From Rahnella aquatilis CIP 78.65 = ATCC 33071 (GTDB lineage: Bacteria; Pseudomonadota; Gammaproteobacteria; Enterobacterales; Enterobacteriaceae): a stretch of 64,000 nucleotides of DNA. The first letter of the stretch is position 1; each line of letters opens with the position of its first letter. Below, piece after piece: positions 1 through 64,000 of the stretch. Location of the stretch: positions 3,100,001 to 3,164,000 of the forward strand of contig NC_016818.1 of the NCBI RefSeq assembly GCF_000241955.1. The letters are read 5' to 3'. The translations under genes and the position numbers were made by a program. The notes under the pieces were generated by a model. That model saw nothing but the letters and a program-made list of their open reading frames with translations. It was not told the origin of the DNA and made no database searches.

Positions 1-805
1 AATTGATGACGGTATAATCGTCGTCCCCCTGCAAGACCGCACCAATACCTTCCAGAGACAGGCTCATTTCGGTATTAAACTGTTCGGTGCTGCGCGGCGA
101 CAGATAGTTAGTGTGCGGGTCAATTTCATGCGCGAAAGCATTCATAACCAACTGGAACACATCTTCGCTGTTGCTTTGCGTCAGGCGTTTCATCGCAAAA
201 TGATAGCGCTTGGACAACACATCACGAATTTCCTGATCGTTCTTGCCGGTCAGTTTGAGGTTCAGCTCGTCATATTTGACTTTCGCATCCCACAATTTGT
301 CCAGCTCAGCACGGTCTTTCGGCCACGGTGATTTGCTGCGATCAAGTTCAATGGTGTCGTTGCCAGTGAAATCCATCGGGCGCTCAAGCACTTTTAACGC
401 ATAGTCATAGCGTTCGAAGCGGCGTTTCTGAGCCAGATTGAATAAGGCATATGGCGTGGTTAACTGACCGGATTTCAGTTCCTCACCCAAGGTGGCACGT
501 TTATCAGTAAATTGTGCAACATCGGAAGCCATTAATACGTTATGGCCATAATCGAGCATGTTGAGGTAACGGTCGAAGATTTTCGCTGAGAAATCGGCAT
601 TAAGGTCGAACTGACGATAATGTGAACGGGTAAAGCGAGCAGTCACACGCTCGCTCACCGTTGCATCCTGCGGATCTTGCGTTAAATTAGGAAGTTGAGC
701 GAGAGTCACCGGTGTACTCTCGTTCGCTGCAAAGCTGGTATTCACCAGCCCCGCACCTGCCATTAACAGACCCGCGATAACGCTTAATCTGACAAATTTG
801 TTCAT
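1..805 (-). CDS. prc: Tail-specific periplasmic protease Prc (partial, N-terminal part)
   Basis: About 268 N-terminal codons are present; the gene runs off the left edge. The ATG at 803-805 begins MNKFVRLSVIAGLLMAGAGL, a signal peptide. The following residues (LPNLTQDPQDATVSERVTAR, later EIDPHTNYLSPRSTEQFN and SLSLEGIGAVLQ) match the helical N-terminal region and start of the PDZ domain of Prc/Tsp. Family knowledge: Prc is a periplasmic S41 serine protease with a Ser/Lys dyad that trims penicillin-binding protein 3 and, with NlpI, degrades MepS. The catalytic residues lie outside the window. It starts 19 bases after the proQ stop codon, and a proQ-prc operon is the usual arrangement. Confidence 0.95.
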   Translation of the reverse strand, partial: MNKFVRLSVIAGLLMAGAGLVNTSFAANESTPVTLAQLPNLTQDPQDATVSERVTARFTRSHYRQFDLNADFSAKIFDRYLNMLDYGHNVLMASDVAQFTDKRATLGEELKSGQLTTPYALFNLAQKRRFERYDYALKVLERPMDFTGNDTIELDRSKSPWPKDRAELDKLWDAKVKYDELNLKLTGKNDQEIRDVLSKRYHFAMKRLTQSNSEDVFQLVMNAFAHEIDPHTNYLSPRSTEQFNTEMSLSLEGIGAVLQGDDDYTVIN

Positions 806-824
806 GCCTGAGTTGGCCTCCGTA

Positions 825-1514
825 TCAGAACTGCAAATGTTCTGCGCGTACAATCATCGCCAGACCCGAAGAGAGTTGAACGCGAACACCGTCTTTGGCA
901 ATTTCCAATACGGTTGCATCCATCGCACTCTTACCTGCTCTGACTTTGATTTCCTGGCCAATTTGCAGTTTTGAAATGTCTGTTACTGGCACCTGACGCG
1001 GTTCACGTTTTTCCTCACGCGGTGGGCGAGGTGTACGTGGTTTGCGATTTTCCTGACCAGCCACAGCTGCGGGCGCATTTTCACGACGCGGCGCAGGTTT
1101 TTTAGCGGCCGGACGTGGACGACGTGGCTCAGTGGTTTCACCGGCTTCACGACGTTTAGCCTGTTGTTCTGCACGTTGTGCCTGAACACGGGCTTTAGCT
1201 TCTTCCAACTGTTTACGGGCATGTTCTACGTGCTGCTCTTCGAGAACGCCACATGAATTACCATCAAGATCCACACGTTCTGCACCGACTTTAACGCCGT
1301 ACAGATAACGCCAGCTTGAGGTATACAGACGCAGAGCAGAGCGTAACTGAGTTTTGCTCAGATTCTCTTCACCTTGCACGCGCTCGACCAAATCCGCAAA
1401 GATACCGATCTTTAATGGGCGTGCTTCGCCTTCGGCGGTAAAACAGAGCGGGAACCGCTCAGCCAAAAAGGCGATGACTTCTTTACTACTGTTCAACTTA
1501 GGTTGATTTTCCAT
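825..1514 (-). CDS. proQ: RNA chaperone ProQ
   Basis: 229 residues. Residues ~1-120 form the FinO-like RNA-binding domain ([40 protein letters not shown]). Residues ~120-180 are a basic, Pro/Arg/Lys-rich linker, and the last ~50 ([20 protein letters not shown]) form the Tudor/SH3-like C-terminal domain. ProQ is a global RNA chaperone that binds structured sRNAs and mRNA 3' ends and also influences the ProP osmolyte transporter. It lies upstream of prc on the same strand and about 95 bases downstream of msrC. Length is close to the E. coli protein. Confidence 0.97.
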
Positions 1515-1562
1515 GAAATTTCCTGATTACAACGGGTTTGCCAACCGGCGCAGGCATGAACA

Positions 1563-1582
1563 GGCGTCATTATAATGACGCC
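1563..1582. other. Perfect 20-bp palindrome between msrC and proQ
   Basis: ggcgtcattataatgacgcc reads the same on both strands. It lies 27 bases after the msrC stop codon and ~50 bases before proQ (both on the minus strand). No T-run follows, so it is either a weak terminator/processing hairpin or a dyad operator in the proQ leader. Confidence 0.5.
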
Positions 1583-1609
1583 GTTATTAAATGCCACGTT
1601 ATCCGACGA

Positions 1610-2107
1610 TCAACTTACGATCAGATTGACATATTTTTCAGCATCGCAGTTTTCGAGATGCTGGCAAAGCCCGCTGACTAACTCTGTCAGCCCCTGTTCA
1701 TCCGCTTCATCGAAGCGCTGATAAACGGTGCTATCAATGTCTAATACGCCGATCACTGTGCCATTGACGGTCACTGGCAGAACAATTTCGGCATTACTTG
1801 CTGCGTCACAGGCGATATGCCCCGGGAAGGCATGAACATCGCCCACACGCTGTACGGCATTTTCCGCTACTGCGGTACCGCAGACGCCTTTTCCTACCGG
1901 AATACGCACGCAGGCAATTTTACCCTGGAATGGCCCCAGCACCAGTGTTGTGCCGTCCAGCAGGTAAAAACCCACCCAGTTGACGCCATCAAGACGTTCA
2001 AAAAGTAAGGCGCTTGCGTTCGACAGAGTCGCAATAAAATTGTTTTCTCCGGCGATCAAGGCGTTAAAATCACGTTTTAATTCCGTGTAGAATGCTTCTT
2101 TATTCAT
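1610..2107 (-). CDS. msrC: Free methionine-(R)-sulfoxide reductase MsrC
   Basis: 165-residue single GAF-domain protein (also called YebR/fRMsr). It reduces free Met-R-sulfoxide to methionine using thioredoxin and acts in the cytosol. Three cysteines, C66 (KIACVRIP), C76 (GKGVCGTA) and C100 (GHIACDAAS), keep the 10- and 24-residue spacing of the catalytic and resolving cysteines of the family. The C-terminal ENCDAEKYVNLIVS is family-typical. Gene order msrC-proQ-prc, with divergent letA on the other side, is as in E. coli. Confidence 0.93.
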   Translation of the reverse strand: MNKEAFYTELKRDFNALIAGENNFIATLSNASALLFERLDGVNWVGFYLLDGTTLVLGPFQGKIACVRIPVGKGVCGTAVAENAVQRVGDVHAFPGHIACDAASNAEIVLPVTVNGTVIGVLDIDSTVYQRFDEADEQGLTELVSGLCQHLENCDAEKYVNLIVS

Positions 2108-2301
2108 GTAGTAACCAATAATAACCTAAGGGCACTGAGCCATTCTGTTGTGCTTAACCTCTATAAAATAAGCATTAAATGCCCATGTGAACAAGGTTAA
2201 TCCTGTGTGACATCAAAAAGACTCACCTACAATAACTGTTTGCCGACCGCATAATACGTTATTTTGTCAAAAAAACCTGGCTGATCTTGGCGTGATGGCC
2301 T

Positions 2302-2325
2302 CGCATGCCCCCCTTTGGGGATGCG
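2302..2325 (+). other. Stem-loop upstream of letA
   Basis: CGCATgCCCC and GGGGATGCG pair around a short loop about 40 bases before the letA ATG at 2365. The rest of the 257-base msrC-letA divergent gap is moderately AT-rich. A role in letAB expression is possible but not shown. Confidence 0.3.
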
Positions 2326-2364
2326 TAATTGTAACAACAGGTATTCTTTACTATTCCAGGTACT

Positions 2365-3612
2365 ATGAAAATACACACAATATCAGCCCAGTTACCGCAT
2401 GTTCGATACCAGCGATGCAATGAATGCGATTACCTTTTCTCGCTGCCGACGCTGAAACGAACGCAGACAGCACATTGCCCGCGCTGCAATGCCAAAGTAG
2501 AAAAAGGTAAAGTCTGTTCCCTTCCCCGGCTGATCACCATGGCCATCAGCATTTTGCTGCTGATGCCTTTCGCCTATACCGAGCCGCTGATCAGCATCCG
2601 CATGCTCGGCACACGCATCGATGCCAGCCTGCTCGAAGGCATCTGGCAGATGTCGCGCCAGGGCGATCCGGTCACGGCAAGTATGGTGGCGTTTTGCACC
2701 ATCGGTGCGCCGCTGACACTCGCTGTTTCAATTCTTTATCTGCATTTTGGCAGCAAGCTGGGGATGAATCTCAAACCCGTGTTGCTGATGCTTGATCGCC
2801 TGAAAGACTGGGTCATGCTCGATATTTATCTGATTGGCATGGCAGTCGCCAGCATTAAGGTCAAAGAATATGCGGATATCAATGCCGGCGTTGCGCTGGC
2901 TGCGTATCTGATGATGACTGTGATGGTGACGCTGACGATGATTAATCTGAACATTGAGCAGCTTTGGGAGGAGTTTTATCCGCAGCGCAGACCGAAAGGC
3001 GTACCGTCTTCACTGCGTTTGTGCCTTGCCTGTAAATTCACCGGCTTGCCGGATGAACGCGGGCGCTGTCCTCGCTGTCATGTTCCCATGCGACTACGCT
3101 ACAAACACAGTCTGCAAAAAACCTGGGCGGCGTTGATTGCAGCAATTATGTTTTTAATCCCGGCCAATTTGCTGCCGATTTCCATCATTTATGCAAACGG
3201 GCAGCAACTGAAGGACACCATTTTCTCCGGCGTCGTTTCGCTTGCCACGTCGGGGAATATGCCGATTGCCGCGATTGTGTTTATCGCCAGCGTACTGGTG
3301 CCTTTTACCAAAGTGATTGTGATGCTGACGCTGTTACTCAGTATTCATTTTAAAGCGATTCAGGGACTGAAAACGCGGATCCGTTTACTGCGACTGGTCA
3401 CCTGGATAGGACGCTGGTCGATGCTGGATTTGTTTGTTATTTCATTAATGATGTCGCTGGTAAACCGCGACCAGCTTTTGTCTTTTACCATGGGACCGGC
3501 CGCCTTTTACTTTGGCTCTGCCGTAATTCTGACCATTCTTGCCGTTGAATGGCTTGATAGCCGCTTGATTTGGGATGCACATGCAACAGGAAACGCCGAA
3601 TACTCCGACTGA
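2365..3612 (+). CDS. letA: Inner-membrane lipid transport protein LetA (YebS, PqiA family)
   Basis: 415 residues. There are two zinc-ribbon motifs: C18xxC21 (CNECDYLF) with C38xxC41 (CPRCNAKV), and a second CLACKF...CPRCH near residue 220. Each precedes a block of about four membrane helices ([35 protein letters not shown]), the tandem PqiA architecture. LetA is the inner-membrane partner of the MCE tunnel LetB and is thought to drive phospholipid transport across the envelope. The reading frame overlaps letB by ~30 bases, implying translational coupling. Confidence 0.95.
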
Positions 3613-6211
3613 AGCACGGATAAAACACAGGCGCCGGATTTCGCCTTTCTGGTTACTGCCGTTTATTGCTTTACTGATCGCCGGATGGCTGATTTACAGC
3701 AACTATCAGGAGCGTGGGAATACTGTCACGATCGATTTCCAGTCGGCAGCAGGTATTGTTGCGGGCCGTACCCCGGTGCGTTATCAGGGGGTTGAGGTGG
3801 GGACAGTAGAATCCATCAGTCTGACCAAAGATCTGCGTACCATTCAGGTAAAAGTCAGTATCAAAAGCGATTTGTCTGACGCCCTGCGTGAAGGCACGCA
3901 GTTCTGGCTGGTGACACCGAAAGCTTCGCTGGCCGGTGTTTCCGGGCTTGATGCGCTGGTGGGCGGTAACTATATCGGCATGATGCCGGGACCAGGTAAA
4001 GAGAAGGATCATTTCGTTGCCCTCGATACTCAGCCCAAATTCCGCCTGAATACCGGCGAACTGATGGTTCATCTGCATTCAAAAGATCTGGGTTCACTGA
4101 GCACCGGTTCGCTGGTGTATTACCGCAAAATCCCTATCGGAAAAGTTTACGATTACGACATTGAAAGCGGTAATGACGGCGTCACCATTGATTTGCTGAT
4201 CGACAAGCGTTTTGCCGGTCTGGTGAAGGACAACACGCGCTTCTGGAACGTATCCGGTTTTAAAGGCGACTTCAGCCTGAGTGGTGCGAAAGTGCAAATG
4301 GAAAGCCTGGCCGCGCTGGTTAACGGAGCCATTTCCATGGACTCGCCAAATGACGGTAATCCGGCCAAAGCAGATCAGTCTTATGTGCTGTATCCGGATC
4401 TGGCGCAAAGCCAGCGCGGGGTTGAAATCGATCTCGATTTACCCAACGGCAACGGCTTGTCAGAAGGACAGACGCCGCTGATGTATCAGGGGTTGCAGGT
4501 CGGTACTCTGACCAAAATCACTTTGCAGCCAGACAATAAAGTTACCGGTAAACTCACTGTCGATCCGTCGGTGCTCGATATGATGCGCACCGGCACACGT
4601 ATCGAAATGAACAGCCCGAAAATTAGTCTGAACAACGCTAATCTCAGTCAGTTGCTGACAGGGAATACACTGGAACTGATACCGGGCGATGGCGAGCCGC
4701 AAAAGCATTTCGTGGTGCTTGACAGCAACCAGCGGCTGCTTCAGGACCCCGGCACGCTCAAGATCCAGCTGATTGCGCCGCAAAGCTATGGAATTGATGC
4801 GGGGCAGCCGATCAAACTTTACGGTATCAACGTCGGTTCGGTCATGGACCGCACGCTGACTGACGAAGGCATTCTGTTCAATGCCGCCATCAAACCGGAA
4901 TATAAAAATTTGCTGCACAAAGACAGCAAGTTTGTCGTCAACAGTCGCGTGGATGTGAAACTGGGTATTGATGGCATGGAAGTGCTGGGGGCCAGCGCGC
5001 AGGAATGGGTCGATGGTGGTATCCGTCTCATTCCTGGCAGTAAAGGTGAGCCAGTCCAGAAATACCCTCTTTACAGCAACGCGGAAAAAGCAGCTGAAGG
5101 TATTCAGGGCGACCAGCCAGGTGCCACGCTGACATTGACGGCGAGAACGCTGCCAGATATTCAGGCTGGATCAGTGGTGCTTTACCGCAAGTTCCAGGTT
5201 GGGCAAATTGTGAATGTGCGCCCGAAAGCGAACGAGTTTGAAGTTGATGTGTATATTCAGCCGCAATACCGGAATCTTCTGTCAGAAAAAAGCATTTTCT
5301 GGGCCGAAGGCGGCGCGAAAGTGCAGCTCAATGGCAGCGGTCTGACCGTTCAGGCCTCGCCGCTGGACCGTGCCCTGAAAGGCGCGATCAGCTTTGATAA
5401 TCTTGAAGGTGTCTCCACCAGCAAAGGGGTGAAACGGGTTCTGTATGATTCAGAAACCTCGGCCCGCGCCGTCGGCAGCCAGATAACACTGAACACTTAT
5501 GATGCCAGTAAGCTTTCCGCCGGCATGCCAATCCGCTATCTGGGCATCACGATTGGTCAGGTCGAATCACTGAAGCTTGATCCGCAACTTAATCAGGTTT
5601 CGGCCAAAGCCGTGCTGTATCCGGAATATGTGAATGATTTTGCCCGTCGCGGTTCGCGCTTCTCGATTGTTTCTCCGGAGATTTCAGCGGGTGGTGTCAG
5701 CAATCTCGAAACCCTGCTCCAGCCTTACATCAACGTTGAAGCGGGCAAAGGCGTTCCGGCGCGCAATTTCGACCTGCAGGAATCCACTATCACGGATTCC
5801 CGCTACACTGACGGTCTCGGCATTGTTGTCGACGCCGCTGAAGTCGGCTCATTGCAGATCGGCACGCCAGTGCTGTTCCGTGGCATCGAAGTAGGTACGG
5901 TCTCGGGCTTCTACCTTGGTGCGATGGCCGACCGGGTAAACGTGACCCTGAGGATCAGCAAAAAATATCAGTATCTGGTGCGTGAAAACTCTGTGTTCTG
6001 GCTGGCGTCCGGTTATGACTTGCAGTTCGGTCTGACTGGCGGCGTATTCAAAAGCGGTACATTCCAGCAGTTTATCCGCGGCGGTATTGCTTTTGCGACC
6101 CCGCCGACAACGCCGCTTGCACCGAAAGCCGCCAATGGCAACCATTTCCTGCTCAATCCGGAAGCGCCGAAAGACTGGCAGAAATGGGGAACGGCGATCC
6201 CCAAAAATTAA
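3581..6211 (+). CDS. letB: Intermembrane lipid tunnel protein LetB (YebT, seven MCE domains)
   Basis: 876 residues from the chosen start. An ATG six bases upstream is possible, but TGGGA lies 5 bases before 3581 and the resulting MQQETP matches the E. coli N-terminus. One N-terminal helix ([19 protein letters not shown]) anchors it in the inner membrane. Repeated MCE units follow with recurring signatures ([64 protein letters not shown]). E. coli LetB (877 aa) stacks seven hexameric MCE rings into a periplasm-spanning lipid tunnel; the matching length supports an intact seven-domain protein. Confidence 0.96.
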
Positions 6212-6230
6212 CCGATATGATTTTTATCAG

Positions 6231-6257
6231 GGCCACCTTCGGGTGGCCTTTTCGTTT
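6231..6257 (+). terminator. Rho-independent terminator after letB
   Basis: GGCCACC-TTCG-GGTGGCC is a perfect 7-bp stem with a stable UUCG-type tetraloop, followed by TTTTCGTTT, 20 bases after the letB stop. Confidence 0.9.
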
Positions 6258-6295
6258 ACGGGCTGAGACGGAAGCCCCTCTCCGCACAGGTAAAT

Positions 6296-7813
6296 ATGCT
6301 AAACTCCGCGGCTGAAAACTTATTCAGTTCTGGAACCGCACTCTTGTCAAAGCTCACCATTGCCAGCAGTTTTGCTGATAAATTACCCGCCGCTTTTTTG
6401 GAAGCCACTCGCGCGATCATGCCTGCCAGCCTGAGCATGGAGGATTTTATAGCGGCCTGTCAGCGCCCTCTTCGCCCCAGCCTGCGGGTCAACACCCTCA
6501 AAATCAGCGTGGCAGATTTCCTGACTCTCGCCGGCAGTTATCAGTGGGATTTAGAACCTGTGCCGTGGTGCGCCGAAGGTTTCTGGATCAACCGCCATGC
6601 GCTGGATGAATCACGTTTAGGCAATGCGTTGTCTCATCTTGCGGGGCTGTTTTATATTCAGGAAGCCAGCTCCATGCTGCCGGTCACCGCGTTATTTGCC
6701 CATGATACTCAGCCGACGCTGGTGATGGATGTCGCCGCCGCACCGGGTTCAAAAACCACACAGATTGCAGCGCTGATGGAAAACCAGGGCGGCATCGTTG
6801 CCAATGAATATTCCGCAAGCCGGGTAAAAGTTCTGCACGCCAATATCAGCCGCTGCGGTGTCAGCAACACGGCGCTGACGCACTTTGACGGTCGCGTATT
6901 TGGTGCCGCATTACCGGAAACTTTCGACGCCATTCTGCTGGATGCCCCCTGCTCGGGCGAAGGTGTTATCCGTAAAGATCCTGATGCCATGAGCAACTGG
7001 TCTGAAAACAGCGTGTCGGACATTGCCGCCACGCAGCGTGAACTGATCGACAGCGCTTTTCATGCGCTGAAACCGGGCGGCGTACTGGTTTATTCAACCT
7101 GCACCCTCAATGCGCAGGAAAACCAGCAGGTTTGCCAGTGGCTGCTTGAGACTTATGCTGATGCGGTGGACAGTGAATCGCTGGCAGACTTATTCCCGGA
7201 TGCGCAAAAAGCGGTAACGCCGGAAGGTTATCTGCACGTATTCCCTCAGGTCTATGACAGTGAAGGTTTCTTCGTCGCGCGTTTTCGCAAAACGAACTCC
7301 GTACCGCGCCTGCCTGTTCCGGGATACAAAATCGGTCGTTTCCCTTTTTCTCCGCTTTCCCGTCAGGACAGCGCAGAAATTATCAACGCTGCCGGTCAGT
7401 CCGGGCTGTCATGGCAGGAAAAACGATATACGTTGTGGCAGCGCGACAAAGAGATCTGGATGTTCCCGGCGGTTCTGGAACCCCTGTTTGGGAAAGTGCG
7501 CTTCTCGCGTATTGGTATCAGGCTGGCCGAGCGCTTTCCGAAAGGCTTTCGCTGGCAGCACGAAGCCGTGGTGGCATTCAGCGATACGGAAGCTAAAAAC
7601 CGTTTTGAAATTGACGACGAACTGGCACAAAGCTGGTTCCGGGGCGTCGATATTTATCCGCAAACCACCCCACCGGCGGATGAATGTCTGGTCACATGGC
7701 TCGGCCAGCCGCTGGGATTAGCGAAGCGGATCGGAAGCCGGATTAAAAATAGCTTGCCGCGCGAGCTGGTCAGGGATGGTGCGGTTCGCCCGCAGATCTT
7801 ATCGGATGATTAA
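6296..7813 (+). CDS. rsmF: 16S rRNA m5C1407 methyltransferase RsmF
   Basis: 505 residues from the first ATG. SAM-dependent RNA:m5C methyltransferase of the Nol1/Nop2 family (YebU). SAM-binding segment [18 protein letters not shown], motif [16 protein letters not shown] and motif [14 protein letters not shown] supply the two cysteines used in catalysis and product release. The C-terminal ~180 residues match the PUA-like extension of RsmF. E. coli RsmF is ~480 aa; homology begins near residue 30 ([20 protein letters not shown]), so the true start may be internal, for example TTG 6344. Position after letAB is conserved. Confidence 0.94.
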
Positions 7814-8183
7814 TTAATTCAAATTTTTTGCAAACTTCTGTGCCAGAAGATCATCCGGATGGCGCAGAATATCCTCCCTAATCATCATCTTTTACGATAA
7901 AAACTCATTCTGACAAGCATTTTGGCGAATTCTGTACAACGTAACCTTTAGGTGAAATCAGGGTGACAAAGTGCATAGAACAATTAATTAGACAACATTT
8001 TATGCTGAATATAGTGGATAATTATTTATATTATCAAGAAAGGATTATTGAATTATAAGTAGGAATAATCCTACCGTGACATGTATTATTGCCATCAAGA
8101 TAACATTGCTAGTGATATATCATTTTCAGATATAAATCTTAATGCCTGATGTTGAGTAAAGACCTGCCAGTCGGAGAAGTGTC
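7814..8183. other. Intergenic region rsmF to diguanylate cyclase
   Basis: 370 AT-rich bases without a convincing gene. The only structure near the rsmF end is a weak inverted pair around 7840-7875 (tgccagaagatcatccggatggcg), not a clear terminator. The last ~200 bases are very AT-rich and presumably hold the promoter of the following cyclase gene, whose ribosome-binding site is gtcggagaagtgtc just before ATG 8184. Confidence 0.5.
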
Positions 8184-9905
8184 ATGTCGGATGAAATGAA
8201 ACTCGAATCAGCAGATGGACTGCTATTACAGCAAATGGCCAGCCTGCGGGATATTATCGATAACAATTCTGACTGGATCTGGGAAGTCGATACGCAGGGG
8301 CGTTATGTTTTCTCTTCCAATAAATGCATCGAGTTTCTCGGTGTTCCGCCTGAAAAAGTATTAGGCAAAACGCCTTTTGACTTCATGCCGCCTGATGAAG
8401 CCAAACGGGTTGGCGAACAGTTTGCCGCTATCGTCGAACGACGCGCGCCCTTCGGTGGTTTGCTAAACCGTAACATTCGCCCTGACGGTACGGAAGTCAT
8501 TCTCGAAACCAGCGGCGTTCCGCTGTTTGACAATGAAGGTAATTTCCGTGGGTATCGGGGGATTGACCGTAACCTGACCAGCCTTGATCAGGCTCCGGGT
8601 CAGCGCCTCTTCCAGCTTGAAACCATTTATTCCAATGCGCCGGTCGGCCTGTGTTTTATTGACCTGCAAATGCGCTACGTCACCGTAAACGATGCCATGG
8701 CGAATATTATCGGTTTGCAACCTTATGAAGCGATTGGCCGTAAAGTGGGCGTATTCCTGCCCGGTCTTTCTCCGCTGCTCAATAATGCACTTGAACTGGC
8801 GCAGCGGAATGAAACCACGCCGGACCGCGAATTCTCTGTTCCCGGTAAGAATCAGGTTTTCTTTGTCCGTATCAAAGCAGCCTGTGATCCACAGAATCAG
8901 CTTAATGGCCTTTCCGTCGCGATGACCGACATTACCAGCCTCAAACGTATGGAAAAAGCACTGCGTGAAAGCCAGGAACATTACCGCAATATGGTTGAGC
9001 TGAACCCGCAAATCCCGTGGACAGCAGATCCGCGAGGCCTGCTCAACGATGTCAGCTCACGTTTCCAGCGGATAACCGGTATGACGCGACAGGATATTCT
9101 GGCCGACAAGTGGATCCAGAGTATGCATGTGGAAGACCGCCGTGCTGCCGTACAGACCTGGGAACATTGCCTGAAAACCGGCGCACCACTGGATATTGAA
9201 GTTCGCTTCTGCCATGTAGACCGCGGCTGGAACTGGATGCGCATTCGTGCCGCTGCGAGCTATGCACCCGACGGCTCAATTCAGCGCTGGTACGGCACCG
9301 CTGAAGATGTGCATGAACGTAAATTGCTGGAACTGAAACTGGTCAAAGCTAACCGCCGTCTGGAAATTCAGGCACGCACGGACTCCCTGACCAAATTGCC
9401 GAACCGCCGTGAGTTTAAAAAAGTGCTCAGCCATGAATACATGCGGGCCAGGCGTAACCGCACGCCGCTGACCGTGGTGATGATCGACATTGATTACTTC
9501 AAACATTTTAACGATCACTATGGTCATCTTTCCGGTGACGCCTGCCTGCGTCTGGTAGCCCGTACATTACGAAAATCACTCAAACGCAGTACCGATGTCG
9601 TGACACGTTTTGGCGGCGAAGAGTTTGCTGCGATCCTGCCGGATACTGATTTGAAAGGTGCGTGGATTGTGGCACAGCATATTATGGAATCCATTGAAGC
9701 GCTGGGCATCAAACATAGCTTCAGTGAATTTAATCGCGTGACGATCAGCCAGGGCATCGCAACCTATATGCCAGATCAGGATCCGGACATTGAGGACCAG
9801 TCGGATATTGTGAGCGCCGCTGATGAAGCTTTGTATCTTTCAAAAAACAATGGCCGCAACCAGATTAACGCCATGCCCGTCTCAGTCAGATTCAACAAGC
9901 TTTAA
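8184..9905 (+). CDS. Diguanylate cyclase with three PAS domains
   Basis: 573 residues, soluble. PAS 1 is at ~15-125 (LRDIIDNNSDWIWEVDTQGR), PAS 2 at ~140-260 (IYSNAPVGLCFIDLQMRYV) and PAS/PAC 3 at ~265-395 (YRNMVELNPQIPWTADPRGL, ending RWYGTAEDVHERK). GGDEF is at ~405-565 with signature DSLTKLPNRREF and an intact active site GGEEF at residues 477-481. An inhibitory-site motif RxxD (RSTD, 468-471) sits exactly five residues upstream, so product feedback inhibition is expected. It makes c-di-GMP from two GTP; the sensed signal is unknown. It separates rsmF from yebV, which are near neighbours in E. coli. Confidence 0.93.
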   Translation: MSDEMKLESADGLLLQQMASLRDIIDNNSDWIWEVDTQGRYVFSSNKCIEFLGVPPEKVLGKTPFDFMPPDEAKRVGEQFAAIVERRAPFGGLLNRNIRPDGTEVILETSGVPLFDNEGNFRGYRGIDRNLTSLDQAPGQRLFQLETIYSNAPVGLCFIDLQMRYVTVNDAMANIIGLQPYEAIGRKVGVFLPGLSPLLNNALELAQRNETTPDREFSVPGKNQVFFVRIKAACDPQNQLNGLSVAMTDITSLKRMEKALRESQEHYRNMVELNPQIPWTADPRGLLNDVSSRFQRITGMTRQDILADKWIQSMHVEDRRAAVQTWEHCLKTGAPLDIEVRFCHVDRGWNWMRIRAAASYAPDGSIQRWYGTAEDVHERKLLELKLVKANRRLEIQARTDSLTKLPNRREFKKVLSHEYMRARRNRTPLTVVMIDIDYFKHFNDHYGHLSGDACLRLVARTLRKSLKRSTDVVTRFGGEEFAAILPDTDLKGAWIVAQHIMESIEALGIKHSFSEFNRVTISQGIATYMPDQDPDIEDQSDIVSAADEALYLSKNNGRNQINAMPVSVRFNKL

Positions 9906-10098
9906 TCCTCTCCGCAGTCGTGCGTTATCTGTCGCGCGGCTGGTTTATCTTTTCCTCCTGACGCCTTCAGCTATTGTTGCCTCTGTAAAAATTCGGCTGG
10001 CACTTTTTGTGCTGTCGGCTATCCTCATATAAGGGAGACCAACTGGTCATACCTGATGTTACTGAAATCATTCGCGTCACGCTGGCAAGGAGTACCTG

Positions 10099-10341
10099 AT
10101 GGGAAAATCGAGTATAAGAATTGGCAGTTACGAAATTGACGATGCGCATCTCTCGACGCCTGAGGCTAAAGGTGGCGATAAAGTGCACATTCCCTGCAAA
10201 TCAGATCCTGATTTGTGTATGCAACTTGATGCCTGGGATGATCACACCAGTGTCCCGGCAGTAGTCGATGGTCGTCACTCGGTGTTGTACAAGGAGAAGT
10301 ATGACGCACAGAAAGATGAGTGGATCATGCGACTGGAGTGA
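10099..10341 (+). CDS. yebV: Small conserved protein YebV (DUF1480)
   Basis: 80 residues. IRIGSYEIDD, IPCKSDPDLCMQLDAWD and HSVLYKEKYDAQKDEWIMRL align closely with E. coli YebV. Function is unknown. It is acidic, cytosolic and has no membrane segment. The start is supported by GGCAAGGAGTACCTGATG (AAGGAG). It is the last conserved backbone gene before the accessory block that continues to sdsR. Confidence 0.92.
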   Translation: MGKSSIRIGSYEIDDAHLSTPEAKGGDKVHIPCKSDPDLCMQLDAWDDHTSVPAVVDGRHSVLYKEKYDAQKDEWIMRLE

Positions 10342-10346
10342 TACTG

Positions 10347-10375
10347 CATGGCGAACGGGATTATGTTCGCCATGC
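10347..10375. other. Stem-loop after yebV
   Basis: catggcgaac and gttcgccatg form a 10-bp perfect stem with an 8-base loop, between the convergent yebV and peptidase genes. No T-run follows on either strand, so it may act as a weak terminator or RNA 3' stabiliser. Confidence 0.5.
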
Positions 10376-10384
10376 CGCTTGCGG

Positions 10385-11035
10385 TCAGTCAGCGTTTTCA
10401 ACCAATGAAATACCCCGCCCGGCAAAAAAGCGGGCGAAAACTTCCACGGGTAACGTGACATCCTGCTGCGTGTAAATATCATGACCGGAGGGATTGTGAA
10501 AGGTCACAAACTCTCGGTCTGCATGCGTCACCAGCACCAGATGCCCGCCTTTACGTGGCGGAACAGTCTCCGGAATCCGAATTGACGGATGCACCGAGGC
10601 GATGAAAAACCGGTGATCGACCAATTGTGCAGCAATATCCTCAGCCAAAATATCCACTTTGATTACTGCGGTCAGCTCTAACTCCTGACGAACATACTCA
10701 ACAAAAGGCGCATAAATTAACCCCTTAATGTTCTCGCCCTCTCTCACATAGGCGCCATAGGGCAGGCTGCGTTGTGTCAGATTAAGAACAGGCACGACTT
10801 TTCCGGAAACCGCTGCCAGCACCATTTTCAGGCAACACATCCCACAAACATGGTTTGCCCATTCAATAAATTCCTGCTGGGTGGAAGCGCCAGACTGCGC
10901 CCAGAGTTTGATATCGCTCAGTTCGAGTTCACCGGCAATAATACCTGCGGCACAATCAGGATCTTCCCACTGACTGAAATAAGGTATTCCGGAAAGGGTT
11001 GTAAAAGCGCGTTGATTGGCTGAATTCACTGACAT
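10385..11035 (-). CDS. Papain-like (C39-type) cysteine peptidase-like protein
   Basis: 216 residues, no signal peptide seen. IPYFSQWEDPDCAAG at the start, then NHVCGMCCLKMVLA (C64, C67, C68), GGHLVLVTHA (H165) and FHNPSG (N181) give the ordered Cys/His/Asn pattern of C39-like peptidases. The GMCCLKM context resembles the GxxC/S(A)LxM motif around the nucleophile. A substrate cannot be named; related domains cleave double-glycine leaders or act in conflict and toxin contexts. It stands alone on the minus strand between yebV and an ASCH gene, and looks accessory. Confidence 0.65.
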   Translation of the reverse strand: MSVNSANQRAFTTLSGIPYFSQWEDPDCAAGIIAGELELSDIKLWAQSGASTQQEFIEWANHVCGMCCLKMVLAAVSGKVVPVLNLTQRSLPYGAYVREGENIKGLIYAPFVEYVRQELELTAVIKVDILAEDIAAQLVDHRFFIASVHPSIRIPETVPPRKGGHLVLVTHADREFVTFHNPSGHDIYTQQDVTLPVEVFARFFAGRGISLVENAD

Positions 11036-11096
11036 GACATATTCCTGAACGACAGATCGACAACATCAGGTTGATCATATAACTGGTGGGATTTAA

Positions 11097-11119
11097 GGTC
11101 TGATTTTCCTTATCAGACC
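11097..11119 (-). terminator. Terminator downstream of the ASCH gene
   Basis: On the minus strand GGTCTGA-(loop)-TCAGACC forms a 7-bp stem followed by TTAAAT, 11 bases after the ASCH stop codon. It separates that gene from the peptidase gene. Confidence 0.6.
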
Positions 11120-11129
11120 CCTCAGATAT

Positions 11130-11522
11130 TTAGAACTTCTCTATCATGCGGAACTTCATCAGCAACAATGGCATAGTGGGTTCAAACATCTCGTACTCTT
11201 CGAAGAAACGCTGATGCTCAGCGCGCCAGTAAGCCAGCGTGCGGTCACCCTCACCTTCTTCCCAGGCATGTTGCTCTGTCACCTGGTCAAACGGAACTTG
11301 TTTCACTTCGGTCAGTTGTACGGCACACACCGGATTATTGCGACCATCGACCACCACAAAGATTTCGCCCGGTTCGGGTTCCGGGTCATCATCAAGGTTT
11401 GAACAGGTGGCGGTTTTTGTGCCTGCAATAACACGCTTAGCCAGTTCGTCTGCTGACGACTCGGTATCACCAAACGACCAGCGCTCTGCATCCCTGTATT
11501 TAAGTGGGATCTGCGGAATCAT
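11130..11522 (-). CDS. ASCH-domain protein
   Basis: 130 residues. The ASCH fold signature is visible as AKRVIAGTKTATCS near residue 30 and PGEIFVVVDGRNNPVCAVQL, then WEEGEGDRTLAYWRAEHQRF. ASCH proteins are PUA-like beta-barrels that bind RNA or modified nucleosides; characterised members include a ribonuclease and an N4-acetylcytidine amidohydrolase. This length class (~130-150 aa with the EGEGDRTL..WR..H motif) matches the ribonuclease-like group. The precise substrate is unknown. Confidence 0.75.
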   Translation of the reverse strand: MIPQIPLKYRDAERWSFGDTESSADELAKRVIAGTKTATCSNLDDDPEPEPGEIFVVVDGRNNPVCAVQLTEVKQVPFDQVTEQHAWEEGEGDRTLAYWRAEHQRFFEEYEMFEPTMPLLLMKFRMIEKF

Positions 11523-11576
11523 AATTTATCCTTTCGATTGAGATAGTTCACTACCATAACAGGTAAACATTAGCAC

Positions 11577-11602
11577 AAAAAAACCCGCCGTAGCGGGTTT
11601 TC
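11577..11602 (-). terminator. Terminator of the WG-repeat operon
   Basis: aaacccgc-cgta-gcgggttt gives an 8-bp stem. On the minus strand it is followed by seven Ts, 18 bases after the last WG-repeat gene's stop codon. Confidence 0.9.
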
Positions 11603-11619
11603 AAAGCCGGAAACACATC

Positions 11620-14460
11620 CTAAAGCTTGCAGTTATCCGGCATCGTTACCGGCCACTGTCTTGCACTGCCGGCACCGTATAAAACGGCAACCCCGCATTC
11701 CTTATCGACCCTTGCAAGCGGTTTCCCCGTTTTATCAATCATCATCGACATAGCAGGCGTTGAAACAACGGCAACGCCGCTGTCAAACGGTGAGACGGCA
11801 CTGAATAGCGGGGCAATGGCAAAGTTGCCCTGCACGTCGACAAAACCGTAATAATTATTAGTTTTGGCAAAGGCCAGACCATCCACAGGCAAACCTAAGT
11901 CGGCATACGCCATGCCCTCGGCTTGTTTCCCCTGACTGTTTATCCAGGTTTTCATACCATCTGCGCGGGTCAGTACAGCGTGATCATTCACCATCAGGCT
12001 GGCTTTTCCCTGCACCGTCAGCATTAATTTACCGCTGTTGTCGACATAACGGGTTGCGGCTGCACCCTCCTGAGGGTCGTAAGAGACAGACCATGCACTG
12101 CCTGGCGGCATTACCCATCTGCCCTCCGGCATAGCCGCAACCCGCACACCTTTATCATCGATCAGCTCATACCCTGCTGGCGTCGAACGCAAAGCGCGGC
12201 CCTGAACAAAAGCAGAACTTTGGGCTTCCGCCATTGGCTGAATTTGCCACTCCCCTTGCGCCGAAAGGTAACCTTCCTGCGGCTTGCGGGATAATTTTAC
12301 CCAGTCGCCCAGCGCGCTTATGCGGGTTTGCTGTTCATGCAGTTCAATGTTGCCTTTGGGATCCAAAAGCCAGGACTGCCCTGCAACAGAGGTGGCAACA
12401 ATACGTCCATCGCTGAACTGAGTGACCGATAACCCCGCTGTTGGTTCGATTCTCGTTTTCGCATCATTGCCAATAATTTCGGTAATCACACTGGATTCAG
12501 GTTGCTCAGCAGCGGCCGGTTGCGTCAGCAGCCAGAGCGCAGAATTGATGCGTTTTGCTTTAGCATACTTCGCTTCAACGGTGGTTTTACCCTGGCTGTC
12601 TACAATGCCCCATAAGCCCTCCGGCGTTCTGAACGCCGCCAGACCATTGGCGTACTCACCCACATCCTGATAAGAGGGCTGAATGACCGTTTTCTGCGTG
12701 TTGACATCAAAGATGCCCCACAGCGCGCCTTCGGCAGCGGTTTCACGATAACGGAACCAACCGTTACCGACAGACTCAATCTCGAAAACGTTAGGTAAAT
12801 CATAATGCTTACCCGCGTGATCCAGTGCAGTCAGTTTTCCGTCCAGATAATCCAGCGCATAGCCATGAACAAAGGGAGAAATATTGTCTTCTGTCAGCGG
12901 GATAACAATTTTCCCCCGGGCATCGACAACACCGGTTCCCTCAGCCGTTCTGACAATAAACTGTTCGATATTTCCGTCCGCGTCAGCAGACTGAATATCC
13001 AGCCATTTGCTGTCAATCTGAAGTGAGCCGTCCGGGCGCAGGAAACCGGCACCGTTTTTACCGTTTCCAGATTCAGGACGGATCAGCGCCAGTGGTGACT
13101 GTGCAGAAGTGGCATCATCACTGAAATTGAGAGGTTCAATCCGGCTGCCATCAAGGGTGCTGATATTCTTCTGATTCAGTAACGCCTTTCCTGATGCATC
13201 AACAATATTGACGACATCTCCGTGTTCGTTACGTAGCCACAAACGGTGGTTGATCACTTCTGCACTGGCGATTTGCGCCAGCCAACCCACATTCTGCGAG
13301 CCCCCGATCATGGCTGCGGATGGCGCAACAATCGCGTTAACCTTTTTCGGGTTACCTTTAGTGGTAATCAGATATTCACCCGTGCTGTGCTCCCAGGGCT
13401 CACTGCCCGCTGGCAACAGGAGAGGTTGTTTACGTCCTGGGACATACACTGTGAGAGCGTCTTTAGCGACGGGGTTCAACACGTAATCACCCGAGACACG
13501 CAGCGAAGCGGCATCAGCTTCACTGAGGGTCGCGATAACCGCAGCGAAATTATCAAGTAACTTGATCCCTTCAGCGGTTTTCGCCAGCCAGAAAGCGCCG
13601 GTTTCTTCGCTGACAGACAAGTATTTTTGTTCGTCCGGCACGCCGTCAGTGCGAATTAACGTAATTCCTTCCGCATTTTTCGCCAGGGCAACAGAAGGGT
13701 TTTGCGGATCAAGTGTGATTGCGCGGTATTGCGGCAGAACGCGCCAGCTAAGATTACCATCAATGATGCCATAGCCTTTGCTGGCATCAAAAGCGATAAA
13801 GAGATCTTTCGGGCCGAACGGTTCAACCACTTCCATTTTGTCTGTAGCCACATGACGGACACCGTCAGGCGAAAGCAGAACGCTGTTAAACGTCAGACTG
13901 AGGCGGGCCGGAATGCCGTCACTCAGCGTGGCGTCATCCACTAATTCATCCAGCGCTTTACCGACCGGTGCGCCTTTACGGTCAATAATCTGCGGTTTTC
14001 CACCTGCAGTCACCACAGCCAGCCCGGATTCGGTAAAGGGCTGGACGTGATCAAAAGCCGGCGGAATCATCCAGTTTCCGGTCAGATCAATGAATCCCCA
14101 CTTGCCCTGTTGCATGGCAGCGGCGGCACCGAAATGATAGTCACCGACTTTTTCAAAAACAGGTTTAATGACCAGTTGCCCCTGATTATTTAAAAAGCCC
14201 CAACGCTCGCCATTGATCTCTGCAGCAGGCAAAAGTACTGCTGCACGGCCTTCATGGACATCGCGGATACATAAATTCTGAACCACAGGCAATGCATTAT
14301 GCATTTGTGCATCAGCCTGCGCCGCGGGTAACGGCGCAGAACAACTGTCGGGTTCTGCCGCGATTGCAGAGGCTGTCAGCGTCAATAAGGCCAGTGTGCT
14401 ACTGGTATTCAGAGCACAACGGAGAGCATTTCGTAGCCTTGAAGATTTGCTGACAAACAT
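11620..14460 (-). CDS. Exported WG-repeat protein, downstream paralog
   Basis: 946 residues. An N-terminal signal peptide (ALNTSSTLALLTLTASAIAA) indicates export. The mature protein is built of WG repeats, each ~20-35 residues with W/YGF(L/I/V)-(D/N)..G-(K/N)...I.P.F: GERWGFLNNQGQLVIKPVFE, GKWGFIDLTGNWMIPPAFD, LWGIFDVNTQKTVIQPSYQD, LWGIVDSQGKTTVEAKY, YYGFVDVQGNFAIAPLFS. Cysteines cluster at the mature ends (PDSCSAPLP; KECGVAV and DNCKL). The start codon overlaps the stop of the upstream paralog by one base (TAATG), so translation is probably coupled. Function is unknown; WG repeats usually form binding scaffolds. It is not part of the E. coli backbone here. Confidence 0.85.
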   Translation of the reverse strand: MFVSKSSRLRNALRCALNTSSTLALLTLTASAIAAEPDSCSAPLPAAQADAQMHNALPVVQNLCIRDVHEGRAAVLLPAAEINGERWGFLNNQGQLVIKPVFEKVGDYHFGAAAAMQQGKWGFIDLTGNWMIPPAFDHVQPFTESGLAVVTAGGKPQIIDRKGAPVGKALDELVDDATLSDGIPARLSLTFNSVLLSPDGVRHVATDKMEVVEPFGPKDLFIAFDASKGYGIIDGNLSWRVLPQYRAITLDPQNPSVALAKNAEGITLIRTDGVPDEQKYLSVSEETGAFWLAKTAEGIKLLDNFAAVIATLSEADAASLRVSGDYVLNPVAKDALTVYVPGRKQPLLLPAGSEPWEHSTGEYLITTKGNPKKVNAIVAPSAAMIGGSQNVGWLAQIASAEVINHRLWLRNEHGDVVNIVDASGKALLNQKNISTLDGSRIEPLNFSDDATSAQSPLALIRPESGNGKNGAGFLRPDGSLQIDSKWLDIQSADADGNIEQFIVRTAEGTGVVDARGKIVIPLTEDNISPFVHGYALDYLDGKLTALDHAGKHYDLPNVFEIESVGNGWFRYRETAAEGALWGIFDVNTQKTVIQPSYQDVGEYANGLAAFRTPEGLWGIVDSQGKTTVEAKYAKAKRINSALWLLTQPAAAEQPESSVITEIIGNDAKTRIEPTAGLSVTQFSDGRIVATSVAGQSWLLDPKGNIELHEQQTRISALGDWVKLSRKPQEGYLSAQGEWQIQPMAEAQSSAFVQGRALRSTPAGYELIDDKGVRVAAMPEGRWVMPPGSAWSVSYDPQEGAAATRYVDNSGKLMLTVQGKASLMVNDHAVLTRADGMKTWINSQGKQAEGMAYADLGLPVDGLAFAKTNNYYGFVDVQGNFAIAPLFSAVSPFDSGVAVVSTPAMSMMIDKTGKPLARVDKECGVAVLYGAGSARQWPVTMPDNCKL

Positions 14461-17222
14461 TAATTACCTCCGGTATCGCATGCAGGAGCCTTGGCTGGCC
14501 AGAGATAAGCCCCTCGGGCATCCACAATGACACGCTGATTGCAGCGCACCTGAATTTTCGCCTGAACAGCCCCATCGCTGTTAAGCAAGCTGACCACACC
14601 TTTACCGCCAGCCCAGGCATGCTTTTCGCTAAAATCATTCGCCCAGTCGAACTTAGGCAAAATAGCAAAACGCCCTGTAGTATTGATATAACCTAGCAGA
14701 TTTCCATAGGTCGATTTCTTCATGGCGGTAGCAAAATTATTGCTCATTGCGCCGACCTGATCGAAGTAAGCACCGATCAGTTTCTTCCCTTGCTGATCAA
14801 CAAAACCATACAGGCCTTTGCTATCGCGCACAGGGATCACGCCTGAGCTGGCTTTATCTGCCTGCAGGCTGTCGAGCCCGGCGAAACGCTGGATCTCATT
14901 GCCGTCGTTGTCATACAACACAGTTTCGCCGGTTGCGTCGTCATTCATGGCCAACCGCGTCATCGAGTTCAGCGCCTGAGCCTGCTCAAAACCCTCTAAC
15001 GGCACCGCGCCATGATCATTAATCAATGTGATACGGCCATCACTGACGGCACGACTCAGATTAAGAGGGGGGATGAAATTGAATTCAGCAGTATAAAGTG
15101 GTTGGATTTGCCAGTCACCCTGGCTGTTAATCACCCCAAAATGAGGCGAGAAACTGAGCATAACCCAGTTGCCATCGACAGAACTTGAGGATGCGGTAAT
15201 TGCCTTGCTGACAGGGAAACGCCCTGCACTGTCAAGCAGTGCAACACCCCCATCGGCAGGTTGAACCAGCCAGTGGTTTTGGCCCACGGGCTGCGGTCTT
15301 GAGAGTAAATCTGTTGCTAAAGCCTGACCGCTTTCAGCGCTGTAGAGGCTGTAATGGCTGGCAAGCGCACCGCGTTCACCAGGCTGATCGTTATCGGAAA
15401 GCGTAAAGGCACCCTGCCCGATATACTGGAATTTACCGCTACGGCCCGCATCAGGCGCAATCGCCCAACTGCCGTCGGTTCTGAGAACACCCCAACCCGC
15501 ATCTGTCTGCGCCAGGGCATAACCGTCATTGAACGAATCAATCTGGATAAACTGAGGAGCGACTTTACTGCTTTTACTCGCGATATCCCATAAGCCCCAA
15601 CGTTGGGCATCTTTTTCGCCCTCAGTATAAAACAGCAGGCCGGATGACAAACGCTGAGCGCTTTGCTGAATGTTTGCCGGCACGTCAATCGCATTACCAC
15701 TGCGATCAATCAGGTGCTTAACGTCTGCATTGCCGCTGTTGTCAGTGGCCCAGGTATAGTCGCCGTTAAACGGGGTGATTTGCGTAAATACTGGCTGGAT
15801 AACCCATTTCCCCGCAGCATCGACAGCGCCAACCTTTTTGTTTTCAGTATGGATGATCAACGGAGCCTGCGACGCATCTTCTTCAACCGATGCCCACTGC
15901 GGGTCGGAAAGCACGTTTCCCTGAGAAGTAAGGATAGCAGGAGGTTTTGTTGCATCGACAGGCGTCAGAACTGCCCATGGCAGGCTGTGTGCCGCATCTG
16001 TGTCTGCCTGAGCCAAAGCATGGATGTCATCGGTCATCGGCGTCGTGCCCAACGGCCTTAACTGATAGTCTTTCAGCGCGGTCAGCGTGGCGTCGTTAAG
16101 AAGCGCTACGCCGTTATTGTCATAGATCTGCACCACCTGAGGCGTTTTACCCTCAGTTTGCATCACCCAAAGGCGGTTGCCCTGTTGCAGAATTTGCGGT
16201 TTATTCACTTTCAGCGAAGCAATCTGATTATCAGCACCGATAATCACAATGCCTTTGCTGCCCGTACCCACGGTAGCCTTGCCCCAGACGAGGATGTTCT
16301 CAGATTGGTCTGCAGGAATATCCTGCACTTTTTCCAGCTTATTATTGAGAAGCTGTTTACTGTTATCAGTGCCTGTAACCAGCCAGCTACCTGAAGCCAG
16401 CGGGCGCACAGATTTATATTGCTCTTTATTTAACGACACACCCTGCCGGTCAACGAACACCCAGACATTTTTGGTTTTCACTGCAACGATGTCTCCGCCA
16501 AGTTGCGGCTCGTCGCGGGTTTTAAGGATCATCGGGTCAATCGCCCAGTCACCGTTTTCGTCGAGATATCCCCAGTAACCGTCTTGTGCAGAATCACGCT
16601 TTTGGGCCGGAATCAGCCCGGACTGAGGCATATCCAGTGCGATGACATCATCAGGCAGAGAAAGGGAACGATCTGTTGAGGCATTCCACAATGCTGGAGA
16701 AACTTGCGTTTGTACGCTTGCCAGTGCCTGACCGCGCACAAATCCCTGGCTGTCGAGAGAAACGGCAAACGGCAGCGTTTTTATCACCGCACCTTTGCGA
16801 TCAATCAGTACCAGACGGTTATCGGTCACCACCAGCGCAGTGCCTTGCGCATTGAAATCGGTTGCTCGGGTAAACTTAGGTTCAATAACCCAGTGACCTT
16901 TCTTATCGATATAACCGAATTTATCGCCTTTTTTCGCAGCAGCCAGATCATTCACAAAGCCACGGGCTTCACTGAAATCAGGCTTGATCACCATATGCCC
17001 GCTGGTATCCACGTAACCCCAGAGTGGTTCGCGAGATAACCCGACCAGCACAGGGGAAAGTCCCTGCTGGAAAGGCAACTGGCAATCCCTGGCCGTTTTT
17101 GCATTGCTACACGCCCGTAACAGTGCGTCATCTGCATGTACCGGCAGGCTAAAAAAAGCATTCAGAACCAGGGATAACGCACTGAAGTTTCTGACATATT
17201 TGAATTTTTCGGAGCAATTCAT
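14460..17222 (-). CDS. Exported WG-repeat protein, upstream paralog
   Basis: 920 residues with a signal peptide (NFSALSLVLNAFFSLPVHAD). Repeats include EPLWGYVDTSGHMVIKPDFS, DKFGYIDKKGHWVIEPKFTR, GYWGYLDENGDWAIDPMI, KVGAVDAAGKWVIQPVFTQI, GWGVLRTDGSWAIAPD, HFGVINSQGDWQIQPLY and GLYGFVDQQGKKLIGAYFD. It shares the layout of the downstream gene: a short Cys-containing head (RACSNAKTARDCQLPFQQ), repeats throughout, and a Cys-containing tail (VRCNQRV, APACDTGG). The two are therefore probably ancient tandem duplicates acting together in the periplasm or at the surface. It is the first gene of the two-gene operon. Confidence 0.85.
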   Translation of the reverse strand: MNCSEKFKYVRNFSALSLVLNAFFSLPVHADDALLRACSNAKTARDCQLPFQQGLSPVLVGLSREPLWGYVDTSGHMVIKPDFSEARGFVNDLAAAKKGDKFGYIDKKGHWVIEPKFTRATDFNAQGTALVVTDNRLVLIDRKGAVIKTLPFAVSLDSQGFVRGQALASVQTQVSPALWNASTDRSLSLPDDVIALDMPQSGLIPAQKRDSAQDGYWGYLDENGDWAIDPMILKTRDEPQLGGDIVAVKTKNVWVFVDRQGVSLNKEQYKSVRPLASGSWLVTGTDNSKQLLNNKLEKVQDIPADQSENILVWGKATVGTGSKGIVIIGADNQIASLKVNKPQILQQGNRLWVMQTEGKTPQVVQIYDNNGVALLNDATLTALKDYQLRPLGTTPMTDDIHALAQADTDAAHSLPWAVLTPVDATKPPAILTSQGNVLSDPQWASVEEDASQAPLIIHTENKKVGAVDAAGKWVIQPVFTQITPFNGDYTWATDNSGNADVKHLIDRSGNAIDVPANIQQSAQRLSSGLLFYTEGEKDAQRWGLWDIASKSSKVAPQFIQIDSFNDGYALAQTDAGWGVLRTDGSWAIAPDAGRSGKFQYIGQGAFTLSDNDQPGERGALASHYSLYSAESGQALATDLLSRPQPVGQNHWLVQPADGGVALLDSAGRFPVSKAITASSSSVDGNWVMLSFSPHFGVINSQGDWQIQPLYTAEFNFIPPLNLSRAVSDGRITLINDHGAVPLEGFEQAQALNSMTRLAMNDDATGETVLYDNDGNEIQRFAGLDSLQADKASSGVIPVRDSKGLYGFVDQQGKKLIGAYFDQVGAMSNNFATAMKKSTYGNLLGYINTTGRFAILPKFDWANDFSEKHAWAGGKGVVSLLNSDGAVQAKIQVRCNQRVIVDARGAYLWPAKAPACDTGGN

Positions 17223-17737
17223 CCGATGCCCTTATAACTGGATAAAATTAGAAAGTGTAGCGCCCGCATTTTTTCATCACCCGCAAAATGGGCGGGTGAG
17301 ACGGCAAAAAATCCGATAATAATCAATTTAAAACGAGCGCACATGCCATACACCTATAGGGTGTCAGCTTGTGAAAGAAAAAGCAGCTATTTTATTACTC
17401 TGTAACGAATGAATACACATTATCAATTCACAGAAAAATACGTTGGGTTTGTTATCGCTCATTTGGGCTCCTCACCTGCAGATAACCTGCCAGCAACATT
17501 CCAGCCTCCTTACTAGAAATTAGATCATTTTCATTTACATATGTATGAGCGGCTAACAATTAATCTTCGGAAGATTATTACAACTCTTGATTAAGGTCAT
17601 TATTTCCTCCTCTTTTGTCTGGTTTTATAGATTCCAGAGCGTTATGTGACCAATATCACTCCCGGTTCGAACGGCGTAAAACCCGGCAGTGTTCGGTTGC
17701 AGCGTATTTCAGGTGTTTTATCTCATTGGGGGAAGTC
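17223..17737. other. Divergent intergenic region between WG operon and DUF1883 gene
   Basis: 515 bases holding the promoters of both flanking units. A small palindrome acacctataggtgt-like (acacc-tatag-ggtgt, 17349-17363) lies ~130 bases upstream of the WG operon and could be an operator. Another dyad (atcttcggaagat, 17561-17573) lies nearer the DUF1883 gene. No gene or tRNA is seen. Confidence 0.45.
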
Positions 17738-17995
17738 ATGCCTATCGTTCGAGCCAGATTGAGTCTGTTTGGTGGCGACACTGTCGTCATACGTTGTTCA
17801 GAAAAATGTCACATTCATCTGATGTGTGAAAATGATGTTGAGCGAAAAGGACGTCACTCAGGTTTCGGCGATATTTTGACAATTAACGATCAAAATACGG
17901 CTTATGTGGGCATACCTTATAAAGGCATCTGGAACGTTCTTATCGATTCTCAGTGTGACTCACTGGAGCATTCAATAAGTTATCTGCCTGCCTGA
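17738..17995 (+). CDS. Small DUF1883-like protein
   Basis: 85 residues from ATG 17738, chosen because GGGGGAAG lies just upstream; the frame stays open further 5' (to 17615) without a good start. MPIVRARLSLFGGDTVVIRC, CHIHLMCENDVERKGRHSGF and AYVGIPYKGIWNVLIDS resemble the small beta-strand DUF1883 domain, in which V.VP..G.WNV.ID near the end is typical. DUF1883 is sometimes joined to TIR domains; here it stands alone. Function is unknown. It lies divergently from the WG operon. Confidence 0.55.
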   Translation: MPIVRARLSLFGGDTVVIRCSEKCHIHLMCENDVERKGRHSGFGDILTINDQNTAYVGIPYKGIWNVLIDSQCDSLEHSISYLPA

Positions 17996-18358
17996 ACCCC
18001 GCTATTATCTTCCCGCCCTTGTTCCTTGATCTGTGGCCGTTATCAGGCGGATGGAAAACCATTTGCCTGATATCTCATGTATTACCGGTCAGCCCGGCCT
18101 GCATCACAACGGTACAGGCAGCCGCTCGCACCATCCAGCAGCAAAATGCTGAATTGCGTGATGTCCTGGAAAAACTTTCGTCTGTCACATCAATTACATA
18201 CCGTTATTGAATTGAACATTCCATAATTTTCAAAAGACTTTTTTCTGTCTGATTTAGGTATTGCCAGCCCGGATTTCACATTGCATTCTGTCAGGGGTAA
18301 TGACGTGGCACCGGTCGTACTGGCCGGATTTCTTTCAGGCAAAAAACAGATCCTCATA
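17996..18358 (+). other. Intergenic region with possible coding remnant
   Basis: 363 bases before the amidohydrolase start. A stretch at 18112-18210 reads TVQAAARTIQQQNAELRDVL and ends EKLSSVTSITYRY-stop, with a helical, coiled-coil look, but it has no proper start or family match. It may be the eroded 3' end of a lost gene. No clear promoter is visible. Confidence 0.3.
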
Positions 18359-19537
18359 ATGAATAATAAATCACTTTGCACCATCGCTGACGTGGCGGAT
18401 CTCGTTCCGCAATTGCGCCAGATTCGCCAACACCTGCACCAACACCCTGAACTTTCCAATGAAGAATCTGCAACCGCAGCACTGGTCGCTGAAAAACTAG
18501 AATCTCTTGGCTATCAGGTGACTACTGCAGTTGGCGGATACGGCGTTGTCGGTACCATGAAACTTGGCAACGGATCACGCTGCATCGGTATCCGTGCAGA
18601 TATGGATGCCCTGCCCATCACCGAACAGACAGGCGTGAGTTACACCAGTCAGTTTCCCGGGAAAATGCATGCCTGCGGCCATGACGGTCATACGGCGATG
18701 TTGCTGGGCGCAGCCGCGCAGCTTGCGCGCAGCAAAAACTTTTCCGGCACCGTGCATCTTATTTTCCAGCCCGCGGAAGAAATCGGGTTTAACAGTGGCG
18801 CAGAGCGCATGCTGGCCGAACAGTTGTTTGAGCGATTCCCGTGTGATGCCGTCTACGGACTGCATAATCATCCCGGCTATCCGGTCGGCAAAATGATGTT
18901 CCGTTCTGGCCCGTTTATGGCAGCCTGCGACACAGTTAATATCACTGTTCATGGCAAAGGCGGGCATGCAGCCCGCCCGCACATGACCGTGGATCCAATA
19001 CTGGTTGCCAGCGGTCTGGTTATCGCCTTGCAGTCCGTTATTTCGCGCAATATCGACCCGAATGAAACAGCCGTCGTCACCATCGGTTCATTACATTCAG
19101 GTCATGCGGCGAATGTCATCCCTGAAACTGCGCGCCTTGAAATGAGTGTTCGATCCTTCGATCCTGAAGTACGCAAAATTCTTGAACAACGTATCCGTAC
19201 TCTGGTGGAGAATCACGCTGCCGGTTACGGTGCCCGCACTGAAATTGAATATATTCCCGGATATCCGGTGCTGGTGAATCACGCCCAGGAAACAGCATTC
19301 GCTGTGGAAGTGGCAAAAGAACTGCTGGGTGAAGAAAACGTGGTCGATAATCTTCCGCCTATTTCAGGTAGTGAAGACTTTGCGTATTTCCTGCAACAGA
19401 AGCCCGGTTGCTTCCTGCGTCTGGGTAACGGAGACAGCGCGGTGCTGCACAATCCGGCCTACAACTTTAACGATGAAAGTCTGAGCTTCGGCGCAGCCTA
19501 CTGGACACGTCTGGTCGAGCGCTATTTAGGAAGTTAA
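18359..19537 (+). CDS. M20-family amidohydrolase (peptidase/aminoacylase-like)
   Basis: 392 residues from ATG 18359; the frame also opens at TTG 18281, which is less likely, though neither has a strong ribosome-binding site. IRQHLHQHPELSNEE, GIRADMDALPI, HACGHDGHTAML (metal ligands, ~104-111), FQPAEEIGFNSGA (general-base Glu), GLHNHPGYPVG, the GKGGHAARPHM lid and SGSEDFAYFLQQKPG near the end are the full M20 zinc-hydrolase set. It hydrolyses an N-acyl or N-carbamoyl amino acid or similar amide in the cytosol; the substrate is undetermined. Its last 4 bases overlap the convergent extensin-like gene. Confidence 0.9.
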   Translation: MNNKSLCTIADVADLVPQLRQIRQHLHQHPELSNEESATAALVAEKLESLGYQVTTAVGGYGVVGTMKLGNGSRCIGIRADMDALPITEQTGVSYTSQFPGKMHACGHDGHTAMLLGAAAQLARSKNFSGTVHLIFQPAEEIGFNSGAERMLAEQLFERFPCDAVYGLHNHPGYPVGKMMFRSGPFMAACDTVNITVHGKGGHAARPHMTVDPILVASGLVIALQSVISRNIDPNETAVVTIGSLHSGHAANVIPETARLEMSVRSFDPEVRKILEQRIRTLVENHAAGYGARTEIEYIPGYPVLVNHAQETAFAVEVAKELLGEENVVDNLPPISGSEDFAYFLQQKPGCFLRLGNGDSAVLHNPAYNFNDESLSFGAAYWTRLVERYLGS

Positions 19538-20232
19538 CGGCAAAAACCGAACCAGCGCATGCCAAAGTGGAAGTGATTGGCATGCGCTGCGTTGTATTCC
19601 GGCCCGATGGAATTGCCAAAATACGGGCAGCTCTCTGAAAATAACGTCCGCACATATTCTCCTTCTGCGCCGGTCTGAGGCCATTGTTTCAGCACCGTTA
19701 AATGGCGGCCGTCAGCCAGCGAGAAACCGGCAATGTCCAGCGCCTGGGCCGTAGCATGTTCACTTAGCCGCGCATCAGGTTTGTTATAGACGTTCCGGCA
19801 GGCATAGCTGCCAAGATGGTCAATACGCACCAGTGGCGAACCTAATTCCTGAATGGCCAGCGGTTTCGCCACCTGAGTGACAAACATTGCGCTGCTAAGT
19901 GCAAGGCGACAGCTCGACAGATAACCCGAACTCAGTGAAACATCGCCAAATCCGCGAACGCGTACTGAATGAGTCAGCGGACACTTTCCGCCCATATTTC
20001 CGGCACTGTTAAACTTTATCGCCCCCTCTTGCTGAGCCCGTTCAAGCACAGCCAGACATTCCTGAGGATTGTTATCCAGCCTCCTTAATTTGTAGCGGGT
20101 GATTAGATTCGGCGGGTCATTAATGGTCACCGGTATGAAAGGATTATATTCAGAAGGAACATGACGACTTATCCACGGGCCACTGAACCAGGCCACACCG
20201 ATAATCACAATAAAGCTTACCCAATAACGCAT
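19534..20232 (-). CDS. Extensin-like family protein with LAS-type peptidase motif
   Basis: 232 residues. One N-terminal signal/anchor helix (YWVSFIVIIGVAWFSGPWIS) puts the rest in the periplasm. The C-terminal domain belongs to the bacterial 'extensin-like' family and shows LSEHATAQALDIAGF (H159, D166) and HANHFHFG (H220, H222). This H...D...HxH arrangement is the zinc site of LAS peptidases such as D-Ala-D-Ala peptidases of family M15. Four or more cysteines suggest disulfides. A role in peptidoglycan peptide cleavage is inference. Convergent with the M20 gene. Confidence 0.75.
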   Translation of the reverse strand: MRYWVSFIVIIGVAWFSGPWISRHVPSEYNPFIPVTINDPPNLITRYKLRRLDNNPQECLAVLERAQQEGAIKFNSAGNMGGKCPLTHSVRVRGFGDVSLSSGYLSSCRLALSSAMFVTQVAKPLAIQELGSPLVRIDHLGSYACRNVYNKPDARLSEHATAQALDIAGFSLADGRHLTVLKQWPQTGAEGEYVRTLFSESCPYFGNSIGPEYNAAHANHFHFGMRWFGFCR

Positions 20233-20358
20233 AGTGTTCCTTTAGCACTACTTCGCATTAGCAGTACATTGATTTTTCACGTGTAATAATTTGAGTATAG
20301 CGTCTGAGTAAACAGTGATCTGACGGGGTTACAAGTTGGGAAATAAACTTACTTAGCT

Positions 20359-20500
20359 TTGACATAAATAAACATTGGGTTTGTTACTTTTATATCCGAA
20401 GACGATGTTTCTTCTCCTGTGTCCACTGTGAACTGTCCTTCATAGTGTGTAAGACCCTCGCATTACCCCTTTCAGCCCGCCCCCGAGCGGGCTTTTTTTT
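20359..20500 (+). ncRNA. Candidate small RNA with strong terminator
   Basis: A 7-bp GC-rich hairpin with eight Ts (20474-20500) terminates plus-strand transcription, yet no plus-strand gene lies upstream; both flanking genes are on the minus strand. TTGACA at 20359-20364 could be a -35 box, with TGTTAC (17-bp spacing) or the TTTTATAT just after as a weak -10. A transcript of ~100 nt from about 20395 would contain UGUGUCCACUGUGAAC, CAUAGUGUGUAAGACCCUCG and the terminator. AAGACCCTCGC recalls the RyhB core but only over 11 bases. Existence of the RNA is inference. Confidence 0.4.
20474..20500 (+). terminator. Orphan plus-strand terminator
   Basis: AGCCCGC-CCCCGA-GCGGGCT followed by a T-run; a textbook intrinsic terminator. 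AdhP on the minus strand ends 76 bases to the right and reads into it as an A-run first, so it serves plus-strand transcription. Confidence 0.85.
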
Positions 20501-20576
20501 ATCTGCCATCTCAGGCTTAAGTCAGGAGTGACGCAGCGAAAGACTCTACACCGCGTCATCCAACATACTGAAAATC

Positions 20577-21590
20577 TTACTTATGCGTAAAATCGATCAC
20601 CATTCTGCCTTTAATTTTGCCTTGTTCCATTTCCTGGAAGATCGCATTGATATCGCCCAGAGGACGTTTGGTGACTTTCGGCACCACTTTACCTTCAGCG
20701 GCAAACTGGAAAGCTTCAGCCAGATCTTCACGGGTACCCACCAGTGAACCGACAACCTGAATGCCATCAAGCACCAGACGGGGAATGTTCAGGCTCATGG
20801 ATTCCGGCGGTAAACCCACCGCGACAATACGACCACCGGCACGCATCGCATCTACTGCTGAGTTAAAAGCGGATTTCGCCGTGGCTGTTACCACCGCAGC
20901 ATGCGCGCCACCGACTTTCTCCTGAATAATTTTTGCTGCATCGTCTTTTAGCATATTAATGGTCAGATCAGCGCCCATATCGGCGGCAAACTCCAGTTGC
21001 TGATCATTAACATCAATAGCAATCACCTTGGCGTTGAATACATTTTTAGCATATTGCAAAGCCAGATTACCTAGACCGCCCAGACCATAAATAGCAATCC
21101 ATTTACCCGGCTGAATACCCGATACTTTTACAGCTTTATACGTGGTCACGCCTGCACAGGTCACGCTACTCGCTGCCGCAGACTCCAGACCATCCGGGAC
21201 TTTCACCGCATAATCGGCCGAGACAATGCACTCTTCAGCCATGCCACCATCAATGGTATAACCTGCATTAATCACCTGACGACATAATGTTTCATTACCC
21301 GTTGTACAATATTCGCAATGCCCGCAGCCTTTATAGAACCACGCGACGCTGGCACGATCGCCAACTTTCAACGCGGTGACTCCCGGTCCGATTTTTTTTA
21401 CAATACCGATCCCTTCATGCCCGAGGATTACGCCGGTCTTATCACCAAAATCACCGTTTTTGACATGCAAATCCGTATGACATACACCACAGCACTCCAT
21501 CTCTAAAAGTGCCTCACCATGTTCCAGGTCACGCAGAGTCTTCTCAACGACGCCCACAGAGTGGTCTTTATTAACAACAGCAGCTTTCAT
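20577..21590 (-). CDS. adhP: Zinc-dependent alcohol dehydrogenase AdhP
   Basis: 337 residues from ATG 21590, which has AAGGAAA upstream; a longer frame upstream lacks support. Medium-chain dehydrogenase that interconverts ethanol-type alcohols and aldehydes with NAD. Catalytic zinc motifs [10 protein letters not shown] and LGHEGIG; structural zinc site [16 protein letters not shown] (four Cys); NAD-binding [13 protein letters not shown]. Length matches E. coli AdhP (336 aa). Transcribed divergently from the chemoreceptor gene across a ~480-base gap. Confidence 0.95.
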
Positions 21591-22073
21591 TTTCCTTTCC
21601 TTATCGTTGTGGCGGAGCCTTAACGTTACAACGCTATTTATCAGGCTGCAAATGAGAATCAAACGCTTTAACCATCACATTCAAGACGATAGCGGAAAGT
21701 TTTATTTCCATTTCCTCCCCCTCTTGTGATGGCGTAACGTGGGTAGTATTGCGCGCCGGGATAGAATAAATGTGTATTTTTATTTTCAGGTTATTCATTG
21801 CAATATGATTATCCTTGGGCATAAAAATACGATTAGGAAGCATATTAATATTTCCCTACCATTAAGCAATATCGATACTTTCAACACACAAAAACTCAAC
21901 GTGAATTTCACTTTTATAAATAAATCAATAAACAGCTCAAGATATAAATTTTAAGGCCGATAGTGAGATTAATAAAATATAAATCAGCTCATTCAACTGA
22001 TTTGTAAGTTATAGAAAAATATCCGAAGCCTATTCAGGGCGCATTTATCGTTTAGACACATAAGGATTATAAA
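21591..22073. other. AT-rich divergent region between adhP and chemoreceptor
   Basis: 483 bases, strongly AT-rich near the chemoreceptor, containing both promoters. Open frames here are short and have no family resemblance. AAGGATTATAAAGTG gives the chemoreceptor ribosome-binding site and GTG start. No recognised operator. Confidence 0.5.
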
Positions 22074-23729
22074 GTGAGATTTATACGAGATGTTAAAATA
22101 CGAACAGCATTAATAACCATTCTCATCACTTTTTCACTTTTGTGGGCCGGTGTATCAGGTTTTGCCTTATACTCACTTAACCAATTGAAAAGTGAACTTA
22201 ATTTCACCAATATTCAACAGCAAAACGGTGACATTATTAATGGTGCTAATGCACAGTATTACCGTGCAGTAACGGCACTGGAACGTGCCATGGCTGGTTT
22301 AGAAAAAAATGACAACGGCATTTATGATGTTGAAATAAAAGCCACACTGATCGAATTAGAAAGCCTAAGGAAAGGGCTTGATCAATTTAAAAGCATTAAT
22401 CACGGCAATCTGGACTCAAATACAATCGGGGATATCTATAACAGTTCTTTTACGCTTTTCAACAGTGCTCTGGTCCCGATGTATGAATCAGCAACGGGAA
22501 AAAATATAAGTGTTTTCGAATCATTAAAAAATGATAAATATCTTCCACTTAGACGTAACTTTAGTGCAGCCATAGAGAAATATAATGAAAAAATCATCTC
22601 TCTTAACGCCGAAGCGAATCACAGAATTACCCAGTGGGTTGCATGGTGCCAATATATACTTATAGGGGCTATGGCCTTCAGCATTGTCATTATGCTTATG
22701 AGTGATCGTTATCTGGCAAACTTTCTTGTTAACCCCTTAAACAAAGTAAAGGCTCACCTTGAATCACTGGCAACAGGCATACTTGACAGCAAAATCTCTT
22801 ATCACAGCCAAAATTGCATTGGACAATTAATCCCTTATATCAACAAGATGCAAGATAACTGGGCCAAAACAGTCTACGACATCCGAAACAGCGCCGATTC
22901 AATTTACAAAGGCTCCAGTGAAATCTCCACCGGAAATACCGATCTTTCCTCCCGGACTGAAGAGCAGGCCTCTGCACTTGAAGAAACAGCCGCAAGCATG
23001 GAACAACTGAGTTCAACCGTCCGCCATAACGCAGATAATGCGAGTCAGGCCAGTACCCTGGCAGAACAGGCAACGCTGGAGGCAAACCAGGGTGGGGTTA
23101 TTGTTAACGATGTAATATCTACCATGGTAAAGATTAACGCCAGCTCACATAAAATCGTAGAAATAATAAGTGTTATCAACGGAATAGCATTTCAAACCAA
23201 CATTCTTGCCCTCAATGCCGCTGTCGAAGCTGCACGGGCCGGAGAGCAAGGTCGGGGATTTGCCGTCGTTGCCAGTGAAGTAAGAAACCTGGCGCAGCGC
23301 AGCGGACAAGCCGCAAAAGAGATTGGTGTGCTCATTAATGAATCGGTTGAGAATATTCAGTCAGGGTCAGCGCAAGTGACTCAGGCCGGGGGAGCAATGG
23401 AGAAAATCGTCAGCTCAGTCAGCCGTGTAAATGACATCATGAGCGAGATAGCGGCTGCATCGACTGAACAAAGCAAAGGGATAAACCAAATTGGTATAGC
23501 GGTAGTTCAGATGGACAGTGTTACGCAGCAAAATGCCGCATTAGTGCAGCAATCAGCCGCCGCCGCCGCCTCACTTGAAGAGCAAGCACGTCAGCTAACA
23601 GAAATTGTCTCCGTGTTTAAAATCGAAGGCAAGGCTCCCCTTTCTTCATCGGCTCCTCTTCTCAAAAGTAAAATACAAAAAAATAGCGGAGTTTTAACCG
23701 CAGAACATAGCGGTTGGACAAAGTTCTGA
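22074..23729 (+). CDS. Methyl-accepting chemotaxis protein
   Basis: 551 residues, GTG start with AAGGA upstream. TM1 is at ~13-33, the periplasmic four-helix-bundle ligand domain at ~35-190, TM2 at ~192-212 ([15 protein letters not shown]), HAMP to ~265 and the signalling domain after that. The hairpin tip is intact: [38 protein letters not shown]. It relays ligand state to CheA/CheW. It lacks the C-terminal NWETF-type pentapeptide that tethers CheR/CheB. The ligand is unknown. The coding sequence is visibly AT-richer than its neighbours, especially in the ligand domain, suggesting acquisition. Confidence 0.93.
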
Positions 23730-23734
23730 TATTG

Positions 23735-23764
23735 CAGCCCTTCCCGGCATGATGAGAAGGGCTG
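23735..23764 (+). terminator. Stem-loop after chemoreceptor gene
   Basis: CAGCCCTTC and GAAGGGCTG form a 9-bp stem just after the stop codon; the T-tract is poor (GTTCGT), so termination may be partial. Confidence 0.55.
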
Positions 23765-24108
23765 GTTCGTCATTGGCGGTTGCACAATGTGATGGCGTTG
23801 AATCTTGAAGTTTTGCTGTCAGATATAAGCAATGACGGAACGGAGAGTGATGACCAGAAACAGGAAAAAACTCTACATCAGACAGCATTAAAAATACTAA
23901 TTGCTGATATTTTCACTTAACAACGTGTTTATATCCAATAAGTTGTGTGTTTTTTTATGTTCAAACATTGCTTAATGTAACATCGCTATTATCCTTAAAA
24001 CGTGTCATCAAAAGATTAATCCGCAGTCGTTATGCCACAAGTGAGGTATATCGCATGCGGATTAATGTATATGCCCCACCCGGGATGATTACTTTTTGAG
24101 GATAAGGA
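23765..24108. other. Intergenic region before alkyl sulfatase
   Basis: About 340 bases with no gene seen. It is AT-rich around 23880-24000, a likely promoter zone. TTGAGGATAAGGA supplies the ribosome-binding site for ATG 24109. Confidence 0.45.
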
Positions 24109-26088
24109 ATGAAGCTTAAACTGATAGTCAAAAGCCTTGCTCTGGCAGGGTTACTTTCATCAACCAGCCTCACACCGCTATTTGCACAAGAGGCGCCAAA
24201 GGATGCTACTGCGGCGACCAAACAAGCTAATGACGCACTTTATAATCAACTTCCTTTCTCCGATAACACCGATTTTACCAACGCCCATAAAGGATTCATC
24301 GCCGCAATACCGGCAGATGTGATCAAAGGGTCGCAGGGGAATGTTGTCTGGGATCCACAGAAATATGCCTTCATCAAAGAAGGTGACAAGGCACCGGAAA
24401 GTGTCAACCCAAGCCTTTGGCGGCAGTCGCAATTAATTAATATCAGCGGCCTCTTTGAAGTAACCGACGGGGTTTATCAGATCCGTAATCTTGATCTTTC
24501 CAACATGACCATTATTGAGGGGAAAGAAGGAATTACGGTAGTTGACCCGTTAGTCTCGGCGGAAACCGCGAAAGTGGGTATGGATTTGTACTATAAAAAC
24601 CGCGGGCAAAAACCTGTTGTCGCGGTGATTTATACCCACAGTCACGTTGACCATTATGGCGGCGTGCGGGGTGTAGTCGACGAAGCGGATGTGAAATCCG
24701 GTAAGGTAAAAATTTATGCGCCGGCCGGATTCATGGATGAAGCGGTATCCGAGAATATCATGGCGGGTAATGTCATGAGCCGCCGTGCCAGTTACATGTA
24801 CGGGAATCTGCTGAAGCCGGACGCGAAAGGTCAGGTAGGCGCGGGACTGGGTACCACCACATCGGCGGGTACAGTGACATTAATCGCGCCGACCAACTAC
24901 ATCACGAAAACCGGTCAGAAAGAGACAATTGATGGCCTGACGTACGATTTCATGATGGCACCGGGTTCTGAAGCACCTTCCGAAATGTTGTGGTATATCG
25001 AAGAGAAAAAACTCATCGAAGCGGCAGAAGATATCACGCATACCCTGCATAACACGTACTCGTTACGTGGCGCAAAAATTCGCGACCCGCTGGCCTGGTC
25101 AAAATACATTAACGATGCAATTAACCGCTGGGGTGATAAAGCAGAAATCATCATGGCGCAGCACCACTGGCCGACGTGGGGTAAAGATAACGTTGTCAAT
25201 CTGATGAAAAGTCAGCGCGATATGTACCGCTATATCAATGATCAGACACTGCGCCTGGCGAATACCGGTCTGACACGTGATGAAATAGCCGCAAACTTTA
25301 AATTACCGGACGGTCTGGCTAAAACCTGGGCAAGTCGTGGTTATTACGGTTCTGTAAGCCATGATGTAAAAGCCACCTATGTGCTTTATCTCGGCTGGTT
25401 TGACGGCAACCCGGCAACATTAGATGAACTTCCACCTGAGGAAGCAGCGAAAAAGTTTGTCGATTATATGGGCGGTGCGGATAACATCCTGAAAAAAGCC
25501 AGAGAGGATTACGATCAGGGGAATTACCGGTGGGTCGCGCAGGTGGTGAGCAAAGTTGTCTTTGCTGATCCGAAAAATGAGGTTGCGCGTAACCTCGAAG
25601 CTGATGCCTTGGAGCAACTGGGCTATCAGGCCGAATCAGGACCATGGCGTAATTTCTATCTGACCGGCGCGCAGGAATTACGTAATGGCGTACAGAAACT
25701 GCCAACACCTAATACCGCCAGCCCGGATACGGTAAAAGCCATGTCTCCGGAAATGTTCTTTGATTATCTGGGCGTACATATCAATGGTGAAAAAGCGGCG
25801 AATGCAAAAGCAGTGTTCAACGTTGATCTGGGCAGTGATGGCGGCAAGTACAAGCTGGAACTGGAAAACGGCGTGCTCAATCATACCGCTGACGCTGAGG
25901 CGAAAGATGCCGATGCCACTATTGTCCTGAACCGTGACACCCTTAACAAAATCATCCTCAAGGAAGAAACACTGAAACAAGCTGAAGATAAAGGCGATGT
26001 GAAAGTGACCGGCAACGGTGCGAAGCTGGATGAAATGTTGGGTTATATGGATAAATTTGAGTTCTGGTTCAATATCGTCACGCCATAA
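24109..26088 (+). CDS. Periplasmic alkyl sulfatase (SdsA/YjcS-type, metallo-beta-lactamase fold)
   Basis: 659 residues. The signal peptide (SLALAGLLSSTSLTPLFAQE) is cut near residue 27. The metallo-beta-lactamase domain spans ~110-420 with YTHSHVDHYGG (H177, H179, D181, H182) for the two-zinc site and ITHTLHNTYSLRGA downstream. The middle helical dimerisation domain (LPPEEAAKKFVDYMGG) and the C-terminal SCP2-like domain (LGVHINGEKA..., DATIVLNRDTL) complete the SdsA1 architecture. The family hydrolyses linear alkyl sulfates such as SDS to alcohol and sulfate. An outer-membrane-type protein follows 54 bases downstream. Confidence 0.92.
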   Translation: MKLKLIVKSLALAGLLSSTSLTPLFAQEAPKDATAATKQANDALYNQLPFSDNTDFTNAHKGFIAAIPADVIKGSQGNVVWDPQKYAFIKEGDKAPESVNPSLWRQSQLINISGLFEVTDGVYQIRNLDLSNMTIIEGKEGITVVDPLVSAETAKVGMDLYYKNRGQKPVVAVIYTHSHVDHYGGVRGVVDEADVKSGKVKIYAPAGFMDEAVSENIMAGNVMSRRASYMYGNLLKPDAKGQVGAGLGTTTSAGTVTLIAPTNYITKTGQKETIDGLTYDFMMAPGSEAPSEMLWYIEEKKLIEAAEDITHTLHNTYSLRGAKIRDPLAWSKYINDAINRWGDKAEIIMAQHHWPTWGKDNVVNLMKSQRDMYRYINDQTLRLANTGLTRDEIAANFKLPDGLAKTWASRGYYGSVSHDVKATYVLYLGWFDGNPATLDELPPEEAAKKFVDYMGGADNILKKAREDYDQGNYRWVAQVVSKVVFADPKNEVARNLEADALEQLGYQAESGPWRNFYLTGAQELRNGVQKLPTPNTASPDTVKAMSPEMFFDYLGVHINGEKAANAKAVFNVDLGSDGGKYKLELENGVLNHTADAEAKDADATIVLNRDTLNKIILKEETLKQAEDKGDVKVTGNGAKLDEMLGYMDKFEFWFNIVTP

Positions 26089-26092
26089 ATAA

Positions 26093-26126
26093 AATCCCCC
26101 TGCGGTGTTTTCATCACAGGGGGATT
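26093..26126 (+). terminator. Terminator between sulfatase and outer-membrane protein genes
   Basis: AATCCCCCTG and CAGGGGGATT form a 10-bp stem 4 bases after the sulfatase stop. It has only a short T-poor tail, so some read-through into the next gene is plausible. Confidence 0.6.
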
Positions 26127-26142
26127 CAATTCAGGTGATCCT

Positions 26143-26931
26143 ATGCGTCGGATATTTACACTATTACCCTCACTTTTAAGCCTCGTTTCAGGTTATGCCG
26201 TGGCGGCTGAACAATATGCACCGGATGCTGCACAGGCGAATAACCCGCTGGCCAATATGACTGCATTCAATATGCAGAACTATTATATCGGCGACGTCAG
26301 CGGAACGGATAAAGATGCCAACCAGTTCTGGTTTCGTTATGCCCAGCCGTTTTCATTGGGTGAAAGTAACTGGCTTCTGCGAGGCTCTTTACCCATAAAC
26401 ACCTACCCATCACCTCCCTCTGGCGGGCATAAAACCGGCACAGGTGATCTTAACCTTTTCGCTTCATGGCTGATTGATACCGGCAACCCTGCTGTCAGCT
26501 TTGGCTTTGGTCCGCAAATCACGGCCCCCACAGCAAGCGATAATTCATTGGGCACAGAAAAATGGTCAGCGGGTTTGGTCAACGTATTGTTTGATGCGAG
26601 TTCACCAAAATTTCAATATGGGTACCTTGCGTCCTGGCAGCACAGTTTTGCCGGAAAAGATGATCGCAACGATGTTCATCTCGGCACATTCCAGCCATTT
26701 CTCTTCTATCAGTTAGGAGGCGGTACTTACCTTCGTGCGGCACCTATATGGGTTTATAACTTCCAGAATGACAGTTATAGCGTCCCCATGGGACTTGGGA
26801 TTGGGCAGGTCATCAAGCAGGAAAAAACCGTCTACAACTTCTTTATCGAACCACAAGGCTCGGTGGCAGATCACGGACCCGGTCAACCCAAATGGCAGAT
26901 TTTTGCCGGGCTGAATCTGCAGTTTCTCTAA
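26143..26931 (+). CDS. Outer-membrane beta-barrel protein, unknown substrate
   Basis: 262 residues with a signal peptide ([18 protein letters not shown]). The mature sequence alternates polar and aromatic/hydrophobic residues in ~10-residue strands ([64 protein letters not shown]) and ends in an aromatic/aliphatic strand, as outer-membrane barrels do. It resembles proteins annotated as 'neuromedin U'-like or transporters, whose function is untested. Adjacent to the alkyl sulfatase on the same strand; it could let surfactants or products cross, which is inference. Confidence 0.65.
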
Positions 26932-26953
26932 TTTAGTCAGATAACTAAAACAT

Positions 26954-27000
26954 AAGGGGAATGGTTGCCATGCTAACGCAGGTGCAGCGTTCCCCTTTCT
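26954..27000 (+). terminator. Terminator after outer-membrane protein gene
   Basis: AAGGGGAA and TTCCCCTT form an 8-bp stem around a long loop containing a nested gcca..tgcta region, with TCTTATT following. Confidence 0.55.
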
Positions 27001-27048
27001 TATTGCTGTTTTATAGCCGGTAATATTCGCAGCCTTAATAAGCAGAAT

Positions 27049-27116
27049 GGTAACAGGAAGAGATTTAGATGATTGTTTTAAAGGCAGCTTATTGATTTAA
27101 GAAATGTTCAAAAAAA
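27049..27116. repeat. Left direct repeat (attL-like) of decayed element
   Basis: ggtaacaggaag... to the A-run matches 29771-29838 over about 68 bases with roughly eight or nine mismatches. The last 28 bases (ttattgatttaagaaatg ttcaaaaaaa, 27089-27116) are identical. This copy is not joined to an sdsR sequence, unlike the right copy, so it is the distal end created by integration. Confidence 0.8.
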
Positions 27117-27255
27117 GCAAACACTTCCTCAACCTATTAAAATCAGTAAGTTAATTCATTAATTGGCGACAAAATGGCGGTGACTTACTCCTCAAGGATC
27201 CGCGTGCTCTGATTTAGTCATAATTTAATGTGCTTATTCATAAAGAGGGAGTGCC

Positions 27256-27750
27256 TCAGTCGAGCGTTTGGTCGTTCATTGATGCCGGATCTTCCAATGG
27301 TAGGTGGTGAGCATCTGCCTCAAGCGTGATCGAATTGTGCTGCTTGCCAGCCCTTAACAATATCCGTGCCGTCACAAAATTAAGAACGGATGCAACCACA
27401 GAAACCAGTAATCCGACACCAATCGCGTCGAGCGGCTGCGGGATCAACATACGTTCTACTGCGGTATAGGCAATACTGACTGCAGCCAGGAGGATCAAGA
27501 ACCCCTCAAAAGCGCTCGAAAAATATTCGGCTTTACCGTGTCCATATGCGTACTTATCGTCGGCCGGAAGTGCAGCCAGGGTCAGCATCCAGAGCGCCAT
27601 TAGGGCTCCCGCGAGGTTGACCACGGATTCGATGGCATCAGACAGCAGACCGACCGAACCGGTCATTTTCCACGCCACACCTTTTAGTCCGATGGTGGCA
27701 ATAGCCGTGGCAATGGACAGCCAGGCGTAGCGCGTAAGCAATGGAGGCAA
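27256..27750 (-). pseudogene. Truncated cation diffusion facilitator (FieF-like) transporter
   Basis: 164 codons match the N-terminal half of CDF metal-proton antiporters: [20 protein letters not shown] (metal site D), [31 protein letters not shown] (second site half), then helices 3-4 and [11 protein letters not shown]. Family members are ~300 aa and continue with the TDVWTS helix 5, helix 6 and a cytosolic domain. Here the frame ends after an unrelated tail [14 protein letters not shown]. With only TTG (27750) available as a start and half the metal site missing, it is almost certainly non-functional. Confidence 0.8.
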
Positions 27751-27817
27751 CGATTTGTTTTTAATAATTATTTTTCCCTATAATGAACGGCGAATTCAAT
27801 TATTATCACACCAAAAA

Positions 27818-28390
27818 TTAATCAACTAAGTTAGGTGTGCGATTTTTATATGCTTCAATTAAAAGATGCAAAACTCCCATTGCACCATGTGCATAAAAAT
27901 AGATCTCAATGAAAGTTGTAAGGAATTTATGCCAGTGAATGATTGTTTCAGCCATATTTGAATGCATGGTGTCTAATAAGAACCATAGGCCACCTGAAAG
28001 TGCTACAATTAGCAACGCCAGAACTCCAAACCCTTGGATTGTACTCGCAACCCCCCCAGAATGAGCATCGGGCAGGCGAAAGCGGGTCAGCGTTTTTAGG
28101 TCTTGTTTAATACCACTAAAATCAAGCGTTGCCCATGAAAAGTAATAAGAAAAACCTCTCTGAGTCAACATCCAACATAACATTAGAATACCACATATAA
28201 TTAGGCCAAATCCTGAAATAATATGCATCCAGGTTATAACTCCTTCAAGACTATGTTCAGCAATTGCTTCAGTCTCTGTCAGATTAGAGTTAATAATTTG
28301 TGAAAGTATTAAAAATGCCACAATGATGTGAAGAATACGAAAAAAAGGAGCGTATTCATGGGGCAATAGATTCCAGAGTCGAGATTTCAT
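27818..28390 (-). CDS. Membrane cytochrome b (b561/hydrogenase-type, four helices)
   Basis: 190 residues from ATG 28390, chosen for its CTAAGGACTCATTAATG ribosome-binding site; a longer frame to 28429 lacks one. Four hydrophobic helices (FFRILHIIVAFLILSQI, WMHIISGFGLIICGILML, GFGVLALLIVALSGGLWFL, FIEIYFYAHGAMGVLHLL) carry histidines placed like the haem ligands of cytochrome b561/NiFe-hydrogenase b subunits (RILHI, WMHI, HWHKF, YAHGAMG). It would pass electrons in the inner membrane; no partner catalytic subunit is next to it. It lies inside the repeat-bounded element and is AT-rich. Confidence 0.75.
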   Translation of the reverse strand: MKSRLWNLLPHEYAPFFRILHIIVAFLILSQIINSNLTETEAIAEHSLEGVITWMHIISGFGLIICGILMLCWMLTQRGFSYYFSWATLDFSGIKQDLKTLTRFRLPDAHSGGVASTIQGFGVLALLIVALSGGLWFLLDTMHSNMAETIIHWHKFLTTFIEIYFYAHGAMGVLHLLIEAYKNRTPNLVD

Positions 28391-28904
28391 TAATGAGTCC
28401 TTAGCATGTTTATCGATATCCTGAATCATACAAAAGAATTATTAGCATAACCTTAATTCTGAAAATTACAGCAGACATTAACGCACTACATGATAATGAC
28501 ACTCAGGAAATAGGAATGATAACTATTATTATGATTTATTCTCTTTCTGTTCTTATTACTCAGTGGAGCCCTTATATACAATAATTTCAAAAAGATGATA
28601 TCTTCTGGAATGTAAACACCCACGAAATATCCTTACTTATTTTTAATTACCCAAATATTTTAAGAATATTATCCGCTCTCACTCACATTAAGCGATGAAT
28701 AAACAATATCCTGTCATTTGCATTAAAATAAAAACTTCTCCATTAAACTGCACTTCTATATGGCATTTCTTAATATAACTGCCAGACGTAAATTACGAAG
28801 TGACCGAGGATGATGGTCCCCAGACAACATTAGAGTTACAGCAATCAGGTATGTTCAATTCCATCGTAAGACCCGGGATTGAACATGCCTGCGGATAGGG
28901 GAAA
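28391..28904. other. AT-rich non-coding stretch inside the element
   Basis: 514 bases with no gene seen. A long inverted repeat at 28848-28893 (aggtatgttcaat / attgaacatgcct) sits just 3' of the acetyltransferase and may terminate it on the minus strand, though no T-run follows. Confidence 0.45.
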
Positions 28905-29318
28905 TTAAAGGATCTTTTTCATTGAAGGTGAAGTGTGGAAAATGAAATCATTCCTTTCATAAAAGGGAATTGCTTCTTTTCTTGCATCAAGAAAAACAAA
29001 ATTCATCTCCCTGCTTTTAGCCTCGCTGACAGCGAAATCAAGAAGTAACCTACCCGTTCCCGAATGACGCTCATGCTCATCAACGACCAGATCATCAATA
29101 TGCAGGTGAGAACCTCGTGCCAGCGTGTGTACAGGCCTGATCCCCATCACACCGATAATTCTTTCTTCGAGAACAGCGGCAACAAGCTCATACCCATTCA
29201 GAGTCTGAACTCTTACGCTTTTTAAAAATTCGCCTTTGGTGATATTTCTTAGCTGAGCAATGATCGGGAATGCGCTTTCCCACTCTGAAGGAAGTAATTT
29301 TTTAATCAGAACAGTCAT
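28905..29318 (-). CDS. GNAT-family N-acetyltransferase
   Basis: 137 residues. LHIDDLVVDEHERHSGTGRL contains the beta4 strand and the R-x-x-G-x-G acetyl-CoA pyrophosphate loop. FVFLDARKEAIPFYERNDFI is the C-terminal acceptor region (Y near PFYERNDF). It transfers acetyl from acetyl-CoA to an unknown amine. It is intact and lies within the direct-repeat-bounded element as possible cargo. Confidence 0.85.
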   Translation of the reverse strand: MTVLIKKLLPSEWESAFPIIAQLRNITKGEFLKSVRVQTLNGYELVAAVLEERIIGVMGIRPVHTLARGSHLHIDDLVVDEHERHSGTGRLLLDFAVSEAKSREMNFVFLDARKEAIPFYERNDFIFHTSPSMKKIL

Positions 29319-29594
29319 AAAACATCCAATTCAATAAGCTGAGTTATTATTTATAGGATTGTTATTATTACGTTGCAACGTAAATCACTTTAATTCTACA
29401 TGTATGTTTTTCACCATAACATACAATGATCATATTTGATTAAAAAATGACCAAATTGTGATTGTTATGATGCATTGCCCGAAATGCTAAGACGCAGCAC
29501 ACATCCGTTCCAGCTGTTATCTGAGCATTAATACCGCGGACCATCACCAGTGTCAGAACATTAATTGCAGTTGTACGTTCAAAACGCATGAGTC
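29319..29594. other. Non-coding remnant before integrase fragment
   Basis: 276 bases, AT-rich at left. No gene recognised. The region 29480-29590 has ordinary composition but no frame continuous with the integrase fragment that follows; an in-frame TGA at 29589-29591 marks the break. Confidence 0.4.
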
Positions 29595-29759
29595 CATTTC
29601 ATGATGACCGGTGGCAATATCATCGTGTTGCAGCGCATCCTCGGGCACTCAGATACCCGCGTCACAATGCGCTATGCACACTTCGCCCCTGATCACTTAG
29701 AAGACGCTATTTACCTGAATCCGCTGGCTCAAATGGGTGGCGGCAGAAAGTCCAAATGA
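29595..29759 (+). pseudogene. C-terminal fragment of a phage tyrosine integrase
   Basis: 54 codons reading HFMMTGGNIIVLQRILGHSD, TRVTMRYAHFAPDHLEDAIY and LNPLAQMGGGRKSK-stop. These are the box II region of P2/P4-type integrases: the LGHSD motif (second catalytic His) and MRYAHFAPDHL with the nucleophilic Tyr. All upstream domains and the first catalytic Arg are missing, so it is inactive. It ends 11 bases before the right direct repeat, the usual place for an integrase at its own attachment site. Confidence 0.9.
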
Positions 29760-29770
29760 GTAGCATTGGA

Positions 29771-29838
29771 GGTAACAGGAAGTGATGTAAGTGATTGTTT
29801 TAAAGATAAGTTATTGATTTAAGAAATGTTCAAAAAAA
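29771..29838. repeat. Right direct repeat (attR-like), abutting sdsR terminator
   Basis: Partner of 27049-27116. The identical 28-base core is 29811-29838, and its A-run is the complement of the sdsR terminator U-tract. The attachment core is thus the sequence immediately at and 3' of the sRNA gene, so integration leaves sdsR intact. Confidence 0.8.
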
Positions 29839-29935
29839 AGACCGAATACGATTCCTATATTCGGTCTAGGGAAATGGCTCTTGGGAGAGAGCCGTGCGCT
29901 AAAAGTTGGCATTAATGCAGGCGGTTAAGCCGTAC
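29832..29935 (-). ncRNA. sdsR: Small regulatory RNA SdsR (RyeB)
   Basis: Read on the minus strand: GTACGGCTTAACCGCC, CTGCATTAATGCCAACTTTT, AGCGCACGGCTCTCTCCCAA, GAGCCATTTCCCTAGACCGA, then ATATAGGAATCGTATTCGGT and a U-run. It aligns nearly base for base with E. coli SdsR and gives the same 104-nt length. SdsR is a sigma-S-dependent, Hfq-binding sRNA that accumulates in stationary phase, represses outer-membrane and mismatch-repair (mutS) mRNAs, and pairs with the antisense RNA SraC/RyeA. CTACTC at 29944-29949 (minus) is a candidate -10. It lies next to yebY as in E. coli. Confidence 0.93.
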
Positions 29936-30077
29936 AACTTAAAGAGTAGACGACAGATGACTATTTTCCACCCAGTTTGAAACATAGTGATAATAACAAT
30001 GATGTATTATTTTCATTGTGTGACAACATACGCAAAACATGGAATTTACATCAGTCAGTTATCGCCGGCACGGCCGT

Positions 30078-30413
30078 TCAGCAAAGTGACCGGGCTTTGG
30101 CAATAAAAGGTGCCAGACTCATTTTTTGCCCTGGTTTCTGCGGGTCATCAAGCCAGATTTTCTCCAGCGGCACGGCCTGAACCTGATGGTTTTTGACCTG
30201 CTCTTTTGCCACGTCATTCAGAGGATATTGCGCCAGCGTGCTGTCGTTAATCACATACAGCGCATTACCGGGGCGGCATTGCAACATGACTTCTTCACGG
30301 GTAAAGGCCCAGGCTTTACCGTATTGCAGGCGGCTGATCGTTTCCAGTTGGGGTGCCGCAAAGCTGCTGGCGGATAAGGTCAGCAACACGCAAGCGAGTA
30401 GTGTTTTCCTCAT
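30078..30413 (-). CDS. yebY: Periplasmic protein YebY (DUF2511)
   Basis: 111 residues with a signal peptide ([18 protein letters not shown]). [40 protein letters not shown] and [15 protein letters not shown] match E. coli YebY, and two cysteines (CRPG, SLC-end) could pair. In E. coli the gene is co-transcribed with copC-copD and belongs to the copper-responsive group. It starts 50 bases after the copD stop, so it is probably the third gene of the copper operon. Confidence 0.93.
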
Positions 30414-30463
30414 GATTTTTCCTCGGTCATATTAAATTCCTGATACTTGTGCAGGTAACCCGT

Positions 30464-31348
30464 TCAGCGCGGTGCCAGTGTGGCAAACACACTCACCAGC
30501 AGTAAAACACCCAGCGCCAGCCCCCATTCGAGCCAGGTCATCATGACAAAATAGTGTTGTGCCCTTTCGGGATCTTTAGCCATTAACGGCACCAGCCGGT
30601 AGCGGTTAAATACAGCAACGGTCACCATCATTCCGACCATGAGCACTTTAACCACCAGAAGACACTGGTAAAGCGACGTCATATCGGTCGGCCAGCGCTG
30701 TAAAATAATGGCTGTGTTGACGATGCCGGTGAGGATCACCAGCACGACGGCGGCATGTCCCCAGACTGAAAAACGAATCAGTGTGGCAATCGCATAGGGC
30801 CGTAAAGCGAGCTGTCGGGTATATGCCATGCAGGTCAGTAACGGCAGCAGGCATCCGAACCAGTACGCCGCGCTGAGCAAATGCACGACATGATTGGTCC
30901 GCTGTATTAACCCGAGCGTCCCTTCATGCATCGCAGCATGGCCGACCAACGCCTGACTCATCAGTAAACCGCATGAGCACAGGAAGACCAGCATATTCCG
31001 CGCGGGCAGCCAGTCCATCAACAGCATCAGCAACAGCGCGGCCGTCAGCAATAAATGCCAGCGCCAGACGTCACCAAATGCAGTGGTTAACACCAGCAGC
31101 CAGACATTCAGGTTCAGCGCATCACCCCAGCCGTTGCCCATCAGCGCGGCCTGAATCGCCAGCATACCGACCGAAGTGACCGCCGCAACCAGGGCGGAGC
31201 AAATCATCAGGGTCTGGTTTTTGCGCAACAACACGGCCGAGAAACCAGCAGGCGTCAGCAGTGAGCACAAAACGCTCAGACCGAAGATTTGCATCAGCGA
31301 AGCAAAATGCATGAAGCGGCACAGAACAAAAAGTGCAGTCAGACTCAT
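30464..31348 (-). CDS. copD: Copper-homeostasis inner-membrane protein CopD (YebZ)
   Basis: 294 residues with about eight hydrophobic helices, including ALFVLCRFMHFASLMQIFGL at the start and MTWLEWGLALGVLLLVSVFA at the end. Conserved histidines and methionines (RFMHFASL, GHAAMHEGTLG, NHVVHLLSAAYWFGCLLPL) fit the CopD family, which handles copper uptake or transfer together with CopC. E. coli YebZ is 290 aa. It starts 3 bases after the copC stop, so it is translationally linked. Confidence 0.93.
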   Translation of the reverse strand: MSLTALFVLCRFMHFASLMQIFGLSVLCSLLTPAGFSAVLLRKNQTLMICSALVAAVTSVGMLAIQAALMGNGWGDALNLNVWLLVLTTAFGDVWRWHLLLTAALLLMLLMDWLPARNMLVFLCSCGLLMSQALVGHAAMHEGTLGLIQRTNHVVHLLSAAYWFGCLLPLLTCMAYTRQLALRPYAIATLIRFSVWGHAAVVLVILTGIVNTAIILQRWPTDMTSLYQCLLVVKVLMVGMMVTVAVFNRYRLVPLMAKDPERAQHYFVMMTWLEWGLALGVLLLVSVFATLAPR

Positions 31349-31351
31349 CGC

Positions 31352-31735
31352 TTATTTAACGGTGAAGCTGTACTGACCGTGCGTTTTATGACCATCAACA
31401 GAGACAACGTTCCACGAAACAATGTATTTACCCGCGCTCAACGCATCGGTGAGTGGCAGAACGGCCTGAGTATTGTCATTCGCTGCCAGCATCATTTTAC
31501 CGGTTTTCACTGTTTTCTGACTGGCATCCGTCAGGGTGATTTTACTGAAATCAGGCTCGATCCCCTCACTGAATCCGAGAGACAGTTCAGACGGGCTGAC
31601 GGTTAAAAGCGAATCCGCCGCAGGGGTTTCTGTTTTCAGATGGGCGTGAGCGGAAGCTTGCTGTGAGATAAATCCGCTCAGCAGAACAGCTGAGACTGCC
31701 AGGGCACGGCAAAGAGAAGTGGTTTTTTTGAACAC
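31352..31735 (-). CDS. copC: Periplasmic copper-binding protein CopC (YobA)
   Basis: 127 residues. The signal peptide ends ...SQQASA before HAHLKTETPAADS, so the mature N-terminus begins with His, the typical Cu(II) ligand of CopC. A second site residue pair is in SVDGHKTHGQYSF near the C-terminus, with D in IEPDF. It is a single beta-barrel/Ig-like fold of ~100 residues. It hands copper to CopD and is first in the copC-copD-yebY operon. Confidence 0.94.
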   Translation of the reverse strand: MFKKTTSLCRALAVSAVLLSGFISQQASAHAHLKTETPAADSLLTVSPSELSLGFSEGIEPDFSKITLTDASQKTVKTGKMMLAANDNTQAVLPLTDALSAGKYIVSWNVVSVDGHKTHGQYSFTVK

Positions 31736-31820
31736 GATAATTCCTTGGCTTGCTTAACGATGAATTTATAACGCCGTCACTTTAGCGCAAACCACCGCAA
31801 AACGTTTGCCAAAAAGGCAT

Positions 31821-31855
31821 AAAAAAACGCAGAGGCGTAAGCACCCTGCGTTTTT
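31821..31855 (-). terminator. Terminator of ftnA
   Basis: aaaaacgcag and ctgcgttttt form a 9-10-bp stem with A- and T-runs on both sides, 22 bases downstream of the ftnA stop (minus strand). It can act in both directions. Confidence 0.85.
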
Positions 31856-31876
31856 ATGGACATCTCTGGCGGGAAA

Positions 31877-32383
31877 TCAGCCTGCCGGAGTTTGTGCCAC
31901 CATATTTTTGAGATCTTTATCAACGAAGAACAGGCCGTTACCGGTGTTGCTGACCAGCGCCAGTTTATCAAGGACAGATTTGAACAACGTCTCTTCTTCA
32001 TGCTGCTCAGCAACGTACCACTGCAGGAAGTTGAAGGAAGAGTAATCTTTCAACGTCATAGACAGATCAGCCAGTTCGTTAATTTTCTGGGTAATCAGTT
32101 GCTCATGTTCGTAAGTCTGTTTGAAAAGATCGGTCAGGGATTCAAAAGCAACCGGCGGAGCGGCAATCGCACCCAGCAAAGGCAGAGCACCGGTATCGCT
32201 GACGTATTTGAACAGGCGATGCATGTGATCCATTTCTTCCATTGAATGCTGTTTCAGGAAAGCGGCGGCACCTTCGTAGCCTTTGTCGCTGCACCATGCA
32301 CTCATCTGCAAATATAAATTGGCAGAATAAAACTCGAGGTTCAGCTGTTCATTAAGCTGATCAATCATTTCTTTTTTAAGCAC
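31877..32383 (-). CDS. ftnA: Ferritin FtnA (iron storage)
   Basis: 168 residues, GTG start with TGGAGCC upstream. Ferroxidase-site residues lie in [14 protein letters not shown] (Glu/Tyr), [15 protein letters not shown] (E..H) and [12 protein letters not shown] (E..QHEEE). [15 protein letters not shown] and [15 protein letters not shown] are near identical to E. coli FtnA. 24 subunits form a cytosolic shell that oxidises Fe(II) and stores it as mineral. A strong Fur box lies ~165 bases upstream, consistent with the Fur-dependent activation known for ftnA. Confidence 0.95.
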
Positions 32384-32789
32384 GATACGGCTCCATAAAT
32401 TGAATTAAAGCAGGTGGGCTGACTTATTTATCTGCATTATGCCCGCATCAACACAAAATAAATACACCTGATTCACATTAATATGCACTGCAATAACAAA
32501 TAAATTCAACTCATTGATTTTAAATATTTTTATAAACAACTAAATATTCAAAAATGATAATCATTAACATATGATTTCATATTAAAAGCAATCATTCTTA
32601 TTTACGAAATTAATTACCCCTGCCTTATTGGATATAATTATCAGTTCTGTTTTTTGAATGGTTCTTATTTACTCCTGATAATTATCCGCATTTAATGTCA
32701 GGCGCGGCAACAGAAAAGCAAAATCACCACATTCACGCTGGCGCCGGCCTCGGGTACAATGTGGCAAAATGAATCATGGGGAAACAGTG
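32384..32789. other. AT-rich divergent region between ftnA and holE
   Basis: 406 bases, very AT-rich between 32450 and 32650 (H-NS-prone), containing the Fur box at 32550-32568. The GC-rich end (32700-32760) leads to holE. No small gene recognised. Confidence 0.5.
32550..32568. promoter_or_regulatory. Fur box upstream of ftnA
   Basis: aaaaatgataatcattaac matches the 19-bp Fur consensus (GATAATGATAATCATTATC) at 16 of 19 positions, with the central AATGATAATCATTA intact. In E. coli, Fe-Fur binding upstream of ftnA relieves H-NS silencing; the AT-rich surroundings fit the same scheme. Confidence 0.75.
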
Positions 32790-33020
32790 ATGAGCATCAA
32801 TCTGGCTGAAATCAGCAAAGAAGAAATGGATCGTATCAATGTCGATCTTGCGGCCTCAGCGGTGGCCTTTAAAGAACGCTACAACATGCCAGTTGTCGCG
32901 GAGATGGCGGAACGCGAGCAGCCTGCGCATCTGCGCACCTATTTTCGTGAGCGGGTAATGTTCTATCGCGGGGAATCACATAAATTCTCCCGCTTACCTT
33001 ATGAGCCAAAGCAAAAGTAA
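32790..33020 (+). CDS. holE: DNA polymerase III theta subunit HolE
   Basis: 76 residues from ATG 32790; an in-frame ATG 21 bases upstream is possible, but 32790 aligns with the family N-terminus. [20 protein letters not shown] and [19 protein letters not shown] and the C-terminal [10 protein letters not shown] match E. coli theta. It binds the epsilon proofreading subunit in the replicase core and stabilises it. Confidence 0.95.
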
Positions 33021-33039
33021 ACGGGATGAGCAGGCAACG

Positions 33040-34029
<990 letters not shown>

Positions 34030-34274
34030 TTAATGTGCTTACATCTTCATAACAGCGCATCGGCTAGCCCGCGACAAGATGTTATGAGCAAAAATCGTTA
34101 TTTTGCATACCGTTCGCATACTTATCGCGCAATTTCACTTTCAGGCACGTCCGTATCAGCCATAAAACGGCTACGCAAAGAATGAAGAAAAACCCACAAA
34201 GATACTTGCAACCGGAGCGAATTAAGCAGTAAATAGCAGAGCAACCCAATCCACCCGCTTTAAGAGAGGCAAAT

Positions 34275-34376
34275 ATGAGTAAAGGAATGGATAGCAAAAA
34301 GAATGCGAAGAAAAAGCCATTGAAAACTCCGGCTGAGAAAAAGGCGGAGAAAAAAGCCAAGAAAGCGTCTGCTTAA
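34275..34376 (+). CDS. 33-residue lysine-rich small protein
   Basis: MSKGMDSKKNAKKKPLKTPA then EKKAEKKAKKASA-stop. Supported by AGAGAGG 4-5 bases before the ATG and by a perfect terminator 19 bases after the stop, so this is a complete one-gene unit. About half the residues are Lys, with predicted helix; it is likely to bind nucleic acid or ribosomes, but no function is assigned. A 92-codon frame on the opposite strand is its shadow. Confidence 0.7.
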   Translation: MSKGMDSKKNAKKKPLKTPAEKKAEKKAKKASA

Positions 34377-34394
34377 TCCTGGTCTTCGTAGATC

Positions 34395-34419
34395 AAACCC
34401 GCCAAGAGCGGGTTTTTTT
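34395..34419 (+). terminator. Terminator of the lysine-rich protein gene
   Basis: AAACCCGC-CAAGA-GCGGGTTT with seven Ts. It lies between the convergent small gene and ptrB. Confidence 0.9.
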
Positions 34420-34435
34420 ATTCTCCCCGTATTCT

Positions 34436-36502
34436 TCAGCGCGCGGAGGTGTTGTCCGCCAGCGCCAGCACAAAGGCGTATTCCAGCGCGATATCTTCGT
34501 AAGCTTTAAAGCGCCCGGATTTACCGCCGTGCCCGGAATCCATATCGGTATGCATCAGCAGCTGGTTATCATCGGTTTTAAGCTCGCGTAATTTCGCTAC
34601 CCATTTTGCCGGCTCCCAGTATTGCACCTGCGAATCATGCAGTCCGGTGGTGACCAGCATATGCGGATAAGCCTGTGCGCGAACCTGATCATACGGGCTG
34701 TATTGCAGCATATAGTCATAATACGCTTTGTCGTTCGGGTTGCCCCACTCGTCATATTCACCGGTGGTCAGTGGAATGGATTCATCAAGCATGGTGGTCA
34801 CCACGTCAACGAACGGCACCTGCGCCACAATGCCGTGATACAACTCTGGCGCCTGGTTGATGATCACGCCCATCAGCAAGCCACCCGCGCTGCCGCCCAT
34901 GGCGTAAACCTGTCGGGCATCACCGTAACCTTCAGCAACCAGTTCTTTGGTCACATCAATAAAGTCATGGAATGTGTTGAGTTTGTTGAACAGTTTGCCA
35001 TCGTCATACCATTGCTGGCCCAGTTCTGCGCCACCGCGGATGTGCGCCAGTGCGAATACAAATCCTCTGTCGAGTAAACTCAGACGACTGCCGCTGAATG
35101 CCGGATCCATACTGCTGCCGTAGGAACCGTAGCCGTAAACCAGTAACGGATTTTCATTCGGCTTAAACAGTTCGCGGCGATACACCAGTGACACCGGGAC
35201 TTTCACACCGTCACGTGCCGTGACCCAGACACGTTCGCTGCGGTAATTTGCCGCGTCAAAATCTTTCACTTCCTGCTGCTTGAGCAGCGTGCGGTCATGC
35301 GTATCCAGATCAAGTTCAAACAGCGAGCTCGGCATGGTCATGGAAGAATAACCATAACGCAGCAATGACGTATCCGGATCCGGATTGTATGCCAGCCAGG
35401 TGGTATAGGTCGGATCATCAAACGCCAGCGATTTTTCCTCGCCGGTTTTCCAGTGGATCTGACGCAACTGCGTCAGCCCCTGCTGGCGTTCTTCCACCAC
35501 CAGCCAGTCGCGAAACAGGCTGAAACCTTCGAGCATCACTTCAATACGCGGCGCAATCAGCGTCTGCCAGCGGGCTTCGTCGCCATCTTCGCTTTTGTAT
35601 AAACCGAAGTTTTTACCGTCTTTTGGGGAGCGAATGTCTTTATTGGAACGAATATAGAAATGCCCGAGATAATGATCGAGCGCGTATTCATGATCTTTAC
35701 GACGCGGGAGGAATACCTGCGGTGTAGCCTGCGGATCATCGGCATCCAGCAGCAGGACTTCTGACGTCGTGGTGCTGTCGAGATGGATCAGGATGTATTT
35801 TTCTGATGTGGTTCTATCCAGCCCGACGTAAAACGTGTCGTCCTTCTCTTCATATACCAGTTTGTCGGTTTTCGGATCGGTACCGACGACGTGGCGATAA
35901 ACCTGGTACGGCAGCAGGGTTTTCTTGTGCTTGCGGACGTAATAAAGCGTTTGCGAATCGTTCGCCCACTCACTGCTGCCGGATGTGTTTTTCAGCAGAT
36001 CGTCCGTCCAGGTATCGTCATCAAGCTTTTTGATACGGATGTCGTACTGGCGGCGGGAAAGGAAATCCTCCGCCACGGCCATCAGCCGATTATCAGGGCT
36101 GATATCGAGACCGCCCAGCGTGTAAAACTCGCTGTCTTTGGCGCGTTCATTGCCATCAATCAACGTATTCCAGCTTTCATGTTCCGCTGCGGGCTGGCGC
36201 AGATAAAGGGGGTATTCATTGCCCGGTTCATAGCGGGTCTGATAACGGTAACCATGTTTCACATAGGGAACGGAATGATCCTGCTGCGCGATGCGTGCGA
36301 CCATTTCGCCGTACAGGGTTTCGCGCAACGTCTGATAGGGTTGCATGGCCTGCCCGGTATATTCGTTTTCAGCCGTCAGATAAGCCAGCACCTGAGGATC
36401 GGCGCGGTCATCGTCACGCAGCCAGTAATAGTTATCGACGCGGTCATCGCCGTGTACGCTCAGGGTTTGCGGGCGTTTTTCAGCCTTTGGAGGTGTCATC
36501 AT
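34436..36502 (-). CDS. ptrB: Oligopeptidase B
   Basis: 688 residues from ATG 36502 ([11 protein letters not shown]); ATG 36499 is equally possible, and a TTG-initiated extension to 36565 is unlikely. N-terminal beta-propeller ([20 protein letters not shown] onward) and C-terminal prolyl-oligopeptidase domain with [12 protein letters not shown] (nucleophile Ser), [16 protein letters not shown] (Asp region) and [12 protein letters not shown] (His). It cleaves peptides up to ~30 residues after Arg/Lys in the cytosol. E. coli PtrB is 686 aa. Confidence 0.95.
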
Positions 36503-36624
36503 CTCGGGATCTCTTTGTCCTCTTTGTGGTGTGATAAGAGTGACAGGTTTAGGCGGGGAAACCAAGAGACGTCAATGCAGGGAAATAATGCGTCCGCTAA
36601 GGGATAACGGACGCTGTAAAAACC

Positions 36625-36990
36625 TTATACCGGTACGCTGTAGCTGATTTCGCCGATCTGGCAGTTGAGGGTCACCTGATAGGTTTTATCAGTGTGATCG
36701 CCGCGCACTTTTAGCGGCACATTCCATCCGGCGTTACTGCCGCTGATGCTGTCAGTCACCACCCAGGCCACCGGAGTGGAAGTGCCAAGCACTTTCTTAT
36801 CTGCATCCCAGCGCGGAATACGATTTTGCAGGAAATCACGTTTCACCAGCGCCGCCACATCCTCTTTCGTGGCCGTGGAACAGGGGGTTACGGTTGCCGT
36901 TCTCACTTCAGGCTCATCGGCCTGCGCAAACTCGCTCAGACCGCTCATTCCTGCAACGGCCATCACAACGCCCAAGATTATCTTTTTCAT
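36625..36990 (-). CDS. yebF: Secreted protein YebF
   Basis: 121 residues from ATG 36990 (GGGAAGACGAACG upstream). Signal peptide ILGVVMAVAGMSGLSEFAQA. VTPCSTATKEDVAALVKRDF, LQNRIPRWDADKKVLGT, VPLKVRGDHTDKTYQVTLNC match E. coli YebF, including the Cys pair (PCST...LNC). YebF reaches the medium via the periplasm and outer-membrane porins, and related proteins act as colicin M immunity-like factors. A longer upstream frame lacks a ribosome-binding site. Confidence 0.92.
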   Translation of the reverse strand: MKKIILGVVMAVAGMSGLSEFAQADEPEVRTATVTPCSTATKEDVAALVKRDFLQNRIPRWDADKKVLGTSTPVAWVVTDSISGSNAGWNVPLKVRGDHTDKTYQVTLNCQIGEISYSVPV

Positions 36991-37151
36991 CGTTCGTCTT
37001 CCCAGTCTTTGTCGTTCATTCAGTTGACCTTGCCGGACAATATCCCTACATAAGGCAAGGTCATCACTTGCGATAGATAATATAATCCTCAACAAGGCAA
37101 TAACACAACATTAACAATAAGACGGCCAACGCAAAGCGAAAAGAAAATCCG

Positions 37152-38534
37152 TTAACGCAAGATAATGGCTTTGCAATTTTTGCCTTTGATTTTCCCTTCC
37201 TGCAAACGTTGCAGCGCTTTCTTCGCGCTTTTCTGACGAATCGCAACATAAGCGTGAACCGGGAACATATCAATTTTACCGACTTCAGCGGCGGTCAGCC
37301 CGGCATCACCGGTCAGCGCGCCCAGAATATCGCCGGGACGGATTTTGGCTTTACGGCCGCCATCGATACACAATGTTGCCATTTCAGGGTCAAGCGCCAC
37401 CGGCGCGGCGGCCAGTGCCTGAGCGGCTGGCTGCCAGGTGAAGCGCTGACGGGTGTAATCTTCCAGCGCCGTCACTCGTGGCATTTCCTGCGGCGTGACC
37501 AGGCTGACAGCCAGTCCGCTGGTGCCCGCACGACCGGTACGCCCCACGCGATGAACGTGTACTTCCGGATCGAAAGACAGTTCGTAATTAATGACCAGAC
37601 CCAGTTGCTTGATATCCAGCCCGCGCGCCGCAACGTCTGTCGCCACCAGTACGCGGCAACTGCCGTTGGAGAAACGCACCAGTACGCGGTCGCGGTCGCG
37701 CTGCTCGAGGTCGCCGTTCAGCGCCAGGGTGCTGATGCCTTTCGCAGTCAGGGCATCACACACCTCCTGACAGTCGCGTTTGGTGTTACAGAACACCACG
37801 CAGGAGGTCGGCTGATGCTGATACAGCACTGCGGCCAGCAGCGATAAACGCTGATGTTTGTCGGCTTCGATGAAAATCTGCTGGATATCAGCAATGTCAT
37901 CTTCGCCTTCGATTTCAACTTTCAGTGGCTGGCGCTGGAATTTAGAACTGATGCGCTCAATGCCGTCCGGATACGTCGCGGAGAACAGCAGCGTCTGGCG
38001 ATCCTGCGGCGTATAACTGACCACATCTTCGATGTCTTCGCTAAAGCCCATGTCCAGCATGCGGTCCGCTTCATCGAGCACCAGCACTTTCAGTTCGTCC
38101 AGTTTCAGCGTGCCTTTACGCAGGTGCTCCTGAATACGACCCGGCGTACCCACCACAATGTGCGGCGGATGGACCAGCGACTCAAGCTGCGGCCCGATGG
38201 CCTGGCCGCCACACAGAGTGAGGATTTTGATGTTCTGGGTAAAACGCGCCAGACGGCGTAATTCTTTGCTGACCTGATCGGCCAGTTCGCGGGTCGGACA
38301 CAATACCAGCGCCTGAGCGACGAACTGTGAAACGGTAATGCTGTTCAGTAAACCGATACCGAAAGCGGCTGTTTTACCGCTGCCGGTTTTGGCTTTGGCG
38401 CGGACATCCTGACCCAGCAGGATGGCGGGCAACGACGCTTCCTGAATCGGGGTCATTTCGGTATAACCCAGTTCATTCAGGTTAGAAAGTTGCTCAGCGG
38501 GTAATGTCAGGGCGGAAAAGGAATGCGTGCTCAA
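37152..38534 (-). CDS. dbpA: ATP-dependent RNA helicase DbpA
   Basis: 460 residues. DEAD-box motifs: Q motif (LGYTEMTPIQEASLPAIL), I AKTGSGKT, Ia PTRELA, II DEAD (LDEADRMLDMGF), III SAT, V ATDVAARGLD, VI HRVGRTGRAG. The C-terminal RNA-recognition domain (MATLCIDGGRKAKIRPGDIL, YVAIRQKSAKKALQRLQEGK) gives DbpA its specificity for 23S rRNA hairpin 92 and its role in 50S assembly. E. coli DbpA is 457 aa. Divergent from purT. Confidence 0.96.
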   Translation of the reverse strand: MSTHSFSALTLPAEQLSNLNELGYTEMTPIQEASLPAILLGQDVRAKAKTGSGKTAAFGIGLLNSITVSQFVAQALVLCPTRELADQVSKELRRLARFTQNIKILTLCGGQAIGPQLESLVHPPHIVVGTPGRIQEHLRKGTLKLDELKVLVLDEADRMLDMGFSEDIEDVVSYTPQDRQTLLFSATYPDGIERISSKFQRQPLKVEIEGEDDIADIQQIFIEADKHQRLSLLAAVLYQHQPTSCVVFCNTKRDCQEVCDALTAKGISTLALNGDLEQRDRDRVLVRFSNGSCRVLVATDVAARGLDIKQLGLVINYELSFDPEVHVHRVGRTGRAGTSGLAVSLVTPQEMPRVTALEDYTRQRFTWQPAAQALAAAPVALDPEMATLCIDGGRKAKIRPGDILGALTGDAGLTAAEVGKIDMFPVHAYVAIRQKSAKKALQRLQEGKIKGKNCKAIILR

Positions 38535-38707
38535 GGCGATAACTCTTTATGTGAGGCAAAAATCGGGGCAGCGGCAGGAAGCCTGACGCCATGGTTTGGG
38601 TAAATGATAACAGAGACGCCCGCAGACTGCCTTAAACGGCAGAAAACGGGCTGAAAAAAACCTGTAAATCCCGCTTTTATTTTTCACTTAAAGGGATCAG
38701 CGGTGCT

Positions 38708-38723
38708 GCGCAATCGTTTTCGT
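38708..38723. promoter_or_regulatory. PurR box in the purT promoter
   Basis: gcgcaatcgttttcgt matches the PurR operator (ACGCAAACGTTTTCGT-type) at 14 of 16 positions. It overlaps a probable -35 (TTTTCG, 38717-38722) placed 17 bases before a -10 TATACT (38740-38745). purT is a known PurR-repressed gene. Confidence 0.75.
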
Positions 38724-38793
38724 CGGCAATAATTTCAGATATACTGCGCGCCGAAATTCCTATTTTCCCTCACACAGATCTGGGTACGAAGCT

Positions 38794-39972
38794 ATGTTAA
38801 CCATTGGAACTGCACTGCGCACCGGCGCCACCCGCGTCATGTTATTAGGCTCTGGCGAACTGGGCAAAGAAGTGGCAATCGAATGCCAGCGACTGGGCCT
38901 GGAAGTGATCGCCGTTGATCGCTACGCTGATGCACCGGCGATGCAGGTCGCCCATCGCAGCCATGTCATTAACATGCTGGACGGCGATGCACTGAAACAG
39001 GTTATCGAAAGCGAGCGCCCTGATTTTATCGTGCCGGAAATTGAAGCGATTGCCACCAGCATGCTGGTCGAGCTGGAGAAACAGGGTCACAACGTAGTGC
39101 CTTGCGCTGAAGCGACCCGCCTGACCATGAACCGCGAAGGTATCCGTCGTCTGGCCGCCGAAACGCTGAAGCTGCCCACTTCCACTTATCAGTTTGCTGA
39201 TGACGAAGCGGCTTTCCGTGAGGCTATCGACGCCATCGGCTATCCGTGCATTATCAAGCCAGTGATGAGTTCTTCCGGTAAAGGTCAGAGTCTGATCCGC
39301 GGTGCCGATCAGTTGCAGGCGGCGTGGGATTACGCCCAGCAAGGCGGACGTGCTGGCGGCGGACGTGTGATTGTTGAAGGTCTGGTGAAATTTGATTTTG
39401 AAATCACCCTGCTGACTATCAGCGCCATTGACGGTATTCATTTCTGTGCGCCAATCGGACACCGTCAGGAAGACGGCGATTACCGTGAATCCTGGCAGCC
39501 ACAGCAAATGTCTGAACTGGCGTTGCAGCGCGCCAAAGACATCGCAGAGAAAGTGGTGAAAGCGCTGGGCGGTAAAGGTCTGTTTGGTGTTGAACTGTTT
39601 GTCTGTGGTGATGAGGTGATCTTCAGCGAAGTGTCACCTCGTCCGCACGACACCGGTATGGTGACGCTGATTTCTCAGGATTTGTCAGAATTCGCCCTGC
39701 ATGTGCGCGCATTCCTCGGTTTGCCGGTGGGCAATATCCGTCAGTTCGGTCCTTCCGCTTCTGCCGTTATTCTGCCGGAACTGACCAGCAACAATGTGAC
39801 GTTTACTGGCCTGGAAAACGCGCTGACCGGCTACAACCAGCTCCGTCTGTTCGGTAAGCCGGACATCAGTGGTAAGCGCCGCCTTGGCGTGGCACTGGCG
39901 ATTGCTGACAATGTCGAAGATGCCGTCGGACAAGCCAAACAGGCTGCGGCGGCAGTGATCGTTAAAGGCTGA
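38794..39972 (+). CDS. purT: Formate-dependent GAR transformylase PurT
   Basis: 392 residues, same length as E. coli PurT. ATP-grasp enzyme that makes formyl-GAR from GAR, formate and ATP, the folate-independent third step of purine synthesis. [20 protein letters not shown] (N-terminal domain), [18 protein letters not shown] (ATP loop), [33 protein letters not shown] (metal site) and [14 protein letters not shown] are diagnostic. Confidence 0.97.
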
Positions 39973-39992
39973 GGTTGCCGGGGCTGAAGCGG

Positions 39993-40028
39993 AAAAAAAC
40001 CGGACGCCTGAAAAGGGTCCGGTTTTTC
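39993..40028. terminator. Bidirectional terminator between purT and yoaH
   Basis: AACCGGAC and GTCCGGTT form the stem, with an A-run to the left and TTTTTCTTT to the right, so it can serve both convergent genes. Confidence 0.85.
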
Positions 40029-40060
40029 TTTGCAGTAAAAGGAAACTGCGGATCACCGTT

Positions 40061-40243
40061 TTATTCGTCGTCTTCGTCATCAAAAATGACGGTCACGCGA
40101 TCGCCTTTGTGCGTTTCACGGATTTCTTCTGCAACGGTCGCAATGGCTTCGCCGCTGCTCATACCGTTTTCCATTAACTGGCGGATACGATCGGCGGCCT
40201 GTTCTTGTTCATGATGCGATAATGAAGGCATACCTGTCAGCAT
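40061..40243 (-). CDS. yoaH: Small conserved protein YoaH (UPF0181)
   Basis: 60 residues. [20 protein letters not shown] and [20 protein letters not shown] with an acidic tail FDDEDDE match the UPF0181 family. Function is unknown. Divergent from pabB as in E. coli. Confidence 0.93.
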
Positions 40244-40403
40244 GGGAGTGTCCTGTTGTACTGATGATGATGGAAGCCCGCGCAGTGCGGGGTTGCACAG
40301 TATACGCCTTATTCACGCAAATCGCCTGCGCTGCTTTCAGGCAGCCCGAACTGTGTTAGGATCCTGAAAAATAGCCATTGCGCCAGAGAAACTCATACCC
40401 GTC

Positions 40404-41780
40404 ATGCGATTCGCCCAACCCGTTGTTTTCCATTCATTACCTTATCAGCCCGATGCAGTCACTGAACGGTTTGCGCCGCTTTCTGCTTTGCCGTGGGCGA
40501 TGTTGCTGCATTCCGGTTCGGCACAGCACCAGCATAATCGTTTCGATATTCTGGTGGCCGATCCGCTGATCACGCTGACCACACGTGGCGCGAGGACGCA
40601 GATTGAGCACAACGGCATGAACGAAACGCGGGAAGAAGATCCGTTTGCTTTACTGGAAGAGCAACTGGCAGTGGCTGGTTTACAGGCAGAAAGTTCAGCA
40701 GATTTTCCTTTTCTGGGCGGTGCTCTGGGTTTGTTTGGTTATGATCTGGGGCGTCGTATTGAAGCATTGCCGGAAACGGCGGAACGGGATATCAACCTGC
40801 CGGATATGGCAGTGGGAATTTATGACTGGGCGCTGATTGCCGATCACCATTTACAGCGTCTGACGCTGATTTGCCACGGTGATGTTTCTGAACGTTTGCG
40901 CTGGCTGGCGCAATACCTGCCTGTTCCTGCGCCTGCGCCTTTTCGTTTACATGCGCCATGGCAGGCGAATATGAGCCGCGAAGAATACGGCGAGAAATTT
41001 CGTCAGATTCAGGAATATATTCACAGCGGTGATTGCTATCAGATCAATCTGGCGCAGCGATTTTCCACGCATTACAGCGGCGATGAATGGCAGGCTTTCC
41101 TGCGGCTGAATCAGGCCAACCGCGCGCCCTTCTCCGCGTTTCTGCGTCTGCCGGAAAATGCCGTTCTCTGCCTTTCCCCCGAGCGTTTTATCTGGCTGAA
41201 AGACGGTGAGATCCAGACCCGCCCGATTAAAGGTACGCTGCCACGGTGCGAAGATCCCGCTGAAGATGCTCAACAGGCAACGCGGCTGGCGGCATCAGAA
41301 AAAGATCGCGCCGAGAACCTGATGATCGTCGATTTGCTGCGTAATGATATCGGTCGGGTGGCGACACCTGGCAGCGTGCGGGTGCCGGAACTTTTCGTTG
41401 TCGAGCCCTTCCCCGCCGTACACCATCTGGTCAGCACCATTACCGCACGGTTGCCTGAAACCTGTCACGCCAGCGCCTTGCTGCGCGCCTGTTTTCCCGG
41501 CGGATCGATTACCGGTGCGCCCAAAGTACGCGCAATGGAAATTATCGAAGAACTTGAACCACAACGGCGCAACGGCTATTGCGGCAGCATTGCGTATCTG
41601 AGTTGCTGCGGCACGATGGACAGTAATATTACCATCCGCACGTTGCTCACTGCGCAGGGCAAAATTTACTGCTGGGCGGGTGGCGGGATTGTCGCTGACA
41701 GTCAGGAACAGGCGGAATATCAGGAAACTTTTGATAAGATCGCCCGTATTCTGCCTGAATTAGGAGACATACAGCCGTGA
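40404..41780 (+). CDS. pabB: Aminodeoxychorismate synthase component I PabB
   Basis: 458 residues. Chorismate-binding domain: [44 protein letters not shown] (active-site Lys), [45 protein letters not shown] and [10 protein letters not shown]. With PabA glutaminase it converts chorismate and glutamine to 4-amino-4-deoxychorismate for folate. The stop overlaps the nudL GTG start (GTGA). Confidence 0.96.
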
Positions 41781-42379
41781 CGTTGCTGGCACAACACGCG
41801 CCCTTACAGACATTTTCACCTGCCGTGGAAGATTTCATCCTGCGTTTTCAGTTGCAGCAACCGCGCCTGCCTGCTGCAGCATTGCGCGGAACCCGCCACG
41901 CCGCCGTATTAATCCCGATTATCTGCCGTCCGGAACCCACTATTTTACTGACACGCCGCGCCGATCAGTTACGTAAACACGCCGGTCAGGTGGCGTTTCC
42001 GGGCGGAGCGGCGGATGCCACCGATGCCTCAATTATTGCCACCGCATTACGTGAAGCGCAGGAAGAGGTCGCGATCCCGCCTGAACAGGTTCATGTATTA
42101 GGCACATTATCGCCGCAGGACAGCAGCAGCGGTTTTCAGGTCACGCCGGTTATCGGTCTGTTGCCCGTCGATGTGCCGCTGCATCCGGCTGAAGATGAAG
42201 TGGCCGAATTGTTTGAAATGCCGCTGCGCGAAGCGTTTGATCTGGCGCGTTATTACCCTCTGGATATTCACCGCAGAGGCACTCACCACCGGGTATATTT
42301 GTCCTGGTATCAGCAACAATTTGTCTGGGGACTGACGGCAGGAATTATCCGCCAACTGGCCCGGCAGGTTGAAGCCTGA
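41777..42379 (+). CDS. nudL: Nudix hydrolase NudL (CoA pyrophosphohydrolase-like)
   Basis: 200 residues, GTG start overlapping the pabB stop by 4 bases. The UPF0035/CoA-type signature [20 protein letters not shown] is followed by the Nudix box ([14 protein letters not shown]), with Glu residues for Mg binding. The family hydrolyses nucleoside diphosphate derivatives, probably CoA. Same neighbours as in E. coli (pabB-nudL-sdaA). Confidence 0.94.
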
Positions 42380-42490
42380 GCTTAGTGATTACATTACGAT
42401 CACATTTTTGCATCAAATAAGTTTATTTCATGCGAAAAATGAAACTTTTGCCTCTCAGCCCTTTTAAACTATAAGTCTATCCATAAGAAC

Positions 42491-42516
42491 AAGAGACCCC
42501 TCCAGGGGCACTCTCT
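42491..42516 (+). other. Stem-loop in the sdaA leader
   Basis: agagacccct and aggggcactctct pair imperfectly around a CC loop, 70-95 bases upstream of the sdaA start. It could be a nudL transcript end or part of the sdaA leader; the T-tract is absent. Confidence 0.35.
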
Positions 42517-42584
42517 GCTGTTTGTTCATTTATGGAAGCCAGGGATCCCGTTCCCTGCCGCAATCTATTACAGGAGTATTCGAC

Positions 42585-43949
42585 GTGATTAGCGTTTTCG
42601 ACATGTTCAAGGTCGGGATTGGCCCTTCCAGTTCCCATACTTTGGGCCCGATGAAAGCAGGGAAACGGTTCGCTGATGACCTGCTGGAAAAGGGCATGAT
42701 GCCTGCCGTTACGCGTGTCGCCGTGGACGTATTTGGTTCTTTGTCTCTGACAGGCAAAGGCCACCACACAGATATCGCCATTATTTTAGGCCTGGCGGGT
42801 AACCAGCCAGATACCGTCGACATCGACGGCATTCCCCATTTTATCCGCGACGTTGAGCAACGTGAACGCCTGCCGTTGGGCGGAACCCAGCATGAAGTCG
42901 ATTTCCCCCGTGATACCGGTATGGTGTTCCGCGGGGAGAATTTGCCGCGTCACGAAAACGCCATGCAAATTCACGCTTTTGCGGGTGACAAGATGATTTA
43001 CAGCAAAACCTATTATTCGGTCGGCGGCGGCTTTATCGTTGATGACGAGCATTTCGGTCAGCCGGTGCTGGACGAGGTGACAGTACCGTACAGCTTTAAT
43101 TCGGCCAGTGAAATGCTGGCAAAATGTAAGGAAACCGGACTGTCATTATCCGGCCTGGTGATGAAGAACGAACTGGCGCAGCACAGTAAGCAGGATATCG
43201 AGCAGTATTTTGAGAAGATCTGGCACACCATGCAGGCTTGTATCGATCGCGGCCTGAACACCGAAGGCGTTCTGCCCGGCCCGCTGCGGGTGCCGCGTCG
43301 TGCTTCTGCCCTGCGCCGGATGCTGGTGTCTAACGACAAACTTTCCAGTGATCCGATGAACGTGATCGACTGGGTGAATATGTTTGCCCTCGCGGTTAAC
43401 GAAGAAAACGCGGCGGGCGGACGTGTCGTGACAGCACCAACCAACGGTGCATGTGGCATCGTGCCAGCGGTGCTGGCGTATTATGACCAGTTCATTCAGT
43501 CGGTCAGCCCGGATATTTATCTGCGTTATTTCCTGACTTCCGGCGCTATCGGCATTCTGTATAAGATGAATGCGTCGATTTCAGGCGCAGAAGTCGGCTG
43601 TCAGGGCGAAGTCGGCGTAGCCTGTTCAATGGCGGCGGCCGGTCTGACGGAATTGCTCGGCGGCAGCCCGGAACAGGTGTGCGTTGCGGCCGAAATTGGC
43701 ATGGAACACAATCTGGGATTAACCTGTGACCCGGTTGCCGGACAGGTTCAGGTTCCTTGCATCGAACGTAATGCCATCGCATCAGTGAAAGCCATTAACG
43801 CCGCCCGTATGGCGTTACGCCGTACCAGCGAGCCGAGAGTCTCACTGGATAAAGTCATTGAGACGATGTATGAAACCGGTAAAGATATGAATTCAAAATA
43901 CCGGGAAACCTCACGCGGCGGTCTGGCGATTAAAGTTCAGTGCGACTGA
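42585..43949 (+). CDS. sdaA: L-serine dehydratase (iron-sulfur)
   Basis: 454 residues from GTG 42585, chosen for CAGGAG upstream and alignment of VISVFDMFKVGIGPSSSHTL with the E. coli start. It deaminates L-serine to pyruvate using a 4Fe-4S cluster. NGACGIVPAVLAYY, GAEVGCQGEVGVACSMAAAG and HNLGLTCDPVAGQVQVPCIE contain the cluster cysteines and conserved loops. The C-terminal CD, needed as the 'tail-in-mouth' inhibitor/ligand in this family, is present (IKVQCD). Follows nudL. Confidence 0.95.
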   Translation: MISVFDMFKVGIGPSSSHTLGPMKAGKRFADDLLEKGMMPAVTRVAVDVFGSLSLTGKGHHTDIAIILGLAGNQPDTVDIDGIPHFIRDVEQRERLPLGGTQHEVDFPRDTGMVFRGENLPRHENAMQIHAFAGDKMIYSKTYYSVGGGFIVDDEHFGQPVLDEVTVPYSFNSASEMLAKCKETGLSLSGLVMKNELAQHSKQDIEQYFEKIWHTMQACIDRGLNTEGVLPGPLRVPRRASALRRMLVSNDKLSSDPMNVIDWVNMFALAVNEENAAGGRVVTAPTNGACGIVPAVLAYYDQFIQSVSPDIYLRYFLTSGAIGILYKMNASISGAEVGCQGEVGVACSMAAAGLTELLGGSPEQVCVAAEIGMEHNLGLTCDPVAGQVQVPCIERNAIASVKAINAARMALRRTSEPRVSLDKVIETMYETGKDMNSKYRETSRGGLAIKVQCD

Positions 43950-43969
43950 TCCTGTCGAAAAGATGACAT

Positions 43970-44022
43970 TTTCCTGCGGTATTTTCAGGTTGTATTATTT
44001 TCAACCCATTTACCGCAGGAAA
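43970..44022 (+). other. Large stem-loop after sdaA
   Basis: TTTCCTGCGGTA (43970-43981) and TACCGCAGGAAA (44011-44022) are perfect 12-bp complements, with a nested GGTTG/CAACC hairpin in the loop. It follows the sdaA stop by 20 bases and probably stabilises or terminates the mRNA, although a T-run is lacking. Confidence 0.6.
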
Positions 44023-44404
44023 TACCATCGGGCTGGTAGCTGGCAGCAATAAAACCTTCACTAACAACAACCTGTTGTATTATCAATACATAATGGTAGT
44101 GGGACTTGCATTATACCCTGCAGGTGCGGCATGCTGATTTTCGCCTGATTTTTCCTGTCCGGGTACCCCCTTATTACGTCTGCTTAAACGTCGGAAATGG
44201 GCAGAAAAAAAAGTGACACCGTCACCTGAACGGTCATTGTTTCGATTTGAACAGAGAAATACAGGGAGTTTGCCGCAACTCAGACTGAGCGCCCGACGAT
44301 TTACAGCTACTATCTATAAAAACGAAATGGCTGTTACGCATCGGTAACCCTTTAAAAATAATAATTTGAGCCTGCATTTAACTCGGGATAAAAGGATTAG
44401 AACG
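44023..44404. other. Intergenic region before pdeD
   Basis: About 380 bases without a gene. AAAGTGACACCGTCACCTGA (44209-44228) includes an internal GTGAC/GTCAC dyad that may be an operator. AAAGGATTAGAACG precedes the pdeD start. Confidence 0.4.
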
Positions 44405-45997
44405 ATGCTGTTCTCCCAGACCGGACTTGCGAAGTATCGCTACTATCGCATTGCGCTCGCCAGTGCAATAGGGATAGGTACGCTGCTTCTGACGCTGGGC
44501 GTTCGTATCTACGAACAAGCTCAGGTCATCGCCGAAGACCAACAGCGTGTGGCTACTCACACCGTTGAAAAACTGGAAAAATTGCTTGAGCCAGCCTCTC
44601 CGGTCGACAGAGTTGTTCCTGTCGACCAGACACTCACCTGTAACGCCCTGCAACCTCTGTTGCAACAAACCGTCGCCCGGATGCAAACATTACGTTCAAT
44701 CAGTGTCGTCAGCAACGGCACCATTGTGTGTTCGAGCCTGGTGGGCACGTTGGATCTGAATTTCAATAAAACCTTGCCTGCCTTCGCACAAGGTAAAACC
44801 CAACTTGAGTTGCGAGCCTCGAAATGGAGCCGGGCCGATACACCAACGCTGATTTTATGGCATCCGTCCACAGCGGATAATCTTAACGGCGAACTGTTTA
44901 TCTATAACATCGGGATCTTGTCGAATTTCCTGCTCGAACCCCAACCGCCTTACGCCAGCCACATCGTGCTCAACGTCGGAGAGCAAAATCTCGAATACGG
45001 CAAAAAAACAATCGTCAGTACCAACGCCCTGCCGCGACCGCCTCTGCTGAGTGCCCGCTCGGAAAAATATGATTTTTCAGTCTCTATTTATGGCGACAAA
45101 GCCAGCACGCTGGCCTGGGAGGAACTGTTTTCACATCTGCCGCTGTCGGTTCTGATTAGCCTGCTGTCAGCAACGGCGGTTTATCTGTTCTCCGGCAGTC
45201 GCATCAGTCTGGCTTATCCGATCAGCCACGGCATTTCCCACCGCGAGTTTAAAGTCTATTGTCAGCCCATTATCAACAGCACAGACGGCCGCTGTATAGG
45301 CGTGGAAACGCTGATGCGCTGGAAAAACCGCCGGCAGGAATGGGTTTCGCCGGATGTATTTATTCCTCTGGCTGAACAGCACGGCTTAATTATTGCGCTG
45401 ACGCGTTATCTCATTCAGACCGTCGCTGAAAATCTGTCAGTATTTCCGGCAACGCCGGGTTTTTACGTCAGTATTAATGTTGCTGCGCAACACTTCAATA
45501 ATATGGAAATTGTTGATGACATCCGAAAGCTGTGGCTCCCGGCGCAGCCCTCGGTTTCTCTCATGCTGGAACTGACGGAGCGGACGCGGTTACAGGAGTT
45601 ACGTGCAGCGGAAATTTCACAATTAAAAGAAATGGGTATTCTGCTCGCCATTGATGATTTCGGGACAGGTCACAGTTCACTGAGCTATCTCAAAACGCTC
45701 AATCCGGACGTGTTGAAAATCGATCAGGCGTTTACGGCCTCCATTGGCACTGACGCGATTAATGCCACTGTCACGGATACCATCATCACGCTGGCGCAGC
45801 GTCTTAATTTGAAACTGATTGCCGAAGGAGTGGAAACCCGTGAGCAGGTGGATTATCTGCGCGAGCGTAAGGTCGATTCATTGCAGGGTTATTACTTTGC
45901 CCGCCCGATGCCTATAGAAGTCTTCCCGATCTGGCTGGAACGTTATAAGAAATCCAGGCAGAACATGGAATTACAGGATAAGACAGATCCGCTCTGA
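44405..45997 (+). CDS. pdeD: c-di-GMP phosphodiesterase, CSS-EAL type (PdeD)
   Basis: 530 residues from ATG 44405 (AAGGA upstream). TM1 at ~15-33. The periplasmic CSS domain (~35-235) carries LTCNALQPLLQQ and the CSS motif in GTIVCSSLVGTL, the redox-sensitive cysteines that control DsbA/DsbB-dependent activity in this family. TM2 is at ~240-255. The EAL domain follows, with the eponymous motif as ETL (GVETLMRW), DDFGTGHSSLSYLKTLNPD, LKIDQAF and AEGVETREQ all retaining metal/c-di-GMP ligands. It hydrolyses c-di-GMP to pGpG. Position between sdaA and yoaE identifies it with E. coli yoaD/pdeD. Confidence 0.93.
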   Translation: MLFSQTGLAKYRYYRIALASAIGIGTLLLTLGVRIYEQAQVIAEDQQRVATHTVEKLEKLLEPASPVDRVVPVDQTLTCNALQPLLQQTVARMQTLRSISVVSNGTIVCSSLVGTLDLNFNKTLPAFAQGKTQLELRASKWSRADTPTLILWHPSTADNLNGELFIYNIGILSNFLLEPQPPYASHIVLNVGEQNLEYGKKTIVSTNALPRPPLLSARSEKYDFSVSIYGDKASTLAWEELFSHLPLSVLISLLSATAVYLFSGSRISLAYPISHGISHREFKVYCQPIINSTDGRCIGVETLMRWKNRRQEWVSPDVFIPLAEQHGLIIALTRYLIQTVAENLSVFPATPGFYVSINVAAQHFNNMEIVDDIRKLWLPAQPSVSLMLELTERTRLQELRAAEISQLKEMGILLAIDDFGTGHSSLSYLKTLNPDVLKIDQAFTASIGTDAINATVTDTIITLAQRLNLKLIAEGVETREQVDYLRERKVDSLQGYYFARPMPIEVFPIWLERYKKSRQNMELQDKTDPL

Positions 45998-46025
45998 AGG
46001 CAGAAAACCTGCCTTTTCCGTCCAT

Positions 46026-46053
46026 AAAAAACGGCGACCTGAGTCGCCGTTTT
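46026..46053. terminator. Bidirectional terminator between pdeD and yoaE
   Basis: AAACGGCGAC-CTGA-GTCGCCGTTT, a 10-bp perfect stem with A/T flanks on both sides. Confidence 0.9.
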
Positions 46054-46074
46054 ACATCCCGAAATAAAGCCCCG

Positions 46075-47634
46075 TTACTGGTCTTCATCCCATCGGTCTT
46101 CTGATTTCAGCCGCGTAATGCGCACGCGTTCGATACGGTATTCCGACACGTCAAGAACTTCAAAGTGCAGCGACGCCATTTCGATCACCTCCCCCACAAC
46201 CGGCATCTGGCCTGATTTCGACAGCAGCAGCCCGGCAAGAGAAGCAAAATTGTCGTCAGCATTCACCAGCGTTTTGACGTCCAGAATTTGCTGCAACAGA
46301 TGTAAATCGGTCCCGCCTTTAGCAATCCAGGCATCACCGTCAGTCACGACGTCCGGCGTTTCATCTTCGTCCGGGAATTCACCCGCGATGGCCTCCAGCA
46401 CGTCCAGCGGCGTCACCAGCCCCTGAATCACACCAAACTCATTACTGACCATCACCAGACGGCCTTTGGCTTTGCGCAGAACCGCCAGCAGGTTGATGAC
46501 GTCCATGGTTTCCGGCACCACAATCGGCGGCGTTTGTTCCGCGAACGCGACAATGCTTTCACCATTTTCCAGCGTCACCAGCAGGTCTTTCGCACGGACC
46601 ACACCGATAACATCATCCAGAGAATAACGGCAAATCGGGAACAGGCTGTGCGGCGTATCGAGAAGCTGACTGCGGATTTCGGCCGGTGATTTTTCACAGT
46701 CTACCCAGGAAATCTCGGTGCGCGGCGTCATGATGCTGCGCAGGGAACGTGACGCCAGCGTCAGCACGCCGGTAATCATGTGACGTTCTTCTTCGGCAAA
46801 GGTTTCACCGACCGGCAATACATCACCAGCAGGCTCATCTTCATGCTCATTCTGGCGTTTCCCGCCCATCAGTCGCTGAATGGCTTCCGCGGTGCGTTCC
46901 CGCATCGGTCGGCTGGACTGGCTTTTCAGGAAATTACGGCGCGCAATCTGGTTGAACAATTCAATCAGGATGGAGAAACCAATCGCGGCATACAGGTAAC
47001 CTTTCGGAATGTGGAACCCGAAGCCTTCCGCAATCAGACTCAGACCAATCATCAGCAGGAAGCTGAGACACAGCACCACGACGGTCGGATGGTTATTCAC
47101 AAAACGCGTCAGCGATTTCGATGCCAGCAGCATCACGCCCATGGCGATGACCACCGCAGTCATCATGACGGCCAGGTTATTCACCATACCGACTGCGGTT
47201 ATCACCGCGTCGAGCGAGAAGACGGCATCAAGCACAACGATTTGTGCCACTACTGCCCAGAAACTGGCGTAACCGCGGTTCGTTGCACCATGCTCGTCAT
47301 GCCCTTCCAGCCGCTCATGCAGCTCAGTGGTGGCTTTGAACAGCAGGAATATCCCCCCGACTAACAAAATCAGATCGCGGCCGGAGAAGCTGAATTGCGC
47401 AATGCTGAACAGCGGCGTGGTCAGTTTCACCATCCACGAAATCAGTGACAACAAACCTAAACGCATGATCAGCGCCAGCGAGAGGCCGATAATACGGGCT
47501 TTATCACGCTGCTTCGGCGGCAGTTTATCGGCAAGAATCGCAATAAAAACAAGGTTGTCGATACCCAGAACAATTTCCAGCACGACAAGCGTCAGCAAAC
47601 CGACCCAGATTGAAGGGTCCATCAAAAATTCCAT
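46075..47634 (-). CDS. yoaE: TerC-family membrane protein with CBS and CorC domains (YoaE)
   Basis: 519 residues from ATG 47634 (GCGGAGTCTGAC upstream); [20 protein letters not shown] is near identical to E. coli YoaE. The TerC-like membrane domain (~1-240, about seven helices) keeps the acidic motifs [13 protein letters not shown] and [17 protein letters not shown] pair (~300-425) and a CorC/HlyC transporter-associated domain (to the end) follow. TerC proteins are linked to Mn2+ export and metalation of secreted enzymes; the exact role of YoaE is not established. Divergent from manX. Confidence 0.94.
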
Positions 47635-48226
47635 GTCAGACTCCGCAATGAGTAAAAGAAAAAAGACGCACAAAAACGCGATACGCCAGGCTGTCAGATG
47701 ACCGTCCGGAAGTATTGGCTACAGAAATAGCAGATGAAAGCGGTTTCAGTGCGACAGAAATCAGGCCCATTGGGGCAGATTTGCCGGTAAGAATGAGGTG
47801 AAAAAGCGAAGAATAGTGACGTCGGTGACAGTCCATAGGGAGGGCTGAGGCCCGGTACTCCTGTTCAGTTGTTCGGAAAATCACTTTAGCAGGAATGATT
47901 ATTTGAAGAAAGAGTGATTTTTTACCTTCAGCATCAATTTGAAACATCTATGCTGTTTTAATAGTCGATGTGAAACCGTATTCACAATACGTCGTTCAAT
48001 AACGGACAGTCGTCACAAAAATTATTTTTTCGCACACTAAAATAAATCACGTCGCACAACCGGTTGAGGTTCTGCCATTTTACAGTTTTGCAGTCTTATC
48101 AGAAATTAAGGAAAGTCAGAACGCAGGGAATGCCCTGTCCGCCTCAGGAATAAAAACGGGCGGATATCATCAGCACCATTACTTATGTGCATAACTCTTT
48201 CCAAGAGTTAACAGAGGAGGTAGCGA
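47635..48226. other. Regulatory region between yoaE and manX
   Basis: 592 bases without a gene. It contains the Mlc-type operator (48022-48046) and an 18-bp dyad TGTGAA-N6-TTCACA (47969-47986) that resembles a CRP site with its half-sites two bases too far apart. AGAGGAGGTAGCGA is a strong ribosome-binding site for manX. Confidence 0.6.
48022..48046. promoter_or_regulatory. Mlc/NagC-type operator upstream of manXYZ
   Basis: TTATTTTTTCGCACACTAAA followed by ATAAA gives TTATTTT and AAAATAA arms around a GC-containing centre, the form of Mlc/NagC operators. Mlc represses manXYZ in E. coli when glucose-type PTS sugars are absent. Confidence 0.7.
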
Positions 48227-49189
48227 GTGAGTATTGCTATTATCATCGGCACGCACGGGTCAGCAGCTGAGCAGTTGCTGAAAACAGCGGAAATGATTTT
48301 AGGTGAACAGGATAATGTCGCCTTTATTGATTTCGTTCCCGGCGAGAATGCCGAAACCCTGATCGAAAAGTACACGGCAAAGTTGGGTGGTTTAGACACC
48401 AGCAGCGGCGTCCTTTTCCTGGTCGACACCTGGGGTGGCAGCCCGTTTAATGCCGCCAGCCGTATTGTTGTCGATAAGGAAAATTACGAAGTTGTCACCG
48501 GTGTTAACATCCCAATGCTGGCAGAGACTTTCATGGCCCGCGATGACAACCCTTCTTTCGCAGAGCTGGTTGCCATTGCAGTGGAAACGGGGCGTATTGG
48601 CGTAAAAGCGCTGAAGACCCCGGAACCTGCTGCTCAAGCCCCTGCTGCCGCCCCTGCGCCAAAAGCAGCCGCCCCGGCTAAACCTGCCGGTCCGAACGAC
48701 CATATGAAGATCGGCCTTGCCCGAATCGATGACCGTCTGATCCATGGCCAGGTAGCGACCCGCTGGACCAAAGAAACCAACGTGACCCGCATTATTGTTG
48801 TCAGCGACGAAGTGGCTGCCGATACCGTGCGTAAAACGTTGCTGACTCAGGTTGCTCCTCCTGGTGTTACCGCACACGTTGTCGACGTCGCGAAAGCTAT
48901 CCGTGTCTGGGATAACCCTAAATACGCTGGCGACCGCGTCATGTTCCTGTTCACTAACCCGACGGATGTTCTGCGTCTGGTTGAAGGTGGCGTGAAAATT
49001 ACCTCCGTTAATATCGGCGGTATGGCCTTCCGTCAGGGCAAAACTCAGGTCAATAATGCCGTATCTGTCGACGAAAAAGATATCGAAGCGTTCCGTAAAT
49101 TGAACGAAAAAGGTATCGAACTTGAAGTGCGTAAAGTCTCTACCGACTCACGCCTCAAGATGATGGATCTCATTAATAAGATGAATTAA
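48227..49189 (+). CDS. manX: Mannose PTS enzyme IIAB (ManX)
   Basis: 320 residues, GTG start. The IIA domain (1-~125) has phospho-acceptor H10 in IIGTHGSAAEQLL. An Ala/Pro-rich hinge (PAAQAPAAAPAPKAAAPAKP, ~128-150) leads to the IIB domain, with its phospho-His in RIDDRLIHGQVATRW. It passes phosphate from HPr to mannose, glucose, glucosamine and similar sugars taken up by ManYZ. First gene of manXYZ. Confidence 0.97.
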   Translation: MSIAIIIGTHGSAAEQLLKTAEMILGEQDNVAFIDFVPGENAETLIEKYTAKLGGLDTSSGVLFLVDTWGGSPFNAASRIVVDKENYEVVTGVNIPMLAETFMARDDNPSFAELVAIAVETGRIGVKALKTPEPAAQAPAAAPAPKAAAPAKPAGPNDHMKIGLARIDDRLIHGQVATRWTKETNVTRIIVVSDEVAADTVRKTLLTQVAPPGVTAHVVDVAKAIRVWDNPKYAGDRVMFLFTNPTDVLRLVEGGVKITSVNIGGMAFRQGKTQVNNAVSVDEKDIEAFRKLNEKGIELEVRKVSTDSRLKMMDLINKMN

Positions 49190-49279
49190 TAAGTGCATCG
49201 CGTTTTACAGATTCCTTCAACGTTATCTGTCTGATGTACCTGTTTATACTCAGCGTCCTTTGGTCATAGGAGAAGTGCA

Positions 49280-50077
49280 ATGGAGATCACCACACTACAA
49301 ATTGTGCTGATATTTATTGTTGCATGTATTGCCGGGATGGGTTCGATCCTGGATGAATTTCAGTTTCACCGTCCGTTAGTCGCCTGTACCTTGATCGGTT
49401 TTGTTCTTGGTGATGTAAAAACCGGGATCATCATCGGCGGTACTCTGGAAATGATCGCGCTTGGCTGGATGAACATCGGTGCTGCTGTTGCGCCAGATGC
49501 CGCCCTCGCTTCTATCATTTCTACCATTCTGGTTATCGCAGGCGGACAGTCCGTCGGTGCCGGTATCGCACTGGCGATCCCGCTGGCAGCAGCAGGCCAG
49601 GTATTAACCATCATCGTTCGTACTATTACCGTTGCCTTCCAGCATGCAGCGGATAAAGCGGCTGAAAAAGGGAATCTGAGCGCGATTAGCTGGATCCACG
49701 TTTCAGCGTTGATTCTGCAGGCAATGCGTATCGCTATCCCTGCCGTGATTGTTGCTGTGTCTGTGGGTACTGCCATTGTTCATGACTTGCTGGCATCTAT
49801 CCCGGAAGTGGTCACCAACGGTCTGAACATCGCCGGGGGTATGATCGTCGTGGTAGGTTATGCCATGGTCATTAACATGATGCGTGCTGGCTATCTGATG
49901 CCGTTCTTCTACCTCGGTTTCGTGACCGCTGCATTCACCAACTTCAACCTGGTTGCACTGGGTGTGATTGGTGTGGTGATGGCGGTTCTTTACATCCAGT
50001 TGAGCCCGAAATACAACAAGTCTGCGCAAGCGGCGGCTGCACCGGGTGTTAACGATCTCGACAACGAATTGGATTAA
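49280..50077 (+). CDS. manY: Mannose PTS enzyme IIC (ManY)
   Basis: 265 residues, integral membrane. MEITTLQIVLIFIVACIAGM, DEFQFHRPLVACTLIGFVLG, GGTLEMIALGWMNIGAAVAP and the Ala-rich C-terminus match E. coli ManY. Together with ManZ it forms the sugar-translocating channel (also the entry route for phage lambda DNA and the receptor of several bacteriocins). 90 bases after manX. Confidence 0.97.
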   Translation: MEITTLQIVLIFIVACIAGMGSILDEFQFHRPLVACTLIGFVLGDVKTGIIIGGTLEMIALGWMNIGAAVAPDAALASIISTILVIAGGQSVGAGIALAIPLAAAGQVLTIIVRTITVAFQHAADKAAEKGNLSAISWIHVSALILQAMRIAIPAVIVAVSVGTAIVHDLLASIPEVVTNGLNIAGGMIVVVGYAMVINMMRAGYLMPFFYLGFVTAAFTNFNLVALGVIGVVMAVLYIQLSPKYNKSAQAAAAPGVNDLDNELD

Positions 50078-50088
50078 GGGTGAAGGAC

Positions 50089-50931
50089 ATGGTTGATCAA
50101 ACTGAAGTTAAAAAACTCACGGCCAGCGATATTCGCGGTGTGTTTATGCGCTCCAACCTTTTCCAGGGGTCATGGAACTTCGAACGTATGCAGGCATTAG
50201 GCTTCTGCTTCTGTATGGTGCCTGCCATTCGTCGTCTGTATCCTGAGAATAACGATGATCGCAAAGCGGCCATCAAACGCCACCTGGAATTCTTCAACAC
50301 CCATCCTTACGTTGCGGCCCCGGTTCTGGGTGTTACGCTTGCGATGGAAGAACAACGTGCCAATGGCGCACCTATCGACGACGCGGCCATCAACGGCCTG
50401 AAAGTCGGTCTGATGGGGCCTCTGGCCGGTGTGGGTGACCCGATCTTCTGGGGTACTGTGCGTCCGGTGTTTGCTGCATTGGGTGCGGGTATCGCCATGA
50501 CCGGTAGCCTGCTGGGGCCATTGCTGTTCTTCGTTCTGTTTAACCTTGTACGCCTGCTGACCCGCTACTACGGCGTGTCTTATGGCTACAAAAAAGGTGT
50601 CGATATCGTTAACGATATGGGCGGCGGCTTCCTGCAAAAACTGACTGAGGGGGCGTCTATTCTCGGCCTCTTTGTCATGGGGGCTCTGGTTAACAAATGG
50701 ACGCATGTCAACATTCCGCTGGTGGTGTCAAAAATCACTGACCAGACGGGCCATACCACCGTCACCACGGTACAGAGTATTCTGGACCAACTGATGCCAG
50801 GTCTGGTGCCATTGCTGCTGACCTTCGGTTGTATGTGGCTGTTGCGTAAGAAAGTGAATGCGTTGTGGATCATCGTTGGCTTCTTCGCCATCGGTATCTT
50901 CGGTTACTGGATTGGCCTGTTAGGTCTCTGA
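50089..50931 (+). CDS. manZ: Mannose PTS enzyme IID (ManZ)
   Basis: 280 residues from ATG 50089; a GTG nine bases earlier is also possible. ASDIRGVFMRSNLFQGSWNF, MGPLAGVGDPIFWGTVRPVF and QKLTEGASILGLFVMGALVN are near identical to E. coli ManZ. It is the second membrane subunit of the mannose permease and completes the operon, 11 bases after manY. Confidence 0.97.
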   Translation: MVDQTEVKKLTASDIRGVFMRSNLFQGSWNFERMQALGFCFCMVPAIRRLYPENNDDRKAAIKRHLEFFNTHPYVAAPVLGVTLAMEEQRANGAPIDDAAINGLKVGLMGPLAGVGDPIFWGTVRPVFAALGAGIAMTGSLLGPLLFFVLFNLVRLLTRYYGVSYGYKKGVDIVNDMGGGFLQKLTEGASILGLFVMGALVNKWTHVNIPLVVSKITDQTGHTTVTTVQSILDQLMPGLVPLLLTFGCMWLLRKKVNALWIIVGFFAIGIFGYWIGLLGL

Positions 50932-50940
50932 TAACCTTCA

Positions 50941-50970
50941 AAGCCGGGGCAATTTTCCCCCGGCTTTTTT
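50941..50970 (+). terminator. Terminator of manXYZ
   Basis: AAGCCGGGG and CCCCGGCTT form the stem (loop caattttc), followed by TTTTTTGTTT, 10 bases after manZ. Confidence 0.92.
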
Positions 50971-51037
50971 GTTTCTGCTATTTATCTTCTGGTGATTTTT
51001 ACTTTGTTTTGCCTGACGGCTGTAAGCTGGAGTTTTC

Positions 51038-51496
51038 ATGTCTGTAACCGATATCGTCCTCGCCCTTTTCACTCTCCTGTTGCTTGCCTACGCCATCTAT
51101 GACGAGTTCATCATGGGCACACGAAATGGCAAAACGCGCCTGCGGGTCAACCTGCGCCGCCGCAACAGACTCGATTCGATTATCTTCATCGGTCTTCTGG
51201 CTATTCTTCTTTATAATAATATCCATGCAAATGGCACCGCTATTACCAATTATTTATTGATCGGCCTGGCGCTGATTGCTTTCTATCTCTCTTTTATTCG
51301 CTGGCCAAAAATGCTCTTCAAACAGGAGGGTTTTTATTTCGCTAACACCTTCATCACCTACGATCGGATCCGCAGTATGAATCTTTCTGAAGACGGCATC
51401 CTGGTATTTGAATTAGAACAGAAAAAATTATTAATTCGCGTAAATGAATTGGATGATCTTGAGAGAATCTATAAGGTTATGGTTGATAATCAATAA
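51038..51496 (+). CDS. yobD: Inner-membrane protein YobD (DUF986)
   Basis: 152 residues, three hydrophobic helices ([51 protein letters not shown]). The C-terminal cytosolic part ([40 protein letters not shown]) matches E. coli YobD. Function is unknown. Between manZ and mntP as in E. coli. Confidence 0.93.
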
Positions 51497-51707
51497 GTTA
51501 ATTTTAAACCTTTAGTTATCACTTATAGCACAACGCATATTTTCAGAATTTAAATTAACCTTACAAATAACAATGTTGATATATACCCTGTGAAATAAAG
51601 TTGTTATTCCCCAAGGTTGGGCGTTATTTAAAACCCCTATTTTATTTGGTGTTGTCCTGAATAAAAATAGTATGGTAAGGTTTCGCCGTCATTTGGGGGC
51701 TACTCTC

Positions 51708-52280
51708 GTGAACTTATCCGCTACGCTTATTCTTGCTTTTGGCATGTCAATGGACGCTTTCGCTGCGTCAATCGGTAAAGGGGCCACCCTTAACCGTCCT
51801 TGCTTGCGCGAAGCCTTGCGTACCGGCCTTATTTTCGGTGTCATAGAAGCTATCACTCCGCTGATTGGCTGGTATCTGGGACTGGTAGCCAGCCGGTATA
51901 TTATGCAATGGAGTCAGTGGGTCGCGTTTACGCTGCTGTTTATTTTGGGCGCGCGCATGATCATCGAAGGGCTGAAAAACAAGCCTGAAGATAACCTGAC
52001 TACGGCAACCCGCCATAGCTTCTGGATCCTGGCTGCTACGGCGGTCTGCACCAGTCTTGATGCCCTGGCGATCGGTGTCGGCTTAGCTTTTCTTGAAGTG
52101 AACATCATACATACCGCACTGCTCATCGGTTTGGCGACCATGGTAATGTCAACGATTGGGATGATGGTCGGGCGTTTTATCGGCCCGCTGTTAGGCAGGT
52201 GGGCCGAAGTTCTGGGAGGTGTTATTCTGATCGGAATAGGATTGAGCATCCTGCTGGAGCATCCGGGATTTTTACACTGA
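51708..52280 (+). CDS. mntP: Manganese exporter MntP
   Basis: 190 residues from GTG 51708, aligning [20 protein letters not shown] with E. coli MntP. An upstream ATG at 51672 would add 12 residues without family support. Six helices in two DUF204 repeats, with acidic motifs [12 protein letters not shown] and [12 protein letters not shown] that bind Mn2+. It exports excess manganese. I found no convincing yybP-ykoY manganese riboswitch in the 210-base leader. Its last 9 bases overlap the convergent rlmA. Confidence 0.94.
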
Positions 52281-53093
52281 TACGCGCTGATGTATCCTGA
52301 TGAGAAAGTCTGTTTCGCATTCAAAGGCCGCCTGAGCCTTTAAATTAGCCATCACCTCTTCCGTTGCCCGCCATGCAAATGGCGTCATCTGCAATAAATC
52401 AAATGCCTGTCCACCTGAAAGCGTCATGCCGTACGCCAGCGTTTCCGTACTGATCCGCTCAAAACCGTCCAGTTGTTCATCAAGATCAGCATGCAATTGT
52501 ACATCCTGATAAATCAGCCCTTTCAACTGATAAAGATGTCGCGGGCCGGGTGCCACTGTGATCACCAGACCACCCGGTTTTATCGCCCGGTGCAACTCCT
52601 GCGCCTTACAGGGTGCATAGATGCGGATGACTGCATCCAGCGAGCCGTCGGCAAAGGGCAGCCGGTGGCTGGAGGCCACACAAAAAGACACATCGTGGTA
52701 GCGTTTAGACGCGTAACGGATAGCCACTTTGGCCACATCCAGCCCGAAGACGTTCAGCGCACGCTGTTGCATGAGCCTCTCAGCGAATGCCGCAGTGTAA
52801 TACCCTTCTCCGCAGCCAATATCCAGCAACGTGCCTGCAGTTTGCGGTATAGCTTCATCGAGAATATCGGTCAACCGGTCCCGCAGAGGCTGATAGTGTC
52901 CGGCATCCAGAAAAGCACGACGCGATACCATCATTTCTGTGCTGTCGCCGGGTTGCTTTGAGCGTTTGTGCTGCACGGGCATCAGATTGACATATCCCTC
53001 TTTCGCATTATCAAACTGATGATTGGCCGGACAACGCCATTGCTGACCGGTCAGCATAAGCGGCTGGAAACAAAGCGGGCACTGATAAGTCAT
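52272..53093 (-). CDS. rlmA: 23S rRNA m1G745 methyltransferase RlmA(I)
   Basis: 273 residues from ATG 53093 (CAGG upstream). N-terminal zinc knuckle ([10 protein letters not shown]...[10 protein letters not shown]), [23 protein letters not shown] site [39 protein letters not shown] and [11 protein letters not shown] match E. coli RlmA. It methylates N1 of G745 in 23S rRNA. Convergent and overlapping with mntP. Confidence 0.95.
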
Positions 53094-53239
53094 GCGGAAA
53101 ACCTGCAAGGAAAGTCTGAGGGGCGAAGATTCGCAACAGTGTTAAGTCTAAAGAAGGTGCTCCGGGGTTGCAACTGCTGGAAAATTCCGCTCAAAGGTGG
53201 CTACACTGGTTCCATAACATTTTCCTAACGAGACACGAG

Positions 53240-53941
53240 ATGAGTGACTACTCAGCTTTACTCAGTCAAATTCCCGGTATTGTGCATGGCTTCGGCGATA
53301 AACAGGCGTTGCTGCCTGAACATCTGCAAAGCTATGAAGCGACCCGCCCCGAAAAAAAACAGGTACACGGCACCCGGATTGTGGATGTCACCGTCGCAGG
53401 CCAGGAATGCGGTGAAGCGGATGGCTTCATCACCGCAACGCCGGGCATTCTTTTGGCCGTTTTCACCGCAGATTGTTTACCGGTAATTTTCTGTCGCAAA
53501 GATGGCAAAGAGGTCGCGGCAGTGCACGCCGGCTGGCGCGGGCTGATCGACGGCATTCTGGAGCAAATGGCGCAGCGGATTAATCAGTCGGGTAATACGG
53601 CACAGTGGTTTGCGTCTGTCGGTCCGGCAGCGGGAGCCTGCTGTTATGAAGTCAGTCAGGAACTGATTGATACTTTTATGCACCGTCTCGATTTACCTCC
53701 TGCGCTCATCTCACCGGCCCACCGCCACCTTAATCTGGCTGCCATTGCCGAAGCCAAATTGCGGGCGCTGGGGTTTGCAGACGTTGACCACACAGGCCGT
53801 TGCACGATTTGCTCTCCCGATGCCGCCGGAACCGGATTCAGGTACACCAGCTTTCGCCGTAACAGCCATCAGCGGGCGCAAGACCCGACACACCCGGGTA
53901 TCAGCGGGCGAAACCAGCAATCAGGGATCATGATCCTCTGA
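53240..53941 (+). CDS. PgeF/YfiH-like laccase-domain protein
   Basis: 233 residues from ATG 53240. The DUF152 fold has zinc ligands in KQVHGTRIVDV (His), FTADCLPVIFC (Cys) and VHAGWRGLIDG (His), plus GPAAGACCYEV. Proteins of this family are multi-copper/zinc polyphenol oxidases or purine nucleoside phosphorylase-like; E. coli PgeF hydrolyses mis-incorporated L-Ser in peptidoglycan precursors. The usual pgeF lies next to rluD, so this copy upstream of cspC is probably a paralog. Divergent from rlmA (146-base gap). Confidence 0.85.
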   Translation: MSDYSALLSQIPGIVHGFGDKQALLPEHLQSYEATRPEKKQVHGTRIVDVTVAGQECGEADGFITATPGILLAVFTADCLPVIFCRKDGKEVAAVHAGWRGLIDGILEQMAQRINQSGNTAQWFASVGPAAGACCYEVSQELIDTFMHRLDLPPALISPAHRHLNLAAIAEAKLRALGFADVDHTGRCTICSPDAAGTGFRYTSFRRNSHQRAQDPTHPGISGRNQQSGIMIL

Positions 53942-53958
53942 GCCTGAACGGCTGACAC

Positions 53959-53986
53959 AAAAAAACCCGCCTTGGCGGGTTTTTTT
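53959..53986. terminator. Bidirectional terminator between PgeF-like gene and cspC
   Basis: aaacccgcc-tt-ggcgggttt with long A- and T-runs on either side. Confidence 0.92.
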
Positions 53987-54000
53987 ACAGCTAACGCTGC

Positions 54001-54210
54001 TTAGATTGCAGTTACGTTAACTGCTGACGGGCCTTTCTGGCCGTCCTGGATTTCGAACTCTACGTTCTGGCCTTCAGCCAGAGTTTTGAAGCCGTTACCC
54101 TGGATTGCAGAGAAGTGTACGAACACGTCTTTGCTGCCGTCAGCAGGAGTAATGAAACCGAAACCTTTAGACTCGTTGAACCACTTAACTTGACCTTTGA
54201 TCTTTGCCAT
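54001..54210 (-). CDS. cspC: Cold-shock-family protein CspC
   Basis: 69 residues, differing from E. coli CspC by about one residue ([12 protein letters not shown]). RNP1 (KGFGFI) and RNP2 (DVFVHF) bind single-stranded RNA. CspC is constitutive, antiterminates transcription and stabilises rpoS mRNA. AAGGAAATACTCAAG precedes the start. The small yobF gene lies 41 bases upstream on the same strand, as in E. coli. Confidence 0.97.
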
Positions 54211-54251
54211 CTTGAGTATTTCCTTTGGATTGTTTAAACCGCCCAGCGGCG

Positions 54252-54368
54252 TTACATAGACAAACTAGAGTCGTTACTGCTTGAGGCACTAAGATTAAAA
54301 TCGGCAGAGAAGCGGTATTCAACGTGAACGTCTTTACTCAGAACTTCTATACTGAAAATGCCACACAT
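54252..54368 (-). CDS. yobF: Small stress-induced protein YobF (DUF2527)
   Basis: 38 residues: [20 protein letters not shown] then [22 protein letters not shown]. The first ~20 residues match E. coli YobF (MCGIFSKEVLSK.VDVEYRF), and its place immediately upstream of cspC is conserved. E. coli YobF is 47 aa and is induced by stress; this version is shorter with a Ser-rich tail. Too short to be found by length-filtered gene calling. Confidence 0.9.
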
Positions 54369-55481
54369 ATACAGAACTGTACCTCGTTTTACCCAGATGC
54401 GTTATCACATACTCTGAATTCGATGGCAAGCCATTTTTAATCAGTGATGGACATGTCGCACATATTTGAGCCGGTTAAAGGCACTTCGTGTTCAGGTAAG
54501 CTGAAATATGTTGATAGACATGCTTTTTTCTGCTTTGCAGTTTTACCTGCATATCAAACAAAACAATAACGACCTGTTTCGATTATTGATCATTTAATGC
54601 AGAACCGTAAGCGTAAAACACACCTTTATTTGAATTTTTATTGCCAGCGCTCACCAAAACACTTCCCCGCAGAGTGCACCCGGCATCGCGTCACAGGCCT
54701 TACCGTATGGGATTGCGTCGGTGACAGCGCGTCACGCGGCGCTTGCGGATACGTGTGTATCAGCACGGGCCTGGACAGAAAGTCTCTGTCTGTCCCTGTG
54801 ACTGGTTATGCAATAATCAATTACGCCATAGACGGATAAAATGGTGCAAAACAAACAGTGAAAATCAATAAATGCACCTTAAGTGTGCGCCTGTACTTTC
54901 TGCCAGAAAATAGCCAGACCAGACAAACTTCAGTCAAAATGAATTCCAAACCACGACATGTTGTAACGGTGATTTTTTATCGTGGCGATTTTGACATTAT
55001 AATGAATTAATGTTTGCGACTTGGTTAAAACAACATAACAGTTTGCAAACACACACAGCAGGCTTATTCAAATATTAAATATGGATATGAAAAAGTAATA
55101 TTAATTACCGTGATCTAAATCCCATATCAACTTTCTCTCCCTGCTCAGATTGTCTCATTACCCGCCCGCAGGCAACCGCAATAGTATGGCAGACAGCTCG
55201 CCGGGGTTGCAGATACGCGAAACGAAGTCAACCCACTGTTTAGCAAAACAAAAATCCATTTTTCCTGACAAAAAGAAGTTTCTGAGTGTCTCACCAGGAA
55301 ATATTCTGTTTTGATAAAGACGCTTTGGGAAGATAAATAATCTACCGGAACATGAGAATTAACATTCACATAACACCTACTGAATGTAAGTGTTATGCAA
55401 AACTTTATTTAACTGATAATACTTCTCATTCGATAACTCAAATGTTTGCTTACATATCCCCGATTACGGTGGAAATCATAT
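54369..55481. other. 1.1-kb region without a recognised gene
   Basis: From the yobF promoter to the 3' end of the metallo-hydrolase gene. Open frames of 74-80 codons exist (54597-54839 plus, 55145-55369 minus), but they lack good ribosome-binding sites, family resemblance and protein-like composition. 54900-55140 is AT-rich. I see no tRNA, sRNA terminator or insertion sequence end here. Confidence 0.5.
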
Positions 55482-56471
55482 TCAATCTTTAGAAATGCTT
55501 GCACCAATTCTTAATGGTTTAAATTCCATTTCAGGCGATTTACTTTGACTTATGGCTTCTGCTAATTCAGTCAATGGCTGATCCAGAGATTCATCCGCTA
55601 ATTCAAAAACCCCCCAATGAATGGGAACCGCCTTTTTACAACGCAACTCAGTAAACACAGTGACAGCCTGCTGAGGGTCCATATGTTGCGCACTCATGAA
55701 CCATCTTGGTGCATACGCCCCCACAGGAATTGCCGCTAAATCGAAAGGCCCAAGACGTTGTCCAATCACTTCGAACTGGTTGCTGTAACCGCTGTCGCCG
55801 GAAAAAAAGAACCTTAAATCGGGATGGCTGACCACCCATCCACACCAGAGAGACCGGTTTCTATCCCATAATGTCCGCATACTCCAGTGGCGCGCCGGGA
55901 CAGCCGAAATCGTCAGTTTGCCAAACAGGTGCTCATCCCACCAGTCAAGTTCCTCGACATAACGCACCCCGCGTCGCTCGAGCCACCGCTTCATGCCCAA
56001 AGGCACCATAAATTGCACATCCGGAAAGCGTCGTAATAGCTTGCGAACCGTTGCGCTGTCGAGATGGTCATAATGGTTGTGGGATAACAGAACAATATCA
56101 ATGGGTGGGAGCTCTTCCACCGTCACTGCAACCGGCGTTTTTCGCTTAGGTCCGTAGAAACTGAATGGTGAAGCACGATCAGACAACGCAGGATCCATCA
56201 GGATGTAGCGCCCGGCAACACGCAGCAGTAAACAGGCATGTCCTAAAAACCACAAACGATCATCAGACCCGCTAAAATCGGCAGCCTGCCACCACTGACT
56301 GACAAAGTGATCGTAACCTTTCGCCGGAGGCGCAGGCAGGCGACGTTCCTTGCGTTCTTTCCTCCAGCGTTTGAGATCGCCCTCCTGCCGGTTGTGAGGC
56401 TCGGCATTAATAAAACCATCCGGTGTGTGATGTGTTTTTGACGGGTCGTAATAAGGATTTTTACCTGACAT
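55482..56471 (-). CDS. NAPE-PLD-like metallo-beta-lactamase-fold hydrolase
   Basis: 329 residues from ATG 56471 (ATGGAGCC upstream). N-terminal NPYYDPSKTHHTPDGFINAE and WKWRKE-type segment, then LWFLGHACLLLRVAGRYILM, zinc motif LLSHNHYDHLD, SAVPARHWSMRTLWD, RFFFSGDSGYSNQF and PIHWGVFELADESLD match the UlaG/NAPE-PLD-like family (Romboutsia/RomA-type annotations occur). It probably hydrolyses a phosphodiester or lactone in the cytosol or inner membrane; the substrate is unknown. Start and 3' neighbours are non-backbone. Confidence 0.82.
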   Translation of the reverse strand: MSGKNPYYDPSKTHHTPDGFINAEPHNRQEGDLKRWRKERKERRLPAPPAKGYDHFVSQWWQAADFSGSDDRLWFLGHACLLLRVAGRYILMDPALSDRASPFSFYGPKRKTPVAVTVEELPPIDIVLLSHNHYDHLDSATVRKLLRRFPDVQFMVPLGMKRWLERRGVRYVEELDWWDEHLFGKLTISAVPARHWSMRTLWDRNRSLWCGWVVSHPDLRFFFSGDSGYSNQFEVIGQRLGPFDLAAIPVGAYAPRWFMSAQHMDPQQAVTVFTELRCKKAVPIHWGVFELADESLDQPLTELAEAISQSKSPEMEFKPLRIGASISKD

Positions 56472-56659
56472 AAGGCTCCATGAGATAACGATTTCTATCG
56501 GCGGCAGCGTAAAGCCATGATGTGGATTAATTAGCATACTTATTGAGCGCACTACAGATCGAAAGTGAAAAATTATGTGGCAGTTCAGCCGCTCCGTGAG
56601 GTTAAGAACATCTTAATAACTTCATGTTTAACTGGAGAGGTTCAAAAAGGAGATTATTT

Positions 56660-56950
56660 ATGATCATGAACACCACGAGAGACCGTAAAACCTTTGCGGC
56701 AAGGCTGACCCATATTATGCAGATCCAGACACAATATGGACGGTTATGGCTGCGTTCCCGTTTTCGCCGGATGAAGGTTCCGGCCTCAGTAAAGATTTTT
56801 CTTCTCGCCCTGCTGGGGCTGTCGGCTTTGGCCATCACCGGAACCTTGCTGCTGATCCTCGATGTCATCGCACTGATGTCACGTTTTTTGAAACGGCCTT
56901 TTCAGCGGGGCAGCTTCCGGCAGCGTTATCTGATGAGAAAGCCTGTATAA
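56660..56950 (+). CDS. Small membrane protein, one or two helices, basic
   Basis: 96 residues from ATG 56660 (AAAAAGGAGATTATTT upstream, a strong ribosome-binding site). The N-terminal half is Arg-rich (RLWLRSRFRRMKVP), then one long hydrophobic helix (IFLLALLGLSALAITGTLLL, continuing ILDVIAL), and the tail is again basic (RFLKRPFQRGSFRQRYLMRK). Not recognised as a named family. Divergent from the metallo-hydrolase. Confidence 0.6.
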   Translation: MIMNTTRDRKTFAARLTHIMQIQTQYGRLWLRSRFRRMKVPASVKIFLLALLGLSALAITGTLLLILDVIALMSRFLKRPFQRGSFRQRYLMRKPV

Positions 56951-56952
56951 CG

Positions 56953-56982
56953 AAAAACCGTGGCGGATATCTCCGGCACGGT
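56953..56982 (+). other. Stem-loop after the small membrane protein
   Basis: AAACCGTG and CACGGTTT form an 8-bp stem right after the stop codon; no T-run follows. Confidence 0.45.
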
Positions 56983-57011
56983 TTGGGAAGAGAGTAATGT
57001 TTGACTGACTA

Positions 57012-57248
57012 TCAGGCAGGCATACCGCAAAGTTTGGTCAGATTTCTGGCGCCGATCATGAGGGTTGCAACATAGGATTGTCTGCGGGTCACAACTTCGA
57101 CCGCAACACGCGCATCTTTATATTTGATGAGATAGGTTGAAGGCCAGCCCTGCCGGCGTTTGCCGTAGGCTTTTTCATGACTGTCGATAGCTGCGTGAGC
57201 AACCACCAGATGGGAGAGAGTTTTATCACCTTTAATGATGCGCTTCAT
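57012..57248 (-). CDS. Small DUF4060-like protein
   Basis: 78 residues from ATG 57248 (GGCGGAGTCCATT upstream). HEKAYGKRRQGWPSTYLIKY, KDARVAVEVVTRRQSYVATL and MIGARNL resemble the DUF4060 family of small phage and enterobacterial proteins. Basic, no membrane segment. Function unknown. Confidence 0.55.
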   Translation of the reverse strand: MKRIIKGDKTLSHLVVAHAAIDSHEKAYGKRRQGWPSTYLIKYKDARVAVEVVTRRQSYVATLMIGARNLTKLCGMPA

Positions 57249-57383
57249 AATGGACTCCGCCTTAGACACAACTGTCAAAATGAGGAAACATTAATCACTT
57301 GATACGCATCGCTTTATGCGACGCTTATTCGAATCACTTCTTTGCAAAACTTTGTCACTCTCTGAGTATCTCCGCGCTTTTGT

Positions 57384-57686
57384 TTATACGCAAGTCTTAC
57401 TCAGCAGGAAACATACCATGGCGGCACGAAGGGGCCGTTGGCTTTGCGCCTGCCACTGACCTTGCGGACTGCTGATTTCAGCCAGCCAGAGAGGATCGCT
57501 TTGCAACTCTTTAAAATTAATGCTGATTTTGTTGGCGCAAATGATCGGCCACGCATCGGAGGGGTTATTGCAATAATCTTTACCTTTCATTCCGCCATAG
57601 GGATACCACTTCTCAGGTTCCTCCCCGGTCAGTAAGGCTATGTTGTGGTTCACTTCACTGTCGTTTTCTTCAGACCATTTGATCAT
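57384..57686 (-). CDS. Small DUF2591-like (phage-type) protein
   Basis: 100 residues. The short N-terminus (IKWSEENDSEVNHNIALLTG) followed by YCNNPSDAWPIICANKISIN and RPLRAAMVCFLLSK is the pattern of DUF2591 proteins, common on lambdoid prophages, where NPSDAWPII and the closing RAAM are conserved. The role is unknown. Likely a prophage relic kept as an isolated gene between the DUF4060-like gene and yebO. Confidence 0.65.
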   Translation of the reverse strand: MIKWSEENDSEVNHNIALLTGEEPEKWYPYGGMKGKDYCNNPSDAWPIICANKISINFKELQSDPLWLAEISSPQGQWQAQSQRPLRAAMVCFLLSKTCV

Positions 57687-57801
57687 CAGTTATTCCATCC
57701 TGCAAGGCACATGCGTGGAGACTACCGGAGGAATAAGACAGTTTTATGAAGGAGGATCATAGAGGAAGAGAAGGTAAAGATAGAAACGTAGTGTATCAAC
57801 G

Positions 57802-57828
57802 AAAAACCCGCCACCAGAAGACGGGTTA
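57802..57828 (-). terminator. Terminator of yebO
   Basis: On the minus strand AACCCG...CGGGTT followed by TTTC, 12 bases after the yebO stop. Confidence 0.7.
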
Positions 57829-57839
57829 ACAAAACAAAA

Positions 57840-58112
57840 TTATCTTTCAGGAATAAAGCCACGCAGGCTGAGCGCAGAATCCTCGTCTGCCTCAACAGGA
57901 GATATATTACCCTTTGCCTGTGCAGCCAGAATCTTAAGTAACTCTGTCTGCTGGCGTTGCTGCTCAGCAATCTCCTGTAACAGAGCAATCTGTTCATTGG
58001 CCCGGACACTGGCACGGCTAACAAAAAACCACACCAACAAAAATAACAGTGCTGAAAGTGCACACAGCACCAATGAAGCCAGGCTGTTTTGGCCCATTGC
58101 GAAATCAAACAT
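57840..58112 (-). CDS. yebO: Small membrane protein YebO
   Basis: 90 residues. One N-terminal helix (SLVLCALSALLFLLVWFFVS) followed by RASVRANEQIALLQEIAEQQ and RQQTELLKILAAQ, a coiled-coil-like segment, and an acidic tail ending RGFIPER. It matches E. coli YebO (FFINRASSRTNEQIELLEAL). Function unknown. Lies just downstream of mgrB on the same strand as in E. coli. Confidence 0.88.
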   Translation of the reverse strand: MFDFAMGQNSLASLVLCALSALLFLLVWFFVSRASVRANEQIALLQEIAEQQRQQTELLKILAAQAKGNISPVEADEDSALSLRGFIPER

Positions 58113-58254
58113 TGACTACCCTACCACTGACTGTTCAGAACGTTCATCTTACCACCCCCGGCAGGCCAGGGAAGCCATTCGCAAAAAAACAGGGTTTTCT
58201 TACATACCGGCATCAGCGCAGGCGTTGAACAAAAGACATTCAGGCAGGCATCCG

Positions 58255-58413
58255 CTAAAAAGGGATGAATGAGGTGATAGCACATACGCCCAGATCAAAG
58301 TTGCCCCCCTGATCACAGTAACTGTTTAGCGCCAGCAGATACAGACCGATGCAAATGAGCAGGAAAAGAACGAACGTAACGATCCTCCGGACATTGAAAA
58401 CAGGCTTTTTCAA
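58255..58413 (-). CDS. mgrB: PhoP/PhoQ feedback inhibitor MgrB (divergent, TTG start)
   Basis: 52 residues if initiated at TTG 58413 (KKPVFNVRRIVTF). Single inner-membrane helix ~11-29, then periplasmic SYCDQGGNFDLGVCAITSFI-PF. C21, C33 and C44 stand exactly five residues after C16, C28 and C39 of E. coli MgrB. CDQ and the G-[IV]-CAI..FIP signature are kept, while the last Trp is Phe. MgrB binds PhoQ and lowers its kinase output; loss causes colistin resistance in Klebsiella. E. coli mgrB also uses a non-ATG start. A longer frame to 58497 lacks homology. Confidence 0.88.
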   Translation of the reverse strand: MKKPVFNVRRIVTFVLFLLICIGLYLLALNSYCDQGGNFDLGVCAITSFIPF

Positions 58414-59164
58414 TTTAATGGCAGGTCTCTTTTGGTTTAAAAAGCGTCTATCAGGGCTCAAAGGCGACGTCCGACATTTGACTGAACAGAAAGACATAGT
58501 ACGACGAATATCCTAAACAACGATATAACGAAGCTAGGCTTTTACACGCGATACAACGTGTAATAATCACCTACGTAAATCAAACAATAAAATGTATAAG
58601 TTTTATCTATAAATAGCGGGCAATCCTTGTTTGATCTTAGTCAAGCAAAGTAATGTTTATTACCCTGAGCTTCTGATTACCCCCATTTAATAAGTTCTAT
58701 AAAATGGACTAATTAATAAAAACCACAAGCCTATTTATATAGAAAAACAGAACATGAAATAATGAATTAATTCCTGCAAGGCCCATGACAGAAATCCCCC
58801 TCCTGAACCTTATTCTGATAAGATAAACCGGGTTACGTCTGGCGCCATATCCTCAAGATCCACGACATACAAGCCCTGCAACAGCAGATTGCATGAATGT
58901 TTAATGCTCATTATTTAGAAACTGATAAAGAAATTGCTTGCTCTACAGTTGATTAATAAATTCAATAATATTGCACCCATCATTAAAATAATTGACTTTT
59001 AATGGATATTCTCAGGAACTTCCTTGTTGAATTATACCACTCGTTAAAATATCATCCCGCCGTCGAACAGTTCTTCTGTATCTTCGGTTATATAAATGAA
59101 AGCATAATGGCTGAAGTATTTTCAGCTGATTCATGCTGACTATTTTTTATTGAGGGATTAATAA
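58414..59164. other. AT-rich region between mgrB and the autotransporter
   Basis: 751 bases with no gene seen. It holds the mgrB promoter on the minus strand (I could not find a clear PhoP box) and a very AT-rich leader for the autotransporter, including long A/T stretches between 58590 and 59000. A strong ribosome-binding site (TTGAGGGATTAATAA) precedes ATG 59165. Confidence 0.5.
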
Positions 59165-61855
59165 ATGCATGCATGGAATAAAAAGTTCTTCGTTTCTAAA
59201 ATAGCGCTGGCCTGCGCTGTTGCAGTCGCGACCCCCGTGGCGATGTCAGCAGACATTTCTGACACCGTTTACGATACGTTCTATCATGACTACACGCTGG
59301 CGGGTCATATTGGATATCGTGGATATGTAGACAATGATGGAGCGAATACCAGCTATACCGGCGGAGACATCTACTCTTCTATCAATAATGCGGTGGTTAA
59401 CGGTGTTATTTCCACTCACTATCTCGGTTTTGATAGTAATAATAGCAACACACTGAATATCACTAATACGACTGTCAACGGCATGATCACTTCTGAGTGC
59501 ATGACGAGCGATTGCACAGCCCGTAATGATTATGATCAGTCTCCTTTGCAACTGACCATTGATAATTCCAATATTAATGATACTTACGAACACTTTGATT
59601 ACGATGTTACTGATGACAATGGCGTTCGTGACCACGAAGTCCTGAACACCTACGATATGGGCGTTGCAGTGACATTGAATCAGGAAAGTAACATCGTTAT
59701 CAAAAATAACTCTCACGTCGCGGGTATTGCACTGACGCAAGGCTACGAGTGGGCTGATACAGATGTTAATAACAGCAATACTTTTGATAATACCCTGACG
59801 GTAAATGATTCTGTGCTGACTTCTGGTTCTTATACAGAATTGCAGACCAGTGGTTTCTACGGCCAGTCTGATAAGCCAAGCGATTACGGTAATATCAGCG
59901 CCGCAGGTACTCAGGCTGATGATATCGCTTTATCTGTTGTTGCCAGTGCAACTGCGGATAACGCAATGAAAACCAATGCCGTATTCAATAACTCGACAAT
60001 TACGGGTGACGTCGCTTTTGTCAGCACCTTCGACGAAAACTATTATGTCGGTGGCCATGACAGTAATGCTGATGGCGTGCTGGATACCAATGGTTGGGAC
60101 GACACCGACGAACTGAACCTAACGCTGGACAATGGCAGCAAATGGGTTGGGGCCGCCAACTCTGATGTTCAGATTGATTCAGCCTTATATAACCACAGCA
60201 CCAACAGCATCTGGCCTGGCTCTGTCTTCAGCAGCACCAATGGCTATCTGACTGGCGATGAGGTTTATCAAAGCGGTCTATTTAATGTCGCGCTAAACAA
60301 CGGTTCCGAGTGGGACACAACCAAAACGTCAAATATTGACGATCTGACTGTTAACAACCGGTCCCAGGTGAATGTCGTTGAATCTGAACTGCTGGCAGAT
60401 CACATCTCCCTGACCAATACATCAACGTTGAAAATTGCCGCCCACGGTAGTGTTAAAACAGATGTGTTGAACCTGAGCTCAGGCAGTCAGGCATCGCTGA
60501 CAGAAGAAAGCGCCTCTCTTTACGCCAACACCATCGTCGTGGGCAACGGCTCTGAGCTGAACTTAGGTTTGGGTGAGGTTGATACGCATAACATGGTTCT
60601 GACTGATAACGGTACTTTCGATATCGGTAGCCGTGAATATGTTCTTAACTCTGATATGAATAACGCACGCGACAAAACTGCCGCTGACTATGTGTATGAT
60701 CAGGGGACTATCGCTATCAACTCCGACGGTCATCTGGCCGTGAATGGCGTGACAAACGGCAATTATCAGGTACGTATCGATAACGCGACAGGCGAAGGCC
60801 AGGTCGCTGATTATCAGAATAAAGAGCTGATCCGCATCTACGGCGGTAATGCGACCTTTACGCATGCGAATACCGCTGATCTGGGTGCCTACAAGTATCA
60901 GGCAGAACAGTACAATGATATCGTTGTGCTGGAAAAACAAGGCATTACCTCTACTGCAAATGCTGCCCTGAGCCTGCCTTCTTCTAATGCTGCAACCTGG
61001 CATATGGAACAAGACACGTTAGAAAACCGCATGAACAGTTCACGTCACACCCAGGGCAATGATAAAGGGGGTGTGTGGGTTAACTACTTCGGTGGTCAGC
61101 AAAACGGTGACAACGGCGTGATTGATTACGATCAGGACGTTAATGGCATTATGGTGGGTCTGGATAAAGTCACCGAAGGCGGTGGCGAACGCCAGTGGCT
61201 GGTGGGTATGGCAGCAAGCTTCGCGAAATCCAGCCTGTCTATGGATGATGCAGATGCGGATACTGACAGCCAGTCAGCACGCGTTTACTCCAGCCTGAAC
61301 TTCAATAACGGCGCATTCTTTGATTCCTCTCTGAGCTACAGCCACTTCAGCAACTCAACAGACAGCACCATGAGCAACGGTCAGCAAGTATCAGGTGATA
61401 GCACTACTGATGCATGGGGCTTTGGTCTGAAACTGGGTTATGACTGGAAATTCGCACCTCAGGCTTACCTGACGCCATACGCAAGCATTACTGGCGTGTT
61501 TATTGGTGATGACGATTACAGCATGAGTAACAACATGCATGTCAGCGATCAGGCTTATGACAGTATGCGTTATGAGCTGGGTGGTAACCTGGGTTATTCC
61601 TTCGATCTGGGTGCAGATCAGGCAATCAGCCCGTATGCCACGCTGGCATATGTGTATGAAGATGCTAACAACGATGCAAACATCAATGGTGACCGTATCG
61701 ACAACGGCGTTGATGGCTCCGCTGTCCGTGTTGGTTTAGGGGGTCAGTTCGACATGAGCAAAAACTTCACCGTTTACGCAGGGGCTAACTACCTTGGCGG
61801 CAGCGATGTTGACCAGCCCTGGGCAGCCAACCTGGGTATGAAATACCGCTGGTAA
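59165..61855 (+). CDS. Classical autotransporter (type Va secretion)
   Basis: 896 residues. Signal peptide SKIALACAVAVATPVAMSAD. The passenger (~28-600) is rich in Asn, Asp, Thr and Ser with recurring short beta-strand units (NSNTLNITNTTVNG, LTLDNGSKWVGAAN, LNNGSEWDTTK), as in beta-helix passengers. The linker is near LSLPSSNAATWHMEQDTLENR. The C-terminal ~270 residues are an outer-membrane barrel (GGVWVNYFGGQQNGDNGVID, WGFGLKLGYDWKF, GANYLGGSDVDQPWAAN) ending GMKYRW. It is probably surface-exposed or shed, with an adhesion or biofilm role as inference. It interrupts the mgrB-yobH pair of E. coli. Confidence 0.9.
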   Translation: MHAWNKKFFVSKIALACAVAVATPVAMSADISDTVYDTFYHDYTLAGHIGYRGYVDNDGANTSYTGGDIYSSINNAVVNGVISTHYLGFDSNNSNTLNITNTTVNGMITSECMTSDCTARNDYDQSPLQLTIDNSNINDTYEHFDYDVTDDNGVRDHEVLNTYDMGVAVTLNQESNIVIKNNSHVAGIALTQGYEWADTDVNNSNTFDNTLTVNDSVLTSGSYTELQTSGFYGQSDKPSDYGNISAAGTQADDIALSVVASATADNAMKTNAVFNNSTITGDVAFVSTFDENYYVGGHDSNADGVLDTNGWDDTDELNLTLDNGSKWVGAANSDVQIDSALYNHSTNSIWPGSVFSSTNGYLTGDEVYQSGLFNVALNNGSEWDTTKTSNIDDLTVNNRSQVNVVESELLADHISLTNTSTLKIAAHGSVKTDVLNLSSGSQASLTEESASLYANTIVVGNGSELNLGLGEVDTHNMVLTDNGTFDIGSREYVLNSDMNNARDKTAADYVYDQGTIAINSDGHLAVNGVTNGNYQVRIDNATGEGQVADYQNKELIRIYGGNATFTHANTADLGAYKYQAEQYNDIVVLEKQGITSTANAALSLPSSNAATWHMEQDTLENRMNSSRHTQGNDKGGVWVNYFGGQQNGDNGVIDYDQDVNGIMVGLDKVTEGGGERQWLVGMAASFAKSSLSMDDADADTDSQSARVYSSLNFNNGAFFDSSLSYSHFSNSTDSTMSNGQQVSGDSTTDAWGFGLKLGYDWKFAPQAYLTPYASITGVFIGDDDYSMSNNMHVSDQAYDSMRYELGGNLGYSFDLGADQAISPYATLAYVYEDANNDANINGDRIDNGVDGSAVRVGLGGQFDMSKNFTVYAGANYLGGSDVDQPWAANLGMKYRW

Positions 61856-61890
61856 TTTTGCCGGTCTGAATAACACTCTTCAGTAATTTG

Positions 61891-61919
61891 TTGGCCCCTT
61901 TTCAGGGGCCAATTTTTTT
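61891..61919 (+). terminator. Terminator of the autotransporter gene
   Basis: TTGGCCCCT and AGGGGCCAA form a 9-bp stem followed by seven Ts. Confidence 0.92.
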
Positions 61920-62040
61920 GGGTGTCTTCGCGGCTTTGCTGATTAGGATTCTGCTGCAGTGACATTTTCTGAAAAATAACTTCTACTATACTTATCAATA
62001 TCCTGAATCGTTCAGGACAAGATGTTTAGGGAGTTGCAGA

Positions 62041-62277
62041 ATGGGAATAATTAAAACCGTCATCGTGCTGGCCGTCATTTACGCGATTTTTCTTTTTTCG
62101 GGGTATGGCGTGACGGTTGGCAGCAGTGAGAATGCCGCCGGACTGGGCCTGAAATGCCAGTATTTAACGGCCAGAGGGATAGTCAGCTCGCAATATATTC
62201 ACTCTGACAGTGGCGTTATCGGCGTTGCCAACTGCCCGATTTTCAAGCAGGTGGGTGAAGTGGTCGATAATAAATAA
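62041..62277 (+). CDS. yobH: Small membrane/exported protein YobH
   Basis: 78 residues. N-terminal helix (TVIVLAVIYAIFLFSGYGV), then GSSENAAGLGLKCQYLTARG and GVIGVANCPIFKQVG with two cysteines. It matches E. coli YobH (GYGVLIGSKENAAGLGLQC, YLTARG, DCPLLRK). Function unknown. In E. coli it is next to mgrB and kdgR; here the autotransporter lies between it and mgrB, and kdgR is not in the window. Confidence 0.9.
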   Translation: MGIIKTVIVLAVIYAIFLFSGYGVTVGSSENAAGLGLKCQYLTARGIVSSQYIHSDSGVIGVANCPIFKQVGEVVDNK

Positions 62278-62301
62278 GACGAACAGTGTACCGCACTGCT
62301 G

Positions 62302-62333
62302 ATTGTCATGCCTGCGGATGCAGACATGACAAT
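62302..62333. terminator. Stem-loop between yobH and the next gene
   Basis: ATTGTCATG and CATGACAAT form a 9-bp perfect stem with an inner CTGC/GCAG pair, between convergent genes; the following CATTTAT is only weakly T-rich. Confidence 0.6.
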
Positions 62334-62339
62334 CATTTA

Positions 62340-62585
62340 TCAGCTATCGTGCTTCGTGAATTTCAACTCGATCAGTGAAATTGCCTTCTCGATAGCACGC
62401 TTCGTCACAGGATCGGCTCCGGCAGGATGCTTGCTGAAATCAATGCTTTTCAACTGATGAGACATCTTCTCACGCACTTCGGCTGGCGCAATAATTTCAA
62501 TCACATCCAGAATTTGTTTAATTACCAGCTGGCATGCAACCAGATCGGATTCGATTTCCTGTTCTCTGTTCAAAGACTCGGACAT
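62340..62585 (-). CDS. Small helical protein (DUF2766-like)
   Basis: 81 residues, SD-containing start (GGAGCAGCGC upstream). [40 protein letters not shown] and [14 protein letters not shown] form an all-helical protein resembling the DUF2766 family of Enterobacterales. No membrane segment. Function unknown; the family name is recalled from sequence pattern and is less certain than the gene itself. Confidence 0.65.
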
Positions 62586-62786
62586 GCGCTGCTCCTTCCA
62601 TAACGGTCATTCATAAAAATTATGGCCGCGAGGATATCACGCCCTTTCCTGAAATTCTCTTTTCTGCCGCTTCGCATTTTTTCGTCCGACAAAGACGGAC
62701 AAATAAGCAGCAAACGCACCGCGCCGGATGTTGTCAGGGGCATAATGGTTCTATGCTTAACAGGATGACAAAAATGGAGATGCGCT

Positions 62787-62978
62787 ATGTTCGCACTTGT
62801 TTTGACGATTTGTTATCTGGGCGGAGGATGTGAAGACTTAGTGATCGATGCCTTTAATACTCAGAAACAATGCATGGCCGCGATGCATCAGCAAGGTTTA
62901 CGCCAGGCTGGCTGTTACCCCATTGAAGATTTTATCGACGGTTACTGGATCCCTGCACACGAGAATGCTGACTACTGA
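62787..62978 (+). CDS. yebW: Small protein YebW (DUF1482)
   Basis: 63 residues, same length as E. coli YebW. FALVLTICYLGGGCEDLVID, AFNTQKQCMAAMHQQGLRQA and GCYPIEDFIDGYWIPA align along the whole protein, with four conserved cysteines. AATGGAGATGCGCT gives the ribosome-binding site. In E. coli yebW directly follows yebV; here it is ~52 kb away beyond yobH. Function unknown. Confidence 0.92.
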   Translation: MFALVLTICYLGGGCEDLVIDAFNTQKQCMAAMHQQGLRQAGCYPIEDFIDGYWIPAHENADY

Positions 62979-63105
62979 AGCTTTGTGTCAGCATTCACAC
63001 AGCGCGACAAAAAATGTCATAACGATTGCTAAAGTGTTCGAAGAACGGTATGAATACCCTGTTACTCATTGATATTTAACCATATTGACAGGGCAGGAAA
63101 TGGCA

Positions 63106-64000
63106 ATGACGATACGTAAAACTTATGGGTGCTTCAAAAAACTTCCTCTCGCGCTCCTTTTCTCCGGCTCCTTAATGGCTTCTTTCGCTACCTGCGCTGC
63201 GACTGTTCCCGCAGGCGTTGAGCTGGCAGCCAAACAAGAAATTGTCCGTAACAACGGGAGCGAACCCGCTTCGCTTGACCCGCACAAAGTGGAAAGCGAT
63301 GTTGAATTCAATATACTCAGCGATCTTTTTGCCGGACTGGTCACTATCGATAGTAAAGGTAATGCACAACCTTCACTCGCGGCTAGCTGGGAAACTAAGG
63401 ATAACAAAACCTGGGTCTTCCATCTGCGCCCCGGGATCGTCTGGTCCGACGGCTCTCCTGTCACCGCGCAGGATGTCGTTTTCAGCTGGCAACGGCTGAT
63501 CGACCCGAAAACCGCTTCACCTTATGAAACTTATCTGAGCAGCATGCATGTGCTGAATGCCGGCGACATCATCAACGGCAAGAAGCCCGCTGACCAACTG
63601 GGCATCAAAGCGCTGGATAAGCAGACGCTGGAAGTTACGCTTGATCAACCGCTTTCCTATTTCCTCGGCATGCTGGCGCACCCTTCGCTCTCCCCGATCA
63701 GTCAGGCGGATGTGGAGAAATACGGCGATAAGTGGACTCAGCCAGGCAATCTGATCAGCAGCGGTCCGTTCAAACTCGATACCTGGACGGTCAACGAACG
63801 CATCACTGCCGTGCGCAACCCGAACTACTGGGATAACGCACATACCGTCATCAATAAAGTCACTTATTTACCGATCGCTTCGGGTACTGCGGACGTTAAT
63901 CGCTATAAAGCCGGTGAAATCGACATTACTTATACCGTCCCTTCCCCGCTGTTTGCATCGCTGAAAAAAGAGCTGGGTTCACAAGTTCATGTCAGCCCTT
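63106..64000 (+). CDS. Peptide ABC transporter substrate-binding protein, OppA/MppA type (partial)
   Basis: 298 codons visible; the 3' end lies outside. ATG 63106 is preferred because GCAGGAAATGGCA places AGGA eight bases upstream. The signal peptide is LPLALLFSGSLMASFATCAA. NNGSEPASLDPHKVESDVEF, LRPGIVWSDGSPVTAQDVVF, SWQRLIDPKTASPYETYLSS and GNLISSGPFKLDTW are cluster-C (SBP type 5) signatures; AEVPxG-like VPAGVELAAKQEIVRN resembles OppA and MppA starts. It binds oligopeptides or murein tripeptide in the periplasm for the Opp permease. Confidence 0.9.
   Translation, partial: MTIRKTYGCFKKLPLALLFSGSLMASFATCAATVPAGVELAAKQEIVRNNGSEPASLDPHKVESDVEFNILSDLFAGLVTIDSKGNAQPSLAASWETKDNKTWVFHLRPGIVWSDGSPVTAQDVVFSWQRLIDPKTASPYETYLSSMHVLNAGDIINGKKPADQLGIKALDKQTLEVTLDQPLSYFLGMLAHPSLSPISQADVEKYGDKWTQPGNLISSGPFKLDTWTVNERITAVRNPNYWDNAHTVINKVTYLPIASGTADVNRYKAGEIDITYTVPSPLFASLKKELGSQVHVSP

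Follow-up and report, generated by a model that had tools for sequence, protein, structure and literature searches.

Why do two long direct repeats bound 2.7 kb of DNA beside the small RNA gene sdsR (ryeB) in Rahnella aquatilis, and what entered there? We analysed a 64,000-nt stretch of the chromosome containing this locus (hereafter the window; Table 1). Insertion at ryeA/ryeB is known from Salmonella enterica, where the locus is a hot spot described for phiW104 (Balbontin et al. 2008, as related in the accessible part of the review PMC7380047). According to the same part of that review, phiW104 inserts within the last ~23 bp of ryeB/sdsR and changes the 5′ portion of ryeA, and lysogeny lowers ryeA transcription and raises that of ryeB, effects that would fit loss of the RyeA promoter side. 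A first-pass annotation of the Rahnella locus had pointed to this hot spot and had read the repeats as the attachment core of a single decayed element. We consider it highly probable that two or more P2-like prophages instead entered one after another at the 3′ end of sdsR and were then largely deleted, and that the window holds their stacked scar.

The anatomy of the locus largely agrees with the first reading. Both 68-nt repeats lie exactly where they had been placed, are 88% identical to one another and agree in their final 28 bases. A search of the whole 5.45-Mb genome with the right repeat returned, self aside, the left copy (E 4.4e-18) and a single weak 37-nt match. The integrase stub was likewise correctly recognized as P2-type; over 51 aa it matches a congener's complete P2-type tyrosine integrase at 86% identity, and the full-length relative carries PF24624 and PF00589. 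Directly upstream lies a broken late-activator gene whose congener counterpart is PF04606 (Ogr_Delta), fused to integrase residue ~294 at points that are 1.1–2.0 kb apart in congeners. Pfam searches of the ORFs of 27190–29380 gave no tail, capsid, repressor or replication genes, and the window element is a remnant rather than a working phage, with its ends alone kept. The full-length Rfam match confirms that sdsR was left intact beside this decayed element, as at the Salmonella hot spot; the window has no tRNA genes. Elsewhere in it, a cspA thermoregulator RNA lies at 53957–54374 on the minus strand (RF01766, 147 bits).

Table 1. Features of the sdsR locus, in window coordinates
Feature	Position	Strand	Evidence or comment
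Accessory DNA left of the older junction	21710..27048	.	Absent from congener G010; common to G001
ORF, presumably MCP-like	22074-23729	+	In accessory DNA
Alkyl sulfatase	24109-26088	+	Pfam
ORF without Pfam match	26143-26931	+	
Left repeat, read as P arm (right end) of older P2-type element plus A-run	27049..27116	+	Same arm 3′ of int in congeners
Decayed 18-bp core, AAAAAAAGCAAACAC against AAAAAAAAGACCGAATAC (AAAAAAACAACCAAACAC in G001)	27110..27124	+	Alignment of ten junctions
P′ arm (left end) of younger P2-like element	~27117..27180	+	Aligned with congener left-end sites
Cation-efflux gene, ~0.4 kb internal loss relative to G001	27256..27750	-	PF01545
Cytochrome b561-type gene	27818..28429	-	PF01292
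GNAT acetyltransferase gene	28905..29318	-	PF00583
ogr (late activator) remnant, first ~50 of 77 codons	29455..29601	+	tblastn 78% over 50 aa, E 1e-22
P2-type integrase C-terminal stub, from ~residue 294 of 352	29595..29759	+	PHROG integrase families, best 1.1e-15
Right repeat, read as younger element's P arm running into sdsR U-tract	29771..29838	+	Sequence comparison, congeners
RyeA (SraC) antisense RNA region; DNA 5′ of RyeA is phage arm	29829..29974	+	RF00101, 138.5 bits
Predicted attachment core AAAAAAAAGACCGAATAC, 3′ arm of sdsR terminator stem plus U-tract	29832..29849	+	Common to both ends of congener prophages
sdsR (ryeB) sRNA gene, complete	29833..29932	-	Rfam RF00111, 110 bits, positions 1-100 of 100

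Comparison with congeners changed the interpretation of the repeats. As the first-pass annotation had anticipated, relatives carry full integrases that stop at this position: in five congeners (G002, G003, G006, G011 and G012; loci L031, L032, L034, L041 and L042) the end of a complete 352-aa P2-type integrase lies 76 bp short of the final A in the sdsR A-run, and the P arm between int and A-run contains two TAAGTnnTTGnTTT-like repeats. Both prophage ends lie on one contig, 34–37 kb apart, in G006, G009 and G011, and from this spacing between the ends, the parts that were read, the congener prophages are apparently full-length. Left-end sites L033, L035, L037 and L040 (L033, from G002, being on a different contig from sdsR) have the 18 bp AAAAAAAAGACCGAATAC in common with attR and then continue into divergent P′ arms. 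On this comparison, the 68-bp repeat is best read not as an attachment core but as the phage arm 3′ of the integrase gene plus the sdsR U-tract, with an 18-bp core common to the element ends. The core may be longer than 18 bp, given ~25 nt to its left that are also alike at both ends in Rahnella prophages. As predicted, it overlaps the sdsR 3′ end, in keeping with a crossover in the last ~23 bp.

The left repeat then reads as a junction between two elements. Left and right attachment arms surround one core, as in P2-like prophages, although the left core is decayed; it is full-length with four changes in G001 and has lost three bases in the window. Positions 27071–27179 find a match at 77% (E 1.6e-16) in L045, where R. 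rivi has a tandem junction. The earlier alternative, one 2.7-kb element inserted once through a 68-bp core, would account for two 68-bp copies (88% identical) that flank the stretch and each end in an A-run, but we think it unlikely: the first ~50 bp of the repeat are phage arm between int and core in congeners, the left-end sites L037 and L040 are without most of those ~50 bp, and tandem junctions in R. rivi and others keep the order arm, core, P′. That the repeats instead arose by local duplication, or through recombination of related prophage ends with no further site-specific insertion, seems very improbable, since a P′ arm follows the left copy, as integration predicts, and in G001 this junction is paired with another right end, even if homologous arms 2.7 kb apart can recombine and integrase C-terminal duplications sit beside attR in L038 and L044.

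The accessory region is also larger than the 2.7 kb first proposed. In G010 the alcohol-dehydrogenase side (window 21709; a gene that we take to be adhP) reaches an integrase scar after 48 bp, and the window stretch from 21.71 to 29.83 kb (~8.1 kb) is therefore accessory. Close copies of the cation-efflux gene occur in only two of 14 genomes (G000 and G001). The alkyl sulfatase protein is 97–99% identical in five congeners: G001 has the gene at this locus, and G004, G007, G010 and G012 have it on contigs other than that of sdsR; sdsR-region DNA is 81–94% alike and, as far as a protein and a DNA measure can be compared, this gene is perhaps mobile.

Stacking is also seen in relatives. Junctions composed of the right arm of one element, a core and the left arm of the next are present in G000, G001, G002, G007, G008 (twice) and G011. 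R. rivi (G008) retains three generations: a P2-type scar, a P2-type element extending to 89.7 kb and a lambda-type element extending to sdsR at 131.2 kb. The left junction of the window recurs in G001, together with its cation-efflux gene and some of the b561 gene, and there the right end is a lambda-type integrase scar. No integrase remnant of an older element was found in front of the left repeat. Extra genes also occur near the attachment site. L038 (10261-11974) and L044 (2078-4980) each hold an additional gene, HNH endonuclease-type in L038, which is flanked on one side by a full integrase and on the other, at attR, by a duplicate of the integrase C-terminus; this is a cargo slot next to the attachment site. 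In R. rivi, two ORFs (488 and 356 aa; L047:8915-11453) without a Pfam or PADLOC match separate the lambda-type integrase from its arm at sdsR.

Elements in tRNA 3′ ends provide a familiar parallel: their core spans the 3′ terminus of an RNA gene, integration restores that gene, and they accrete in tandem. The sdsR site resembles them in each of these respects; here, in contrast, the target is an sRNA, and insertion replaces the promoter side of its antisense partner. On our reading, the sdsR 3′ end is a chromosomal attachment site at which a P2-type tyrosine integrase would recombine the phage at the ~18-bp core of terminator 3′ arm and U-tract. Each insertion would rebuild the terminator and leave sdsR whole, and a later phage would enter at the core kept beside sdsR, displacing the older element outward. 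In this Rahnella lineage, the older P2-type element would have been cut down to the right arm now at 27049–27116. A younger element would have entered between that arm and sdsR, acquired or retained the cation-efflux, b561 and GNAT genes, and later been deleted to little more than its left arm, the ogr remnant and the integrase C-terminus.

How general is occupation of this site? We sampled 14 Rahnella genomes, one per species and all with an sdsR–yebY match. Using tblastn, a P2-type integrase end was found at sdsR in eight and a lambda-type integrase in two; a further two (G010 and G013) have a P2-type arm recognized by pattern only, one (G008) has a lambda-type integrase 2.85 kb from sdsR behind two ORFs, and one (G004) has a P2-type scar assigned by eye only. 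Counting the genome assigned by eye, the site looks occupied in 14/14; such a locus is ordinary in the genus. The expectation that element-free strains would carry one 28-bp copy beside sdsR was not borne out: there is no unoccupied site (empty attB) among the 14 genomes, and relatives occupied by lambda-type elements lack the 28-mer there.

A family survey detected sdsR in 180 of 295 genomes, covering 88 of 154 genera. We then took a wider, non-random sample of 60 genomes, one per genus and mostly from the better-scoring survey rows. A lambda-type integrase C-terminus, whole or as a scar, lies 67–142 bp from the A-run end in 29/60 genera (four of these calls, L201, L208, L221 and L237, at E 0.001–0.003), P2-type arms are present in 2/60, and neither kind of end was found in 29/60. 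Within this sample, the site looks occupied in 31 of 60 non-Rahnella genera. In E. coli, at least 80% of the 120-bp junction was recovered in one place in 5,141 of 5,426 genomes, part only in 234, and no match in 51. The one interrupted locus inspected, PV0838, has phage genes beside a broken sdsR match; in another E. coli case, from a longer query, IS1 lies outside the 120 bp.

The integrases at this site belong to dedicated groups, delimited by identity cut-offs (71% for P2-type, 49% for lambda-type) that were set after the lists were seen. Among the P2-type matches listed, 12 reach at least 71%: six lie within 110 bp of sdsR (G002, G142, G177, G233, G247 and G261), three lie 1.9–42 kb off on its 3′ side (G005, G008 and G301), and three (G033, G052 and G241) are on another contig or have no listed sdsR place. 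We also took in 27 of 30 named loci, leaving out the most distant (L113–L115); several come from the same genomes as the G set. For the 19 rows at or above 71% integrase identity, some of them partial genes, the core follows within 115 bp after int in 18 (17 by BLAST, L099 by pattern), and in the other, L090, sdsR lies 1.9 kb on, behind an extra gene. Of the eight rows at 59% or below, only L111 shows sdsR, 1.2 kb further on. Viral contigs (80 kept from 118) have the core right after int in 67 cases; of the other 13, five end there, one has a core with a one-base change, and seven have an altered integrase end (L128, L133, L135, L136, L174, L192 and L193).

Phylogenetic analysis of 43 integrases (37 different) placed 32 sdsR rows in one clade (support 100/99) beside PSP3-type phages with another target. 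This clade comprises 30 rows labelled sdsR plus L090 and L091, both sdsR cases automatically labelled 'other', and under these automatic labels the program counted three target changes rather than one. Record titles assign its members to Rahnella, Pectobacterium, Serratia, 'Martelella alba', Rouxiella, Winslowiella, Pantoea (MAG), Erwinia, Mixta and Yersinia. The first-pass description of Rahnella as an independent instance of the Salmonella hot spot understates the case: the integrase belongs to an sdsR-specific clade of ten named genera. Lambda-type matches at 49% or above behave similarly, with 17 of the 20 listed no more than 140 bp from sdsR, that of G008 at 2.9 kb and two elsewhere (G174 and a second copy in G187). 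These proteins have a lambda arm-binding domain and an Exc-type neighbour, and PF00589 is common to both integrase types. Overall, two distantly related integrase clades appear to use the site, and their close members are located almost only at sdsR.

In the portion of PMC6610125 available to us, changing the K-12 ryeA −10 element to CTCGAG abolished RyeA. The wild-type K-12 letters there are TATGGT, preceded by TGT (L256). The pattern TGnTATRRn faces sdsR at −110 to −40 in 18/31 lambda-type, 16/31 other and 0/13 P2-type loci, rows that share ancestry. It never occurs on the reverse strand of the same region (shuffle means 0.6–0.7), and control windows further left gave 1, 0, 7 and 1 of 75. 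Across a wider P2-type set, the box was present in two of 65 distinct junctions drawn from 84 of 87 rows (L090, L145 and L149 being without the pattern); both, L091 and L141, have TGTTATAGG. Around lambda-type integrase stops, with L391 left out, it occurs at 8/16 sdsR-adjacent genes versus 0/13 at other sites (Fisher 0.003), most of the 16 being from genomes of the −110 to −40 count. This lambda-type box, in or after the integrase gene end, is an extended −10, often TGTTATGGT, which contains TATGGT. Host lineage is confounded in the contrast because Rahnella loci with lambda-type elements (L028, L029 and L047) are also without the box. A generic sigma70 matrix directed toward sdsR gave, at 0.05, 0/13 P2-type, 0/31 lambda-type and 3/31 other loci, nothing above shuffles. 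For a possible origin of the K-12 ryeA promoter from an integrase scar, a profile search gave only E 0.2, and we do not claim it.

These counts hint that many lambda-type elements bring a ryeA-like promoter box to the junction, whereas P2-type elements, that of the window included, mostly do not. A more speculative and rather doubtful proposal is that mobile elements compete over the toxin-antitoxin-like SdsR/RyeA pair: a lambda-type insertion would supply a new RyeA promoter and a P2-type insertion mostly none, so that lysogeny or a scar would leave SdsR without antisense control. Against this, half of the sdsR-adjacent lambda-type genes are without the box, and it is present at 16 loci where no integrase was detected.

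Relative to known systems, the locus shares with the Salmonella hot spot insertion at the sdsR 3′ end and a changed ryeA 5′ side. It differs in extending to Rahnella and many other genera, in involving P2-type and lambda-type clades, in its stacked or decayed copies, and in being known from sequence alone. Its P2-type integrase (62–63% to those of PSP3, SEN1 and SW9) and ogr gene resemble those of P2-like prophages (Peduoviridae, PSP3-type Eganvirus); in contrast, the sdsR integrases form a separate clade, the window keeps only ends, and none of the PSP3-type phages looked at has the sdsR core after int. In PSP3-type phages (L257:43-381 and L258:43-381) the gene adjoining int is annotated as DUF2511 (YebY family) in phage Midge. 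Capture of yebY from the sdsR site by these phages was rejected, as gp28 is only 30–32% like host YebY, the product of sdsR's neighbour gene. A prophage named Cfr111.52.RyeB, presumably of Citrobacter, is mentioned in the accessible part of PMC10111431. Apart from it, the Salmonella work and its citations, the accessible parts of PMC6610125, PMC5495878, PMC5575072 and PMC7577506 contained no mention of insertion at sdsR. Among the literature matches listed, to the extent of their accessible text, there was no prior report of the breadth of the site, its two dedicated clades, stacking or the promoter-box contrast.

What is interesting here is how broadly the site is used and how the element types differ in the promoter box. 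A site reported from Salmonella is widened to a phage landing site across enteric genera, apparently used by two distantly related integrase clades, with the shared core placed on the terminator 3′ arm and U-tract and with stacking and decay in evidence. Phage arms can form long direct repeats at such scars and be mistaken for attachment cores, which calls for caution in reading them. Whether prophages decide how a regulatory sRNA and its antisense partner are balanced can be tested directly with this arrangement.
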